A stretch of 64,000 nucleotides of DNA, from assembly GCA_003279605.1 (NCBI GenBank), contig QCHF01000001.1, positions 400,075-464,074 on the forward strand, in the 5' to 3' direction. Made by a program: the position numbers and the translations under genes. This DNA comes from SAR86 cluster bacterium AG-390-O18. GTDB lineage: Bacteria > Pseudomonadota > Gammaproteobacteria > Magnimaribacterales > AG-339-G14. Shown in pieces: positions 1 through 64,000 of the stretch; positions within the stretch are counted from its first letter, which is position 1, and every line of letters starts with the position of its first letter. The notes below the pieces were generated by a model. That model did not search any database and was not told the DNA's origin. It worked only from the letters and a program-made list of their open reading frames with translations.

Positions 1-686
1 GAAGGAACTTCTTTAAAAAAAGAATAATTACCTCCAGTAGCTTGAGCACCGCATTCGATTATATGGCCAGCTGCAAGTGCTCCAGCAAGCTGATCGTAAT
101 CATTTCTTGACCAATTAAATTTCCATGCTGCAGGACCTATAACTACAGCGGCATCCGTGACCCTAGGGCATATGACCACATCTGCGCCATTATCTAAGGC
201 CTCTTTAATGCCCCAAGCTCCTAAATAAGCATTTGCAGTGAGTGGTTTTTTCTCGTAAGAAAAAAGATCGTTATTCTTATCAATATTTTTTAGCTTTTCT
301 CCGGAGGAAGATAGTTCATCTAGTCTAGGCATCAAATCGTCACCATCAATGTAAGCCACCTTCAAATCAAGCTTTAATTCATTGATAATATTTTCAACTT
401 CAGCTGCCATTGAAGCAGGATTTAAACCTCCTGCATTAGATACAATCTTAATTTTTTGATCATTGCAGAGTTTTGCTACATCTCTAAATTGTTTCAGAAA
501 AGTTCCTACATATCCTAGATTTTCTCCCCTTTTAATTTTCTGGTTATACAGAATAGTCATCGTCAATTCGGCAAGATAATCTCCTGTTAAAACATCGATT
601 GGTCCGCCTTCAACCATTTTTTTTGCTATGGATAGATTATCTCCATAAAATCCACTGCAATTTGCTATCTTTATTACTTCTGACAT
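1..686 (-). CDS. AtuA-like / DUF1446 (acyclic terpene utilisation) family protein, C-terminus truncated by window edge
   Basis: Minus-strand translation from ATG at 686: MSEVIKIANCSGFYGDNLSIAKKMVEGGPIDVLTGDYLAELTM..., typical AtuA N-terminus. Absent from the ORF track because it runs off the window. Confidence 0.85.
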   Translation of the reverse strand, partial: MSEVIKIANCSGFYGDNLSIAKKMVEGGPIDVLTGDYLAELTMTILYNQKIKRGENLGYVGTFLKQFRDVAKLCNDQKIKIVSNAGGLNPASMAAEVENIINELKLDLKVAYIDGDDLMPRLDELSSSGEKLKNIDKNNDLFSYEKKPLTANAYLGAWGIKEALDNGADVVICPRVTDAAVVIGPAAWKFNWSRNDYDQLAGALAAGHIIECGAQATGGNYSFFKEVP

Positions 687-1568
687 TTAATTCTTAATAG
701 TTTTTTGATCGGAAATTCCTGCTAAGTAAATTCCAATTAAAAGAATAATAGCACCGAAAATCTGCTGCATTAAGAACATTTCCTGAAAAAACAGAAAACC
801 AAGAAATGCTGCCGTAAGAGGTTGTAACAATAATATTAATGAAGAAAATTGAACTCTTATTAAAGATAATCCGTAAATTATTAAACCTTGACCAGCTATC
901 TGAACAAATACAGCCTGTGACGTAACGTTCAACCATCCAAATAAAGTTGTAGGGATCATTTGAACTGATTCAAAAAAAATACTTCCTAAGAATAGAGGTA
1001 TACATCCAAATAGTGCTGAAAAAAACATTAAATCAAAAGTTTCATATTTTTCTGAAAAGATTTTTACAGAGATTAAGTATCCTGAATAAAAAATTGCTGC
1101 TATCAAAGATAATAAATCACCTCTAAAAGATTGATGCTCATTTTGTTCAAATAAAATCAAAATTACTCCTAACAAACAGCATGAACCTGCAAAATAAAAA
1201 AATAAATCTAGACTATCCTTAAAAAAGAAATAAGAAATTATGGCAACATAAATTGGTGCTGTATTTACAAAGAGTGCTGCATTTGCAACAGAGGTCTGAT
1301 TAATTGACCAATGCCATAAAGTAATGTCGCTCCCAAAAAATAAACCTGGAATAGAGAGAATTAAGATATCTTTTAAACGTAAATTAGAAAATTTCCTTCT
1401 GTAAATTCCATAAATAAATAAAATAATTGATGCAATTAAAAATCTATAAAATCCTGTCAGCGCAGGTGATAGTTCACTCGTTCTTACTAAGATAGGTACA
1501 ATTCCTATTAAAATAGCTCCTAGAGACGTGGACAAAATACCAATTTTTCTTGTTGTAAGACTCATCAT
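687..1568 (-). CDS. EamA/DMT family transporter
   Basis: Ten-TM-like hydrophobic protein with EamA-type repeats (SPALTGFYRFLIAS; LLLQPLTAAFLGFLFFQE). Confidence 0.85.
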   Translation of the reverse strand: MMSLTTRKIGILSTSLGAILIGIVPILVRTSELSPALTGFYRFLIASIILFIYGIYRRKFSNLRLKDILILSIPGLFFGSDITLWHWSINQTSVANAALFVNTAPIYVAIISYFFFKDSLDLFFYFAGSCCLLGVILILFEQNEHQSFRGDLLSLIAAIFYSGYLISVKIFSEKYETFDLMFFSALFGCIPLFLGSIFFESVQMIPTTLFGWLNVTSQAVFVQIAGQGLIIYGLSLIRVQFSSLILLLQPLTAAFLGFLFFQEMFLMQQIFGAIILLIGIYLAGISDQKTIKN

Positions 1569-1598
1569 TTTTATAGGAACTATCGATATACTGTAGCA

Positions 1599-2957
1599 AT
1601 GTTAGATAAAGAGCAAAAAAATTTACCTGAGATTTTTTCTGTCTCTCAACTCAATAAAAGTGCCAAATTTTCTCTGGAAAAAAAATTTAACGACGTCTGG
1701 GTGAAAGGAGAAATTTCTGAATTTACCAATTACCGTCAATCTGGCCATTGGTACTTTACCTTAAAGGATGAGAATTCATCCATTAGTTGTGTGATGTTTA
1801 AATTTAAAAACTCCTATCTTAAAAATATTCCTGAAATTGGTGACGAGATAGTCCTCAAAGGAAAATTATCCTTATTTGAGGCTCAGGGTAGATATCAATT
1901 TATAGCAGAAAGCTTAGAGTATTCAGGTGAAGGTGACTTGTTAAAGGCTTTTGAAAACTTAAAAAATAAACTTTTAAAAGAAGGTCTCTTCGATGAATCA
2001 TTTAAAAAAGAAATACCTGAATTACCGATGCATATCGGTGTAGTAACTTCGCCATCAGGTGCGGTAATTCAAGATATTAAAAATGTATTGGAAAGAAGAG
2101 CGCCTTTATCAAGACTTACTTTAGCTCCTTCTTTGGTACAGGGAGATAAAGCAGAGAAGGAAATAATAAATGCATTAAACATGCTTCAAGAATTTAACAA
2201 GAAAGATAAATTAGATCTAATAATAATTGCGAGAGGCGGCGGCTCCCTAGAAGATCTTTGGTGCTTCAATAGCGAAAAAATTGCTAGAGAGATTTATTCT
2301 CTTGAAATTCCTGTTATAAGTGCAGTTGGTCATGAAACAGATTTTACAATTTGCGACTTAGTTTCTGACCTAAGGGCCCCAACTCCCTCTGCAGCAGCTG
2401 AAATAGCTAGCCAAGCTCACTCACAAATTATTGAAAAAATTGAGAATCTAGAAAAAGTAATTTCAATATCGGTAAAAAATTATCTAGAAAATAAAAATGA
2501 AAATTTTAGTAATGCATATAATGGATTGAAAAAAATTAATTTTAATTTAGATCAAAAGATTTTTAAAATTGATGAAAGCTTCAATAAAATTGTCTTTTTA
2601 CAAAAGGAAAGGTTTTCCTCTAAAAGATTAAACCTCATAAAAAAAAGGACCTCTTTAAGAGATAAAAATCCACTAATCAAGCTTTCAAATCAAAAAGCAA
2701 ATTTAAAAAGTAAAAAATTAATTTTTAAAAATGTATTTAATAATGCTCTTTCTAACAAAAAAATTTCTTACGATACTTTTTCATCAAAATTACATGCTTT
2801 TAGCCCCTTATCTGTTTTGTCGAGGGGGTATACTGTTTCCACCAAAAATGATGAGCTCTTGGATAACTCAAAGTTAACTGAGGGAGATGAAATTCTCACT
2901 AGAACTCAACGAAGTCTCGTATCTTCAAAAATAACCAAAATAGATGAAATTAAATAA
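1599..2957 (+). CDS. xseA: Exodeoxyribonuclease VII large subunit
   Basis: VWVKGEISEFTNYRQSGHWYFTLKD; IIIARGGGSLEDLWCFNSE; ISAVGHETDFTICD; LRAPTPSAAAE. Confidence 0.97.
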   Translation: MLDKEQKNLPEIFSVSQLNKSAKFSLEKKFNDVWVKGEISEFTNYRQSGHWYFTLKDENSSISCVMFKFKNSYLKNIPEIGDEIVLKGKLSLFEAQGRYQFIAESLEYSGEGDLLKAFENLKNKLLKEGLFDESFKKEIPELPMHIGVVTSPSGAVIQDIKNVLERRAPLSRLTLAPSLVQGDKAEKEIINALNMLQEFNKKDKLDLIIIARGGGSLEDLWCFNSEKIAREIYSLEIPVISAVGHETDFTICDLVSDLRAPTPSAAAEIASQAHSQIIEKIENLEKVISISVKNYLENKNENFSNAYNGLKKINFNLDQKIFKIDESFNKIVFLQKERFSSKRLNLIKKRTSLRDKNPLIKLSNQKANLKSKKLIFKNVFNNALSNKKISYDTFSSKLHAFSPLSVLSRGYTVSTKNDELLDNSKLTEGDEILTRTQRSLVSSKITKIDEIK

Positions 2958-3738
2958 TTTTTTAATATTTTTTTGTCTTATATTTTTATTTGGTTGTACA
3001 AACTTCAAATTTGCAGAAGATAAACCATGTTCATTTCCAAAGGAAAAACTTGAAAAAGGAGGACTTTTAAATAGATTAATTAATACAGAAAATCTAGACG
3101 GTTCTTATAAAAAATATATTTGCAAAGACTTCGCTGGTCATCGACTTGTATACCCTATTTCTTATTCTTCAAAAATGAAATTTACAATTCTAGGAGAGAC
3201 CGTATTTCTTTCTAAAAAAGAATTCAGAGAATCTAGAATTAGAATTAATGATAATAAGTTCAACCAAATCTCTAAAGAAAATCTAACAAGAATTAAGACT
3301 GAAAGAGAAATTTACAGAAGCAAAATTACTTCATTATCAGTAAAAAAATATCAGGATATTAAGTTTAATTTTCCAGCTAAAGGAATTATTTCCAGTGAGT
3401 ATGGTGTAAAGCGTTATATAAATGGATCTCCTAGAAATCCCCACTTGGGACTTGATATAGCGGCAGAAACAGGAACATCCGTAGTTGCTCCAGAAAATGG
3501 TAAGGTTATTTTTGTTGGTGAATTTTTTTATAGAGGCAACCTAATTATAATTGATCATGGTAATGGTATTATTTCAACCTACTCTCATCTAGACGAAACT
3601 TTTGTTTCTGAAGGAGATAATGTTCTTAAAAATTCTAAAATTGCTTCAGTTGGTTCTTCTGGAAGAGTTACAGGACCTCATCTTCACTTTGAAGTTATTT
3701 TATTAGGAACAAAAGTAAATCCAATGCTGTTTCTTTAA
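2944..3738 (+). CDS. M23 family peptidase (LytM/peptidoglycan endopeptidase), lipoprotein signal
   Basis: Lipobox-like LFGCTN; HLGLDIAAETGTSVVAPENGKV; GPHLHFEV. Confidence 0.93.
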   Translation: MKLNNFLIFFCLIFLFGCTNFKFAEDKPCSFPKEKLEKGGLLNRLINTENLDGSYKKYICKDFAGHRLVYPISYSSKMKFTILGETVFLSKKEFRESRIRINDNKFNQISKENLTRIKTEREIYRSKITSLSVKKYQDIKFNFPAKGIISSEYGVKRYINGSPRNPHLGLDIAAETGTSVVAPENGKVIFVGEFFYRGNLIIIDHGNGIISTYSHLDETFVSEGDNVLKNSKIASVGSSGRVTGPHLHFEVILLGTKVNPMLFL

Positions 3739-4175
3739 AGAGATAACAGTTTAATAATTTCTTCTTCTGTTTGCGGTCCAACCAACGTATGTTCCAATTC
3801 TCCTTTTTTATTAATAATAAATGTAACAGGAAGATTTTCAGGAATGATCCAATCATAAATAACAGAGGGATCTGTTAATAAAGAGTCCACTTGTACATTA
3901 AATTTTTCTAACTGTTGTTTTAATTCCTCTCCTTCCAACAAATCAAAGTTGATTAAAAAAACTTTTAAATCTTTAGAGAAATTAGACTGAAGATTATTCA
4001 ATTCAGGAATTTCTTTTATACAAGGAGGACACCAATCTGCCCAATAGTTAAAAACTATCCATTTGCCTTTTAAATCATCGAGATAAACTCCTTTTCCTTC
4101 AAAAACATTGAGGTCAGGCTTTGAGCAAGAAATCAGAAGGAAAATTATTAAAAAATTAATAAAAATAGACTTCAT
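3735..4175 (-). CDS. TlpA-like thioredoxin-fold lipoprotein
   Basis: LISCSKP lipobox; WADWCPPCIKEIP active site; thioredoxin fold. Confidence 0.88.
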   Translation of the reverse strand: MKSIFINFLIIFLLISCSKPDLNVFEGKGVYLDDLKGKWIVFNYWADWCPPCIKEIPELNNLQSNFSKDLKVFLINFDLLEGEELKQQLEKFNVQVDSLLTDPSVIYDWIIPENLPVTFIINKKGELEHTLVGPQTEEEIIKLLSL

Positions 4176-4198
4176 AATCTTTATATAATACTTCCTAA

Positions 4199-5926
4199 AT
4201 GAGCTTCTTAAAAAAATTTTTCAACTTCGTTGATATAACCAGAAAAGTTATTTTGAATCTATTTTTCATATTGGCTTTGTTGTTTATTGCAATCACTTTT
4301 TTGGTTAGTGACGTTAAAGAAGATCTTGGTCCAGTAATAACCTTTGCTCCAAATAAAATAAACGAAACAACAAATTTAAATATTTCTTTTTTTGAAAGGG
4401 AAACTTATGAGCTGAATTTGTTTGAAATAATTTCAGCTATTGAAACAGCAGGTTCAGAAAAAGAAGTAGAAATGCTTTTTATGGATTTAACCTATTTGGA
4501 TATTTCTTTCACTGGCATTTTAGAAATAGGAAAAGCTTTAGAAGATTTCAAGAGTCAAGGCAAAAAAGTAATCGCCTATTCTGATTTTTACGACAAGAAA
4601 AACTATCTTTTGGCTTCTTATGCTGATTCTATTTTATTGAATCAAAATGGTCTGGTTCTTTTAGATGGATTTTCTTCACAAAAACCTTTTATTAGACAAT
4701 TATTAGAAAAACTAAATATTGGCGTATCTACTTTTGTTTCTGGAAAATATAAATCAGCATTAGATACTTTTACTCGAGATAATTTATCCGAGGAAGATAA
4801 ACTCCAAACCTCTTCTTATATTTCTGAAGTATGGGATTTTTGGAAAGAAATAATTACAAAAAATAGAAATAAAATTTCAGATTCAGAAATAGACTATTAC
4901 GTAAATAATCTTGGCAAATTAACGGAAGAATTTGATGGAGACACTGCAAAGCTAGCTAAAAGAAAAGGTCTGATTGACAATTTAATTGTGAGAACGAATT
5001 TAAATAATTATCTTTCTTCTTTTGTTGGAGAAAAAAAAATATCTCTCAACGATAACCTAGCTCTCTTAAAGAAAGAAAATTCTTCAGAAAACAAATTAGC
5101 TGTTCTAGTAGCCTCTGGAGAAATTATTGATGGAGAATATGTGGAAGGTGCTATCTCTAGTGAAAATTTTTTAAAAATTCTTAATAAAATTGATAAAGAT
5201 AACTCCATTAAAGGTTTATTTCTCAGGATAAATTCTCCAGGAGGAAGTGGTTTTGCTTCAGAAATAATTAGACAAAGATTAAAACTTCTCAATAAAAATA
5301 TTCCAATAGTAATTTCAATGGGAGACATTGCTGCATCTGGAGGTTATTGGATTTCTATGAATCAAAATACAATAATTGCTAACCCTTTTACTCTTACTGG
5401 GTCCATAGGCGTTTGGGCAGCCTTACCTAATTTTAAAAATTCTTTTGAAAAGGTTGGAATACTCTTTGATAAGGTTTCTACCAATGAATTAAATTTTTCG
5501 TTGATAGAACCTCCCAATGATAACTTATCTTCATTTATGCAAAGTTATGTTGATGGTTCTTATAATAAATTTATTAAGCTTGTCTCAAAAAACCGGCAGT
5601 TAACCATCGATAATACTGAAAAAATTGCTCAAGGAAGGATTTGGTCTGGTAAATCAGCTTTTCAAAATAATCTTGTTGACTCTCTTGGGGTATTTCAAGA
5701 TGGTATTAAATTACTTCAAGAGGAGTCAGGAATTTCGGATTTCAAAATAAAATATATATCCACCTCTCCTGGAATAATTGAAGACTTATTTGCATCTTTT
5801 AATTCTTTTTTAAATTCAACTTATGGTTTTTTAGGTTTTATAGAATCAATGGATATTCAAAGACTAGTCAATAAGAAAAAAATTGAAATAAGCTTAATTT
5901 GTTTGATTTGTCCTGAATTGAGATAG
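4199..5926 (+). CDS. sppA: Signal peptide peptidase SppA, 67K type
   Basis: Duplicated S49 domain; GLFLRINSPGGSGFASEIIRQ; SMGDIAASGGYWISM; TGSIGVWA. Confidence 0.95.
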   Translation: MSFLKKFFNFVDITRKVILNLFFILALLFIAITFLVSDVKEDLGPVITFAPNKINETTNLNISFFERETYELNLFEIISAIETAGSEKEVEMLFMDLTYLDISFTGILEIGKALEDFKSQGKKVIAYSDFYDKKNYLLASYADSILLNQNGLVLLDGFSSQKPFIRQLLEKLNIGVSTFVSGKYKSALDTFTRDNLSEEDKLQTSSYISEVWDFWKEIITKNRNKISDSEIDYYVNNLGKLTEEFDGDTAKLAKRKGLIDNLIVRTNLNNYLSSFVGEKKISLNDNLALLKKENSSENKLAVLVASGEIIDGEYVEGAISSENFLKILNKIDKDNSIKGLFLRINSPGGSGFASEIIRQRLKLLNKNIPIVISMGDIAASGGYWISMNQNTIIANPFTLTGSIGVWAALPNFKNSFEKVGILFDKVSTNELNFSLIEPPNDNLSSFMQSYVDGSYNKFIKLVSKNRQLTIDNTEKIAQGRIWSGKSAFQNNLVDSLGVFQDGIKLLQEESGISDFKIKYISTSPGIIEDLFASFNSFLNSTYGFLGFIESMDIQRLVNKKKIEISLICLICPELR

Positions 5927-5929
5927 CTT

Positions 5930-6589
5930 TCAAATAATTTTCTTTATTAAATTTATTGAAATAGATTTTTTTTCTTGATGGGAAATTTCATCAAGTCTTT
6001 CTGCCAAAATTAACAAGCTATTTAAATCTCGAGAATGATGCGTAAATATATATTTCATTTCTTTATCATTGATTTCTAAGCCTCTTTGTTGCAATTCAAA
6101 GTTAATTAAATTCATTTTTTCTTCATCAGTAGGATTCAAAATCTCTAGTGGCAAAACGGTATTTAGCCGTGATTCAAGATCTGCCAATTTAATATCTAAA
6201 TTTTTAATGAAATCATTACTAGAAAATAAGATTTTTGTATTTTGATTTAAACAATAATTAAAACCATTAAATAAAAAAATCTCTGATTCTTGGTTTAAAG
6301 TGTCTCTTGATAAATTTTTTATAAATACTATTGGATTTTTAAAGTCTTGTGGATTTAAAACCTTTTCGTCAAGATCGATTATTTTGGATTGTGCTTCATG
6401 GGAATTTAAGGAAGCATGAAACAAATAATTTCTAATAAAATCTTCTTTAATATTCAATAACAAAAAGTTTTCATCATTATTAAAAAATAACTCTATTTCA
6501 GAGATCATTTTTTTAAAAAATGAGAAGTTTTTTAATTGATCCAATGATCTCTCTTTGGGTAAGAAGATATCTAAAACTTTTTGATTCAT
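5930..6589 (-). CDS. hda: Hda-like DnaA-homologue (DnaA regulatory inactivator)
   Basis: 219-aa DnaA-like protein (ESRLNTVLPLEILNPTDEEKMNLINFELQQRGLEINDKEMKYIFTHHSRDLNSL) next to pgsA-like and purM genes, conserved gammaproteobacterial synteny. Confidence 0.8.
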   Translation of the reverse strand: MNQKVLDIFLPKERSLDQLKNFSFFKKMISEIELFFNNDENFLLLNIKEDFIRNYLFHASLNSHEAQSKIIDLDEKVLNPQDFKNPIVFIKNLSRDTLNQESEIFLFNGFNYCLNQNTKILFSSNDFIKNLDIKLADLESRLNTVLPLEILNPTDEEKMNLINFELQQRGLEINDKEMKYIFTHHSRDLNSLLILAERLDEISHQEKKSISINLIKKII

Positions 6590-7140
6590 TAAAAAAATAT
6601 TTGAGAAATCACTTTTCTGCCTGGATAGTTTAAATATTCTATGGCGCTATAAAGAGAAGTTATTAAAAGCGCTACCATCAAAAAGTTTAAAAAAACTAAA
6701 GGAACAAAACCAAACGAAACATCAATAATTACAAACCCAAGGTAAGTCATCAAAACAAAACTATTAAATTTTCCAGAAAAATATGGCTTTATTTCATAAT
6801 AATCAAGCAGAAGAGAAGATAAAATAACTCCAACGATAATAAACAAATCTCTACTCAGCAGAAACATGGTTAAATAAATATTTATTTCTCCAACCAAGGA
6901 AAGAGATATAAGAGTAGCAATGACAAGAACTTTATCTGAAATAGGATCAAATATTTTGCCAAATCTACTTTCCCAAGAATACTTTCTTGCAAGATATCCA
7001 TCTAAAAAATCAGAAATCCCTGCTAGAAAAAAGAAGAAAATAGTAAGTTGATAATTTTCTTCTAATATACTTATTACAATTGGATAGACCAAAAAAAAAC
7101 GAAAAACGGTTAAGAAATTTGGTATTGAAGAAATAATCAT
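6589..7140 (-). CDS. CDP-alcohol phosphatidyltransferase family protein
   Basis: CDP-alcohol transferase motif GISDFLDGYLARKYSWESRFGKIFDPISDKV. Confidence 0.92.
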   Translation of the reverse strand: MIISSIPNFLTVFRFFLVYPIVISILEENYQLTIFFFFLAGISDFLDGYLARKYSWESRFGKIFDPISDKVLVIATLISLSLVGEINIYLTMFLLSRDLFIIVGVILSSLLLDYYEIKPYFSGKFNSFVLMTYLGFVIIDVSFGFVPLVFLNFLMVALLITSLYSAIEYLNYPGRKVISQIFF

Positions 7141-8135
7141 TATTCACCTAAGGCTAAAAAAACTTTATCTTTTTCTTTATTTATCAAAATTAAATTTTCA
7201 ATTCCGCCAAAGTAATTTAAAAGATTTCTTTCCTCTGATAACAGATTGAAACTATAAGTAGCTGAATTATTTCTCAATGACATTAATCTCAGATTATTAA
7301 TAAATAAGATATTTTTTAATATATTTTCAAATTCTTTGTGTTCGGAAAACTTTTTTAACCCTCTTATTTCCAAATAGTAAGGAAGATTGGAATCTGAGGC
7401 TGATCTAAGTCTTTGGTTACTAAACAAGTTATCAATTAAAATATTTATTCCAACTGTTGGCTTATACTTAGATTCAAGATCTAATTTAGAAAATTTCTTC
7501 TCAATCTCTTCTGGAAGAAAACACCATTCACTAAAACTTGAAATCTCACAAAAAAACCATCCGTCGGAAGGATAACGATCATTAAAAATCGTTAAATTTT
7601 CTAAATTAGAATCATTTTCAAAACTAAACAAACTAATATCTTTAGAGTCTAAAATAGGATAAATAATTGTTATGCCCCTCTCATTAGCAACTCTATCAAA
7701 TTCTTTTTTTACAAACTTACATTTCTGCTCTAAAGATTTAGCTGCTTGAAGAGATGAGTAATCTGATTTACACAAAACCCAAGCTGCAACTTTAGGATTT
7801 TTTAGAAAAGAAATTCCAAGATTAATCTCTAGCAGCTTTTCTTGGAGTGCTTTTAAATCAATCATAACCTCAAGAGCCTCCTCATCATTAAATTTGATAA
7901 ATTTGTACTGTTTAACATAATTGTCAGGATTTAATTTTTTTAATTTTTTTTGATTAAGATTAAAATCTCTTTGGCTGCCCAAAACTTTCAGTATTGACTG
8001 GTTTAAAGCCTTTTGAAGTAATTCAGAAACGTCTTCATCATTACCCTGAACAATTGTAGAGTAATCCTCGCTAAATAAATTTAAAGCAGGAAAAATAAGT
8101 GAGATAAAAAAAATAACTTTAATAATTTTTAGCAT
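7140..8135 (-). CDS. DUF2066 domain-containing protein
   Basis: Signal peptide, DUF2066-like N-terminal region, synteny with purM and Hda. Confidence 0.7.
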   Translation of the reverse strand: MLKIIKVIFFISLIFPALNLFSEDYSTIVQGNDEDVSELLQKALNQSILKVLGSQRDFNLNQKKLKKLNPDNYVKQYKFIKFNDEEALEVMIDLKALQEKLLEINLGISFLKNPKVAAWVLCKSDYSSLQAAKSLEQKCKFVKKEFDRVANERGITIIYPILDSKDISLFSFENDSNLENLTIFNDRYPSDGWFFCEISSFSEWCFLPEEIEKKFSKLDLESKYKPTVGINILIDNLFSNQRLRSASDSNLPYYLEIRGLKKFSEHKEFENILKNILFINNLRLMSLRNNSATYSFNLLSEERNLLNYFGGIENLILINKEKDKVFLALGE

Positions 8136-8185
8136 TAAAAATGATTATAATATGTTTTTTTAATAGAACTTAAATTCAAATTCCT

Positions 8186-9223
8186 TTGTCTAGATCAAAC
8201 AAAACTTCCTATGCTTCTTCTGGAGTAAGCATAAAACGAGGTGATCAATTAGTTGATATCATCAAACCTTTGGCAAAGACGACCTTTAGAAAAGAAATTA
8301 TTGGCTCTATTGGAGGTTTTGCAGCTGCCTCTGTTCTTCCTAAAAAATATAAAAATCCTGTTTTGATAAGCTGTACTGATGGAGTAGGCACAAAAATTGA
8401 AATTGCTGACGCTTTGAAAATTTATAATTCCATAGGTATCGATTTAGTTGCAATGTGTGTAAATGATTTGATTACTTTACAAGCTGAACCCCTTTTTTTT
8501 CTAGATTACCTTGTTACAGATAAAATAAATCTTAAGATCTCAAAAGATATAATTAAGGGAATAACAAAAGGCTGTAGAGATTCCCACTGTTCTTTAATTG
8601 GAGGAGAGACAGCAGAACACCCAAATGCTTTTCCTAAAGGTAAGTTTGACTTAGCAGGCTTTTGTGTTGGAGTATTAGAAAAAGACTCAAAGAAGCTAAG
8701 TAATCAAGTAAAAAAAGATGATGTTTTGATAGGTTTAAAATCTAATGGATTACATTCAAATGGCTTTTCTTTAATTAGAAAACTTATTGAAAAAAAGGAG
8801 ATTAAATTGAATCAAAAATTTAAAGGGTCAACTCTTGGAAAAGCTCTACTAAAACCCACAAAAATTTATGTAAATGAAATTTTATCCTTAAAGAAAAAGA
8901 TTAAATTAAATGCCTTGAGTCATATTACTGGAGGCGGGCTTACAGGAAATCTTGAAAGAATAATTCCAAATAATCTATCTGCACATATATCATTTGGATC
9001 AAAATATCCCTTTAATAATGATCTTTTTAATTTAATCGAGTCAAAATCAAGTCTATCTAAAAGTGAAATGCTATCTACATTTAACTGTGGTATTGGCATG
9101 ATACTTTCTATTAGTAAAAGTGATTTAGCACAATGTAAGAATCATTTAAAAAAATTAAAAATGCCACACTTTGAATTAGGTTTTATAGGTTCACAGAAAT
9201 CTAATAAAAAAATCATTTTTTGA
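8186..9223 (+). CDS. purM: Phosphoribosylformylglycinamidine cyclo-ligase
   Basis: SCTDGVGTKIEIAD; SIGIDLVAMCVNDL; LIGGETAEHP; HITGGGLTGNLERIIP. Predicted TTG start. Confidence 0.96.
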   Translation: MSRSNKTSYASSGVSIKRGDQLVDIIKPLAKTTFRKEIIGSIGGFAAASVLPKKYKNPVLISCTDGVGTKIEIADALKIYNSIGIDLVAMCVNDLITLQAEPLFFLDYLVTDKINLKISKDIIKGITKGCRDSHCSLIGGETAEHPNAFPKGKFDLAGFCVGVLEKDSKKLSNQVKKDDVLIGLKSNGLHSNGFSLIRKLIEKKEIKLNQKFKGSTLGKALLKPTKIYVNEILSLKKKIKLNALSHITGGGLTGNLERIIPNNLSAHISFGSKYPFNNDLFNLIESKSSLSKSEMLSTFNCGIGMILSISKSDLAQCKNHLKKLKMPHFELGFIGSQKSNKKIIF

Positions 9224-9872
9224 ATGAGTAAAAAGTTATCCTTAGCAGTTCTTTTGTCAGGAAATGGCTCAAATTTTCAAGCAATAATTGATAGCATTAT
9301 AAAAGGACAGTTAAAGGCTGATATTAAAGTTGTAATTTCTAATAACAAAGATGCTTTTGGTTTAAAAAGAGCAAAAAAAACATAAATTAAAATATTTGTG
9401 CATAGATCATAGAGATTTTTTAGACAGGGAATCCTATGATCAGAAGCTTATGGAAATAATAAAACAAGAAAGAGTAGATTTTATTATTCTTGCAGGATTT
9501 ATGAGAGTATTAGGATCAGATTTTGTAAGGAATTTTCCTAAAAAAATAATTAATATTCACCCCTCTCTTTTACCAAAATATCCTGGTCTAAATACTCATA
9601 AAAAAGTACTTGAAAATGAAGACAAAGTACATGGGGTTACGGTTCATCTTGTAGACGAGGGGCTAGATAGTGGTCCAATTATAGGCTTCATAAAAGTTAA
9701 AGTAGAAGATGGGGAAAAAGAAGACGATCTTGAAAACAAGATTCATAAAATAGAACATTATATTTATCCAAAAATATTATCTCAATTTCAGGAAGGTAGA
9801 ATATCCATTATTGATAATAAAATAAAAATAGACAATGTCTTTTATAAAAATGGTAAAGAATATTTTATTTAA
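9224..9872 (+). pseudogene. purN: Phosphoribosylglycinamide formyltransferase, interrupted by a frameshift in an A8 run
   Basis: ATG 9224 gives MSKKLSLAVLLSGNGSNFQAIIDSIIKGQLKADIKVVISNNKDAFGLKRAKKT* with stop at 9383-9385. The rest (HKLKYLCIDHRDF...FILAGFMRVLG...NIHPSLLPKYPG) continues in another frame. Removing one A from 9373-9380 restores one ORF. Confidence 0.9.
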
Positions 9873-10509
9873 TTTTTTGTTTTATTTTTTTTGTAATCAA
9901 ATTTTCTTATTTGATTTAAATCCTTATGAAAATTACTATTCATCAAAATCAACTGGATCTGTAAAGGAAACTTTAGAGAAAATATCTGAAAATAGTTGGA
10001 AGATTTCTTCCTTTGGTAAACACCCTCTTTTTACTATTAATCAAGAATCCATTTTTAGTATAGATAAAGGGAATGTTTTTCTGGAATCTGGTTATAGAAA
10101 ACTAGATATTTTAGGAGGTCTAAGAAAAGATCATCAAACATATAGAGTTGATAAAATAGGAGATAAAAAAGTTTTAATATACTCTTTTGGAAAAAAGAAA
10201 GGTTCAATTGAAATTGAAGAAAATTTTTACGATAACCTGACTCTTCAGATTCAAATTAAAATGAATTTTCTTAAAAATGACCAGTTTAAAATAAATTATT
10301 TTGATAAAGGAAAAATTAAAATAAAGTCCTTTTTGAATAAAAGAGATGAAATTATTTATAAATCAAAGCCTGTTGAAGTATTTGAATTTACAGAGCAAAG
10401 AGAAGACAAAAGATACTTTAAATTTTTGATTAAAAACGACTCTGATATGGAAACAATAAAAGTTTTCCAAGGCGGAAGAGGATTTAATATTGATTGGGAA
10501 TTAGATTAA
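9835..10509 (+). CDS. DUF3108 domain-containing protein
   Basis: 224-aa secreted protein directly after purN, the usual place for DUF3108; pattern YRVDKIGDKKVLIYSFGKKKGSIEIEE.. Confidence 0.7.
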   Translation: MSFIKMVKNILFNFLFYFFCNQIFLFDLNPYENYYSSKSTGSVKETLEKISENSWKISSFGKHPLFTINQESIFSIDKGNVFLESGYRKLDILGGLRKDHQTYRVDKIGDKKVLIYSFGKKKGSIEIEENFYDNLTLQIQIKMNFLKNDQFKINYFDKGKIKIKSFLNKRDEIIYKSKPVEVFEFTEQREDKRYFKFLIKNDSDMETIKVFQGGRGFNIDWELD

Positions 10510-10510
10510 A

Positions 10511-11083
10511 TTACGCTTTAGGAAGAGTAACTCCTTTTTGACCTTGATACTTTCCATCCCTGTCTTTATAACTAGTCTCGCAAATTTCATCTGATTGAAA
10601 AAATAACATTTGAGCTACACCCTCATTTGCATAAATTTTAGCAGGGAGACTAGTAGTATTAGAAAATTCTAAGGTAACATGCCCTTCCCATTCTGGCTCA
10701 AGAGGAGTTACATTTACAATAATTCCACATCTTGCATAGGTTGATTTGCCGAGACAAATTGTAAGAACGTCTCTAGGAATTTTAAAATATTCAATCGTTC
10801 TTGCTAAAGCAAATGAGTTTGGTGGGATTACACACTCATCTTGAACAACGTCAATAAAACTAGAACTATCAAATTTTTTTGGATCAACTGTTGCTGAATG
10901 GATGTTTGTGAATACTTTAAATTCATTTGCACATCTCACATCATAGCCATAGCTTGAAAGGCCATAGGATATTAATTTTTCATCATTTTCTTCATTAATT
11001 TTAATTTGGATAGGCTGAAAAGGAGAAATCATATCATTTTCAAGAGACATTTTTTTTATCCAATTATCTGATTTAATCGACAT
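10511..11083 (-). CDS. dcd: dCTP deaminase
   Basis: [53 protein letters not shown]. Confidence 0.97.
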
Positions 11084-11087
11084 AGTT

Positions 11088-11687
11088 TTATTTTAATTCA
11101 GTTCTGAAGGAAATTGCTCTTCTAAGAGTATTATTATCAACATAGTTTAAATCTCCTCCCGCAGGAACTCCTTGTGCAATTCTTGTAACAGTTACATCTT
11201 TCTTTTTTAATTTTTCCAATAAAAAATAAGCTGTAGCTTCGCCTTCTAATGTTGAATTCAATGCAAGAATGACTTCTTTTGAATCAAATTCATCAATAAT
11301 ATCCAATAATTTTTCAATTCTGAGTTCTTCTGCACCGATATTATCTATTGGGGAGAGCAGACCATTAAGAACAAAATACCTTCCATCAAATTCAGATGTT
11401 TCTTCAATGGAATAAAGATCAGAAGTTGATTCTACAACGCATATTGAATTGTTGTTTCTATTTGTTGAGATACAAATTTCACAAAGCTCTTGATCATTTA
11501 AAACATAGCATTTTTGACATAATTGGATATTTAAAATTGCATCTTCTATAGATTTTGATAGCGATAAGCCAATTTCTTTATTTGAATTCAATAATGAAAG
11601 AGCCATTCTTTTTGCTGATTTTGGACCTATTCCGGGAAGATTTTTTAATGAATCAATTAATTCAGAAATTTTAGGACTAAGTTTCAT
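11088..11687 (-). CDS. recR: Recombination mediator RecR
   Basis: [13 protein letters not shown]; zinc-finger cysteines; TOPRIM region; [18 protein letters not shown]. Confidence 0.97.
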
Positions 11688-13158
11688 TTTTTTTATTAAA
11701 TTTTACAGATTCAACTTTCAGTCCGCCCACGATTTCATTGAAGTTTTTATCTTTTTCCATGGTTTTTTTAATATTTCTTCTGATTCCTTTATCTTTGTTT
11801 TTTTCCTCATATTCTGGAGTAAGTTTTAAATCAACATCATCATCGTAAACGAATAACAATTTAGTTTTTAGGTAATCTTTAAAACTTTTTTCAATATCAT
11901 TTTTTTGGTCGTCGTTAAGTATAGAAAGAACATTTTTAGGAAAAGATAGTTTTAACTTATCTTCTTGTTGAATAACACTTGCTTGTTTGAGTAGATTTTT
12001 TGATATGCCATTAAGATTTAAATCAGTGAATATTCCTGGCCATTGAATTTCAAAGTTATCTTGATTTTTAATTTTTAAAGGATTTTTTTTTTGACTTTCA
12101 GGAGAAAAGGCAACCATTTTTAATAAGGTCATTTTGAGAATAGAAAAAGAATCATAGCCTAAACTAAAATGCTTCAGATTGGAAAGTCCTAACTGATAAA
12201 GAAACTGCAGTTTGGTGGGGTCCGTTTTTAAAAAAACATTGATATTATCTTTAGATCCTTTATTTTCAAACTGACTAATAGCAATGTCTTGGATTAGATC
12301 CATTAAAGACTTTAATAAAAATTCATGATCTTCATATTCTCCATAGTTTTCAAGAATTGATAGAACCTCTGTTACGTCTTCATCCAAAATTGATTTCAAT
12401 AGATTTGAAATTATTTCTGGTTCTGGAATACCCAAAACGTCTCGTACTTCTTTCTCTTTGAGGTTTCTGTTGCAAAAAGATATTACTTTTTCAGAAATAG
12501 ATAGTGCGTCTCTAATACTGCCCTGAGCTGCTTCGGCAATAAGCTTTAAGGAATTTTCATCATATTTTATTTTTTCTTTTGAAAAAATTTCTCCCAATTG
12601 ATCCGAAATCACTTTTGTAGAGACAGAACTTAAGTTCACTTGTAGACATCTAGAAATTATTGTTGGCAAAATCTTTTTGTATTCTGTTGTTGCGAACATA
12701 AATACAACATGGGGAGGAGGTTCTTCTAAGTTTTTTAGTAGAGCATTAAAACTCTCAGGAGTGAGCATATGAACCTCATCAATTAAATAGATTTTATATT
12801 TAGATGAAGAAGGCAAATAAGAAATAGTTTCTAAAAGATTTTTAGTATCCTCAATGCCTCGTCTAGAAGCTGCATCGATCTCAATAAAATCAATTGCCGC
12901 TCCTTCGTTTATTGACGTACATGACTCACAAGCATTACAAGGTTCTGAGTTATCAATTAAGTCAGAACAGTTAAGAGCTTTTGCTAAGATTCTGGCAATA
13001 GATGTTTTACCGATACCCCTGGTTCCTGTAAATAAATATGCATGGTGAATATTTTTTGAGGAAACGGAGTTTTTTAAAGCTGCTATGGCGTGATCTTGAC
13101 CAACAACCTCTGAAAATTTAGTTGGCCTCCATTTTCTTGCTAAAACTAAATAACTCAT
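11677..13158 (-). CDS. dnaX: DNA polymerase III subunits gamma/tau
   Basis: YLVLARKWRPTKFSEVVGQDHAI; FTGTRGIGKTSIARILAKALNC; LIDEVHMLTPESFNALLKNLEEPPPHVVFMFATTE. Confidence 0.97.
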   Translation of the reverse strand: MSYLVLARKWRPTKFSEVVGQDHAIAALKNSVSSKNIHHAYLFTGTRGIGKTSIARILAKALNCSDLIDNSEPCNACESCTSINEGAAIDFIEIDAASRRGIEDTKNLLETISYLPSSSKYKIYLIDEVHMLTPESFNALLKNLEEPPPHVVFMFATTEYKKILPTIISRCLQVNLSSVSTKVISDQLGEIFSKEKIKYDENSLKLIAEAAQGSIRDALSISEKVISFCNRNLKEKEVRDVLGIPEPEIISNLLKSILDEDVTEVLSILENYGEYEDHEFLLKSLMDLIQDIAISQFENKGSKDNINVFLKTDPTKLQFLYQLGLSNLKHFSLGYDSFSILKMTLLKMVAFSPESQKKNPLKIKNQDNFEIQWPGIFTDLNLNGISKNLLKQASVIQQEDKLKLSFPKNVLSILNDDQKNDIEKSFKDYLKTKLLFVYDDDVDLKLTPEYEEKNKDKGIRRNIKKTMEKDKNFNEIVGGLKVESVKFNKKNET

Positions 13159-13613
13159 TATTTAAATAGTTGCTTTATTTGATTAAATTCAAAACCTCTC
13201 TGTAAAAGAAATTTTTTTGCGCGAGAAATATCTTCTTCAGCAAAATCGTTGTCAATAATAAATTTTTTACTAAACTCTTTTTTTATAATTTCCATCCAAT
13301 TTATTTCATCAGAATACACTATCTTGCTTATGAGGTTTTCACTTATTCCTTTGGATTTTAGCTCAAAAGAAATTTTTTCAGGACCAAATCCTTTTACACT
13401 TCTTGATCTAGTATAAGATTCAGCAAATCTCTCATCTGACTGCAAATTCTCTTCTTTTAACTTTGTTAACTCTTCAAAAAGTCTTTCTTCTGAATCTACC
13501 CTATCCTTTAACTTATTGATTAATTCTTTAAAGGAATGTTCTCTCCTGGATAATAGATCTAGAATTTTGAATCTAATCTTATCTTCAGTGATAAATGTTT
13601 TTTTAAATCCCAA
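13158..13613 (-). CDS. recX: Regulatory protein RecX
   Basis: LLSRREHSFKELINKLK; DERFAESYTRSRSVKGFGPEKISFELKSKGI; AKKFLLQRGFEF. Confidence 0.9.
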   Translation of the reverse strand: MGFKKTFITEDKIRFKILDLLSRREHSFKELINKLKDRVDSEERLFEELTKLKEENLQSDERFAESYTRSRSVKGFGPEKISFELKSKGISENLISKIVYSDEINWMEIIKKEFSKKFIIDNDFAEEDISRAKKFLLQRGFEFNQIKQLFK

Positions 13614-14886
13614 GCGCTTTGTATACTAATCTTTCTAATTTTCTATCTATATTTGGGCTACCTAAAACTTGAGACATGCTCACGAAGATAAGATCATTCG
13701 CAGGATCTACCCAGAAATCGGTACTTGCAGCACCGCCCCAGAAAAAAGAATTATTACCTCTTTTCATTCTCATTTTTTTTGCATTCAACGCGACTCCTAT
13801 TGTGACTCCCTGTCCAAATGCATCTACTTTGAATGGTTTGGCTTTTTTTTCTGATTGATTTGAGGTCATTATCTCAACTGTTTCTGGATTTAAAATTTTT
13901 CTTCCATTATAAGAACCTTTATTTAGTAACATAGTTGCGAATTTAAGATAATCATTTGCTGTTGATACAAGACCAGAACCGCCATCTTCAATAGAAACCT
14001 TTTGAAAGAAAAAACTATCTTCCTTGGGGTCTAGAAGAAATAACTTTTTATTCTTAGTATTTCTCATATCGGGTGTTTCAACACCATACCTTTTGAATCC
14101 TTTTTTGTGAGCGTATAAATCAATCATTCTATTTTGTTTTGAGTCAGGCACTTTAAAAAAAGTATCTTCCATGCCCAATGGATTAAAGATGTTTTTCTTT
14201 AAAAACTCTCCAAAAGATAAATTTGACGCCCTTTCTATAACACAGCCAAGAATGTCCATTCCAATAGAATATGTCCATTTTTCACCAGGTTGATGAACTA
14301 ACGGTAAAGTTGCAACTTTTTCAGAAAGAGTACAAATATCTGCATAGCTTTTTTTTGCAGGTCTCTCTAAAGAGATGTTATCCAGAAAATAGTAAGGATA
14401 AATTTTTTCCTGGTCATATATTTCCTTGATTTTTCCTCTATCGACAAATGAGTATGTAAGGCCTGAAGAGTGTGTCGCTAGATCTAATATGGTTACCTCT
14501 CTATCAAGTTTTTCAAGCTGATTAGTTTTGCTATTTAGAACCATTGTGTTTTTGAATTCTGGAATGTACTTAGCTACAGGATCACTTAGGGATACTTTTC
14601 CTTGTTCAACTAAAATCATCAAGGCAGCACCAGTGATCGGTTTAGTCATAGAATAAATTCTAAAAAGAGAATCTTCATTGAGAGCAACGCTGTCTTCTAT
14701 ATCTGCAAAGCCTCTAGTATCAGAAAAAATGACCTTTCCATTTTTATAAATTAGGGTTACAAAACCAGGAAAATTTCCATTTTTTATCTCTTTTGATAAA
14801 AATTTAGTGTAATTTGAGAAATCATAATCTTCCGAATAACTGAAAATGGAAAAAGTTATTAAGAATAAAAATAAATATTTTTTCAA
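13603..14886 (-). CDS. Serine hydrolase, beta-lactamase (class C-like/esterase) family
   Basis: SMTKPITGAALMILVEQGKVSL (SxxK); YSIGMDILGCVIERAS; signal peptide. Confidence 0.93.
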   Translation of the reverse strand: MKKYLFLFLITFSIFSYSEDYDFSNYTKFLSKEIKNGNFPGFVTLIYKNGKVIFSDTRGFADIEDSVALNEDSLFRIYSMTKPITGAALMILVEQGKVSLSDPVAKYIPEFKNTMVLNSKTNQLEKLDREVTILDLATHSSGLTYSFVDRGKIKEIYDQEKIYPYYFLDNISLERPAKKSYADICTLSEKVATLPLVHQPGEKWTYSIGMDILGCVIERASNLSFGEFLKKNIFNPLGMEDTFFKVPDSKQNRMIDLYAHKKGFKRYGVETPDMRNTKNKKLFLLDPKEDSFFFQKVSIEDGGSGLVSTANDYLKFATMLLNKGSYNGRKILNPETVEIMTSNQSEKKAKPFKVDAFGQGVTIGVALNAKKMRMKRGNNSFFWGGAASTDFWVDPANDLIFVSMSQVLGSPNIDRKLERLVYKALGI

Positions 14887-14899
14887 AGTTTAACCTCTA

Positions 14900-15619
14900 T
14901 TAATCAATGATATAAGTATCAAATAATAAACTATTTGTAGAGTAATTTTCATATTCTTCGCAAGCATTTTCCAGTCCATTTTTTCTTAAAAGATTAAGTT
15001 CATTCACGGTAAAATTTGTTTCCAAAAAAATTAAAAAATTAAAATCTATAATATTAAAATCAGGAGTAAGGACTGCCTGATTATATGGCCTATCAACAAA
15101 AATAGAATTGCTTCCTATCTCAGGCATTAAATAATTTAAATCAAATCCGTCTTTTAATTTACAAAAACTCACATAAGTCTGATCGCCATCTAAGAATTCA
15201 TAATCATTCACAACTTTAATTTCAAAGAATGATTGTTTTTGAGAATCACAGACAATTATTTCATCTCTACTGCTCAACCAATTTTTATGAATTTCAGAGT
15301 TTTCAGCAAACTCATGAAATGCTTTTTTTTCTAGTTCATTTTCAAAAATATCTAACCAGGAAAAATCATATTTTTTTTGCTTGAAAGATGGATCTAAGTA
15401 TTTGGTTTCTTTATATAAGCCATGTTTATCCTTGAGATTTTTTAAGAATCCTAAATAAGATATTAATTCATTATTTAAATCTTGGGCTTTAAAACCATCC
15501 TTGTAACTACACCATGAAAATTCATAAATTTTTTTGTCTTGTATTGAAATATTTTCATTTTGTTGGGAACAACCAAAAAAAATAAACAAAAATAAACAAG
15601 AAACTATTATTGGCTTCAT
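14900..15619 (-). CDS. Hypothetical lipoprotein
   Basis: Lipobox LFIFFGCSQQ; no family recognised. Confidence 0.6.
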   Translation of the reverse strand: MKPIIVSCLFLFIFFGCSQQNENISIQDKKIYEFSWCSYKDGFKAQDLNNELISYLGFLKNLKDKHGLYKETKYLDPSFKQKKYDFSWLDIFENELEKKAFHEFAENSEIHKNWLSSRDEIIVCDSQKQSFFEIKVVNDYEFLDGDQTYVSFCKLKDGFDLNYLMPEIGSNSIFVDRPYNQAVLTPDFNIIDFNFLIFLETNFTVNELNLLRKNGLENACEEYENYSTNSLLFDTYIID

Positions 15620-16449
15620 GAGATATTTAAAGAAAAATCTATGGATTTAATATTTTTTGTAAGATCTCCTAAAGAAATATAATGGATAGAAAGATTTTTG
15701 TATTTTTCAATATCCTCAGGATTCTTTATTCCTGAAACTTCAATCAAACATTTCCTTTCAATTAGAGAAATTGCCTTTTTTATTTCGCTAAGATTTAAAT
15801 TATCCAACAATAGAATATCTGGTTTGCTTTTCAATGCTATTTTGATTTGAGAAAGCTTTTCAATCTCAATCTCTAAAAAATCCCCTCTTTTAAAAAAATT
15901 AATATTTTTTATATTTTTAATACCGCCAAAAGCTTTTAAATGATTGTCTTTAAGCATAATTGCATCGAAAAGGCCAAATCTATGATTTTTAGCTCCTCCA
16001 ATAAAGGTTGAATACTTTTGTTCGTATCTAAGTCCGGGAAGAGTTTTTCTAGTATCTAATAATTCGATATTGCTATTTTTAAGAAGTTTTGAGTATTTAT
16101 TTGTTTTTGTGGATATTCCAGACATCATTTGCAAAAAATTTAAAGCTGTCCTCTCCCCTGAAAGAATTGCATGCAAGCTAGCGTTTATTTCGGCAATTAC
16201 ACTATCTTTTTTAAAGGCTTCTCCTTCGATTACTTTCCATTTAATTTTTGCTTTTTTATCAATCTGCTTAAAGGATTCCTCAAACCATAAGCTACCGCTT
16301 AAAATTCCATTTTCCCTAGATATCAGGGTCGCTCTTAAAACTTTCTTTGAGTTGATATTTTTTATCTTTAATGAAAGATCGTTCTTATAACCATCTTCTA
16401 GTAAAGCTCTCTTTACACTATCACTGACTTTGCTTTTATTTAATTTCAA
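15616..16449 (-). CDS. nadC: Nicotinate-nucleotide pyrophosphorylase (carboxylating)
   Basis: GERTALNFLQMMSGISTKT; LLDTRKTLPGLRYEQKYSTFIGGAKNHRFGLFDAIMLKDNH. Confidence 0.97.
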   Translation of the reverse strand: MKLNKSKVSDSVKRALLEDGYKNDLSLKIKNINSKKVLRATLISRENGILSGSLWFEESFKQIDKKAKIKWKVIEGEAFKKDSVIAEINASLHAILSGERTALNFLQMMSGISTKTNKYSKLLKNSNIELLDTRKTLPGLRYEQKYSTFIGGAKNHRFGLFDAIMLKDNHLKAFGGIKNIKNINFFKRGDFLEIEIEKLSQIKIALKSKPDILLLDNLNLSEIKKAISLIERKCLIEVSGIKNPEDIEKYKNLSIHYISLGDLTKNIKSIDFSLNIS

Positions 16450-16450
16450 T

Positions 16451-17488
16451 TTATTTAAAGTTAACCATACGATTGAGAGAAATCTGGGCTTTTTTTATAA
16501 TTTCGTTATCTACATTAATTTCATTTCTTTGATTGGAAACTGCATCATATAAATTTTTAAGTGAGTTCATGCCCATCCAAGGGCATCTTGAACAGCTATT
16601 GCAAGTAGCGCCATTTCCTGCTGTTGGAGCTTCAAAAAATTCTTTTTCTGGATTGTTTTTCATTAATTGATAAAAAATTCCTTTGTCGGTAGCAACTATA
16701 AATTTCTGAGAAGAAGAATTATTGGCATATTCTATTATTTGTGAGGTCGAGCCTACGCAGTTTGCCAAATCTATTACCTCATGAGGTGACTCTGGATGAA
16801 CTAAAACCTCTGCATCTTTGTGCAGTTCCATAAGAGATTTAAGCCCCTCATATTTAAATTCTTCATGAACAACACAAGCTCCATCCCATAAAACCATATC
16901 AGCTTTTGTTTTTTCTTGAATATATCTTCCTAAATGTTTATCTGGACCCCAAATAATTTTTTTTCCTTCTGAATCGAGATAGTCGACGACATCTAAAGCA
17001 ATGCTGGAAGTAACAACCCAATCTGAAATAGCTTTAACTTCAGCTGAAGTATTTGCATAAACTACTATTTCTCTATCAGGATAGTGTTCACAAAATTTCT
17101 TGAACTCGTTAGCAGGACATCCTAAGTCTAAAGAACAAGTCGCCTCCAAAGTAGGCATACAGACCTTCTTTTCTGGACTTAAAATTTTGGCAGTCTCTCC
17201 CATAAACTTAACACCTGAGACTACTAAAGTATTTGATTTAGATTCTTTGCCAAACTTAGCCATTTGTAAAGAATCAGAAACACATCCATTAAGTTCTTCG
17301 GTTATTTTTTGAATTTTTGTATCTGTGTAATAGTGTGAAATAAGAGATATATTGTTCTCTAAAACTTTAGTTTTAATTTTTTCTATTAATTCAAGTTCTT
17401 CTGAAGTAATAATATCTTCGACATAAAGCTTTCTCTTGTGTGAAGCCAATAAATTCTCAGGAACTAGTTCTATGGAAGAAGATTTCAT
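16451..17488 (-). CDS. nadA: Quinolinate synthase (start trimmed from ORF start 17530)
   Basis: YYTDTKIQ; VYANTSAEVKAISDWVVTSS; HPESPHEVIDLANCVGSTSQII; CNSCSRCPWMGMNSL. Likely start MKSSSIELV. Confidence 0.95.
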   Translation of the reverse strand: MKSSSIELVPENLLASHKRKLYVEDIITSEELELIEKIKTKVLENNISLISHYYTDTKIQKITEELNGCVSDSLQMAKFGKESKSNTLVVSGVKFMGETAKILSPEKKVCMPTLEATCSLDLGCPANEFKKFCEHYPDREIVVYANTSAEVKAISDWVVTSSIALDVVDYLDSEGKKIIWGPDKHLGRYIQEKTKADMVLWDGACVVHEEFKYEGLKSLMELHKDAEVLVHPESPHEVIDLANCVGSTSQIIEYANNSSSQKFIVATDKGIFYQLMKNNPEKEFFEAPTAGNGATCNSCSRCPWMGMNSLKNLYDAVSNQRNEINVDNEIIKKAQISLNRMVNFK

Positions 17489-17545
17489 AAGTTTTAAAAA
17501 TATATTGTGAATTCTAATGAATATAAGCAATATATTGAAATAATA

Positions 17546-18103
17546 ATGATTACTGAACTAGAAAATAGTTTTTTATATTTTTGTCAAACTGATGAAGAAG
17601 AAAACTATTTTAAGAATGCTTTAATTTACTTATGTAAAAATGATAGAGATGGTTCGTTTGGAATTATTATAAATAAGAAGGTAAAAATAAATTTAAAAGA
17701 TTTTGCCTTACAACCCGACAAAGAGCTGGAAGAGATTCTCAATGACGATAAAGTATTTTTAGGAGGTCCTGTCACCCCTTTTTCACCATTTGTACTCCAT
17801 AGTTTAGAAAAAAAATATGATGAAACTCATGCAATTACTTCTGAAATCGGAGTTTCGTCAAAACCAGATATAATCCAGTCAATTCTCAATAAAAATTTTC
17901 CTGATAAATTTATAGTTTCATTTGGGTATACAGGCTGGAGTTCTGGTCAACTTGAAAAAGAGATCCAACAGGGTTCTTGGGTAATAATTCCTGCTAATGA
18001 GCAAATAATCTTTTCAACTAAGAGTGATAAAAAGATTGAAGAGGCAAGTAAACTTGCAGGCTTTAATCTTAATTTAGTAAGTAGTAATTATGGCAAGGCT
18101 TAG
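17546..18103 (+). CDS. YqgE/AlgH family protein (start trimmed from 17507)
   Basis: NSFLYFCQTDEEENYFKNALIYLCKNDRDGSFGIIINK; GGPVTPFSPFVLH; GYTGWSSGQLEKEIQQGSWVI. Confidence 0.92.
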   Translation: MITELENSFLYFCQTDEEENYFKNALIYLCKNDRDGSFGIIINKKVKINLKDFALQPDKELEEILNDDKVFLGGPVTPFSPFVLHSLEKKYDETHAITSEIGVSSKPDIIQSILNKNFPDKFIVSFGYTGWSSGQLEKEIQQGSWVIIPANEQIIFSTKSDKKIEEASKLAGFNLNLVSSNYGKA

Positions 18104-20102
18104 AAATTATCCAATTCTGTTATTTTTATCGTTAATTTTTTTGAGCTCTGAAGCTATATTAGAAAATAAGTACGTCGCTTCAAATTCGTCTTTCGAAGTA
18201 ATCCCTGAAAAAAATGTTATTTCTAATGAAAGTGAAATCTTCTTAGTTGTAAGATTCAATTTAGATAAAGATTGGCATACCTATTGGATCAATCCTGGGG
18301 ATTCAGGAGATCCCGCATCTTTCAATTGGAGCCTTCCTGAGGGATTTAATATTTCTGAACCAATTTGGCCTACTCCTGAGCTAATACCTTATCCCCCTCT
18401 AACTACTTTTGGTTATACAGATGAGTTAAAGCTTCTCTTCAAACTGTCTCTTCCCAAGCAAATTGATGTAATCAATAAATTTTCTGTGAAATCAAAATGG
18501 TTAGTATGTGCAGATGTATGTATACCTCAAGAAGGAAAAGTTAACTTTATACTTTCCAAAGGAGGCAATAATGATTTTTCAATTCAAAACATATTAATTA
18601 GCGACGTTAGATCGTCTATTCCGAAAGCAATAAAGCAAAAAGTAAGCTCTAAAATTGAAAGTGGAATACTTACCTTAAATCTTAGTGATATTGGTTCTGA
18701 TATAAAAGATGCCTATTTCTTTCCTTTCAAGGAAAATGTCATTGATTACTCAATCAATCAAAAATTAGAAAAAAACTCTGATGGAATAAAGCTAAATATA
18801 AATCTTCTTGAAAGGAATAAAGCTGAAAGTTTGTCAGGCGGTGTTTTAAAAACAAATATGGGTGATTATGAAATTGAATTAGCTTCCAATTTTATTGCTA
18901 CTGAATCACCTTTAAATCCTAAATTCATAACTCTTTCAGCAGCAATTTTATTTTCTTTGATTGGTGGTCTTTTACTAAATTTAATGCCGTGCGTTTTTCC
19001 TGTAATCTCTTTGAAAATTCTAAATTTTGTCAATCACTCTGAAAATAAAGCTCAAACCTCATTACATGGTTTTGCTTTTTCATCTGGATCAATCCTAATG
19101 TTTGTTTTGATTGGCCTCTCCGTTGTTCTCTTAAAAGGGTTGGGCATGGATATTGGTTGGGGATATCAACTACAGTCGCCCTTAATTGTGAGTTTGTTAA
19201 TTTTCCTTTTCATTTTCTTAGCTGGGTTCTTTTTATTAAATGTTAATTTCTTGAATTCTTTACTTAGTATAAGTTCCACTAGAATTACTACTCCTAGCTA
19301 TATGAATTCTTTTGGTACAGGCTTTTTAGCAGTGATTGTTGCTACCCCTTGTACTGCGCCATTTATGGGCTCTGCACTGGGTTTTGCGATCCTTCAGCCA
19401 GGCTTTTCATCGTTTTTAATATTTCTGTCTTTGGGAATTGGATTTGCTTTACCTTATATTCTTTTATCAATTTTTCCGAGTATGCTGTCCTTACTTCCAA
19501 GACCTGGAACTTGGATGGAAACTTTTAAACAGTTTATGGCCTTTCCAATGATTCTTACTGCTTTGTGGCTGGTATGGGTCTTAAGTAGCCAGATTGATTC
19601 TTTTCAGCTTGTTTTAGTACTTTTAGGGATTTCTTTAATTGTATTTTTTTATTGGTTAAACCAACTCAAAATATCGTCTAAGATAGGATTGCAATTTAGA
19701 AATGTTATTTACCTAGCGGTCTTAGTTTCCTTATTCTTTACATTGCCAATACAAAAAGCTTCTCTTCGCCAAGATAGCAATGTTTTTAGCGATGAAGAAT
19801 TGGCTGAGAGGTTAGCAAAGGGTCCGGTATTTTTAAATTTCACTGCTGATTGGTGCATTACTTGCAAAGTAAATGAAAGAGTCGCTATTAAGACTGAAAA
19901 AACTCTAAAATTTTTTGAGAAAAAAAATATCTTTTACTTAGAAGCAGATTGGACAAATAAAAATGAATTGATTGCAAAAAAACTTGCTAGCTTTGGGCGA
20001 TCAAGTATCCCGTTTTATATTTATTATCCAGATAATAAAAGCGTACCAATTATTTTGCCGGAAATCTTAACCGAATCGGTAATTAAAGATTACTTGAATT
20101 AA
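18090..20102 (+). CDS. dsbD: DsbD-family protein-disulfide reductase
   Basis: N-terminal DsbD-like domain, LLLNLMPCVFPVISLKIL and VATPCTAPFMGSALGFA membrane domain, C-terminal FTADWCITCKVNE thioredoxin domain. Confidence 0.9.
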   Translation: MARLRNYPILLFLSLIFLSSEAILENKYVASNSSFEVIPEKNVISNESEIFLVVRFNLDKDWHTYWINPGDSGDPASFNWSLPEGFNISEPIWPTPELIPYPPLTTFGYTDELKLLFKLSLPKQIDVINKFSVKSKWLVCADVCIPQEGKVNFILSKGGNNDFSIQNILISDVRSSIPKAIKQKVSSKIESGILTLNLSDIGSDIKDAYFFPFKENVIDYSINQKLEKNSDGIKLNINLLERNKAESLSGGVLKTNMGDYEIELASNFIATESPLNPKFITLSAAILFSLIGGLLLNLMPCVFPVISLKILNFVNHSENKAQTSLHGFAFSSGSILMFVLIGLSVVLLKGLGMDIGWGYQLQSPLIVSLLIFLFIFLAGFFLLNVNFLNSLLSISSTRITTPSYMNSFGTGFLAVIVATPCTAPFMGSALGFAILQPGFSSFLIFLSLGIGFALPYILLSIFPSMLSLLPRPGTWMETFKQFMAFPMILTALWLVWVLSSQIDSFQLVLVLLGISLIVFFYWLNQLKISSKIGLQFRNVIYLAVLVSLFFTLPIQKASLRQDSNVFSDEELAERLAKGPVFLNFTADWCITCKVNERVAIKTEKTLKFFEKKNIFYLEADWTNKNELIAKKLASFGRSSIPFYIYYPDNKSVPIILPEILTESVIKDYLN

Positions 20103-20103
20103 T

Positions 20104-20619
20104 TTAGGCAACTATATATTCCTGCCAATCGGTTTCTACTTTTTTTGTTCCTATAGATTCTTGACCTTTAATAAGGTCTCTCAAAGAAGGAGTTTTGGCT
20201 TCTGGAGAAGGGTCAATTATTTTATCTGCCTTTGATAAATTACAAGATTTACAGCAGGTAGTTACATTTAACCAATTGGTTTCTCCACCCTTACTTTTTG
20301 GAATTATATGATCAATAGTTAAGTCTTTTCTTTCGAAAACATTTTTGCAGTATTGGCAAGTAAACATGTCTCTCAAAAATACATTAGATCTTGAAAACTT
20401 AACTTTTTTTGAAAACTTATAATACTTTCTAAGCATGACAATACTCGGTACTTTGAAAGATTGCGATGGCGATCTTACTTCCCAGTCATCATGCTCTTTA
20501 ATAACAATAACGTTTCTAGTAAATACTAATTTAACAGCAGTTTTCCAATCTACAGCAGATAAAGGAAAATAACTCAAAGGTTTTCCGTTTCCATTAAGTA
20601 TCAAACAATCACTAGACAT
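20104..20619 (-). CDS. HNH endonuclease family protein
   Basis: FTCQYCKNVFERKDLTIDHIIPKSKGGETNWLNVTTCCKSCNLSKAD. Confidence 0.93.
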   Translation of the reverse strand: MSSDCLILNGNGKPLSYFPLSAVDWKTAVKLVFTRNVIVIKEHDDWEVRSPSQSFKVPSIVMLRKYYKFSKKVKFSRSNVFLRDMFTCQYCKNVFERKDLTIDHIIPKSKGGETNWLNVTTCCKSCNLSKADKIIDPSPEAKTPSLRDLIKGQESIGTKKVETDWQEYIVA

Positions 20620-20675
20620 GGATTAATCATACAAGAATTTTGAAAAATTATTAATTCCATAAAATAAATAATTTA

Positions 20676-21701
20676 ATGCTAGAATGGCTCGCCATGGAGT
20701 TCCTAGGAAGCCACATTCTCTCCATAGATCAGTTTGAAAGAACTGATATAGAAAAAATATTTTCTACGTCTGACTCTCTAGTTCCTTACGCAAAAAGAGA
20801 AAGAATTACTCGTGTACTTCAAGGTGCGATTCTTTCAAACATGTTTTTTGAACCAAGTACGAGAACCAGAATAAGTTTTGGAAGTGCTTTTAATATTCTA
20901 GGTGGAGAAGTAAGAGAGACTACAGGAATAGAAGCAACTTCATTGGCTAAAGGAGAATCCCTCTATGACACCTCAAGAGTTTTGAGTGGCTATAGCGACA
21001 TAATCGTCATGCGACATCATGAAGCGGGATCGGTGAATGAATTTGCAGAAGCTTCAAGGGTTCCTGTCATAAATGGAGGCGATGGTGACAATGAACATCC
21101 TAGTCAGGCTTTGTTGGACCTATACACAATTAAAAAAGAACTGGAATCAAAAAACAAATCTATTGATGGTTTAAGAATTGCTCTGATAGGTGATTTAAAA
21201 TATGGAAGAGCCGTACATTCTTTATGTAAGGTTCTTTGCCTATATCAGAATGTAACCATCAACTTGATTTCTCCAAAAAAATTAAAACTTCCTTCATCTA
21301 TTAAAAAATCTTTTAAAGAATCGTCAGTAAGTTTTTTTGAAACAGATGACATCACAAAAGGAATTTCTGAAGTGGATATTATCTATATGACTCGAATTCA
21401 AGAGGAAAGGTTTTCTAGTAAATCTGAATCTGGAAAGTACAAAGGTCTCATGTCTTTAAACCAAGAAATTTATACAAAAAACTGTGAACCAAATACCATA
21501 ATTATGCATCCTCTTCCTCGTGATTCTCGTCCAGACGCAAACGAATTAGATCCTGACCTTAATCAAAATCCTAATCTGGCTATTTACAGACAAACTGATA
21601 ATGGTCTTTTAATTAGAATGGCGCTCTTTTCTTTAGTCTTAGGAGTTCAAAACAAAATTGAAGAGTCTACTTCCAATGTGGCTTGGTTCTCTAATAAGTA
21701 A
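20676..21701 (+). CDS. pyrB: Aspartate carbamoyltransferase catalytic subunit
   Basis: MFFEPSTRTRISFGSAFNILGG; NGGDGDNEHPSQALLDLYTI; MHPLPRDSRPDANELD. Confidence 0.94.
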   Translation: MLEWLAMEFLGSHILSIDQFERTDIEKIFSTSDSLVPYAKRERITRVLQGAILSNMFFEPSTRTRISFGSAFNILGGEVRETTGIEATSLAKGESLYDTSRVLSGYSDIIVMRHHEAGSVNEFAEASRVPVINGGDGDNEHPSQALLDLYTIKKELESKNKSIDGLRIALIGDLKYGRAVHSLCKVLCLYQNVTINLISPKKLKLPSSIKKSFKESSVSFFETDDITKGISEVDIIYMTRIQEERFSSKSESGKYKGLMSLNQEIYTKNCEPNTIIMHPLPRDSRPDANELDPDLNQNPNLAIYRQTDNGLLIRMALFSLVLGVQNKIEESTSNVAWFSNK

Positions 21702-21704
21702 GTT

Positions 21705-22967
21705 CTAATTAACCGCTAAAATATCTTGTAAGTTGGTTGTGTATCGAGGAGATTGTAATTCTCTTTTCATTGACCATTCTTTTTTAATTCCTTGTGCAAG
21801 AAAACTTATAGGGCCTAAATTACTTTGGTTAATTTGATCGACTAAACTCATCATCTTAAAATCTTGAGTATTTCTGTCTTTTTGCTTGAATAAATCTAGT
21901 TGGTATACAGTTTCATCAAAAAAATCACTCAACATAATGCCAGCTTTGTTGTAGTTAAAGTCTTTTCGATATAAGTCCTTCAACAAAAGTTTTGCAGATT
22001 TAATTAAGTCTCTTGTGTCATTAGTTGGATATAAGAGAGAAGTTGATCTAATTTCTCTATGCTGGATATCTTGTTTTCTAAAAGGATTGGTTCTAATAAA
22101 GACGGAAATGATTTTACAAGCCTTTCTTTCTTTTCTTAATTTTTCAGCTGCTCGAGCTGCGTAATCACTGACTGCTTCCTCTAAAAAATCTAACTCTGTG
22201 ACGCGTTTACTAAAAGTCCGACTGACTACTATTTGTTTTTTTGGTGCAGGTGCATTATCCAAAGGAATACAAGTTTCTCCTCTTAGCTCTCTAATGGTAT
22301 TAACTAACATAATACTAAATTGTTTTCGTACTTGCCCTACATCCATTTGGCTTAGATTAAATGCAGTTGAAACTCTTTGAGAAAGGAGGCGCTTATTTAA
22401 TCTCCGCCCTACTCCCCATATTTCATTTACTGGCATTAACTTCATAAGTTTTGTTCTTTTATGCAATGCAGTGATGTCTAGCACTCCTTGAGTAGCTGGA
22501 TAACGTTTAGCGCCATAACTTGCAACCTTGGCTAAGGTCTTAGTGGGACCTATGCCAACGCGAACTGGCATGCCAGTGTACTGCATGATTTGTTTTTGAC
22601 AGGCTCTACCGAATTCTTCTAAGTCCATGCAGTTAGTTATGCCGGTTAAATCAAGAAATGCTTCATCGATGCTGTAAATTTCTACTTTAGGAGCAAGCTC
22701 TTCTAAAATACTCATGATTCGAGATGAAATATCGCCATACAACTCATAATTAGATGAGAATGCAATTCCGCCTTTTTGTTTGAATGTCTTTTCTATTTTG
22801 AACCAAGGATCACACATCTTGATGCCAAGATTTTTTGCTTCCCCGGTTAAAGCAACGACGCAACCATCATTATTTGATAAAACAACTACTGGTTTTGTTC
22901 TAAGATCTGGTCTAAAAACCCTTTCGCATGAAGCATAAAAACTATTGCAGTCTACTAAAGCAAACAT
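21705..22967 (-). CDS. umuC: DNA polymerase V catalytic subunit UmuC
   Basis: MFALVDCNSFYASCERVFRPDL; YSIDEAFLDLTG; VRVGIGPTKTLAKVASYGAK. Confidence 0.97.
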   Translation of the reverse strand: MFALVDCNSFYASCERVFRPDLRTKPVVVLSNNDGCVVALTGEAKNLGIKMCDPWFKIEKTFKQKGGIAFSSNYELYGDISSRIMSILEELAPKVEIYSIDEAFLDLTGITNCMDLEEFGRACQKQIMQYTGMPVRVGIGPTKTLAKVASYGAKRYPATQGVLDITALHKRTKLMKLMPVNEIWGVGRRLNKRLLSQRVSTAFNLSQMDVGQVRKQFSIMLVNTIRELRGETCIPLDNAPAPKKQIVVSRTFSKRVTELDFLEEAVSDYAARAAEKLRKERKACKIISVFIRTNPFRKQDIQHREIRSTSLLYPTNDTRDLIKSAKLLLKDLYRKDFNYNKAGIMLSDFFDETVYQLDLFKQKDRNTQDFKMMSLVDQINQSNLGPISFLAQGIKKEWSMKRELQSPRYTTNLQDILAVN

Positions 22968-22968
22968 C

Positions 22969-23394
22969 TTAAAACTGATTTATTGCTGCAGTGACAACTC
23001 CCATGATGTCTAGTTCTTCTCCGTTCTTTAAAAAAATTGGTGGGTATTTAATGTTCTCCGACAATAAACCTACCTTAGGTGTTAACTGAAGACGCTTACA
23101 AGCGTAAGCGCCGTCGATGGAAGCAATAACGATATCGCCATGTTTGGGCTCCAGACTCCTATCAACTATAAGTATTGCGCCATTATTGATTCCTGCATTT
23201 AACATGGAATCTCCATTTGCCCTCACGAGATAAGTAGCAGCTGGAGCTTTTATTAAGAGTTGGTGTAAATCAATTGATTTTTCTATGTAGTCATCTGCAG
23301 GACTTGGCCAACCTACTTGAACGTATTCAGAAAACAAAGGTGTTTCTGAGTTTCTCTCAGAGTCTGCAATCTGCCCTAAATGTTTTAAATTCAT
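22969..23394 (-). CDS. umuD: UmuD, LexA-like self-cleaving S24 peptidase
   Basis: VQVGWPSPADDY, YLVRANGDSMLNAGINNGAILIVDRSLEPKHGDIVIASIDGAYACKRL; adjacent to umuC. Confidence 0.95.
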   Translation of the reverse strand: MNLKHLGQIADSERNSETPLFSEYVQVGWPSPADDYIEKSIDLHQLLIKAPAATYLVRANGDSMLNAGINNGAILIVDRSLEPKHGDIVIASIDGAYACKRLQLTPKVGLLSENIKYPPIFLKNGEELDIMGVVTAAINQF

Positions 23395-23417
23395 AAATAT
23401 TAAGGTTTAATAATTAA

Positions 23418-23437
23418 TACTGTATATATATACAGTA
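23418..23437. promoter_or_regulatory. LexA (SOS) box upstream of umuDC
   Basis: TACTGTATATATATACAGTA, a perfect 20-bp palindrome matching the gammaproteobacterial LexA consensus CTGT-N8-ACAG, 24 bp upstream of umuD. Confidence 0.93.
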
Positions 23438-23472
23438 TATTTGCATTAGGAGAAAATGCAACTGGAATTTTA

Positions 23473-23988
23473 TTAGATAATTTTAGCTACCTTGACTGCG
23501 AAAGCTGAGCCACCACCTACTATTTTAGTCCAGATATTGATGAAAATGCCTGGAGTTAAATTCTTCTTTTCAGCCGACTCAAGTTTGTGATCAATTTCAT
23601 CATCCTGACAAGACTGAAGAAGATCTATTAGCTCTTGGTTAGGATTTGGCTGAGCTCGAAGATATTTGAGTTGTTCTTCGTAGTGCTCTTCTACGAAAGC
23701 TTCAACAGCTTCGATAGTAGCAAAGACAATTTTTGGACCAAATAATGTAGGAAGAAAACCAAGCAAGAAGCCTGCAACCTTCCACAACCAAACTAATTTG
23801 CTTCTATCTTTTTTTGGAAGCACCGCCTCAATCTTTTGAAGATGAGATTCTTCAGTCGCTAAATGCCTTTTAGAAAAATTAACTAACTCAGGATCCTTAG
23901 CAATTTTAAGAATTCCCCTATAAATATAAACAGCTCCTATCTCACCAGCATGATCTGATCTCAGAAAGGCTTTTAATAAATTATCCAT
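23473..23988 (-). CDS. coq7: Coq7 family demethoxyubiquinone hydroxylase
   Basis: FLRSDHAGEIGAVYIYRG; EESHLQKIE; EAFVEEHYEEQL; DDEIDHKLES di-iron ligand motifs. Confidence 0.95.
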   Translation of the reverse strand: MDNLLKAFLRSDHAGEIGAVYIYRGILKIAKDPELVNFSKRHLATEESHLQKIEAVLPKKDRSKLVWLWKVAGFLLGFLPTLFGPKIVFATIEAVEAFVEEHYEEQLKYLRAQPNPNQELIDLLQSCQDDEIDHKLESAEKKNLTPGIFINIWTKIVGGGSAFAVKVAKII

Positions 23989-24030
23989 TAGAGAAAAATA
24001 CCTGCAAACTTAGTTATAAAAAAATATCTT

Positions 24031-24294
24031 TTAAGTAACTTTAGTTTTTTTATATTCTCTGTAATTGTTAACTATTCCAATATAGTTAATGTAAGCCCAG
24101 ATTGGCATGCATGCTAATAGCCACCAAAGTTCTGTAACTATTAATAAATACACTCCTGGAATAAACCCAACAGTGCCAACAATAAAACCGTATAAACGAG
24201 TTTTTGCATTAAGACTTGTCAGTAAATAAACACAAATGAATGCAAAAATTTGATCGAAAATTTGAGCAGAATTAAAAATATTAAGTTCAAGCAT
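24031..24294 (-). CDS. Hypothetical membrane protein (87 aa)
   Basis: Three hydrophobic segments; no recognised family. Confidence 0.55.
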   Translation of the reverse strand: MLELNIFNSAQIFDQIFAFICVYLLTSLNAKTRLYGFIVGTVGFIPGVYLLIVTELWWLLACMPIWAYINYIGIVNNYREYKKTKVT

Positions 24295-24310
24295 TTTTAC
24301 CTCGGAAATT

Positions 24311-24387
24311 TGGTAGACACGCCCGGATTCGAACCGGGGACCCCTACCATGTCAAGGTAGTACTCTAACCAACTGAGCTACGTGTCT
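24311..24387 (-). tRNA. tRNA-Val (anticodon GAC), CCA encoded
   Basis: AGACACGTAGCTCAGTTGGTTAGAGTACTACCTTGACATGGTAGGGGTCCCCGGTTCGAATCCGGGCGTGTCTACCA; acceptor AGACACG/CGTGTCT, anticodon loop TTGACAT. Confidence 0.97.
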
Positions 24388-25646
24388 AAATTCGGAACGA
24401 ATTCTAACACAGTCGCATTGATACAATACCTTGGTTTACCATTTGGACCATCATTGAATACGTGTCCTAAATGAATGCCTGATGATTTAGATCTTATCTC
24501 GACTCGAACCATGCCATAGCTATAATCCATATGCTCTGTTACAGAATCTTTCACTGCTTCAGTAAAAGAAAGCCATCCTGTTTTAGAATTGAATCTGTGC
24601 TTAGTACTAAATAGTGGAGCACCGCTTAATTTATCAATGAAAACTCCGTTAGGAGTATTTTTAAACAGTTCGTATTCTTTGCAAAATGTAGGATCAGTGC
24701 CTTGATTGAAAGCTACATTGTAAGCTTCACTTTTGCCAAGTTTAAATTTACCTAATGACTCATAAAACCTCTTATTAGATATATAACCTTGATGAGATGA
24801 AACTTCTTTACCTTGTTCTAAAAAATAAATTGTTGGTGTAGCCCAAGTAGGAGTTTTCAAATCAATTCCATCTAATTCATCTGATTTCCTAAAATATAAA
24901 TCTATTGAGCCAAGGTAATCATCAAGAACATCTTTTCTCAATTTATAACAATAAGGACATCCTTCTGCTTCGAGAATAATAATTTTTTTTCCAGTTAATA
25001 AGTTTTTATTATCAATAGATTTCTTTGATTTTTTAGTAAAAACCACTCCTGTTGAATAATCTGGACAATACCCATTCGGATTTTTTCTTAAATAGTCTTG
25101 ATGATAATTTTCAGCCAAGTAAAAATTAGTCAATTCCTTAATATTAGTTTTTATAAGTCCAAATCCTTTTTCATTCAAAAGACTTTGATATTTATTTTTT
25201 ACTTTGTTTGAAAGTAGAATCTCCTCTTTTGACGAGGTAAGAATAACTGATCTGTATTGAACGCCAATATCATTTCCTTGGCGATTTTCTTGAGTTGGAT
25301 CATGCATTTCAAAAAAAGTTTTTAAAAGATTTTCAAGATTGGTTTTATTACTGTTATAGGTTACTTTGACAACCTCTGCATAATTATCTGGATTGAATTT
25401 ATTTTCTCTTTTAATAATTTCTTTATAAATAGGCTTAATATTTTTTCCATCTGCATAACCAGATTCAACGTTAATAACACCATAGGTCTCTTGAAATTTT
25501 TTTTCTACACTCCAGAAACAACCTGCTCCAAAAATTATAGTCTTTATGTGATTGGTAGAATTTTCTGTATTTGAAGAAAAGCTTAAAGAGCTCTGTAATA
25601 TTAAAAATACTAATACTAATTTAAACGACTTCAGTATTTTGGACAT
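24378..25646 (-). CDS. msrAB: Fused methionine sulfoxide reductase MsrA - thioredoxin-fold domain - MsrB
   Basis: FGAGCFWSVEKKF (MsrA); EAEGCPYCYKLRKDVLDD with downstream TPTIYFLEQG (Trx/Grx fold); GAPLFSTKHRFNSKTGWLSF...GHVFNDGPNGKPRYCINATVLEF (MsrB). Confidence 0.93.
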   Translation of the reverse strand: MSKILKSFKLVLVFLILQSSLSFSSNTENSTNHIKTIIFGAGCFWSVEKKFQETYGVINVESGYADGKNIKPIYKEIIKRENKFNPDNYAEVVKVTYNSNKTNLENLLKTFFEMHDPTQENRQGNDIGVQYRSVILTSSKEEILLSNKVKNKYQSLLNEKGFGLIKTNIKELTNFYLAENYHQDYLRKNPNGYCPDYSTGVVFTKKSKKSIDNKNLLTGKKIIILEAEGCPYCYKLRKDVLDDYLGSIDLYFRKSDELDGIDLKTPTWATPTIYFLEQGKEVSSHQGYISNKRFYESLGKFKLGKSEAYNVAFNQGTDPTFCKEYELFKNTPNGVFIDKLSGAPLFSTKHRFNSKTGWLSFTEAVKDSVTEHMDYSYGMVRVEIRSKSSGIHLGHVFNDGPNGKPRYCINATVLEFVPNLDT

Positions 25647-26691
25647 GTCTAATATGGGCTATTAATTTTTTTGCTTCTGTTTCAATCGATAAGTTTTGTT
25701 TAACGTATTCTGCAGCATTTTCTCCCATGATTTTTGTTTTAGAACTATTTTTTATTAATAAATCTAATTTATCAGAGGTTTGATTAATATCATTAGTATT
25801 TACAACGTAACCATGAACTCCGTCTCTAATAATTTCATCCCAAACACCCTCGGAACTAGTTAATACTGCTGCGCCCGATGCCATTCCTTCAAAAGGAGTA
25901 AGGCCATAACCTTCATTTCTACTTAAAGCTGCAACGATTGTCATTCCTTGAAATAAATTTGGTAGTTCTTCAAAAGTTTTTTTACCCAAAAAAATAATTC
26001 TGTCTTCTAAATTAGCTGTCTTAATTTTAGAAACTATTTTTTTCTTATAAGGCTGATCTTCTAATTGTGTTTCGCCGCAGATGATTATTGTAGCGGAAGG
26101 ATAATTTGGCAAAATATTTATTGCAGCATCAATAAGAATATCGATACCTTTTGAATATCTTACTCTTCCAAAAATACCAATTCCTAGTGACCCAGGAAAA
26201 TTCAACTTATCCCATGAATCTTCTTTATTAATTGGTGAGGAAAATCTTTTTAAATCAATTCCATGGGGAATAATAACATCAGGTTCTTTTGCCAAATAAC
26301 TTGCTGCTTTTTTTGAAGTTGAGATGACACTATCCATCTTAGAGATTAACCATTTGGTAAATCTTGTATGGTTTCTCTGGGCGGTTGATAAAAAAATTAT
26401 TTTTATCTTAGAGCCAAAAACATACTTCGCTACCAAGCCTTGAATCATTTCATCATTTCTACGAGTAAAGAAAATCCTATATTTTCCATTAGATAATTTT
26501 TTTTGGGTGAGTTTAATAAATTGATAAAAGTTTATTGTAGTAAATTCATCTGGAATAAAAGAAGAACCTAAGACTGCTAAATTGATTTCCTTATATTGAT
26601 AACTGAGTAGCTGGATAGTAATTGAAGTAACGCCGGAGAAATTTTTTCCAGAGTTTCCTATGATTAACTCAACATCTTCAAGATTATTCAT
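25621..26691 (-). CDS. Glycosyltransferase family 4-like protein
   Basis: IPHGIDLKRFSSP; GIGIFGRVRYSKGIDILIDA; ALSRNEGYGLTPFEGMASGAAVLTSSEGVWDEII. Confidence 0.93.
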   Translation of the reverse strand: MNNLEDVELIIGNSGKNFSGVTSITIQLLSYQYKEINLAVLGSSFIPDEFTTINFYQFIKLTQKKLSNGKYRIFFTRRNDEMIQGLVAKYVFGSKIKIIFLSTAQRNHTRFTKWLISKMDSVISTSKKAASYLAKEPDVIIPHGIDLKRFSSPINKEDSWDKLNFPGSLGIGIFGRVRYSKGIDILIDAAINILPNYPSATIIICGETQLEDQPYKKKIVSKIKTANLEDRIIFLGKKTFEELPNLFQGMTIVAALSRNEGYGLTPFEGMASGAAVLTSSEGVWDEIIRDGVHGYVVNTNDINQTSDKLDLLIKNSSKTKIMGENAAEYVKQNLSIETEAKKLIAHIRHVQNTEVV

Positions 26692-26759
26692 TTTATCCTT
26701 TGTTTTTAATAAATAAGTTAATTTTATCTTACAATTTGTTTATTAAGACTAATTAAAAA

Positions 26760-27341
26760 ATGAGAATTTATTTAAGCCTAATTTTTATATTTTTACTTTT
26801 AACAACTCTTTTTCTATTAACCAGTAAAAAAACTTTAATAAATATAGATGAGAGTTTTTATGAAGATGAAATAACTGAATCTGAAAATCAAAAAAAATTA
26901 TTAGACTTAACCTCGTTAAGTGAAAGAGTTTCAAAAAAAAATGTATACCTAGATTTAGAGAGAATTAGTAAAGAGGATTTTACATCTCAATTTAGTAATT
27001 TATCGGCTTTTAAAAAAGTAAATAACTTTGAAGAATCTTTTTTTGACATAATTCCTGGAGATGTTCTTAATATAAATTTATTTGGAAATAATTTTCAAAA
27101 AGAAATTAAATCGGTTGAAAAATCTAATTCAAACAAAGTTATCAGAACAATGGCGCTTGATAACGAAAATGAGTCTTTTGTGGTCATAGGTAATGAGCTC
27201 GCTTTTGGAAAGTTTCATTTCGATGGAAAAGTCTTTTTACTTAACAAAAATGAAAACTTAACATTTATTGTAAATACTTCTGAAGCAGATTTAGAAATAC
27301 CTCAGTTTAGTGAAGAAGATTATTCTTTAAGAAAGAAATAG
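26760..27341 (+). CDS. Hypothetical secreted/anchored protein with metzincin-prodomain-like C-terminal region
   Basis: N-terminal hydrophobic segment; PGDVLNINLFGNNFQKEIKSVE...FVVIGNELAFGKFHFDGKVFLLNKNENLTFIVNTSEADLEIP resembles propeptides of bacterial reprolysin-like peptidases. Confidence 0.5.
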   Translation: MRIYLSLIFIFLLLTTLFLLTSKKTLINIDESFYEDEITESENQKKLLDLTSLSERVSKKNVYLDLERISKEDFTSQFSNLSAFKKVNNFEESFFDIIPGDVLNINLFGNNFQKEIKSVEKSNSNKVIRTMALDNENESFVVIGNELAFGKFHFDGKVFLLNKNENLTFIVNTSEADLEIPQFSEEDYSLRKK

Positions 27342-27346
27342 TTCTC

Positions 27347-30300
27347 TTAATCTGGCACGCCATCTGAATTAGAATCGACAGATGCAGATGGGTCTAATTT
27401 AAACGCATCGGAGCTGTCTATAACCCCATCGTTATCATCATCGTTATCTAATTTGTTATCTATTCCATCTCCATCAGAATCGGTACTTTGTAATTTCCAT
27501 ATTCTTCCTAAATGATCTCTATATTGAACAATGCCCATCTCTGGATTTAACCAGAATATGGTATGCATTAAGTAAGGAGTATCGCTGTATGGACTATTGT
27601 TGTTATCCCAAATGGTAAATACATATTTGATGGTATTAAAATTTCCATAAGGAACACTTATATTTTCACTTTTTATGAAATGATTAAAATGAAAAACATT
27701 ATTATAAATTGGAGGATCACCATAATGTGCATTGCTGCAATTTCTTGCTAAATAATTGCCAACGCTTTGAAAAGAATCAAAGAAAACACATAAATCATTG
27801 TCGTTATAAAGGGTATATTCATCCTGATTGGAAAATTTATACCCTGCTTCATAATCAGTTCGATTTATATAATATTTGTTGTCTTTTTCATAAAAATAAT
27901 ATGCCATCTTAGGGCTTCCATTAGATGAATTTTCCCATTTAAAACTTTTATAAACTTGTCCATTAATATCAATGTCAGAAAACTCTGTAATCTGAAAAAT
28001 TCTTGTAGAGCCAGCATTTAAAAAAGTGGACACTCCTCCAGATATTTTTGGAAAGAAATTTTTTATGTTTATTTTATTTGAGGTATTTGAATTATCTAAA
28101 GAACTAGCCGGCAGAATACTAGAAAATCTTGTTCCTAAATTGTTATACCATTTAGTGTTATCACTAAGATTTAATACGCCACAAGCTGAGCCATTTTTAC
28201 ATGTTACGTTAGGATTTGAAAAATAATCAGGCGAAATATTGTTGTAACTCATGACAGTTCCCCAGTCAAAACTATCTGTAAAGTCTCCGTCAGTATTTCC
28301 ATCAACACGATGGCCATATGCATAAGACTGTCCAGTTTCTCCTGGCCAATGTCCTGAGCCTAAATTATGTCCTAATTCATGAGCAAAGACTTTATCGGGA
28401 AAGCATGGATTGCATCCTGGTTCTGACCAATTAGGGTCAACGGACCATGCTGATAAATATCCATGAGCTGCATCCCAATCAGTTAAATTATCTATTGTTA
28501 AATCAATTGAGGCTGTGCCCCCAGTCTGTCCTTTTGCTGAATCCCATCTAGAAATAAGAATAAAATAATCAGCTCCATAGATGACTTGATCTTTTTTAAT
28601 TTTTTCTCTGTTAAGGAGAGAAGAAAAAATTGTATTTCCTGATTGATTACTTACATCAACATCATAGGGTAAAAGTTTAAGCAAATTAAACTTAACCTCT
28701 GACTTACTTCTAATTAAAGCATTATTAGTAGATTCGATCAGATAGAGAACTCTGGTCTCAACTCCATTTTCTGAAGTGTATTTTGATAACATATCAGAAG
28801 CGTAATAAGCTAAAAGATCTACCTCATATGTGATGTTGGAAATATTTATGACTAAATCTTTGCTATCAGATAAAGATCCATCACTTACTGAAACTGTAAC
28901 AAGAAAAATTGACTTAGTTTCATAATCTGGAGGATTTATAAAAGATAACTCTCCAGAACTAGAAATGCTAAAATATGTAGAATCAGGTCCTGACAAACTG
29001 AAGCTCAAAGCATCTCCATCAGCATCACTAGCCACAATATTCATAACATTTTTTTGATTTTCTGGAATAGTTATCTCGTTTGATGAAACTGAAATAATTG
29101 GAGTATCAGGCAAAGGCTGAACCGATATATTTACAGATGCAGAAGAGCTTAAAGAACCTTGTTCGATAGTATATGAAAAAGAATCGCTACCGTTAAAATT
29201 TGCATTAGGCTGATAAACCAAAATGTTTGAATTATTTTTGTTTAACGTTCCATTATCTGGTTGTGTAAATGAAATATTGAAAGAAGATAGATTATCAAAA
29301 TCATCGTTTTCCAAAACATCTATATTAAAAGACTGATCTTCAAAAGAAGAAACTGAATCAGAATTGGCTGTGATAGAAAAGGCTAAACTAGATTCTGTTT
29401 GTCCAGATATCTCTGATACATAAGAAATTAGATTGAGACTATATCTTGAGTAAATATTTTCTTGATCATTATTGGATGCAACTGAAACCAGATCATTAAA
29501 AAAAGTATTGGTGGCAAAATAGAATAAACCATGTGTGGCTACCAAGTTAGGTTTTACTTGTATCAAAGGTATGAAAGCCTTATACATATTTTTTACTTTC
29601 GTCTTAATTCCATTTTCTAAAGAAAGAGAGAATTTAAGATTTACATCGTCTATTAATTTGTCTAGAAAAGCAGAGGATTCTATATCAATCTCATTTTGAG
29701 AACTTTGATAAATTGCCACCATTTGATCTAAGATTATTTGAAAGATTTCAGTACTATTGATGTCAGAGGTATTTAAATTATTGACTAGTCTTGTTAGTGA
29801 TAACGCTATGGAGGTTAATTGATTAGCTTTTTCATAGGCCTCAGCGAACATAAATCCATTATTCAAACTTCCTACATGATCTGTAATATTTACATTTAAG
29901 TTTTGATCTAAACCCAGGATGTTGTTGATGGTTGTTGATATTGGATTTGTTAGTTTATTTAGTGATTCTGAAAGAAAAAAATCTGCGGTTGTTAATGGCG
30001 AAATAATAAAATTTTGAGGAGTATTAGAAGATACCAGCTCATCTATTTTATGATTTATTAAAATCAAGCCTTCTAAACTATTGTTTGTATCTAAATCAAT
30101 ACCTCCAAAAGTTTGAACTCTATAATCAGTTAGACTTGTTGCTAAGCTAAATCCTCCTTGTCCGTTTGATAGCGTCTTTGTTTCTCCAATATTTGAAAAA
30201 TCATTTGTTGTTTCAATCCAAACTTCAGCGTTTCTAATATATCCATCAACTATTAAGCCGTTAATTGGTTTTGGTTGAGTTACGAAAGAACCTTCTCCTG

Positions 30301-30385
30301 GAGGAGCAGCAGGACCATCCCCTCCGCCACAAGAGGATAGAATCATAGTAAAAAGAAATATTTTTAAAAAACTTGAATCTAGCAT
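27347..30385 (-). CDS. Large lipoprotein: cadherin/Ig-like (tandem-95-like) repeats, metzincin zinc metallopeptidase domain, C-terminal TSP type-3-like calcium repeats
   Basis: Lipobox LSSCGGG; HELGHNLGSGH (28349-28381) plus WGTVMSY Met-turn; VLENDDFDN.. repeats; DSDGDGIDNKLDNDDDNDGVIDSSDAF. Confidence 0.85.
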   Translation of the reverse strand: MLDSSFLKIFLFTMILSSCGGGDGPAAPPGEGSFVTQPKPINGLIVDGYIRNAEVWIETTNDFSNIGETKTLSNGQGGFSLATSLTDYRVQTFGGIDLDTNNSLEGLILINHKIDELVSSNTPQNFIISPLTTADFFLSESLNKLTNPISTTINNILGLDQNLNVNITDHVGSLNNGFMFAEAYEKANQLTSIALSLTRLVNNLNTSDINSTEIFQIILDQMVAIYQSSQNEIDIESSAFLDKLIDDVNLKFSLSLENGIKTKVKNMYKAFIPLIQVKPNLVATHGLFYFATNTFFNDLVSVASNNDQENIYSRYSLNLISYVSEISGQTESSLAFSITANSDSVSSFEDQSFNIDVLENDDFDNLSSFNISFTQPDNGTLNKNNSNILVYQPNANFNGSDSFSYTIEQGSLSSSASVNISVQPLPDTPIISVSSNEITIPENQKNVMNIVASDADGDALSFSLSGPDSTYFSISSSGELSFINPPDYETKSIFLVTVSVSDGSLSDSKDLVINISNITYEVDLLAYYASDMLSKYTSENGVETRVLYLIESTNNALIRSKSEVKFNLLKLLPYDVDVSNQSGNTIFSSLLNREKIKKDQVIYGADYFILISRWDSAKGQTGGTASIDLTIDNLTDWDAAHGYLSAWSVDPNWSEPGCNPCFPDKVFAHELGHNLGSGHWPGETGQSYAYGHRVDGNTDGDFTDSFDWGTVMSYNNISPDYFSNPNVTCKNGSACGVLNLSDNTKWYNNLGTRFSSILPASSLDNSNTSNKINIKNFFPKISGGVSTFLNAGSTRIFQITEFSDIDINGQVYKSFKWENSSNGSPKMAYYFYEKDNKYYINRTDYEAGYKFSNQDEYTLYNDNDLCVFFDSFQSVGNYLARNCSNAHYGDPPIYNNVFHFNHFIKSENISVPYGNFNTIKYVFTIWDNNNSPYSDTPYLMHTIFWLNPEMGIVQYRDHLGRIWKLQSTDSDGDGIDNKLDNDDDNDGVIDSSDAFKLDPSASVDSNSDGVPD

Positions 30386-30399
30386 GATGCTAGTTTTTG

Positions 30400-31863
30400 T
30401 TAGGATTTTTTATTTGAGAATTGAAGGTTGCCGTCTTCCATTTTTCCAAATTTAACGTCAAACCAATCTTTCAGATAATCTTGATAATTTACCCAAGGTT
30501 TTTTATTTCCTTGCTTAGCAAACTTATGGATAGACCTTTGAATATATCCAGAAGACCAATCTGATAGCCAGTCTTTAGATTCTTCTACATCGGAAGGAAT
30601 TTCAGGACAGCATTTTTTAAAATTATTTTTATCCATATGTTTGATCAAACGACAAACATATTCACTTGTAATGTCTGCTTTTAAAGTCCAAGAAGCATTA
30701 ATGTATCCAAATGAATTTACAAAATTAGGTATGCCGCTATACATCATGCTTTTGTAAGTCATCGTATCTGACACATCAATTTTTGAATCATCAACTTTAA
30801 CTTCAATTCCACCAAAGTTTTCAAGAACAATTCCTGTTGCAGTAATAATGACATCGGTTTTTAAAACTTCGCCAGACTTAAGCTCAATACCTTCCTTAGT
30901 AAACTTTTCAATGTGATCAGTAACGATGGATACATCATTTTGTCTGATAGCTTCAAATAAGTCGCTATTTGGAACTAAACACATGCGTTGTTCCCAAGGA
31001 TTATAGGATGGAGTGAAATGCTTTTGTATGTTGTAGTTTGGAAGTTCTTCTTTGACCCTATCCAGAAGGAATTCCCTAATTTTTTCAGGACGATTTCTGG
31101 CCCTTTTGTAAAGCCATTGTTGGAAAAGGACATTCCTAAGTCTTATGATGCTGTAAACAAAACGTCTTGGTAGAAACTTATTCAGAAAAAGAGCTATCGC
31201 GTCCTCATCTGGAGCAGAAGCATAATATGTGGGTGATCTTTGGAGCATTGTCACATGCTTTGCTTTTTTTGACATTGCTGGAACAATCGTTGCTGCAGTA
31301 GCACCACTTCCAATCACAACAATATTTTTCCTCTCATAATCAAAATCTTCTGGCCACTCCTGAGGGTGAATGATATCGCCTTGAAATTCATCTCTTCCCT
31401 TAAATTCTGGCAAGTGTCCGCCTTTATAACTGTAATAACCTGCACACATATATAGAAAAGACGATTTAAAGAGCTTAGTTTCACTAGAATTTTTGTCCTC
31501 AACTTTTAAGGTCCAAAGATTTTCAGATGAAGACCATTCGGCTTGATGCACATGATGTCTGTATCTTATTTTATCTGTGAGTTCATACTCCTTAATAGTT
31601 TCTTCTAAATAATCCATTATGGATGAGCCATCCGCTATAGATTTTCTGTGAAGCCAAGGCTTAAAACTAAAGCCTAGAGTATGCATGTCTGAATCTGATC
31701 TTATGCCTGGATATTTAAATAAATCCCAAGTGCCACCAAAGTTATCTCTACCCTCTAAAATCAGGTATTTTTTGTTGGGACACTTCATACTTAGATGAGC
31801 GCCAGCACCAATACCAGAAATACCTGAACCGACAATCAGAACATCTAAAATTTCTTCATTCAT
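30400..31863 (-). CDS. FAD-dependent flavin monooxygenase (Baeyer-Villiger type)
   Basis: IVGSGISGIGAGAHL; FKGRDEFQGDIIHPQEWPEDFDYERKNIVVIGSGATAATIVPA (FxGxxxHxxxWP followed by a second GxGxxA). Confidence 0.93.
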   Translation of the reverse strand: MNEEILDVLIVGSGISGIGAGAHLSMKCPNKKYLILEGRDNFGGTWDLFKYPGIRSDSDMHTLGFSFKPWLHRKSIADGSSIMDYLEETIKEYELTDKIRYRHHVHQAEWSSSENLWTLKVEDKNSSETKLFKSSFLYMCAGYYSYKGGHLPEFKGRDEFQGDIIHPQEWPEDFDYERKNIVVIGSGATAATIVPAMSKKAKHVTMLQRSPTYYASAPDEDAIALFLNKFLPRRFVYSIIRLRNVLFQQWLYKRARNRPEKIREFLLDRVKEELPNYNIQKHFTPSYNPWEQRMCLVPNSDLFEAIRQNDVSIVTDHIEKFTKEGIELKSGEVLKTDVIITATGIVLENFGGIEVKVDDSKIDVSDTMTYKSMMYSGIPNFVNSFGYINASWTLKADITSEYVCRLIKHMDKNNFKKCCPEIPSDVEESKDWLSDWSSGYIQRSIHKFAKQGNKKPWVNYQDYLKDWFDVKFGKMEDGNLQFSNKKS

Positions 31864-31898
31864 TTTCTTATTATAAATCTTTAATTTTTCTTTTGAAA

Positions 31899-32255
31899 TT
31901 ATTCTTCAATTTTAAATCCCGCAGAGACCCAGTCCGTAATTCCTCCTTTTAAAGAAAAAACGTTTTTGAATCCCATTTCATTGAGAGATTTGGAACCCAA
32001 CACCGACCTGAAACCACTTGCGCAGTACAAAATAATTTCATCTTCACTATCAGCAACTTCGAAGATACTTTTTTCAAGTACACCTCTGCCAATATGAAAA
32101 GATGATGGAATTCTACCAGAAACCCACTCTCGGTCTTCTCTGATATCGATTAGTTTTATTTGTTTATTACTTTCAATTTTTTCCTTAAGTTGATAAATAT
32201 CAACTTCTGGAACATTTTTTAAAGCTTCTTGAACTAAATCTTGAAAATTCTTCAT
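31899..32255 (-). CDS. Rhodanese-like domain protein
   Basis: KLIDIREDREWVSGRIPSSFHIGRG; IILYCASGFRSVLGSKSL. Confidence 0.92.
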   Translation of the reverse strand: MKNFQDLVQEALKNVPEVDIYQLKEKIESNKQIKLIDIREDREWVSGRIPSSFHIGRGVLEKSIFEVADSEDEIILYCASGFRSVLGSKSLNEMGFKNVFSLKGGITDWVSAGFKIEE

Positions 32256-32470
32256 TTAAACCAACAAACCTTTGCAGCCTCTAAGCCCTCAACTTCAGTT
32301 ACACAACCATCTTCATGGGCGATAATGATTGCGCTTAAAATAACACCTACAGAAATGATAGAAGAAATTGCAATCAATTTTCCAAATTTTTGCACTAAGT
32401 AAGTCGTTAGGTAAGAAAAAATTAAAATAGTTCCTATCAAAAATAGTGAAATTATTAAAATTCTGAACAT
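32252..32470 (-). CDS. Hypothetical small membrane protein
   Basis: 72-aa ORF with two TM segments, overlaps neighbours by a few bp in the same direction. Confidence 0.55.
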   Translation of the reverse strand: MFRILIISLFLIGTILIFSYLTTYLVQKFGKLIAISSIISVGVILSAIIIAHEDGCVTEVEGLEAAKVCWFK

Positions 32471-32676
32471 CAGTTTGAATATTTTTTCTTAAGAACTCTT
32501 ACCAGAAAATAAATTGGAGAAATTATTAAAAAACAAATTAATAATTCTGCCCAAAAATTTAACTTGGTAACACTTCGAATGAAGCTTGCCAAATACATAC
32601 TACCAAATCCTAAAAAACCATAAATCACAAATAAAGTAACATCTATTTTGGAGATTATGTTTTTAATTAGTTTCAT
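32470..32676 (-). CDS. Hypothetical small membrane protein
   Basis: 68-aa ORF with two hydrophobic segments, tightly packed in the operon. Confidence 0.5.
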   Translation of the reverse strand: MKLIKNIISKIDVTLFVIYGFLGFGSMYLASFIRSVTKLNFWAELLICFLIISPIYFLVRVLKKKYSN

Positions 32677-33695
32677 TTATCGTAGTTTTTTATCCATCTT
32701 TCAATTAGCCTAATGCCTTCAGAATGGGCTAGAGCTCTTCCGGACTCCGGCATCATAATACCTGGGTCTTCAGATTTCATTCGGTATAACAATATAGATT
32801 TTTCTGGTTTACCTGGAACAATTGAATACATAAGATTCCCGCTTGCTCGGCCTGCGGCTACTGGCGGTTTATTTACTCCAAGTTTTCTAATATCTTTCTC
32901 ATTGACCGAAAGATACAATCCAGTTGTGTCTGCTGAGCCTCCTGGCATATGACAATGACCACAATTCACATCCAGATAAGCTCTTGCCCTGTCATCTATA
33001 GATTCTTCCGTATTTTTCCAGTCAGCAACTACTTTTTGGGGATCGTGGTTTTCAACAAGTCCATTTTCTATCCAATAATCAATTTGATTGATACTTTCAT
33101 TATGCTGAATTACCTCAAAGTTTAGATTTCTAGATTTTGGCCCTATCGGCATAATTTTGTCACCAGATAAATGACATTCCTTACATTGATTCTGATTAGG
33201 AACTCGATAATCTACTTTTTTTAAGTTACCCTCGTGAAAAAATTCAATTCCTTCAATAGTTTTTCCAGAGACCTTAAGAAATGCATCCTCCTGATTATAA
33301 TCCCAAACATAAGTATGAGCAGACCAACCTGTTTCTTGTAAAAGAAGCAATCTGGTTTCCAACAAAACTTTTTTTTTGTTCGATGTCATCTCATAGGAGA
33401 AGGTTTTAACTAATGCCGACCCAATTGGAAACTCATAAACCCGATCAAAAGAATGAATAGCTTTTTTTCCTTGAGGAATATATACAAACCTGTCTTTTAA
33501 AGAATAATCAGAAAACAAGGGAGTTTGAAGAAAATACTTGTGAACATTGACATTGGGAATTTGCTCTTTAGGTGATTTAAAAAAGTCATATTCTGAAAGC
33601 TTGGCTTCAGGTCTTTTTGAGAGAATAGCTTCATCGTTTACTGCAAAAATTAATTGCGATAAGAGTGCAACTATTAAAAGAAGTTTTTTTACCAT
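32673..33695 (-). CDS. SO2930-family diheme c-type cytochrome
   Basis: Two heme-binding motifs CKECH and CGHCH; RVPNQNQCKECH; DVNCGHCHMPGGSADTTGLYL; PGKPEKSILLYRM. Confidence 0.88.
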   Translation of the reverse strand: MVKKLLLIVALLSQLIFAVNDEAILSKRPEAKLSEYDFFKSPKEQIPNVNVHKYFLQTPLFSDYSLKDRFVYIPQGKKAIHSFDRVYEFPIGSALVKTFSYEMTSNKKKVLLETRLLLLQETGWSAHTYVWDYNQEDAFLKVSGKTIEGIEFFHEGNLKKVDYRVPNQNQCKECHLSGDKIMPIGPKSRNLNFEVIQHNESINQIDYWIENGLVENHDPQKVVADWKNTEESIDDRARAYLDVNCGHCHMPGGSADTTGLYLSVNEKDIRKLGVNKPPVAAGRASGNLMYSIVPGKPEKSILLYRMKSEDPGIMMPESGRALAHSEGIRLIERWIKNYDK

Positions 33696-34915
33696 TCGGC
33701 AATTGGATCAAGATTTTTTACATCTGAGAAATATTCCTTTCCATTAAATTCTGGACTGTGAAAAAAAGACATCACAAAGTACCAAAATAAATCAAGATTC
33801 AAAAACTTAGCATCATTATTTGAATCGAGAACAAGTCTTTCTCTTTTATTTTGACCAAAGACGTTTTGCCAAAAAGGTAAAATACCGTCCCACATAATAT
33901 CTGGTTGAAAACCATTAGAGATTTCTACCAACAAGGGAGATAGATCACCTCGGTTAAAGTCAGGGTCGTAACCAGTATTATTAAAGTAATTATCATAAAT
34001 TTGAATATTTCTTGGATAAGGATCGTAAGAATCGTCTCCTGACTCAAGATCTCCGGCGACTAAGGCGACGCCGATTGTGGAATTGTTTTCAAAAGTATTC
34101 TTAAAAACTTCCACATGACGATTAGCCCTAATGACCAACCCAGTTCCTTTTGGTACTTGTCCAACAATGTTTCCTTCAGGAGCAAAATTTTCCGTATTGT
34201 TGTTTGATGAAATATTATTAAAGACTCTGACAAATTTTCCACCTTGCTTAGGTAAATCAGGTAAATCGAAGACCAAAATTCCTGCGGTATTATTTTCAGC
34301 TACATTGTCATAAACATCGGCATAGTAAGAATTTTCAATTTCGATTCCTGCAACATTAAAATAAGCTTCAGTATTTCTAACTATAATATTTTCAGATTGT
34401 CCTACATATACCCCAGCATCAGATGCTCCAATAGCGATACAGCCATCAATTAGTACGTCCTTAGATTCGACGGGATAGAGACCATAAGCACCATTTTTAG
34501 TATCTGGTCCATTTGTCCATTCGGTTCTGAGGTTTAAAAATTTGATATTTTTAGAACCCTTAGATTTTATGGCATCACCTTTAGCATTTTCCACGGCAAA
34601 ATCTTTTAAAATTATATTATTGGAAGTTACAAGAAGACCTTGTGCTCCAGTCTTTTGCTCTGAAAAGTTCAGAACCGTTTTTTTGTGGCCTTCTCCTTTT
34701 AAAGTAATGTTATCGACATCAAGAGATAAACCGTGATTCAAATCATAAATTCCTGCGACTAAAAAAATGGTATCTCCTTCTTGAGCTAAAATCATTGCTG
34801 ATTGAATATCATCTTGTGCTGAAGCGCCCGGAGATATTTTCCATTCCTCTGAAAAAACTTGTATAGATATAAATAAACAAAAAAGAATAGAAATCTTTTT
34901 AAGTAAAAAACTCAT
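33689..34915 (-). CDS. Parallel beta-helix domain-containing secreted protein
   Basis: Signal peptide; repeats such as DVLIDGCIAIGASDAGVYVGQSENIIVRNTEAYFNVAGIEIENSYYADVYDNVAENNTAGILVFDLP. Confidence 0.88.
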   Translation of the reverse strand: MSFLLKKISILFCLFISIQVFSEEWKISPGASAQDDIQSAMILAQEGDTIFLVAGIYDLNHGLSLDVDNITLKGEGHKKTVLNFSEQKTGAQGLLVTSNNIILKDFAVENAKGDAIKSKGSKNIKFLNLRTEWTNGPDTKNGAYGLYPVESKDVLIDGCIAIGASDAGVYVGQSENIIVRNTEAYFNVAGIEIENSYYADVYDNVAENNTAGILVFDLPDLPKQGGKFVRVFNNISSNNNTENFAPEGNIVGQVPKGTGLVIRANRHVEVFKNTFENNSTIGVALVAGDLESGDDSYDPYPRNIQIYDNYFNNTGYDPDFNRGDLSPLLVEISNGFQPDIMWDGILPFWQNVFGQNKRERLVLDSNNDAKFLNLDLFWYFVMSFFHSPEFNGKEYFSDVKNLDPIAEW

Positions 34916-34960
34916 GGGCTTATTTTACTTTAAATTCTTCGTGGTAGACTTATTTTCACT

Positions 34961-35728
34961 ATGAGCAATAAAGATTTAAAAACTAAATTAGAAAATCATA
35001 TTGGTTACGTTTCAATCAATAGACCGCCCAACAACCATTTTGATGCAGAACTTATTGGCCAAATTGCAGACTTCCTCGAGGAGATGGATAGCGAAAGTGA
35101 ATGCAGAAGTATTATTTTATCTTCGGAAGGAAAACATTTTTGTGCTGGAGCTGACTTTACAAGATCCTCCTATAAGGAAGAATCGGATCCTTACGAAAGA
35201 TTGTATCAAGAAGCAGTGAGGCTTTTTAAAACTAAAAAACCTATCATAGCAACCATTCAAGGAGCAGCTGTAGGAGGTGGATTGGGTGTAGCCCTTTCTG
35301 CTGACTTTAGAATAGCTTGTGAAGAATCTAGATTCAGTGCAAATTTTTCAAAATTAGCTTTTCATCAGGGATTTGGAACTACGGTAACTCTTCCCCGAGT
35401 CGTTGGAAATCAAAAAGCAAAATGGATGCTGCTCACTAGCGCTAGAGTAAAAGGTAAGGAAGCTTTTGAAATAGGTCTTGCTGATTTTCTTGTTCCTCAA
35501 AGTGAATTAATGTCCAAGGCAGAAGAGCTTGCAAAAGAAATCAATGCTGCAGGCCCTTTAGGGGTGCAAGCTATAAGAGAGACTGTAAAAAGTGACTCCG
35601 TTGAAAAAATAGAAGAAATAGTCAAATGGGAGCTTTCTGAGCAAAATAGACTCAGGGAGACGGCTGATTTTCAAGAGGGAATCAAAGCTTCCCTGGAAAG
35701 AAGAGATCCAGAATTTACTGGTAATTAA
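34961..35728 (+). CDS. Enoyl-CoA hydratase/isomerase family protein
   Basis: LSSEGKHFCAGADF; IQGAAVGGGLGVALSADFRIACEESRF. Confidence 0.95.
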   Translation: MSNKDLKTKLENHIGYVSINRPPNNHFDAELIGQIADFLEEMDSESECRSIILSSEGKHFCAGADFTRSSYKEESDPYERLYQEAVRLFKTKKPIIATIQGAAVGGGLGVALSADFRIACEESRFSANFSKLAFHQGFGTTVTLPRVVGNQKAKWMLLTSARVKGKEAFEIGLADFLVPQSELMSKAEELAKEINAAGPLGVQAIRETVKSDSVEKIEEIVKWELSEQNRLRETADFQEGIKASLERRDPEFTGN

Positions 35729-36195
35729 GTTTTAATTTTAAACCTTAAGTCAAAATCCAATTCGCCAAGAGCATCGTTTTCTTCTTTCATTTGAAGCACT
35801 TTATTGAAAGACTCATCCGGCATAGGGCAGGATTTTCTTTTCTTCATATCGATGTGAATAAGAAGAATTTCTTCTATAGCACTAAGTTCCTTATCGTTAT
35901 TGAGGAGAATCCCAACATGATGTATAAGTTTTCTATTCACATTAACAATTCTGTAATGAGTGGAAATCTTATCTCCTAATAGATTTTCTTTTACATATCT
36001 GAGATTTTGTTCAAGAGTGAAAGTACTAAAACCGGAGTTAATGTAATCGAATCCCATTCCTAATTGATTGAACATTTCATAAGAGCCTTCTTCAAAGATC
36101 TTTGTATAAAAAGTCACATTCATATGACCGTTTAGATCACACATTTCTTCGGTGACCTTTTTTGCAATGCCAGGATAAGGAAATTTATTTTTCAT
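35725..36195 (-). CDS. Thioesterase (4HBT-like) family protein
   Basis: CDLNGHMNVTFYTKIFEEGSYEMF hotdog-fold motif. Confidence 0.85.
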   Translation of the reverse strand: MKNKFPYPGIAKKVTEEMCDLNGHMNVTFYTKIFEEGSYEMFNQLGMGFDYINSGFSTFTLEQNLRYVKENLLGDKISTHYRIVNVNRKLIHHVGILLNNDKELSAIEEILLIHIDMKKRKSCPMPDESFNKVLQMKEENDALGELDFDLRFKIKT

Positions 36196-36260
36196 AGCTA
36201 TTTAAATAATGAATAGTTATTAATTGAATAAAAAAGATTCAAATAAAGTAAATTTAAAGA

Positions 36261-37751
36261 ATGAGTGATGATACTTTATTAATAATTCTTGGCAATCAAC
36301 TTTTTGATAAAAAATATCTTTCCAAAGCAGAAACCAAAAATATTTTTATGGCAGAAGACTTTGGACTGTGCACAGAAGAAAAATATCACAAACAAAAAAT
36401 ATTCTTCTTTTTAAGTGCGATGCGTTGTTTCAAGGATGAAATGTCTAATCTTGGTTATAAAATTTTTTATAAAAAACTTAGTGATAAGAACAAAGATAAA
36501 GATTTTATAACCCTTCTTGAAGAGTTTTTAGATAAAAATAAATTCAAGACTCTTAGATTTTTTGAAATAGAAGATAAATTCTTTGAAAAAAAAATATTTG
36601 ATTTTTTAAAACAAAAAGAAATTGATTTTGAAATCATCCAATCTCCGATGTTTCTCTGTTCAAGAGATAAATTTACTAAATTTGCTCAAAACAAAAAAAA
36701 TCTAAGAATGGTAAGTTTTTATCAGATGATGCGAAAAGATTTAGGTATCTTAATTTCAAATGGGAAGCCATCAGGAGGAAAATGGTCTTACGATGAAGAA
36801 AACAGAAAAAAAATTCCCAAAGATTTAGAGCTTCCTAAATTAAAAATGTTTTCAAAAAACACTCATGGAGATGATGTTAAACAAGATGTTCAAAAGTATT
36901 TTAATAATCATCCTGGAGAGTTGAATTCTTGGTTGCCAGACAATAGAAAAGATGCCAAACGAAGTTTAAAAAAATTTTTAGAACAAAGATTTAAGTTTTT
37001 TGGAACTTATGAAGATGCCATGCAAGAACAACAAAACTTTTTATTTCATAGCATGTTATCGCCTCTTTTGAATATTGGACTTTTGACACCTAAGGAAATT
37101 ATAGATTCAGCTCTAAATCATGCTGAATCTAACGATATTCCCTTGAATTCTTTAGAGGGCTTCGTCAGACAAATTATTGGATGGCGAGAATTTATAAGAG
37201 GTGTCTATCAAGAAAAAAGTGAAATTGAGTTTAAAAGTAACTATTGGGATCATAAAAATAAAATTAATTCAAATTGGTATGATGGCTCTACAGGACTTGA
37301 TCCTTTGGACGATGTAATAAGAATGGTGAATGAGTATGGTTATACCCATCACATCCCCCGATTGATGATTCTTTCAAATGTTTTTACTCTTTGTGAGATT
37401 GACCCTAAAGAAATCTACAGATGGTTTATGGAGATGTTTGTCGACTCTTCTGAGTGGGTAATGGTGCCTAATATATTTGGCATGGGTACTTTTGCTGATG
37501 GAGGGATAATGTCCACTAAGCCTTATACATGCGGTTCAAATTATGTACTAAAAATGAGTAATTATAAAAAAGGGTCTTGGTGTGAAGTTTTAGATGGTCT
37601 TTATTGGAGATTTACGGAAAAACATCGTGATTTCTATGAATCAAATCCTAGATTATCAATTTTAACTCGTTCTCTAGATAAGATGGATCCAGAACGAAAG
37701 GAAAGAATTTTTGGTCTTGCGGATGACTTTATCAAGAAAAATTCGCTATGA
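36261..37751 (+). CDS. Cryptochrome/photolyase family protein (FeS-BCP type)
   Basis: [89 protein letters not shown]. Confidence 0.92.
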
Positions 37752-37882
37752 GATTTAAGGAAGAAAAAATTTGTAAGGTATGTAAAAAACCTTTTTCATG
37801 GCGAAAAAAATGGGAAAGGGATTGGGAAAATGTTTTGTACTGTAGTGAACGTTGTAAAAGAAACAAGTCTAAGACATCGTAA
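37748..37882 (+). CDS. DUF2256 small zinc-ribbon-like protein (not in ORF track)
   Basis: [48 protein letters not shown] overlap with photolyase stop; CxxC...CxxxC. Confidence 0.88.
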
Positions 37883-38876
37883 CTGTAACTTTTCCCACTA
37901 ATTTTCTATCTCTTAAATATTCCAGGCCGTCTTTTGAATTTTTTAAAGGAAATTCCTTACAAATATAGGGTTTAAGTTTTCCTGATTCGGCTAACTCCAT
38001 AATGATTTCATTATTTTCTCTTCCTTTCTCAGGATCTCTTCTACCAAATTCGCCCGCCCTTACTCCAATGACAGAAAATCCTTTAATGAGAGGATAGTTA
38101 ACTGGAACGGTTGGAATCCTACCACTAGTAAAACCAATTATTAATAACCTACCTCCCCAATTTATACACCGAATAGATTCATCAAATACATCACCGCCGA
38201 CTGGGTCGTAAATTACATCTGCTCCTTTTCCATCCGTCAGATCTTTTACCTCTTCTCGAAAAGAAACAGAACCCTCTAATCCAGTATTAATGATTTCATC
38301 TGCGCCCCAAGTTTTTACGATTTTTAATTTTTCATCCGAAGTACCGCTTGCAATGACTTTTGCTCCATAAAGTTTGCCCATTTGAACTGCAGCCATTCCT
38401 ACGCCACCTGAAGCACCATGAACAAGAAGTGTCTCGCCCTGTTTTAATTCGCCTCTTCTAATTAGACCAACATAAGCAGTCAAATAAGCTGTCTTAAAGG
38501 AGGCTGCTTCAGAAAAATTTAATGACTTAGGTTTTAAAGAGACCAAACTTTCTGGAAGAATAATTGATTCGGCAATTGCACCATGGCCCCAACCGCCAAA
38601 CATAACTTCATCTCCCTCTTTAAATGAGGAGACTTTAGATCCAACTTTTTCAACTATTCCTGCTCCCTCCATCCCAAGAGCAAATGGAAGATTAGGTCTA
38701 TTTTGATATTTACCCTGAGTCATAAGTAAATCAGGGAAATTAAGTGAAGCGGCCTTAATTTTTATTTTGACCGAATTATCCTGAAAGGAATCTAATTTGA
38801 GTTCTCCTAAATTTGTCTTTGACAAATCTTCGGAGAGCTCAGAGCAGACTAATCCATACGTTGTATGATCAGCCAT
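37869..38876 (-). CDS. Quinone oxidoreductase (MDR superfamily, NADPH:quinone reductase-like)
   Basis: [55 protein letters not shown]. Confidence 0.94.
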
Positions 38877-38882
38877 TAAAGA

Positions 38883-40139
38883 TTAGCTTGGTCTGCCGAT
38901 ATATTCTTCTGCTTTAGCTTCTTCAGCTTGATGTTTGCCAAGTTCCAATCTTGCAACAGTTCTTCTGTGAACTTCATCAGGCCCATCAGCTAAACGAAGA
39001 GTTCTCATTCCAGCGTAAAGCCTTGCAAGAGGAGTATCCTGAGAAACCCCTGCGCCACCATGAATTTGAATCGCTTTATCAATAACACGAAGTGCCATAT
39101 TAGGAACAGCAACTTTGATTTGCGCTATTTCACTTTTAGCAATTTTATTGCCAACTGTATCCATCATGTACGCAGCTTTTAAAGTAAGAAGCCTGCACAT
39201 ATCAATTTCTATTCTACAATCAGCAATGACATCGTAATTTCCACCCAATTCAGATAGTGTTTTTCCAAACGCAGTTCTATTTAGAGATCTTTTGCATAAC
39301 AAGTCTAAAGCTCTTTCGGCAGCTCCAATTGTTCTCATACAGTGATGGATTCTTCCTGGGCCAAGACGTCCTTGAGCTATTTCAAAACCCCTGCCTTCAC
39401 CTAAAAGAAGATTCTCTTTAGGTACTTCAACATCTGTAAATTTCATATGAGCATGTCCATGAGGGGCATCATCGTTTCCAAAGACAGTCATCATTCTTAA
39501 AACTTCTACCCCAGGAGTATCCATAGGAACAAGAATTTGAGATTGCCTTTGGTGTTTGGGATTATCTGGGTTTGTAACTCCCATGAATATAATAATTTTA
39601 CAACGAGGATCGCCAGCTCCAGAGGTCCACCATTTTTCACCATTAATGACATACCTATCCCCTTTATCCTCAATTGTACTGCCAATATTTGTTGCATCCG
39701 ATGAAGCAACATTTGGTTCTGTCATTCCGAAAGCTGATCTGATTTCTCCATCAAGCAAAGGTTTTAACCATTGTTCTTGTTGTTCAGGGTTTCCATACTT
39801 ATCAATTACTTCCATGTTTCCAGTATCCGGAGCAGAACAATTAAATACTTCTGATGCAATCCCACATCTTCCCATTTGCTCTGACAAAGGAGCATATTCT
39901 AGGTTAGTTAGTCCTGGTCCCCATTGAGAATCAGGTAAAAATAAGTTCCACAAGCCTTCAGCTTTTGCTTTATCTTTAAGTTCATCTAATACTGGGGGAA
40001 CTTGCCAAGGATTTCCTTGATTTCTAAATTCTGCCATTTGATCTGCGTATACTTTTTCCCCTTCATAGACATGGTCGTCCATAAATTTAGTGACTCTTTC
40101 TAATAAGTCTTTAACTTTATCCGTGTGTTGAAATTCCAT
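38883..40139 (-). CDS. Acyl-CoA dehydrogenase family protein
   Basis: [71 protein letters not shown]. Confidence 0.95.
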
Positions 40140-40188
40140 ATTTATCCTCTTGATTAAAGAAAAAAAATATTAACAAGTTTTTAAAAAC

Positions 40189-40209
40189 TTTGACACCCTA
40201 TATGTCAAA
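40189..40209. promoter_or_regulatory. Inverted repeat with overlapping divergent -35-like elements
   Basis: TTTGACA-CCCTATA-TGTCAAA between divergent genes; each arm contains TTGACA; minus strand has TTGACA-N17-TTTAAA. Confidence 0.5.
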
Positions 40210-40223
40210 ATAATAAAAACCAT

Positions 40224-41063
40224 ATGATTAAGTCTATCGATCACATATTAGTTGCTGTAAAAGATTTGGAAAAAGCTGTAAATGACTACTCTTTGGTTTT
40301 TGGCTTTGGCCCTACCTGGCAAGGAAACCATCCTTCTCTAGGAACAAAAAATGCTCTATTTCCTCTGGATAATCTTTATTTTGAATTGATTGCTAAAAAT
40401 GATGAGGGTCCTCTTGCAAATACTGTAAGCAAACATCTGGAAAAAAATGGGGAGAGTATTTTTGGCATAGCCTTGGAAACAGATGATATCGAAATAGCTA
40501 AAAAAGAATTTTCGGTTAGCTTTGATACAAATTTAGAAATATCAGACGGAAAAGGTGTTAATAAAATTTCGAAAGATGAAAGACATTGGAGAAACATTTT
40601 CATCCCTAAAAAGTTTTCGAGAGGAATATTTACTCTTTTGATTCAACACACAAAAGGAACTCTTCCTAAATATGAATTTACTGACACTTCATATATTTCC
40701 AGAATGGATCACGTTGTTATTAATTCTAACGATCCTGATGGTTTGGTTGACCTTTACAGAGATAAATATGGAATCAGGTTGGCTTTAGATCAATTTGTAG
40801 AAAAATGGGGAGGTAGAATGCTTTTTTTTAGAACTAATCAGACTACTATTGAAGCAATTGGTATTAAAAAAGATGGTCCTGCAGAAGATTCGTTATGGGG
40901 TCTAGCCTGGACAACAAAAGATATAAAAAAAGCTCATAAGAGATTAGTTAAGGCAGGAATAAGCATTACAGATATCAAAGATGGTAGAAAACCAAAAACT
41001 CTTGTTGCTACCATTAAGTCTCATTGCGCAGATATCCCTACTTTGTTGATTGAGCATCTATAA
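40224..41063 (+). CDS. VOC (glyoxalase-like) family protein
   Basis: SIDHILVAVKDLEKAVNDYSLVFGF; second repeat RMDHVVINSNDPDGLVDLYRDKYGIRLALDQ. Confidence 0.9.
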   Translation: MIKSIDHILVAVKDLEKAVNDYSLVFGFGPTWQGNHPSLGTKNALFPLDNLYFELIAKNDEGPLANTVSKHLEKNGESIFGIALETDDIEIAKKEFSVSFDTNLEISDGKGVNKISKDERHWRNIFIPKKFSRGIFTLLIQHTKGTLPKYEFTDTSYISRMDHVVINSNDPDGLVDLYRDKYGIRLALDQFVEKWGGRMLFFRTNQTTIEAIGIKKDGPAEDSLWGLAWTTKDIKKAHKRLVKAGISITDIKDGRKPKTLVATIKSHCADIPTLLIEHL

Positions 41064-41075
41064 CGATTATATTTT

Positions 41076-41160
41076 TGGTGCGGATAGAGGGAGTCGAACC
41101 CCCACACCTTTCGGCACTAGAACCTAAATCTAGCGTGTCTACCAGTTCCACCATATCCGC
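41076..41160 (-). tRNA. tRNA-Leu (anticodon TAG), CCA encoded
   Basis: GCGGATATGGTGGAACTGGTAGACACGCTAGATTTAGGTTCTAGTGCCGAAAGGTGTGGGGGTTCGACTCCCTCTATCCGCACCA; class II long variable arm. Confidence 0.97.
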
Positions 41161-41180
41161 GTGAAAAATAAGTATATTGA

Positions 41181-41813
41181 TTAGTTTTCTATTGGCAAGG
41201 AATTACTTTCTGCATTCTCCTGATCGAAAAAAACTTTTGAAAGCTCGTCTTTTAATTTAAGAATAGATTGGTTGGTTTGCCTTCTAAAAGAATCTATAGA
41301 GTTCACTGCCTCTTCTAGTTCCTTTATACGCAGCTCATAGTCAGGCGAGCTTAGAGAAGATGTATCTATTTTTGCAACTCTGGTTTTTATATCTGAAATA
41401 GATTTTGCAAATTCTTTTGAGATTAATCTAACTTCTTGAGATTGAGTAAAAATTTCTTTTATGGATTCATCAATTGACTTGAGTTGATCTTCAAGAGTAG
41501 CAATTCTTTTCTTATTTCTTTTATTGCTTAAATCCCATAACTTTCTTATTTCCCTATTAACTTCCTTAAGATCATCTGAAAGAGTTTCAACAGTAACCTC
41601 TGATGACTGAACTGATTGTTGAACTTTTTGCTCCAAATCAATCAATCTTGAATTCATGTTTATTAGGTTTTCTTGCTGAGATGAAGTCCTAAAGAGCATA
41701 AAAGAGATCAACAAAACAAAAACTAGAAGGAAGACTCCATAAGATATTACTGAACTCGGAGGTACCTGACTGGAGGGAAATATTCTTCTTGTTGAGATTG
41801 GATTTTTTTTCAT
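41181..41813 (-). CDS. Hypothetical membrane-anchored coiled-coil protein
   Basis: One N-terminal TM followed by a long heptad-rich region (LIDLEQKVQQSV...ELRIKELEEAVNSIDSF). Confidence 0.65.
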   Translation of the reverse strand: MKKNPISTRRIFPSSQVPPSSVISYGVFLLVFVLLISFMLFRTSSQQENLINMNSRLIDLEQKVQQSVQSSEVTVETLSDDLKEVNREIRKLWDLSNKRNKKRIATLEDQLKSIDESIKEIFTQSQEVRLISKEFAKSISDIKTRVAKIDTSSLSSPDYELRIKELEEAVNSIDSFRRQTNQSILKLKDELSKVFFDQENAESNSLPIEN

Positions 41814-41886
41814 TTACTTGAGATTGGTTATTTTGTTTATTTTAATTCATGGTTAGAATAGAAAGCTATTAAATTAAGGAGAGCAA

Positions 41887-42999
41887 ATGAATTTTAATTT
41901 TTCTGAAGATCAATTGTTAATGAAAGAAGAAGTGAAAAAACTTCTTGATAAAGAGAATTCTGTTAAAAGAAATAGAAATATTTTAGAAGGAGAAGAAAAG
42001 TTTGATAAAGAGCTTTGGGACCAGCTAGTCCAAATGGGCTTAACTGCTACTACTATTCCTGAAGAGTACGGCGGAATAGGTATGGGTTTTTTAGAATTGT
42101 GCGTTATTGCTGAAGAACTTGGAAGAGGAATAGCTCCAGTTCCATTCTCTTCTAGTGTTTATCTTGCTACTACAGCAATTCTTAATTCTTCAAATGAAGA
42201 TGTTAAAAAAGAATTTCTACCAAAATTGGCAGGTGGTGAGATTATAGGTACTTTTGCACACTCGGAAAAAACAACATTTCCTAGTGAATCTGGAATAAGT
42301 GTTACTGCTAAATCTGGAAAAATAACTGGAAAAAAAGTTGCCGTGCCTGATGGAGATATAGCAAATTTTGCTCTGGTTTCTGCAACTTCAGGTAAAAATA
42401 AAATTGGACTTTATTTGGTTGATTTATCTGCGGATGGTGTGGAAATTGATTCTTTAGAAACTTTTGATCCTTCTAGATCTCATGCTGACATATCTTTTAA
42501 AAATACACCTGCTCAAGAGTTAAGCGCAGATGCTTGGGAAGACATAGAAAAACTTCTGGATCAATCTGCGGTTTTATTTGCTTTTGAACAAGTAGGTGGT
42601 GCTGAAGCAGCAATGAATCAAGCTAAAGATTATGCTATGGGAAGATATGCTTTTGGAAGAGCTATTGCTTCTTTTCAAGCTATCAAACATAAAGTAGCTG
42701 ATATGTATATTTCACTTCAGTTAGCTCGTTCTAACTGTTATTACGGTGCCTGGGCTTTAACTAACGATGCACCTGAACTTCCAACAGCAGCAGCTACTGC
42801 TCGAGTAAGTGCTACAAAGGCATTTTATGAATGTTCAAAAGAAAATATCCAAACTCATGGAGGAATGGGTGCTACATGGGAATTTGATTGCCATCTTTTC
42901 TACAGGAGAGCAAGATTGCTTTCCAGTAACATAGGCAGTCAAGGAATATGGAAAGATAAATTAATTACATCACTAGAAAAAAGTAATTCACCAACTTAA
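41887..42999 (+). CDS. Acyl-CoA dehydrogenase family protein (short subunit type)
   Basis: TTIPEEYGGIGMGFLELCVIAEELGRGIAPVPF; AFEQVGGAEAAMNQAKDYAMGRYAFGRAIASFQAIKHKVADMY; IQTHGGMGATWEFDCHLFYRRA. Confidence 0.94.
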   Translation: MNFNFSEDQLLMKEEVKKLLDKENSVKRNRNILEGEEKFDKELWDQLVQMGLTATTIPEEYGGIGMGFLELCVIAEELGRGIAPVPFSSSVYLATTAILNSSNEDVKKEFLPKLAGGEIIGTFAHSEKTTFPSESGISVTAKSGKITGKKVAVPDGDIANFALVSATSGKNKIGLYLVDLSADGVEIDSLETFDPSRSHADISFKNTPAQELSADAWEDIEKLLDQSAVLFAFEQVGGAEAAMNQAKDYAMGRYAFGRAIASFQAIKHKVADMYISLQLARSNCYYGAWALTNDAPELPTAAATARVSATKAFYECSKENIQTHGGMGATWEFDCHLFYRRARLLSSNIGSQGIWKDKLITSLEKSNSPT

Positions 43000-43023
43000 A
43001 ATTAAATAAATAGGAGTATAAAC

Positions 43024-44264
43024 ATGGATTTTAACGATACTAAAGACGAAGCAAAGTTTAGAGATGAGGTAAGTTCTTGGTTGTCTGCTAATGCAGATAA
43101 AAAAGAACATGCTAAAGACATTTACCGCCCTGCTGAAATGAGTAGTGAGGGTGAATCTGGAGAATCAAGCGCACTTAGAGACGCAAAAACTTGGCAAGCA
43201 AAGAAATACGATGCTGGTTGGGCATGTCTTCACTGGCCTAAAGATTATGGTGGACGAGACGCGACTCCAATGGAAAGAGTAATTTGGGGACAAGAAGAAT
43301 CTAAATTTAAAGTACCAGGTGGTTTTTTTGAAATCGGACAAGGGATGGCAGGTCCTGTATTAATGCTATATGCAACAGAAGAACAGAAAAAGAGACATCT
43401 TCCTCCAATGGCAAAAGGTGAAGAAATTTGGTGTCAGTTGTTTAGTGAGCCTGGAGCTGGCTCCGATTTAGCTGGTATTAAAACTAAAGCTGAACTAGAC
43501 GGTGATACTTGGACTATTAATGGTCAAAAAGTATGGACTTCTGGAGCCCACTACAGTGATTATGGAATCATTGTTACTAGAAGTGATTTCTCAGCGCCTA
43601 AACATAAAGGTCTAACCTACTTCTTCTTGGACATGAAATCTCCTGGAGTTGAAGTTAGACCAATCAAACAAATCACAGGTGGAGCTAACTTTAATGAAGT
43701 TTATTTTACCGATGTAAAAATTCCTGATTCACAGCGTCTTGGCGAAATTGGTGACGGCTGGAAGGTTTCCTTAACAACTCTAATGAATGAGAGACTTGCT
43801 GTTGGTGATGCATCTGGAGTAGATTTTCAAGAAATCTTTGAGCTTGCTAAAGATCAAGATTTCAATGGTGACACTGCAATTTCAAATGGAGCTGTCAGAG
43901 AAAAACTTGCAGATTGGTATTGTGAGCAATCAGGTTTGAAGTACACAAAAATGAGAAACATCTCAGCCTTATCTCAAGGAAGTACTCCTGGTCCTGAAGC
44001 TTCTATAACTAAGATAGTTAGTGCAAATAAACTTCAAGATATTGCAAATTATGGTATGGATCTAATGGATAATGCCTCCATTGCAAGAGATGATGAAACT
44101 GCTATTTTTCAAGGAAGCTTACTTGGAGCGCCTCTTATAAGAATTGCAGGTGGAACTGATGAAGTGCTTAAAAATATTATTGCCGAGCAAGTCCTAGGAA
44201 TGCCGCAAGATATTAGGGTAGATAAAAACGTTCCGTTTAACGAAATACCTACAGGTTCGAAGAA

Positions 44265-44268
<4 letters not shown>
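43024..44268 (+). CDS. Acyl-CoA dehydrogenase family protein
   Basis: QLFSEPGAGSDLAGIKTKAELDGDTWTINGQKVWTSGAHYSDYGIIVTR; IAGGTDEVLKNIIAEQVLGMP. Confidence 0.95.
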
Positions 44269-47563
<3,295 letters not shown>

Positions 47564-47567
<4 letters not shown>

Positions 47568-49996
47568 CTTGCTGCCATTTTTAAAGCTTCATCGACATCG
47601 ACAGAAACCAATCTTGATACGCCTGGCTCCTGCATAGTAACACCCATAAGATGTTTGCTTTTCTCCATTGAAATTTTGTTATGCGTTACGAAAATAAATT
47701 GGACCTTTTCAGACATTTCCTCAACCATATTAATGAATCTTGAAGTATTGAAGTCATCCAGTGGAGCATCAATTTCATCGAGAATACAAAAAGGTGCTGG
47801 ATTAAGAGAGAAAAAACTAAATACCAACGCTATAGACGATAAAGCTTTTTCTCCACCCGACAACTGAGAAACATTTACATTCTTTTTTCCAGGTGGCATA
47901 GCCTTGAAAAGCACCCCGGATTCTAATAAATCTCTTTCAGTTAATTCTAATTTAGCAAAGCCACCGCCAAATAATTTTGGAAAAAGTTCACCTAATTTAA
48001 TATTCAGCTTATCTAGCGTGTCCTTGAATTTTGTTCTTGATTCTAAATCAATTTTCTTAATTGCCCCTTGCAAGGTTTCTAGTGCACTATTTAGTTCCGA
48101 CATTTGAGTATCAATTTCAGAGTTTCTTTCTTCTTCTAATTTGTACTCTTCTGCTGCAGCTAAATTTATCGGGCCAATTCTTTCTATTGAATTTTCAATT
48201 TTTGAAATTTCTTCAACCAGTGACTCCTCGGTCATATTCTCAGTAATTTCATCAAGCAATCCTTGAATCTCATAATTATCGTTTTTAAGTTGCTCTTCAA
48301 AAATTGCTGATTCAGAAATAAATCCCTGTCTTTCTAATTTATATTTTTGAATATCACTATTAAATTCTTCAATACTAATATCGGTTTCATGAATTCTTCG
48401 CTCGTTGGCTCTAATAATTTCATTTAAATCATTAAAATTTTCTCTAAGTTTTGAGAGGTTTCCCTCTACATCTACCCTAGAGTCTAATAAAGGCTTAATA
48501 TCTGCTTCAATTTTTTGTATTGGGCCTTCAATCTCAACAAGCTTTTCTTCAAGAGAATTTTTTGCAGTAACAGTATTTAGCTTGGAACTTTCAATTGCAG
48601 ATAATTTGCTCTTAATTTCAGCTATTTTTACTTTAAAAGATGTAATTTCTGAACTCAAAGAAAGAAGTTCAGTTTTTTGAGCCTTAAACTTTTCTTCTTG
48701 ATATTGAGATTGATGCTTAATTGATTCCTTTAGCTTTTCTAACTTATTTTTAATCTCTTGAGTAAAGGAATGAATTTCTTTGATATCACTCTCTGTTTTT
48801 GTTGAGAAATCTCTTGCAGTCTCTTCTAGAGAAATCGTTAGATTAGATACGTCAAGAAAGATTTTTTCCACTAAGAAATCAGGAGACATTGCCCCTTCCA
48901 GTTTAGAAAAGCTTTCGTCTAAGGCTTGAAGTTCTGGTTCTTTTTTTGAAAGTTCTAACTCAGCTTCAGATAACTCTTTAGATAAATTATCTTTTTCGGA
49001 AGAAAAATCATTCAAAGTTTCCACCATTTGATCTATTTCTGAAAGGAGGTCGTTTTTTTTCTCTTTCAACAAAGATAATTCTTGTTCAGAACTACTAAGG
49101 TCTGCGCCACTAGAGTAATAATCTTGTTGAACTTTATCTATTTTTTGTTGAATTTCAGATTGAGATACTTTCGATTTATCTATTTCAGAGTTAAGTGAGA
49201 TTTTAAGAGTTCTTTCTTTTTCTAGGCTCGATTCAAGTTCTTTGATTGAAAGATCTATATTTGAAATTTTTTCTTTTCTTGTTTGCCATGATATTGCTTT
49301 TAAAAGGCCTTTTTTTGATTTTTCTTCAGCTTTCAAAGCTTTATATCTTTCAGCTGACTTTACTTGCCTTTTAAGTTTTAAAAGCTGTCTTTCTATCTCA
49401 TCTTTAAGATCTTTGACTCTACTAAGATTTTCTTTAGTTTTCTTTATTCTTGATTCAGTTTCTTTTTTCCTTTCACGATAAACAGAAATACCTGCAACCT
49501 CTTCAATATACATTCTTAGTTCTTCAGGTTTAGAGCTTATTAGCTTAGTCGCCATTTCTTGTTCAATGACTGCATAACTTCTAGGTCCAAGACCAGTACC
49601 GAGAAATATATCTGTAATGTCTTTTCTCCTGCATTCAGAGCCGTTTAAAAAGTAGATAGATCTTCCATCAATTTCTAAAACTCGTTTAACGGAAATTTCT
49701 GAATAGCTCGAATATTCTCCACCTAATTTTCCTAAAGAATTATCAAATAAAAGTTCTACAGAAGCGCGACTCGAAGGCGCTCTGGATGATGATCCGCTAA
49801 AAATAACATCGGCCATATTTTCGCCTCTTAAATTTTTTGCAGATATTTCTCCCATGACCCATCTAACAGCGTCTATGATATTAGATTTACCGCAACCGTT
49901 AGGCCCGACTACTCCACTCATGCTGCTAGGGAAGGAAATTTTCGTGGGGTCCACGAAAGATTTAAAACCAGATAGGCTGATGTTTTTTAATCTCAT
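47564..49996 (-). CDS. smc: Chromosome segregation SMC protein, unusually short (810 aa), no recognisable hinge
   Basis: Walker A GPNGCGKSNIIDAVRWVMGE, signature QLSGGEKALSSIALVF, Walker B FCILDEIDAPLDDFN, followed by zipA-ligA. Conserved SMC hinge motifs not found. Confidence 0.9.
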
Positions 49997-50045
49997 CCTT
50001 GGATGTATATTTTAACTGATTTAGGCCTTTAAAACCCTATTTTTT

Positions 50046-50594
50046 CTAATTTTTAAGCTTTTTCAATGCAAGATTCATTGCAATAATCAAGGATTCTTTT
50101 TCTTTGTTATTTGTTGAATTTTCAAGAGCTATTGACCAGCTTTTGAGAGCTTCCTCGAAGTTATTTTGTTTGAAATAATTCAAACCTTGTAGTGAAAGAG
50201 CTCTCGTATCGGATGGGTTTAAATACAAAGCTTTTTCAACGTGGTTAGTGACATCAAGACTAAAATTACCTTGTGACTCGTAATAAGACTCTGCAAGAAA
50301 AGAATGTACGTTAGAGTCAATTAAATCTGGATATTCATTTATCAAAAAATTAAAAGTTTTAATTGCCAATTTAAATTTTTCGTCATAAAAAAATCTCTTT
50401 CCAGAAAGCATTACTTCTGATGAATTCAAGTATTTAAAATCAATCTGTAAATCGTGAGGTTTGTCTGAAGCTAGAAACACAAAGTAATCATCCTGAAATG
50501 AAAATTTTTTTAAAGAGCCATAACCCTGTATCAGAAAAAAAAGAAAAAATGAAAAAATGATGATTGCGAAGTAACTGATAACTTTAATGTTCAT
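50046..50594 (-). CDS. TPR-containing c-type cytochrome biogenesis protein (CcmI/CcmH C-terminal type)
   Basis: TPR-like repeats (VEKALYLNPSDTRALSLQGLNYFKQNNFEEALKSW) at the end of the ccm operon. Confidence 0.75.
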   Translation of the reverse strand: MNIKVISYFAIIIFSFFLFFLIQGYGSLKKFSFQDDYFVFLASDKPHDLQIDFKYLNSSEVMLSGKRFFYDEKFKLAIKTFNFLINEYPDLIDSNVHSFLAESYYESQGNFSLDVTNHVEKALYLNPSDTRALSLQGLNYFKQNNFEEALKSWSIALENSTNNKEKESLIIAMNLALKKLKN

Positions 50595-50959
50595 TTTTTT
50601 AAAAAATTAAAAAGAAAGAAAATTCCAATACCGATTAGCAATAAGGGAAATCCATACAAAATGAAAATTGATATTTTATTTTCTGGCATAAACAAAATAC
50701 CTTCTCCATAAAGCTTAATTAAATTATTTTTAATTTCTTTTGGAGTCTTCCCATTTTCAAGCTCATTAAAAATGACGTTTTTCAAATCATTTGCTATATC
50801 AGAATCAGATTCTGCAATAGAGGATCCAGAGCAGAGTGGACAACTTACTTCCTTCGATAGCTCAATAAAATCTTTTTCTAAATTTTCATTTGAAAAATCA
50901 TAAATATCCTTTGCTTCCAAAGAAAAAGATAAAAAAAGGATTGGTATTAGTAACAACAT
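50591..50959 (-). CDS. ccmH: Cytochrome c-type biogenesis protein CcmH
   Basis: LSKEVSCPLCSGSSIAESDSDIANDLKNVI (LRCPxC-like). Confidence 0.92.
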   Translation of the reverse strand: MLLLIPILFLSFSLEAKDIYDFSNENLEKDFIELSKEVSCPLCSGSSIAESDSDIANDLKNVIFNELENGKTPKEIKNNLIKLYGEGILFMPENKISIFILYGFPLLLIGIGIFFLFNFLKK

Positions 50960-50960
50960 T

Positions 50961-51470
50961 TTAATTATTGATTAGGGGAATAAATTTATCTTTCCAAACT
51001 TTTTCAGACATGATGCCGATGTGTTTTTGTAAAATTTTATCCTCTCTAAGAAGATAAGTTTCTGGAGCTCCAGATACTCCGAGACTGAAGCCATATGCGC
51101 CATCCTGATCATAGAGATTTACTGAATAAGGATTTCCATATTGATCTAACCATTTAAACGCTTTTTCTAACTCATCTTTATAGTTCAAACCAACAATATT
51201 CCAACCTTCAGTTTTTTTTGCCATCAAAAAACCATGTTCTAACTTACAATTAATACACCATGTAGCCCAAACGTTTAATAAAGAGAATTCATTCTTTTTT
51301 AATAAATTTACATCAAGAAGATTTCCATCAAAGGTTTTTATCTCTCCTGAAGGAAGATTCTTATCTAGAAAATTAACCTCACTATCTTCAAAAAGATTTA
51401 TAAAAAAAATAGAGAAGATAAATAAAGTCAAAAATAAAGAAAAATAACCTATATACCTAGTGACTTTCAT
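50961..51470 (-). CDS. ccmG: Thiol:disulfide interchange protein DsbE/CcmG
   Basis: LLNVWATWCINCKLEHGFL; GVSGAPETYLL; operon context. Confidence 0.93.
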   Translation of the reverse strand: MKVTRYIGYFSLFLTLFIFSIFFINLFEDSEVNFLDKNLPSGEIKTFDGNLLDVNLLKKNEFSLLNVWATWCINCKLEHGFLMAKKTEGWNIVGLNYKDELEKAFKWLDQYGNPYSVNLYDQDGAYGFSLGVSGAPETYLLREDKILQKHIGIMSEKVWKDKFIPLINN

Positions 51471-53326
51471 GAGCTTTTGAATCTAAACAAACTTAAAAAT
51501 CCTCCAAAGGCCATAATCAAAGCTCCCAGCCAAATGAGTCTGACAAATGGCTTTAATTGAGCTTTTACTACCCACCCATCTTCAACTTGATCGCCTATAG
51601 ATATATACAAATCTTCTTTGATAGAAGGATATATTGCGGCTTCAGTCATTATTGATTTTGAAACCGGATAATACCTTTTCTCAGCAATCAAATTAAACTC
51701 CTTATTTAAATTCTCCACTTTAAAACTTACTTCATCGGAAGAAAAATTTTGAGCGATGTTTTTCTTTTCTCCAAGGTAAGTTATGTCGTAATTTTCTAAT
51801 TCAAAGGGTTTGTCCTTGAAAGCGATTAACTCTTTTTGAGATTCTAAAGATGAAACAAGTCCAATTCCTAAAATCATGACAGCAATTCCAAAGTGAGAAA
51901 ATCCCATAGATAAATTCACGTTTCTGGAATTTTTAATTTGTAAAAAAGAGTAATAAATTAAACCGGCCAAAATGCTAGAAATCATTAAGTTCGTTACTGT
52001 AATAGACAATGAAATATTTTTTAAAAACAGCACACTAAAACTTATAGTTAATAAAATTAAGATTGCGAGATAGGTGTAGAGAGTCTTAGGCTCGGTTGTT
52101 CTTGAAGACCAATTGCTGAGAATTCCAAATCCTTGAAAAAAAGCTAAAAAGAATGCAATAGGAACAGTAACTGAATCAAAATAAGGCTTGCCCACAGAAA
52201 TATCTTTTCCTCCAGAAAAAATTTCATAGATTATTGGGTAAATAGTCCCAAAAAGAATAGCAACTGCCAAAATAATTAAAAATACGTTATTGATTAAAAA
52301 GAAAAATTCTCTAGAAAGAATAGATCCATATGTATAACTTAAATCAGTAAGTTTGGAGCTTGAGTAAACAATCAAAGAAAAAATTAAAACAAATAAAATA
52401 ATAAAAAGAAGAATCAAGCCTCTTTCAGGGTCTAAAGCAAAAGTATGAACAGAGGTAACTATTCCAGACCTAACTAAAAATAAGCCAATGTAGCTGGATA
52501 AAATTGCTCCTAGAGATAAAAGCACCGTCCACTTAGAAAAAATGTTTCTTTTAGAGGTAGCTATTGCTGAGTGAATTAAAGCCGTTGCAATAAGCCAAGG
52601 TATTAAAGAAGAGTTTTCAACTGGATCCCAAAACCACCAGCCTCCCCAACCAAGTTCATAGTAAGCCCACCAACTTCCGAGTGCTATACCTAAAGTTAAA
52701 AATGACCAAGAAATTACTGACCAATTTTTTAAATCGCTTGCCCAGTTTTTATAATTTGAATCTACGCAACGTGCCATAGCAATGGCAAATGGCAAAGTCA
52801 GAGCAGTGTAGCCAAGATAAAGAGTTGGCGGATGAATGGTAAAAGCAAAATCTTGCAGTAAAGGATTTAAGTCCAAACCTCCTTCGGGAGAGAAAGGGAG
52901 TAATCTTTCGAAAGGATTTGAAGTAAAGATGACAAAACCTGAAAAAAGGGAAAATATGACAAATAAAAAAAATATGCCAAAACTAGATTGAGTTTTTAAG
53001 TAAAAAATCAAAGTCCAAAGGCTAAGAAATAAAAGATACAAAAGCATAGAACCTTCATGACCACCCCATAGTGCGGCAAATTTATAATAATTAGGAAGAT
53101 TTTCATTTGAGTTATTTGCCACATACAAAACAGTAAAGTCATCCATTAAAAAACTTATTTCAAGACATATAAAACTCAATAGAACACTGAAAAAGAATAA
53201 ATAAACCATTTTAGGAGAAATAATGAAGTTGTTATTTCTATAAAATGAGAAAGAGTTACCAAAAACGTAAAAACTAGAAATGGTAAAAGCTAGCACTAAA
53301 AATAATAAACCTATTTCTGGAATCAT
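51467..53326 (-). CDS. ccmF: Heme lyase CcmF/NrfE family
   Basis: ALWGGHEGSMLLYLL; WAYYELGWGGWWFWDPVENSSLIPWL (WWD motif). Confidence 0.97.
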   Translation of the reverse strand: MIPEIGLLFLVLAFTISSFYVFGNSFSFYRNNNFIISPKMVYLFFFSVLLSFICLEISFLMDDFTVLYVANNSNENLPNYYKFAALWGGHEGSMLLYLLFLSLWTLIFYLKTQSSFGIFFLFVIFSLFSGFVIFTSNPFERLLPFSPEGGLDLNPLLQDFAFTIHPPTLYLGYTALTLPFAIAMARCVDSNYKNWASDLKNWSVISWSFLTLGIALGSWWAYYELGWGGWWFWDPVENSSLIPWLIATALIHSAIATSKRNIFSKWTVLLSLGAILSSYIGLFLVRSGIVTSVHTFALDPERGLILLFIILFVLIFSLIVYSSSKLTDLSYTYGSILSREFFFLINNVFLIILAVAILFGTIYPIIYEIFSGGKDISVGKPYFDSVTVPIAFFLAFFQGFGILSNWSSRTTEPKTLYTYLAILILLTISFSVLFLKNISLSITVTNLMISSILAGLIYYSFLQIKNSRNVNLSMGFSHFGIAVMILGIGLVSSLESQKELIAFKDKPFELENYDITYLGEKKNIAQNFSSDEVSFKVENLNKEFNLIAEKRYYPVSKSIMTEAAIYPSIKEDLYISIGDQVEDGWVVKAQLKPFVRLIWLGALIMAFGGFLSLFRFKSS

Positions 53327-53745
53327 TTTTCAAGAGCCTTTTTTACTTCTTTAGGTACATAGTTTTCATCATGTTTAGCTAAAATTTGATAAGCATCAAG
53401 ACTCATCTTGCTTTTATCAAAGTAGCCTGTAGCGACTACTCCAGCGTTTTCTTTAAATAAATCTGGAAGAATGCCTGTGTAATTTACTGCAATAGATTTT
53501 TTTAAGTCAGTAATTATGAATTCTATTTCTAAGGAGTCTGTTGATCTCTTCAGACTTCCAGTTTCAACTAAACCTCCTGCTCTGATTGCATTTCTTCCTT
53601 GGGGCGGATTCTCAAACAAATCTGATGGTGAGTAGAATAAATTTACATTATCTCTGATGGCAAAATAAACCAAAACAAAGGCAAGGGCTGAACAAAAAAC
53701 TATGAACAGAACTGCATAAAGTCTTTTTAATCTATGTTTTTTCAT
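53323..53745 (-). CDS. ccmE: Cytochrome c maturation protein CcmE
   Basis: IRAGGLVETGSLKR; FIITDLKKSIAVNYTGILPDLFKENAGVVATG; LAKHDENYVP heme-binding motif. Confidence 0.96.
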   Translation of the reverse strand: MKKHRLKRLYAVLFIVFCSALAFVLVYFAIRDNVNLFYSPSDLFENPPQGRNAIRAGGLVETGSLKRSTDSLEIEFIITDLKKSIAVNYTGILPDLFKENAGVVATGYFDKSKMSLDAYQILAKHDENYVPKEVKKALEK

Positions 53746-53869
53746 TATTTTTTATCTTTGATTCGTTCTTTCTTATTTTTGCCAGTGGTAAAAAAATTAA
53801 AAGCAAGCAAATAAATCCCATTATTGAAACAACAGACCAGATATGAATATTAAATTCTCCAAAATCCAT
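53732..53869 (-). CDS. ccmD: Heme exporter protein CcmD (not in ORF track)
   Basis: MDFGEFNIHIWSVVSIMGFICLLLIFLPLAKIRKNESKIKNNEKT*, between ccmC and ccmE, overlapping ccmE start by 14 nt. Confidence 0.85.
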   Translation of the reverse strand: MDFGEFNIHIWSVVSIMGFICLLLIFLPLAKIRKNESKIKNNEKT

Positions 53870-53871
53870 AG

Positions 53872-54621
53872 TTAATTATTGCTTGAAAGTTTTTTGAACC
53901 ATTCCTTGTTTTGCTCTCTGGTAGATATTTCTGCTCTCATAAAAAGCAATCCAGTAAAAAAAACAAATAAATAAACTCCTAAAATTGAGAGTAATAACGG
54001 GATAAGCATTTCACTGGAAATAGATGACTCACCGGAAATGGATATTGATGCAGGTTGATGAAGGGTATTCCACCAGTCAACTGATTTTTTTACTATCGGA
54101 AGATTTACAACTCCAATCAAAGTTATTATAGAAACCGCAGTGTCTGCAGACTTTCTAGAGGCAAAAGTTGATTGCATGCCAATGATTGCTAGATAAAATA
54201 AAAAGAGTACTAAAGTAGAGGTCAGGCGAGCATCCCATACCCACCAGGTTCCCCAAGTTGGCTGTCCCCAGATAGCTCCGCTAAGTAATCCAATAAAGGT
54301 AAAAGCTGCACCTATTGGGGCAAGGCTTTTAATATAGACTCCTGCCATTTTCATACGCCATATTAAGAAAACTGCTGCAGCAACAGATATTGAATAATAA
54401 ATGACTTGAGATACAGATACCGCTGGAACATGAAAATATATTATTCGATAAACATCTCCTTGAACCGCATCCGTAGGAGAGAAAAATAATCCCCAAATAG
54501 AAGAAATGACTATCAACGAAATACTAAAAACTCCAACGAATGGAATTACTTTGCCAGAGATTTTGTAAAACCACGGATAAGATCCAAGTTTGTGATAAAA
54601 GTTTTTTAATATTTGAAACAT
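53872..54621 (-). CDS. ccmC: Heme ABC transporter permease CcmC
   Basis: IIYFHVPAVSVSQVIY; SGAIWGQPTWGTWWVWDARLTSTLVLFLFYL; SVDWWNTLHQPASI. Confidence 0.97.
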   Translation of the reverse strand: MFQILKNFYHKLGSYPWFYKISGKVIPFVGVFSISLIVISSIWGLFFSPTDAVQGDVYRIIYFHVPAVSVSQVIYYSISVAAAVFLIWRMKMAGVYIKSLAPIGAAFTFIGLLSGAIWGQPTWGTWWVWDARLTSTLVLFLFYLAIIGMQSTFASRKSADTAVSIITLIGVVNLPIVKKSVDWWNTLHQPASISISGESSISSEMLIPLLLSILGVYLFVFFTGLLFMRAEISTREQNKEWFKKLSSNN

Positions 54622-54623
54622 AT

Positions 54624-55283
54624 CTAATTAAAATGAAGTTTCAATGCTCCAACCGAAGCAAACAAAATAATCGGTAACAAAAATATAAGTATTGCTGTAA
54701 GTAGCAAAATGTTTGAAGAAAAGTTTATGTCGTTTAATGAGTAATTAATCGCCTGAGTACCCAATATCAAGACCGGTAAACTCAAAGGTAGCATTAGGGC
54801 AGGACCAGTGATACTGTTTTTTCCAAGTGAAAGTGCTCCAGCTAGCGCACCAAAAAGACAAATGGTTGGGGTTCCAATCAACAAGCTTATGATTAAAGGT
54901 TTTAAGCCCTCTAGAGGAAGATATAGTAAAAAAACAGAAAAAACAGAAAGGATGATGATTGGTAAGCAACTAAAAACCCAATTCACGAAAATTTTTATCA
55001 AAACAATCAATGATAGATTTTGTCCAGATGCCAATAGAAGCTCAATGCTTCCGTCTTCATAATCTTCAGAAAAAATATTTTGAAAAGATATCAAAGTCGA
55101 TAACAGGACAGTAATCCAAATTAAGCCTGGAGCTAAATTTTTTAATATATCTGGATCGTTGGAAATTCCAATTGGATATAAAGAAATAGAAATCAAAAAA
55201 AAGACCACTGGGCCGATGAAAGATGAAGACTTTCTCGAATAGATAAGAAATTCCTTTTTAAGTATTTTTGTAAAGTAAATCAT
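54624..55283 (-). CDS. ccmB: Heme exporter protein CcmB
   Basis: LAPGLIWITVLLSTLISFQNIFSEDYEDGSIELLL; operon context. Confidence 0.95.
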   Translation of the reverse strand: MIYFTKILKKEFLIYSRKSSSFIGPVVFFLISISLYPIGISNDPDILKNLAPGLIWITVLLSTLISFQNIFSEDYEDGSIELLLASGQNLSLIVLIKIFVNWVFSCLPIIILSVFSVFLLYLPLEGLKPLIISLLIGTPTICLFGALAGALSLGKNSITGPALMLPLSLPVLILGTQAINYSLNDINFSSNILLLTAILIFLLPIILFASVGALKLHFN

Positions 55284-55861
55284 CAGTTAAAGAGGTTCAT
55301 ATCAATCAAAGGAAAATCATCGTTAGATCTATCGTGAGATGAAAAGATAATTTTTGCTCCGGCATTAATTTTCATATCAAAGATTTCCTGCAGAAAATCA
55401 GTTGTTTTTCTATCTAAGTTATTAAAAGGCTCATCAAGGAGATACAAATCAGCTGTTGAAAGCATAAAACTTGCAATATTGATTTTTCGCTTTTGCCCTT
55501 CTGAAAGATATGCTGACTGAATATCAGAATAATCAATAAGGTCTAGTTGTTTAAGAGCAGAATTAATCTGAGAATGAGAAATTTTAGATAGTCTGATATC
55601 AAAATAAATGTTTTCTCTTGCTGACAAATTATTTTTTAATCCAGTTTTATGACCTGAATAAAATACTAAATAATCCTCTGAAGAAGATAAGTATCCTTCG
55701 TAATTTTTATAGATACCTGAAAGAATTTTTAGCAAAGTTGATTTGCCAGAACCATTATCTCCTACAAGCTTAAAAACACTATCGTTTGCGAATTCAAAGC
55801 TCAGATTTGAAAAAATATATTTATCATCAAACTTGTATGATAAATTTGCTGTTTTAAGCAT
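55283..55861 (-). CDS. ccmA: Heme ABC exporter ATP-binding protein CcmA
   Basis: LVGDNGSGKSTLLKILSGIY; LSEGQKRKINIASFML; LYLLDEPFNNLD. Confidence 0.95.
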   Translation of the reverse strand: MLKTANLSYKFDDKYIFSNLSFEFANDSVFKLVGDNGSGKSTLLKILSGIYKNYEGYLSSSEDYLVFYSGHKTGLKNNLSARENIYFDIRLSKISHSQINSALKQLDLIDYSDIQSAYLSEGQKRKINIASFMLSTADLYLLDEPFNNLDRKTTDFLQEIFDMKINAGAKIIFSSHDRSNDDFPLIDMNLFN

Positions 55862-55944
55862 CTAAATATGCAGTTATTACTAAAATTAATTAAATTCGCT
55901 CGTTATTATAACTATAATATCTATTCAAAATTTGAGTATTAAAT

Positions 55945-56397
55945 ATGGACTTTGGAAAGAGAATAAGTATAGAAGCCGTAGAAGAAGGTAATGAATTCAT
56001 GCCTAAGTTTGATGATCGAGGGCTTATTCCAGTCATAACTATGGAAAAAGGCTCAAATCTGGTCTTGATGCATGGTTATCTCAACAAAGAAGCTTTAAAA
56101 CTGTCTATTGAGACCAAGCAAGCTCATTATTGGAGCAGAAGCAGAGAGCAATTGTGGAAAAAAGGTGAAACAAGCGGTCTATATCAAAATATCAGGGAAA
56201 TCCTTGTCGATGATGATCAAGATTGCATGATTTTTAAAGTAGAAGTTGAAGGCTCAGGGGCAAGTTGTCACGTTGGTTATAAATCCTGTTTCTATAGATC
56301 AGTAGAAAACCCTAAAGACTTAAAGTTTGTAGAAGAAGAGAAGTTATTTGATCCACAAGAAGTTTACGAAGGACAAGAAAACCCTACCAAACTTTAA
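55945..56397 (+). CDS. hisI: Phosphoribosyl-AMP cyclohydrolase
   Basis: MHGYLNKEALKLSIETKQAHYWSRSREQLWKKGETSG; DDDQDCMIFKVEVEGSGASCHVGYKSCFYR. Confidence 0.95.
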   Translation: MDFGKRISIEAVEEGNEFMPKFDDRGLIPVITMEKGSNLVLMHGYLNKEALKLSIETKQAHYWSRSREQLWKKGETSGLYQNIREILVDDDQDCMIFKVEVEGSGASCHVGYKSCFYRSVENPKDLKFVEEEKLFDPQEVYEGQENPTKL

Positions 56398-56402
56398 ATT
56401 CA

Positions 56403-56478
56403 GCCCTTGTAGTTTAATCGGATAAAACGGCCGCCTCCTAAGTGGCAGCTCCAGGTTCGATTCCTGGCAGGGGCACCA
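56403..56478 (+). tRNA. tRNA-Arg (anticodon CCT), CCA encoded
   Basis: GCCCTTGTAGTTTAATCGGATAAAACGGCCGCCTCCTAAGTGGCAGCTCCAGGTTCGATTCCTGGCAGGGGCACCA; anticodon loop CTCCTAA. Confidence 0.96.
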
Positions 56479-56490
56479 AACATTGAATTA

Positions 56491-56730
56491 TTAGGTTCTT
56501 GGTTTAGCTTCGTTTACTGTTAACTTTCTACCTTCAAGATCAAAGTCATTCATAGCTTCAATAGCTTCTGGTCCTCCAGACTCTAATTCAACAAAGCCAA
56601 AGCCTCGTGATCTTTTAGAATCTCTGTCAGTAATGACGTTTGCTGATACGACACTTCCAAAATCAGAAAATAAATCTTCTAATTTAGAATTGTCTACACT
56701 CCAGGGGAGATTTCCTACATATAATTTCAT
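56491..56730 (-). CDS. RRM-type RNA-binding protein (start trimmed from 56847)
   Basis: MKLYVGNLPWSVDNSKLEDLFSDFGSVVSANVITDRDSKRSRGFGFVEL: RNP2 and RNP1 motifs; AAAGGTAAAT RBS before ATG 56730. Confidence 0.93.
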   Translation of the reverse strand: MKLYVGNLPWSVDNSKLEDLFSDFGSVVSANVITDRDSKRSRGFGFVELESGGPEAIEAMNDFDLEGRKLTVNEAKPRT

Positions 56731-56831
56731 ATTTACCTTTTTAGATAAGGCATTAAATACTAAATAGAGATTAATATCAGTTTTTTTTAGAAAATTCTTT
56801 GAAAAAATTAAGTATATAACTAGAAAAGTAA

Positions 56832-56853
56832 TCCCTCTTGTTCCCAAGAGGGA
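56832..56853 (-). terminator. Intrinsic-terminator-like hairpin downstream of metY
   Basis: Perfect 9-bp stem TCCCTCTTG-(loop 4)-CAAGAGGGA just downstream of the metY stop, then TTACTTTTC on the minus strand. Confidence 0.65.
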
Positions 56854-56861
56854 TAAATTTT

Positions 56862-58169
56862 TTATTTTGAAGCTTTATCTATAGCTTGAGAAATATCTGC
56901 AATGATATCTTCTGCATTTTCAATACCAATAGATAATCTTACATATCCAGGAGTCACTCCTGCAGACAACTGCTCTTCAGGAGCAAGTTGACTGTGAGTA
57001 GTAGTAGCTGGATGAATTGCAAGAGATCTTGAATCTCCAATGTTAGCAACATGATAAAGAAGCTCTAGAGAATCAATAAATTTACTTCCAGCTTCTTTCC
57101 CGCCAGGTAACTCAAAACCAATAAGAGCACCATAACCACCAGTCATGTATTTATCTGCCTTTTCCTTTTCAGCACCTTCAAAAAGACCAGGATAAGTAAC
57201 TGATTGGACTTTTTTGTTTGAAGCTAAAAATTCAGCAACTTGTTTTGCATTTTTAGCATGTTCGCGCATTCTTAAAGGTAGTGTCTCTAATCCTTGAATA
57301 AACATCCAAGCATTAAAAGGACTCATAGCACCACCCAAGTCTCTAAGAAGAGTTGTTCTTAGTTTAAGTAAATATGCAAAAGGTAAGCCCATGTTTTTGG
57401 TTACTTGTTCATCCCAAACAACACCGCCGTAACACGGATCGGGAGTATTTAAGGCTGGCTGTCTATCAGCTCCAGCTTTACCCCAATCAAAATTACCACC
57501 ATCAAGAATAAGTCCTCCGATAGTTGTTCCGTGTCCACCAATATACTTTGTAGTTGAATAAGTGGTAACTGCAGCACCATGGTCAAACGGACGACAAAGT
57601 ACTGGAGCAGCAGTGTTGTCTACGATCAAAGGAATGTCATGCTTTCTACCTATTTCTGCAACTTCACCGATTGGAAATACTTGAAGTTTAGGATTAGGGA
57701 GAGTTTCTGCAAAATAAGCTCTGGTTTTGTCATCAGTAGCTTTTTCAAAATTAGCTGGATCTGTTGGATCAACAAATCTAACCTCGATTCCCATTTCTTT
57801 AAGGTTGTTTTTAAATTGGTTGTATGTTCCTCCATACAAATGTGATGAGGAAACAATATTATCCCCTGCTCTAGCAACATTTTGAATTGAATATGCTGAA
57901 GCGGTTTGTCCTGAAGAAACAGCCAGTCCTGCTGCTGCTCCATCTAAAGCCGCCATTCTTTGTTCTAGAACGTCACAAGTTGGGTTCATGATTCGGGTAT
58001 AAATGTTTCCGAATTCTTGCAAACCAAATAGGCTTGCTGCATGAGCAGTATCATTAAACTGATAACTTGTAGTTTGGTGAATGGGAACAGCTACTGAACC
58101 AGTAGTTTCATCATTACGCCACCCTGCGTGTAGAGCAATTGTCTCTATATTTTTTCCTTCATATGCCAT
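56862..58169 (-). CDS. metY: O-acetylhomoserine aminocarboxypropyltransferase (sulfhydrylase), start trimmed from 58226
   Basis: IETIALHAGWRNDETTGSVAVPIHQTTSYQF; AVTTYSTTKYIGGHGTTIGG (PLP lysine); ATG 58169 preceded by TATGGAGAT RBS-like sequence. Confidence 0.94.
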   Translation of the reverse strand: MAYEGKNIETIALHAGWRNDETTGSVAVPIHQTTSYQFNDTAHAASLFGLQEFGNIYTRIMNPTCDVLEQRMAALDGAAAGLAVSSGQTASAYSIQNVARAGDNIVSSSHLYGGTYNQFKNNLKEMGIEVRFVDPTDPANFEKATDDKTRAYFAETLPNPKLQVFPIGEVAEIGRKHDIPLIVDNTAAPVLCRPFDHGAAVTTYSTTKYIGGHGTTIGGLILDGGNFDWGKAGADRQPALNTPDPCYGGVVWDEQVTKNMGLPFAYLLKLRTTLLRDLGGAMSPFNAWMFIQGLETLPLRMREHAKNAKQVAEFLASNKKVQSVTYPGLFEGAEKEKADKYMTGGYGALIGFELPGGKEAGSKFIDSLELLYHVANIGDSRSLAIHPATTTHSQLAPEEQLSAGVTPGYVRLSIGIENAEDIIADISQAIDKASK

Positions 58170-58190
58170 GGTTAATCTCCATAAATTATT

Positions 58191-58223
58191 AAAAAAAAAC
58201 CTGTTTGCTTTCGCTAAACAGGT
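58191..58223 (-). terminator. Leader intrinsic terminator (attenuator) between SAM-II aptamer and metY
   Basis: Minus strand ACCTGTTTAGC-GAAA-GCAAACAGGT followed by a run of T (58191-58199). Confidence 0.85.
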
Positions 58224-58232
58224 CAAAAAAAA

Positions 58233-58286
58233 TCCTATTTAGCAAAGTTTATAAAGCGTTTGCAAGTCGGTTAAATCAACGCTATA
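58233..58286 (-). ncRNA. SAM-II riboswitch aptamer
   Basis: Minus strand TATAGCGTTGATTTAACCGACTTGCAAACGCTTTATAAACTTTGCTAAATAGGA. P1 AGCGTT/AACGCT, conserved loop GATTTAACCG..TTGCA, ATAAA, GCTAAA..GG as in known SAM-II. Confidence 0.92.
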
Positions 58287-58326
58287 AATGCAATATACAC
58301 AAAATTATCAAAAAAGAGAAAAAAAA

Positions 58327-59187
58327 ATGAAAGATTTTGAAAGTTTAAAAACTTCTATAAAAAGTAAAGTTTTGACAGTCGTCTTTAATAGACCCGAAAA
58401 AATGAATACCTTTTCAGGCCAGATGTTAAAAGATATTTTAGAACTTCTTGACGAAGCTGAAAAAGATGATGAAATTCGAGCAGTTATTTTTACTGGTTCT
58501 GGAAAAGCCTTTTGTGCGGGAGCAGACCTATCTTCAGGTGAGGATACCTTTGACATGTCTGAAAAAGGAAAGTCTAAAACTGAAGTAAAAAGAGATACAG
58601 GGGGAATACTAACTCTAAGATTATTTGATTTTAAAAAACCACTGATTGCAGCAATAAATGGAGCAGCTGTAGGTGTAGGAGTCACCATGACACTTCCGAT
58701 GGATGTAAGAATTTGTTCTGAGAAAGCTAAATTTGGATTCGTGTTTGCTAAGAGAGGTATCGTTCCTGAGGCTTGTTCAAGTTGGTTTCTTCCTAAGATT
58801 GTAGGTATTTCCAATGCTCTGCAGTGGTGTTTGTCTGGAAAAATATTTATGCCTCAAGAAGCTCTAGATAAAGGATTAGTTACCGAAGTTACTTCCGAAG
58901 ATAAATTACTAGAAAGAGCTGAAGAAATAGCAGCAGATTTTGTAGAAGCTACTTCTAGCCTTTCAGTGACTCTTATCAGGCAAATGTTATGGAAAATGTT
59001 AGGAGCTGATCATCCTATGGAAGCTCATAAAATTGACTCTCGAGGAGTATATTCTCTTGGTAAAACCGGTGAAGCCAGTGAAGGCGTTATGTCTTTTTTA
59101 GAAAAGAGAGAACCAAATTTTCCTGGAAAGGTTAGCAAAGATTTACCTGAATTTTACCCATGGTGGGAAGATAAAGAATTCAAATAA
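58327..59187 (+). CDS. Enoyl-CoA hydratase/isomerase family protein (start trimmed from 58288)
   Basis: VIFTGSGKAFCAGADLSS; AINGAAVGVGVTMTLPMDVRICSEKAKFGF. Confidence 0.95.
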   Translation: MKDFESLKTSIKSKVLTVVFNRPEKMNTFSGQMLKDILELLDEAEKDDEIRAVIFTGSGKAFCAGADLSSGEDTFDMSEKGKSKTEVKRDTGGILTLRLFDFKKPLIAAINGAAVGVGVTMTLPMDVRICSEKAKFGFVFAKRGIVPEACSSWFLPKIVGISNALQWCLSGKIFMPQEALDKGLVTEVTSEDKLLERAEEIAADFVEATSSLSVTLIRQMLWKMLGADHPMEAHKIDSRGVYSLGKTGEASEGVMSFLEKREPNFPGKVSKDLPEFYPWWEDKEFK

Positions 59188-60725
59188 TGTCCTGGAAAAA
59201 AGAAATTTCTCAAATTAAGCTCAGGGAAAAGCTGGCTAAGCAACAAGGTGGTCCTGAAGCGGTTAAGTTGCAACATAATAAAGGACGTCTTACCTTGCGT
59301 GAGAGAATAGATCTTTTGCTTGATAAAGAATCTTTTGAAGAAATTGGCAAAGTAGCTGGAGGAGCCGAATATGATGATGAAGGAAATATAACCTCCCTCA
59401 CCCCGGCAAATTTTATTTTAGGCTTTGGAAAAATTGATGGGCAAGATGTAATAGTTGGCGGTGAAGATTTTACAGTTAAAGGTGGTTCTCCTAACGCAGC
59501 AGGTTTAAGAAAGAGTGTTTATACAGAAGATCTAGCAGTTAAACATAAATTTCCTTTAGTTAGACTTCATGAAGGTGGCGGAGGCTCAGTTGCAGGACCT
59601 AGTAAAGAAAAAAAAGGTTATGGCGGAGATCCAGTTTTTGCTAGATCCAGATTTAAGTCTGTTGCCCAAACTCTTAAAGAAGTTCCAGTAGTTTCTGCTG
59701 CCTTGGGCCCTGTCGCGGGACTTCCAGCCTCTCGTTTTGTAGGTTCTCACTTCAGAATAATGGTTAAAGACAATTCTCAAATTTTAGTTGCAGGTCCTGC
59801 AGTGGTATCTAGGGCTTTTGGTAAAGATTTTACAAAAGAGGAATTGGGAGGCTCTGACGTTCACAAAAAAAATGGTGTAACGGACAATATTGCTGAATCT
59901 GAAGAGGATGCTTTTAATCAAATTAAAAAATTTCTATCTTTCTTTCCTGCAAATATTTATGAGCTCCCGCCAAAAAAAGATTCAAAAGATGAGACAGACA
60001 GATCGGAAAAAATTCTAGAAAAAATCATTCCTAAGGACAGAAAAAAAACCTATGAGATGAGAGAGATAATCAAAATGGTAGTTGATGATAAAGATTTTTT
60101 TGAAATGTCTAATTTTTTTGGTAGAGGGATAATCACAGGATTTGCTCGACTGAATGGTTTTTCAGTTGGTATTTTTGCAAATGATAGTAACTTTTATGCT
60201 GGATCAATGACTGCCGATAATGCAAAGAAAACTACTCGTTTCATCAAACTATGCGATCAATTTAATATTCCAATTTTAACAATTGTTGATGAACCTGGTT
60301 TCTTAATCGGTAAAAAAGCTGAGGAAGACGCAACCATACTTCATGGAACGGAGGCAGTTTTAGCTGCTGCAGATTCCTCTATTCCATGGTGCACTCTCAT
60401 GGTAAGAAAATCTTTTGGTGTTGCAGCTGCAGCTCACTTTGGAGAAGATCCTTATGTGTTAGCCTGGCCCTCTTCTGAAGCAGGCGCGTTACCCTTAGAG
60501 GGAGGAGTTGCTGTTGCCTTTGGAAAAGAGATTGCCAAAGCAAAGGATCCAGAAAAAAAGAGGAAAGAAATAGAAGAAAAATTAGCAAAGTCTCAAAGTC
60601 CCTTCCCTAGGGCAGAGGCTTTTTCGGTGCATGAAATTATTGACCCGAAAGACACAAGGCAGTATCTTTGCTCATGGATTACTAGAGTCCAAAAAAGTTT
60701 AGAAGTAAAATTACTAGATAAATAA
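59187..60725 (+). CDS. Acyl-CoA carboxylase carboxyltransferase (beta) subunit
   Basis: GRLTLRERIDLLLDKESFEEIG; HEGGGGSVAG; ILTIVDEPGFLIGKKAEEDATILHGTEAVLAAADSSIPWCTLMVRKSFGVAAAAH. Confidence 0.94.
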   Translation: MSWKKEISQIKLREKLAKQQGGPEAVKLQHNKGRLTLRERIDLLLDKESFEEIGKVAGGAEYDDEGNITSLTPANFILGFGKIDGQDVIVGGEDFTVKGGSPNAAGLRKSVYTEDLAVKHKFPLVRLHEGGGGSVAGPSKEKKGYGGDPVFARSRFKSVAQTLKEVPVVSAALGPVAGLPASRFVGSHFRIMVKDNSQILVAGPAVVSRAFGKDFTKEELGGSDVHKKNGVTDNIAESEEDAFNQIKKFLSFFPANIYELPPKKDSKDETDRSEKILEKIIPKDRKKTYEMREIIKMVVDDKDFFEMSNFFGRGIITGFARLNGFSVGIFANDSNFYAGSMTADNAKKTTRFIKLCDQFNIPILTIVDEPGFLIGKKAEEDATILHGTEAVLAAADSSIPWCTLMVRKSFGVAAAAHFGEDPYVLAWPSSEAGALPLEGGVAVAFGKEIAKAKDPEKKRKEIEEKLAKSQSPFPRAEAFSVHEIIDPKDTRQYLCSWITRVQKSLEVKLLDK

Positions 60726-60740
60726 ATAAAGAGGATAAAT

Positions 60741-62174
60741 ATGAAAGTTTGTGAAGAGTTTTATATAAATGGTGAATGGGTAAAACCCATTAATGACTTA
60801 AAAACTTTAGATGTTACTAACCCTGCTACAGAGGAAGTCTACGGAAGAATTGCGTTAGGAGATAAAGATGATGTTGACGCAGCAGTAGAAGCTGCATATT
60901 CAGCTTTTGAAAGCTTTGGTTACAGTTCGGTTGACGATAGAGTGAGCTTACTTGAAAAAATATTAGAAGTTTACCAGGGAAAATATGACGAAATTGCAGA
61001 AACTATTTCTTCAGAAATGGGCGCTCCGATAGGTTTATCTAAAGCTGCTCAAGCAGCTACCGGTCTTGGTCACTTTAGTACGGCTTTAGAAACTCTAAAA
61101 AATTATAAATTTGAAGAAGTTAAAGGGTCTGCTCTCATAAGAAAAGAGCCTATTGGTGTAGTAGGAATGATTACTCCTTGGAATTGGCCAATAAACCAAA
61201 TTTCTTGCAAAGTCGGCCCTGCTCTTGCAGCTGGCTGTACTATGGTTCTAAAACCAACTGAAATTGCTCCATTCAATGCAATTCTTTTAGCTGATGTTCT
61301 TCATGAGGCGGGAGTTCCAAAAGGGGTGTTTAATTTAGTAAATGGTGATGGGCCTTCTGTTGGTGAGGCAATGTCTGCTCACCCTAAGATAGATATGATG
61401 TCTTTCACAGGATCTACGAGAGCTGGAGTTGCAGTTGCCAAAGGTTCAGCAGATACCGTAAAAAGAGTTCATCAAGAATTAGGCGGAAAATCAGCGAATA
61501 TCATTTTAGACGATGCTGATTTTGGAAAAGCTGTAACAAAGGGTACAGCGCATATGTTCAATAATACCGGGCAGTCATGTAATGCACCTTCAAGAATGCT
61601 TGTTCCTGCCTCCAGACAAGATGAGGCTAAAGAAGCTGCAAAAGCAGTTGCCGAAGGAATAGTTATTGGAGATCCCTCTGACGAGTCAACTAATATGGGA
61701 CCTGTTGTGAGCGATGTTCAATTCAATAAAATTCAAGGTCTCATCGAGAAAGGTATTGAAGAAGGAGCCGAAGTAGTAGTTGGAGGACCTGGAAAGCCAG
61801 AAGGCTTAAATCAAGGCTATTTTGTTAAACCAACTGTCTTTGCAAACGTTTCCAATGATATGACCATAGCGAGAGAAGAAATTTTTGGACCTGTCTTATG
61901 CATCATTCCTTACAAAGATGAAGATGATGCTATAAGGATTGCAAACGACACTCCTTATGGGTTATCGGGCTATATATCTTCTGAAGATCCTGAACATGCT
62001 TTAAGCGTAGCTAGAAGGATTAGAAGTGGAAATGTTCATATCAATAATAAACCTACAGGAATTGATGCTCCTTTTGGTGGGTTCAAGCAATCTGGAAACG
62101 GAAGAGAATGGGGAGAATTTGGGTTTGAAGAGTTTTTAGAAATAAAAGCTGTAATGGGCTACGCCTCAAAATAA
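60741..62174 (+). CDS. Aldehyde dehydrogenase family protein
   Basis: GMITPWNWPINQISCKVGPALAAGCTMVLKPTE; HQELGGKSANIILDDADF; NTGQSCNAPSRMLV. Confidence 0.97.
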   Translation: MKVCEEFYINGEWVKPINDLKTLDVTNPATEEVYGRIALGDKDDVDAAVEAAYSAFESFGYSSVDDRVSLLEKILEVYQGKYDEIAETISSEMGAPIGLSKAAQAATGLGHFSTALETLKNYKFEEVKGSALIRKEPIGVVGMITPWNWPINQISCKVGPALAAGCTMVLKPTEIAPFNAILLADVLHEAGVPKGVFNLVNGDGPSVGEAMSAHPKIDMMSFTGSTRAGVAVAKGSADTVKRVHQELGGKSANIILDDADFGKAVTKGTAHMFNNTGQSCNAPSRMLVPASRQDEAKEAAKAVAEGIVIGDPSDESTNMGPVVSDVQFNKIQGLIEKGIEEGAEVVVGGPGKPEGLNQGYFVKPTVFANVSNDMTIAREEIFGPVLCIIPYKDEDDAIRIANDTPYGLSGYISSEDPEHALSVARRIRSGNVHINNKPTGIDAPFGGFKQSGNGREWGEFGFEEFLEIKAVMGYASK

Positions 62175-62187
62175 TCAACTAAAATAT

Positions 62188-62234
62188 AATGACTATCTTT
62201 GTAACCGGTGGAGCTGGTTACATAGATAGTCATT
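62188..62234. repeat. 19-bp quasi-palindrome (18/19 paired), 9-nt loop
   Basis: AATGACTATCTTTGTAACC-GGTGGAGCT-GGTTACATAGATAGTCATT. Confidence 0.9.
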
Positions 62235-62236
62235 AA
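62189..62236 (+). pseudogene. galE-like N-terminal fragment (16 codons including stop)
   Basis: MTIFVTGGAGYIDSH*; nearly identical to the UDP-glucose 4-epimerase N-terminus M-x-I-x-VTGGAGYIGSH. Confidence 0.7.
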
Positions 62237-62262
62237 TCTCATCTGCAATCAAATACCATAAA

Positions 62263-63711
62263 ATGCTCTTTAACTCACTTCTAAAAGCTTTCTTATTTGT
62301 ATTTTTGCCTTTGCAGGCTTTTTCTGATCCATGGCTTACTGGAAAAAATGAGTTTGAAGTCAAAAAATTAGAGTATTTTTCCATTAAAAATCAATTTTCT
62401 ATTGATTCATCTGCCTACCCTATTCCCTTAGCGCTTGTGAGAAATCCCAATGAAGATATGTTCAACAACATGTCGTTAATGAATGAGTATATTGAAGTTG
62501 CAGATAAAATTATTCAAAGAGAATCAAAAAAATTTATCAACGAGATTGGATTCTCATCAAACTCAGAATTCAATCCGTTTAGATTTATAGATAGTAAATT
62601 TAAAGACAAAAATTCTTTATTCTTTTCCTCTTCTTATCTAGGAGAAAGATTTTCATCAAAGATTTCAATTACAACTTTTGAAAATCCTTATGAAGAAAAA
62701 AAATATGATTTTAGTGATTCTTATCTTGCCTTAGTTTCAGGAAATTTTATTCTTGGTGTTGGAAACTATGATAGATGGTGGGGTCCTTCTCATCATGCAA
62801 GCTTAATTCTCTCAAATTATTCTAAATCCTCCCCTGGATTATTTATAAGATCTCTCGAGGGTTTTACTTCTCCCCTGCCCTTGATTAGAAGTTTTGGAAA
62901 GTTGAATTTTTCCTTTTTTGTCAATCAATTAGAAAGTAATAGAGTAATAAAAAAACCTTTTTTAATTTCTGGAAGATTATCCTTTAATCCTGTTAATGGC
63001 CTAACTATTGGCCTGACAAGATCAATAATGTTTGGTGGTAATGGCAAGGATAATAGCTTTAAGGCTCTTTGGGACTCTATAAGAGGTGATGCATCAAAAA
63101 TGCAAAGTGACTCGGATGCAAATATAGATAACGAATTAGCTGGATTTGATATTAAATATAGTTTCAATATCAATGATCTGGTATGGACTTTTTATGGTCA
63201 ATATATTGGAGAAGATGGAACTGACTATTGGCCCTGGCGAACTTTTTATTTAGCAGGGACAGAATTTATTTTTCTAAAAGGTGGCAAGTTAAATAGCGTT
63301 GTAATTGAATATGTTGATACCTATTACAATGGTCAAGATACTGGTACTGATGTGATTTATGAGCATGGTTCATATGGAAGTGGTTATAGATATAAGGGAA
63401 GTCCATTAGGAGCATTTATCGATGGCGACTCTAATTACATGCATTTATCTCTTACTAGCGAAATAAATAACGTCACAAATATTGAATTTTCAATGTTTTA
63501 TGGAAATCTAAATAAAGATAATAGTGGTACCAAAAATTCCTGGGGAACAACAAATGAAGATTTTTATGGAATTGTTTTAAACTTTGATTTCAATATCAAC
63601 TCTAAAATTGATATTGGATTCAACATGACTAGTCTTAGCGAATCTCTTTCATACAGAGGAAAAATTCTAGATAAAAATATTATAGGTTTGGATTTTAAAT
63701 ATCGTTTTTAA
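62263..63711 (+). CDS. Capsule assembly Wzi family outer-membrane protein
   Basis: Signal peptide; VGNYDRWWGPSHHASLILSNYSKSSPGLFIRS; outer-membrane beta-barrel pattern ending FKYRF. Confidence 0.85.
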   Translation: MLFNSLLKAFLFVFLPLQAFSDPWLTGKNEFEVKKLEYFSIKNQFSIDSSAYPIPLALVRNPNEDMFNNMSLMNEYIEVADKIIQRESKKFINEIGFSSNSEFNPFRFIDSKFKDKNSLFFSSSYLGERFSSKISITTFENPYEEKKYDFSDSYLALVSGNFILGVGNYDRWWGPSHHASLILSNYSKSSPGLFIRSLEGFTSPLPLIRSFGKLNFSFFVNQLESNRVIKKPFLISGRLSFNPVNGLTIGLTRSIMFGGNGKDNSFKALWDSIRGDASKMQSDSDANIDNELAGFDIKYSFNINDLVWTFYGQYIGEDGTDYWPWRTFYLAGTEFIFLKGGKLNSVVIEYVDTYYNGQDTGTDVIYEHGSYGSGYRYKGSPLGAFIDGDSNYMHLSLTSEINNVTNIEFSMFYGNLNKDNSGTKNSWGTTNEDFYGIVLNFDFNINSKIDIGFNMTSLSESLSYRGKILDKNIIGLDFKYRF

Positions 63712-63977
63712 CGTCCTAATTTACCTTGTCTATCACACCTGTGACGACCAACCTTAAAATTTCTGACTGCTCCGTGCTTAGTCTTTCTTCCATTAACCCT
63801 TTTTCTCCAAAGTCTAAAGCTTGAGGACTTTAAATTATTCCTCATGATGGAAATTAGTTCTCCATGATTTATAGAGAATTCTTTTTCTATAACCTCAAAA
63901 GGGGTCCTATCTTCCCAAGCCATTTCAATTATTCTATTGGTGCTTTCTAAATTAATGCTTTTTATAACTTTCTTCAT
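63708..63977 (-). CDS. TIGR03643/DUF2805 family protein
   Basis: IIEMAWEDRTPFEVIEKEFSINHGELISIMRNNLKSSSFRLWRKRVNGRKTKH. Confidence 0.9.
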   Translation of the reverse strand: MKKVIKSINLESTNRIIEMAWEDRTPFEVIEKEFSINHGELISIMRNNLKSSSFRLWRKRVNGRKTKHGAVRNFKVGRHRCDRQGKLGR

Positions 63978-64000
63978 TATTATCCCAATGTGAAATTATC

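Follow-up and report, generated by a model that had tools for sequence, protein, structure and literature searches.

The leader of metY in the window (the whole stretch of DNA analysed, 64,000 nucleotides) is very likely a SAM-II riboswitch that turns transcription off: SAM would capture the strand that otherwise builds an antiterminator. Comparative sequence analysis establishes the aptamer, the terminator that follows it, the exclusive pairing between aptamer and terminator strands, and the conservation of all of these. The host is a SAR86 gammaproteobacterium; its MetY is 98–99% identical to MetY of SAR86 cluster single-cell genomes. All sequence quoted in a preliminary description of this leader proved correct to the base at its minus-strand coordinates, and the SAM-II aptamer that it placed before metY was borne out by a full-length RF00521 match, by conservation across SAR86, and by identification of the target gene with TIGR01326 (596.6 bits; cut-off, 495.1 bits). 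The features are as follows.

58292..58297, minus strand: putative promoter, a −10-like TATATT 8 nt 5' of P1 with no clear −35, from sequence
58283-58191, minus strand: SAM-II aptamer plus intrinsic terminator, 21 nt 5' of the metY start
58255..58283, minus strand: P1 stem, AGCGUU (58283-58278) with AACGCU (58260-58255), from the RF00521 alignment and covariation
58262..58277, minus strand: aptamer loop GAUUUAACCGACUUGC with the P2 pseudoknot 5' strand, from the RF00521 alignment
58270-58269 and 58265-58262, minus strand: P2 5' strand within the loop, CC and UUGC
58234..58243, minus strand: aptamer 3' strand GCUAAAUAGG, proposed as the P2 3' strand with SAM and the antiterminator 5' strand without SAM
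58210..58246, minus strand: antiterminator helix, 58246-58234 with 58222-58210, in the minimum-energy fold without pseudoknot and conserved in relatives
58200..58222, minus strand: intrinsic terminator hairpin CCUGUUUAGC-GAAA-GCAAACAGG with one bulge, A58215 (fold, −13.4 kcal/mol)
58222-58213, 58212-58209 and 58208-58200, minus strand: terminator 5' arm CCUGUUUAGC, loop GAAA and 3' arm GCAAACAGG
58191..58199, minus strand: U9 tract of the terminator (nine T), from sequence
58177..58180, minus strand: Shine-Dalgarno GGAG of metY, 7 nt before the ATG at 58169
56862..58169, minus strand: metY, O-acetylhomoserine sulfhydrylase, 435 aa (TIGR01326)

A 4.5-kb scan with RF00521 (SAM-II) returned the aptamer on the minus strand with 33.1 bits (E = 7.9e-5), below the curated cut-off of 36 bits. 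Standard Rfam annotation carries no aptamer here because the score falls three bits under that cut-off. The above-threshold match expected in the preliminary description is thus absent from this genome, although 13 SAR86 relatives with the element exceed the cut-off. Because the cut-off is a curator's detection threshold rather than a structural feature, and because of those relatives, we file the metY leader as a SAM-II member on its sequence features despite the score. The second-best RF00521 match in the 1.28-Mb genome reached 13.5 bits (E = 1.1), leaving the metY leader as the sole credible one, and a search of viral contigs for the exact 22-base pattern gave 0 matches. The SAM-II core elements GAUUU, UUGCA and GCUAAA are present in the RF00521 alignment and conserved in 44 SAR86 loci, across which AUUU, UUGC and GCUAAA are invariant, and the location 5' of a methionine gene, metY, is likewise a feature of SAM-II members. 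Among these 44 distinct loci, P1 shows changes on both sides at four of its six pairs, with 97% of cells paired, and P2a shifts in step from CC/GG to CU/AG (two pairs with both-side changes); P2b is invariant, as expected since it forms the ligand site. That the leader is no working riboswitch at all, being either a degenerate copy or similar by chance, would fit the sub-cut-off score, but the position before metY has been kept through three SAR86 families while the stems covary, which makes this reading extremely improbable. The TATATT element is identical in most same-genus relatives, and a consensus promoter scan of the leader gave no full match.

Matches to RF00521 at E ≤ 0.01 were found in 81 of 121 SAR86 relatives, 13 of them over the cut-off, and in none of 14 control genomes. 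A model of the aptamer plus terminator recovered 75 of the 121, including some missed by RF00521, with no family f4 genome among the matches listed. An even sample of the phylum gave matches at E ≤ 0.001 in 84 of 398 genomes; 11 of these 84 are further genomes from the class, which makes SAM-II sporadic among gammaproteobacteria outside SAR86. The preliminary description had singled out the gammaproteobacterial setting, which is correct for the host and less surprising than supposed: sporadic gammaproteobacterial SAM-II was already reported in 2007 (PMC2258182), and alphaproteobacteria show a like logic.

The terminator hairpin is present, not as the plain 10-bp stem first described: its arms of 10 and 9 nt form 9 bp around the bulged A58215. 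It lies with its U tract between aptamer and start codon, as is characteristic of transcription-attenuating riboswitches, and a hairpin followed by a T run occurs 3' of the aptamer in 65 of 76 SAR86 aptamers of the same type. Among SAR86 loci, both partners have changed at five of the nine stem pairs. The two arms differ in constancy, with a mean entropy of 0.24 bits in the 5' arm versus 0.60 bits in the 3' arm, where AAA drifts to UGG, UGA or AAG while the UUU opposite stays mostly unchanged. In SAR86 families f1, f2 and f3 the 5' arm is one base longer than the 3' arm. Position A58215 (column 91) is invariant in 44/44 loci although the terminator in its commonest form leaves it bulged, and six f1 loci retain AG[C/U] even though it falls in the terminator loop there.

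The aptamer strand GCUAAAUAGG (58243-58234) can pair with the terminator 5' arm CCUGUUUAGC (58222-58213) over 10 bp with one U-G pair, as the preliminary description had it, and this pairing is kept across SAR86. In this genome the helix extends to 13 bp, UUU 58246-58244 reaching into the GAAA loop, and 10 of the 13 bp are common to relatives. Both antiterminator and terminator need CCUGUUUAGC and are therefore mutually exclusive, an arrangement conserved across SAR86. Antiterminator cells are paired in 90.7% of cases in the 44 loci, versus 22–51% with slid partners; the pair at column 62 (G58235-C58221 here) is broken in 12/44 rows, as is that at column 60 in 12/44. The expectation that relatives would retain the alternative pairing is thus upheld as regards conservation and not as regards covariation, which showed no excess over shuffles in the 44 loci. 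Covariation is uninformative on this helix, since GCUAAA is invariant and its partner, the terminator 5' arm, nearly so, and the constancy of the antiterminator strand has two possible causes because the same strand is the ligand site. The antiterminator is supported at the sequence level by conservation and by the asymmetry of the arms, not by covariation. A duplex of GCUAAAUAGG with its own terminator 5' arm and loop has a predicted energy of −14.5 kcal/mol, the best duplex with any of 33 other terminator-like hairpins from 464 kb of the same genome only −5.0 kcal/mol, and among shuffled arms the fraction as good as the median of real loci is 0.015%; the complementarity is not due to chance.

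Folded without the pseudoknot, the leader has a predicted ground state that contains the antiterminator at every length sampled from 70 nt, past the U tract, and the antiterminator is favoured over the terminator by 2.3 kcal/mol. Nearest-neighbour energies across 65 SAR86 loci favoured the antiterminator in 36 and the terminator in 29. The idea that the antiterminator generally dominates thermodynamically was rejected, as it does so in just those 36; elsewhere, if the switch works as proposed, the kinetic order, with the antiterminator strand made first, must matter, or the switch is weaker. We infer this role of synthesis order in folding.

It is possible that the aptamer is real and the terminator independent of it, the leader giving constitutive partial attenuation or a riboswitch-containing small RNA and the complementarity of the arm being a leftover of the terminator's origin. 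The missing covariation and the loci with a more stable terminator (29/65) agree with such independence, and in S. meliloti metA a terminator lies 3' of the SAM-II aptamer with no predictable SAM-II-driven antiterminator (PMC9373788). An independent terminator nevertheless leaves the fixed 5' arm beside a drifting 3' arm unaccounted for, as it does the independent and equally complementary pairs of alphaproteobacteria. It is also at odds with the metX leaders of some f2 genomes, in which the aptamer strand reads GCUAAUG, complementarity to the terminator arm is lost, and 2/7 loci (L251, L266) have another base in place of the arm's A, which is invariant elsewhere. We consider it unlikely.

Under the preferred reading of a SAM-controlled OFF switch, which was also that of the preliminary description, the aptamer 3' strand GCUAAAUAGG would stay free when SAM is scarce and would pair with CCUGUUUAGC once the next ~20 nt are made, depriving the terminator of its 5' arm so that transcription runs on into metY. 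With plentiful SAM, the ligand would bind and lock GCUAAA(U)AGG into the P2 pseudoknot, leaving CCUGUUUAGC to pair with GCAAACAGG, and polymerase would halt at the U9 tract before metY. The scheme would thus involve SAM binding, SAM-dependent termination and a kinetic order of folding, all three of which we infer. Such ordinary OFF logic is the general description for riboswitches (PMC2258182), and a similar one has been predicted for S. meliloti metZ (PMC9373788). Translational control is described for some SAM-II riboswitches (PMC6061858), and some f3 SAR86 metY loci have no recognisable terminator, as would suit control that is mainly translational or mixed, with SAM affecting access to the metY ribosome-binding site. 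Here, however, the Shine-Dalgarno sequence lies 53 nt past the aptamer, after a terminator with nine U, and no SAM-V (RF01826) or other second aptamer was detected before metY at E up to 5; we regard this alternative as very unlikely.

Several further SAM-II RNAs occur in SAR86, before metX, a Cys/Met PLP enzyme and an OmpW protein, and in a set that we call type B. Family f3 metY genes (L139, L157, L161, L197, L026, L194) are preceded by a SAM-II aptamer but by no clear terminator, as in GCUAAAGAGAAC..UUCUCUC, and probably use a different expression platform. In family f2, a SAM-II-like aptamer and a terminator lie directly 5' of metX (L248, L249, L250, L251, L252, L253, L266). The core there changes from GCUAAA to GCUAAUG, at an otherwise invariant position, and to judge from this change these aptamers may have a different ligand or pocket. 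An OmpW-family outer membrane protein is preceded by a tandem of SAM-II and then SAM-I/IV (RF01725, 52–69 bits) at L126, L141, L142, L146, L159, L186 and L190, with some of the SAM-II copies lacking a terminator; a SAM-II/SAM-I-IV tandem has been counted seven times (PMC9481103).

Type B is a second SAM-II-like RNA of the form UCGUGAUUUGAUCCUAUUGCCGCGA..GCUAAAACGGAA..UUCCCAGGAUUUAA, without a terminator, represented by L121:1386-1475 (minus strand), L125:301-390, L145:1386-1475 (minus strand) and L168:1386-1475 (minus strand) in an alignment (A2) of 37 loci. It scores 24–36 bits against RF00521 and was found in 40 of 121 SAR86 relatives and in 0 of 229 sampled genomes of the class; a search of the present genome did not find it. 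It lies before bhmT/mmuM-like homocysteine methyltransferases, metH and TonB receptors, and also before fatty-acid desaturase, carbonic anhydrase and lipoprotein-like genes. P1 covaries, P2 is invariant, and the aptamer loop has a complement in a conserved 3' extension (UUUGAUCCU/AGGAUUUAA); this alternative pairing has no excess of covariation. Sequestering of the Shine-Dalgarno sequence by the conserved UUCC was rejected as a mechanism (11/34 loci at p ≤ 0.05). We tentatively suggest, with somewhat less than even confidence, that SAR86 has an order-wide SAM-II regulon of several designs, comprising the metY type, with its competition between ligand and antiterminator for one and the same ligand-site strand, and type B as a previously undescribed variant that controls homocysteine methyltransferases, metH, TonB receptors and a fatty-acid desaturase by another mechanism and possibly with another ligand.

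In a tree of 52 MetY proteins, SAR86 forms one group that is sister to marine PS1/OCS116 alphaproteobacteria (support, 96/93). Old horizontal transfer of metY, perhaps together with its leader, from alphaproteobacteria is only suggested by this topology, because sampling covered only proteins that the query's own peptides matched. A strong hairpin CCCUCUUG..CAAGAGGG followed by a T run, close to the metY 3' end (56792-56868, plus strand), gave a PyrG_leader match below the cut-off and is probably an ordinary terminator.

Neither the riboswitch class nor its target gene nor this type of expression platform is new. As relatives conserve the whole switch, the metY leader counts as a further, well-supported case of SAM-II and not as a new principle. 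We found no paper on SAM-II in SAR86, in a literature search that lacked the primary paper on marine SAM-II/SAM-V leaders. How SAM-II affects gene expression was, according to a paper of 2007, experimentally unestablished (PMC2258182) and, according to one of 2022, not yet studied (PMC9373788); the metY leader, which is short, bistable and shared by dozens of SAR86 genomes, offers a convenient object for testing it. The results also indicate that methionine synthesis in an abundant and largely uncultivated lineage of the ocean is controlled by a riboswitch mostly missed at Rfam's cut-off, and some marine metagenomic SAM-II RNAs assigned to alphaproteobacteria may derive from SAR86.

Among known systems, SAM-II long loops (RF01726) resemble the SAR86 leader in fold and marine origin, although the match here is weak (22 bits) and far under the cut-off of 44 bits. 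The tandem SAM-II/SAM-V leaders of Pelagibacter (PMC2704228, PMC9481103) likewise belong to a marine organism with a streamlined genome and place SAM-II and then a terminator before a methionine gene, but they contain SAM-V, whereas the SAR86 metY leader does not. The SAM-II of alphaproteobacterial metA, metZ and metY (RF00521 SAM_alpha; PMC1273637, PMC2258182) shares P1, the P2 pseudoknot and the GAUUU/UUGCA/GCUAAA core, and likewise combines a downstream terminator, methionine genes and an inferred OFF logic. As in SAR86, complementarity links the P2 3' strand with the 5' arm of the terminator at most alphaproteobacterial loci examined. The SAR86 aptamer differs in being A+U-rich, with a P2a of just 2 bp, and the letters of the antiterminator differ too, as in ACAGGCCGG with CCGGCCUGU of the alphaproteobacterial locus L226, where the stretch at and just 3' of GCUAAA fits the terminator 5' arm. 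When strands were exchanged, those of SAR86 had a median of −12.2 with their own terminator arms versus −4.0 with alphaproteobacterial arms, the reverse swap discriminating less (−9.7 versus −11.3). SAR86 uses the whole ligand strand GCUAAAUAGG in its antiterminator, whereas alphaproteobacteria mostly use a G+C-rich stretch just 3' of GCUAAA; distinctive of SAR86 are the capture of the ligand strand itself by the antiterminator and the use of the switch throughout the lineage.
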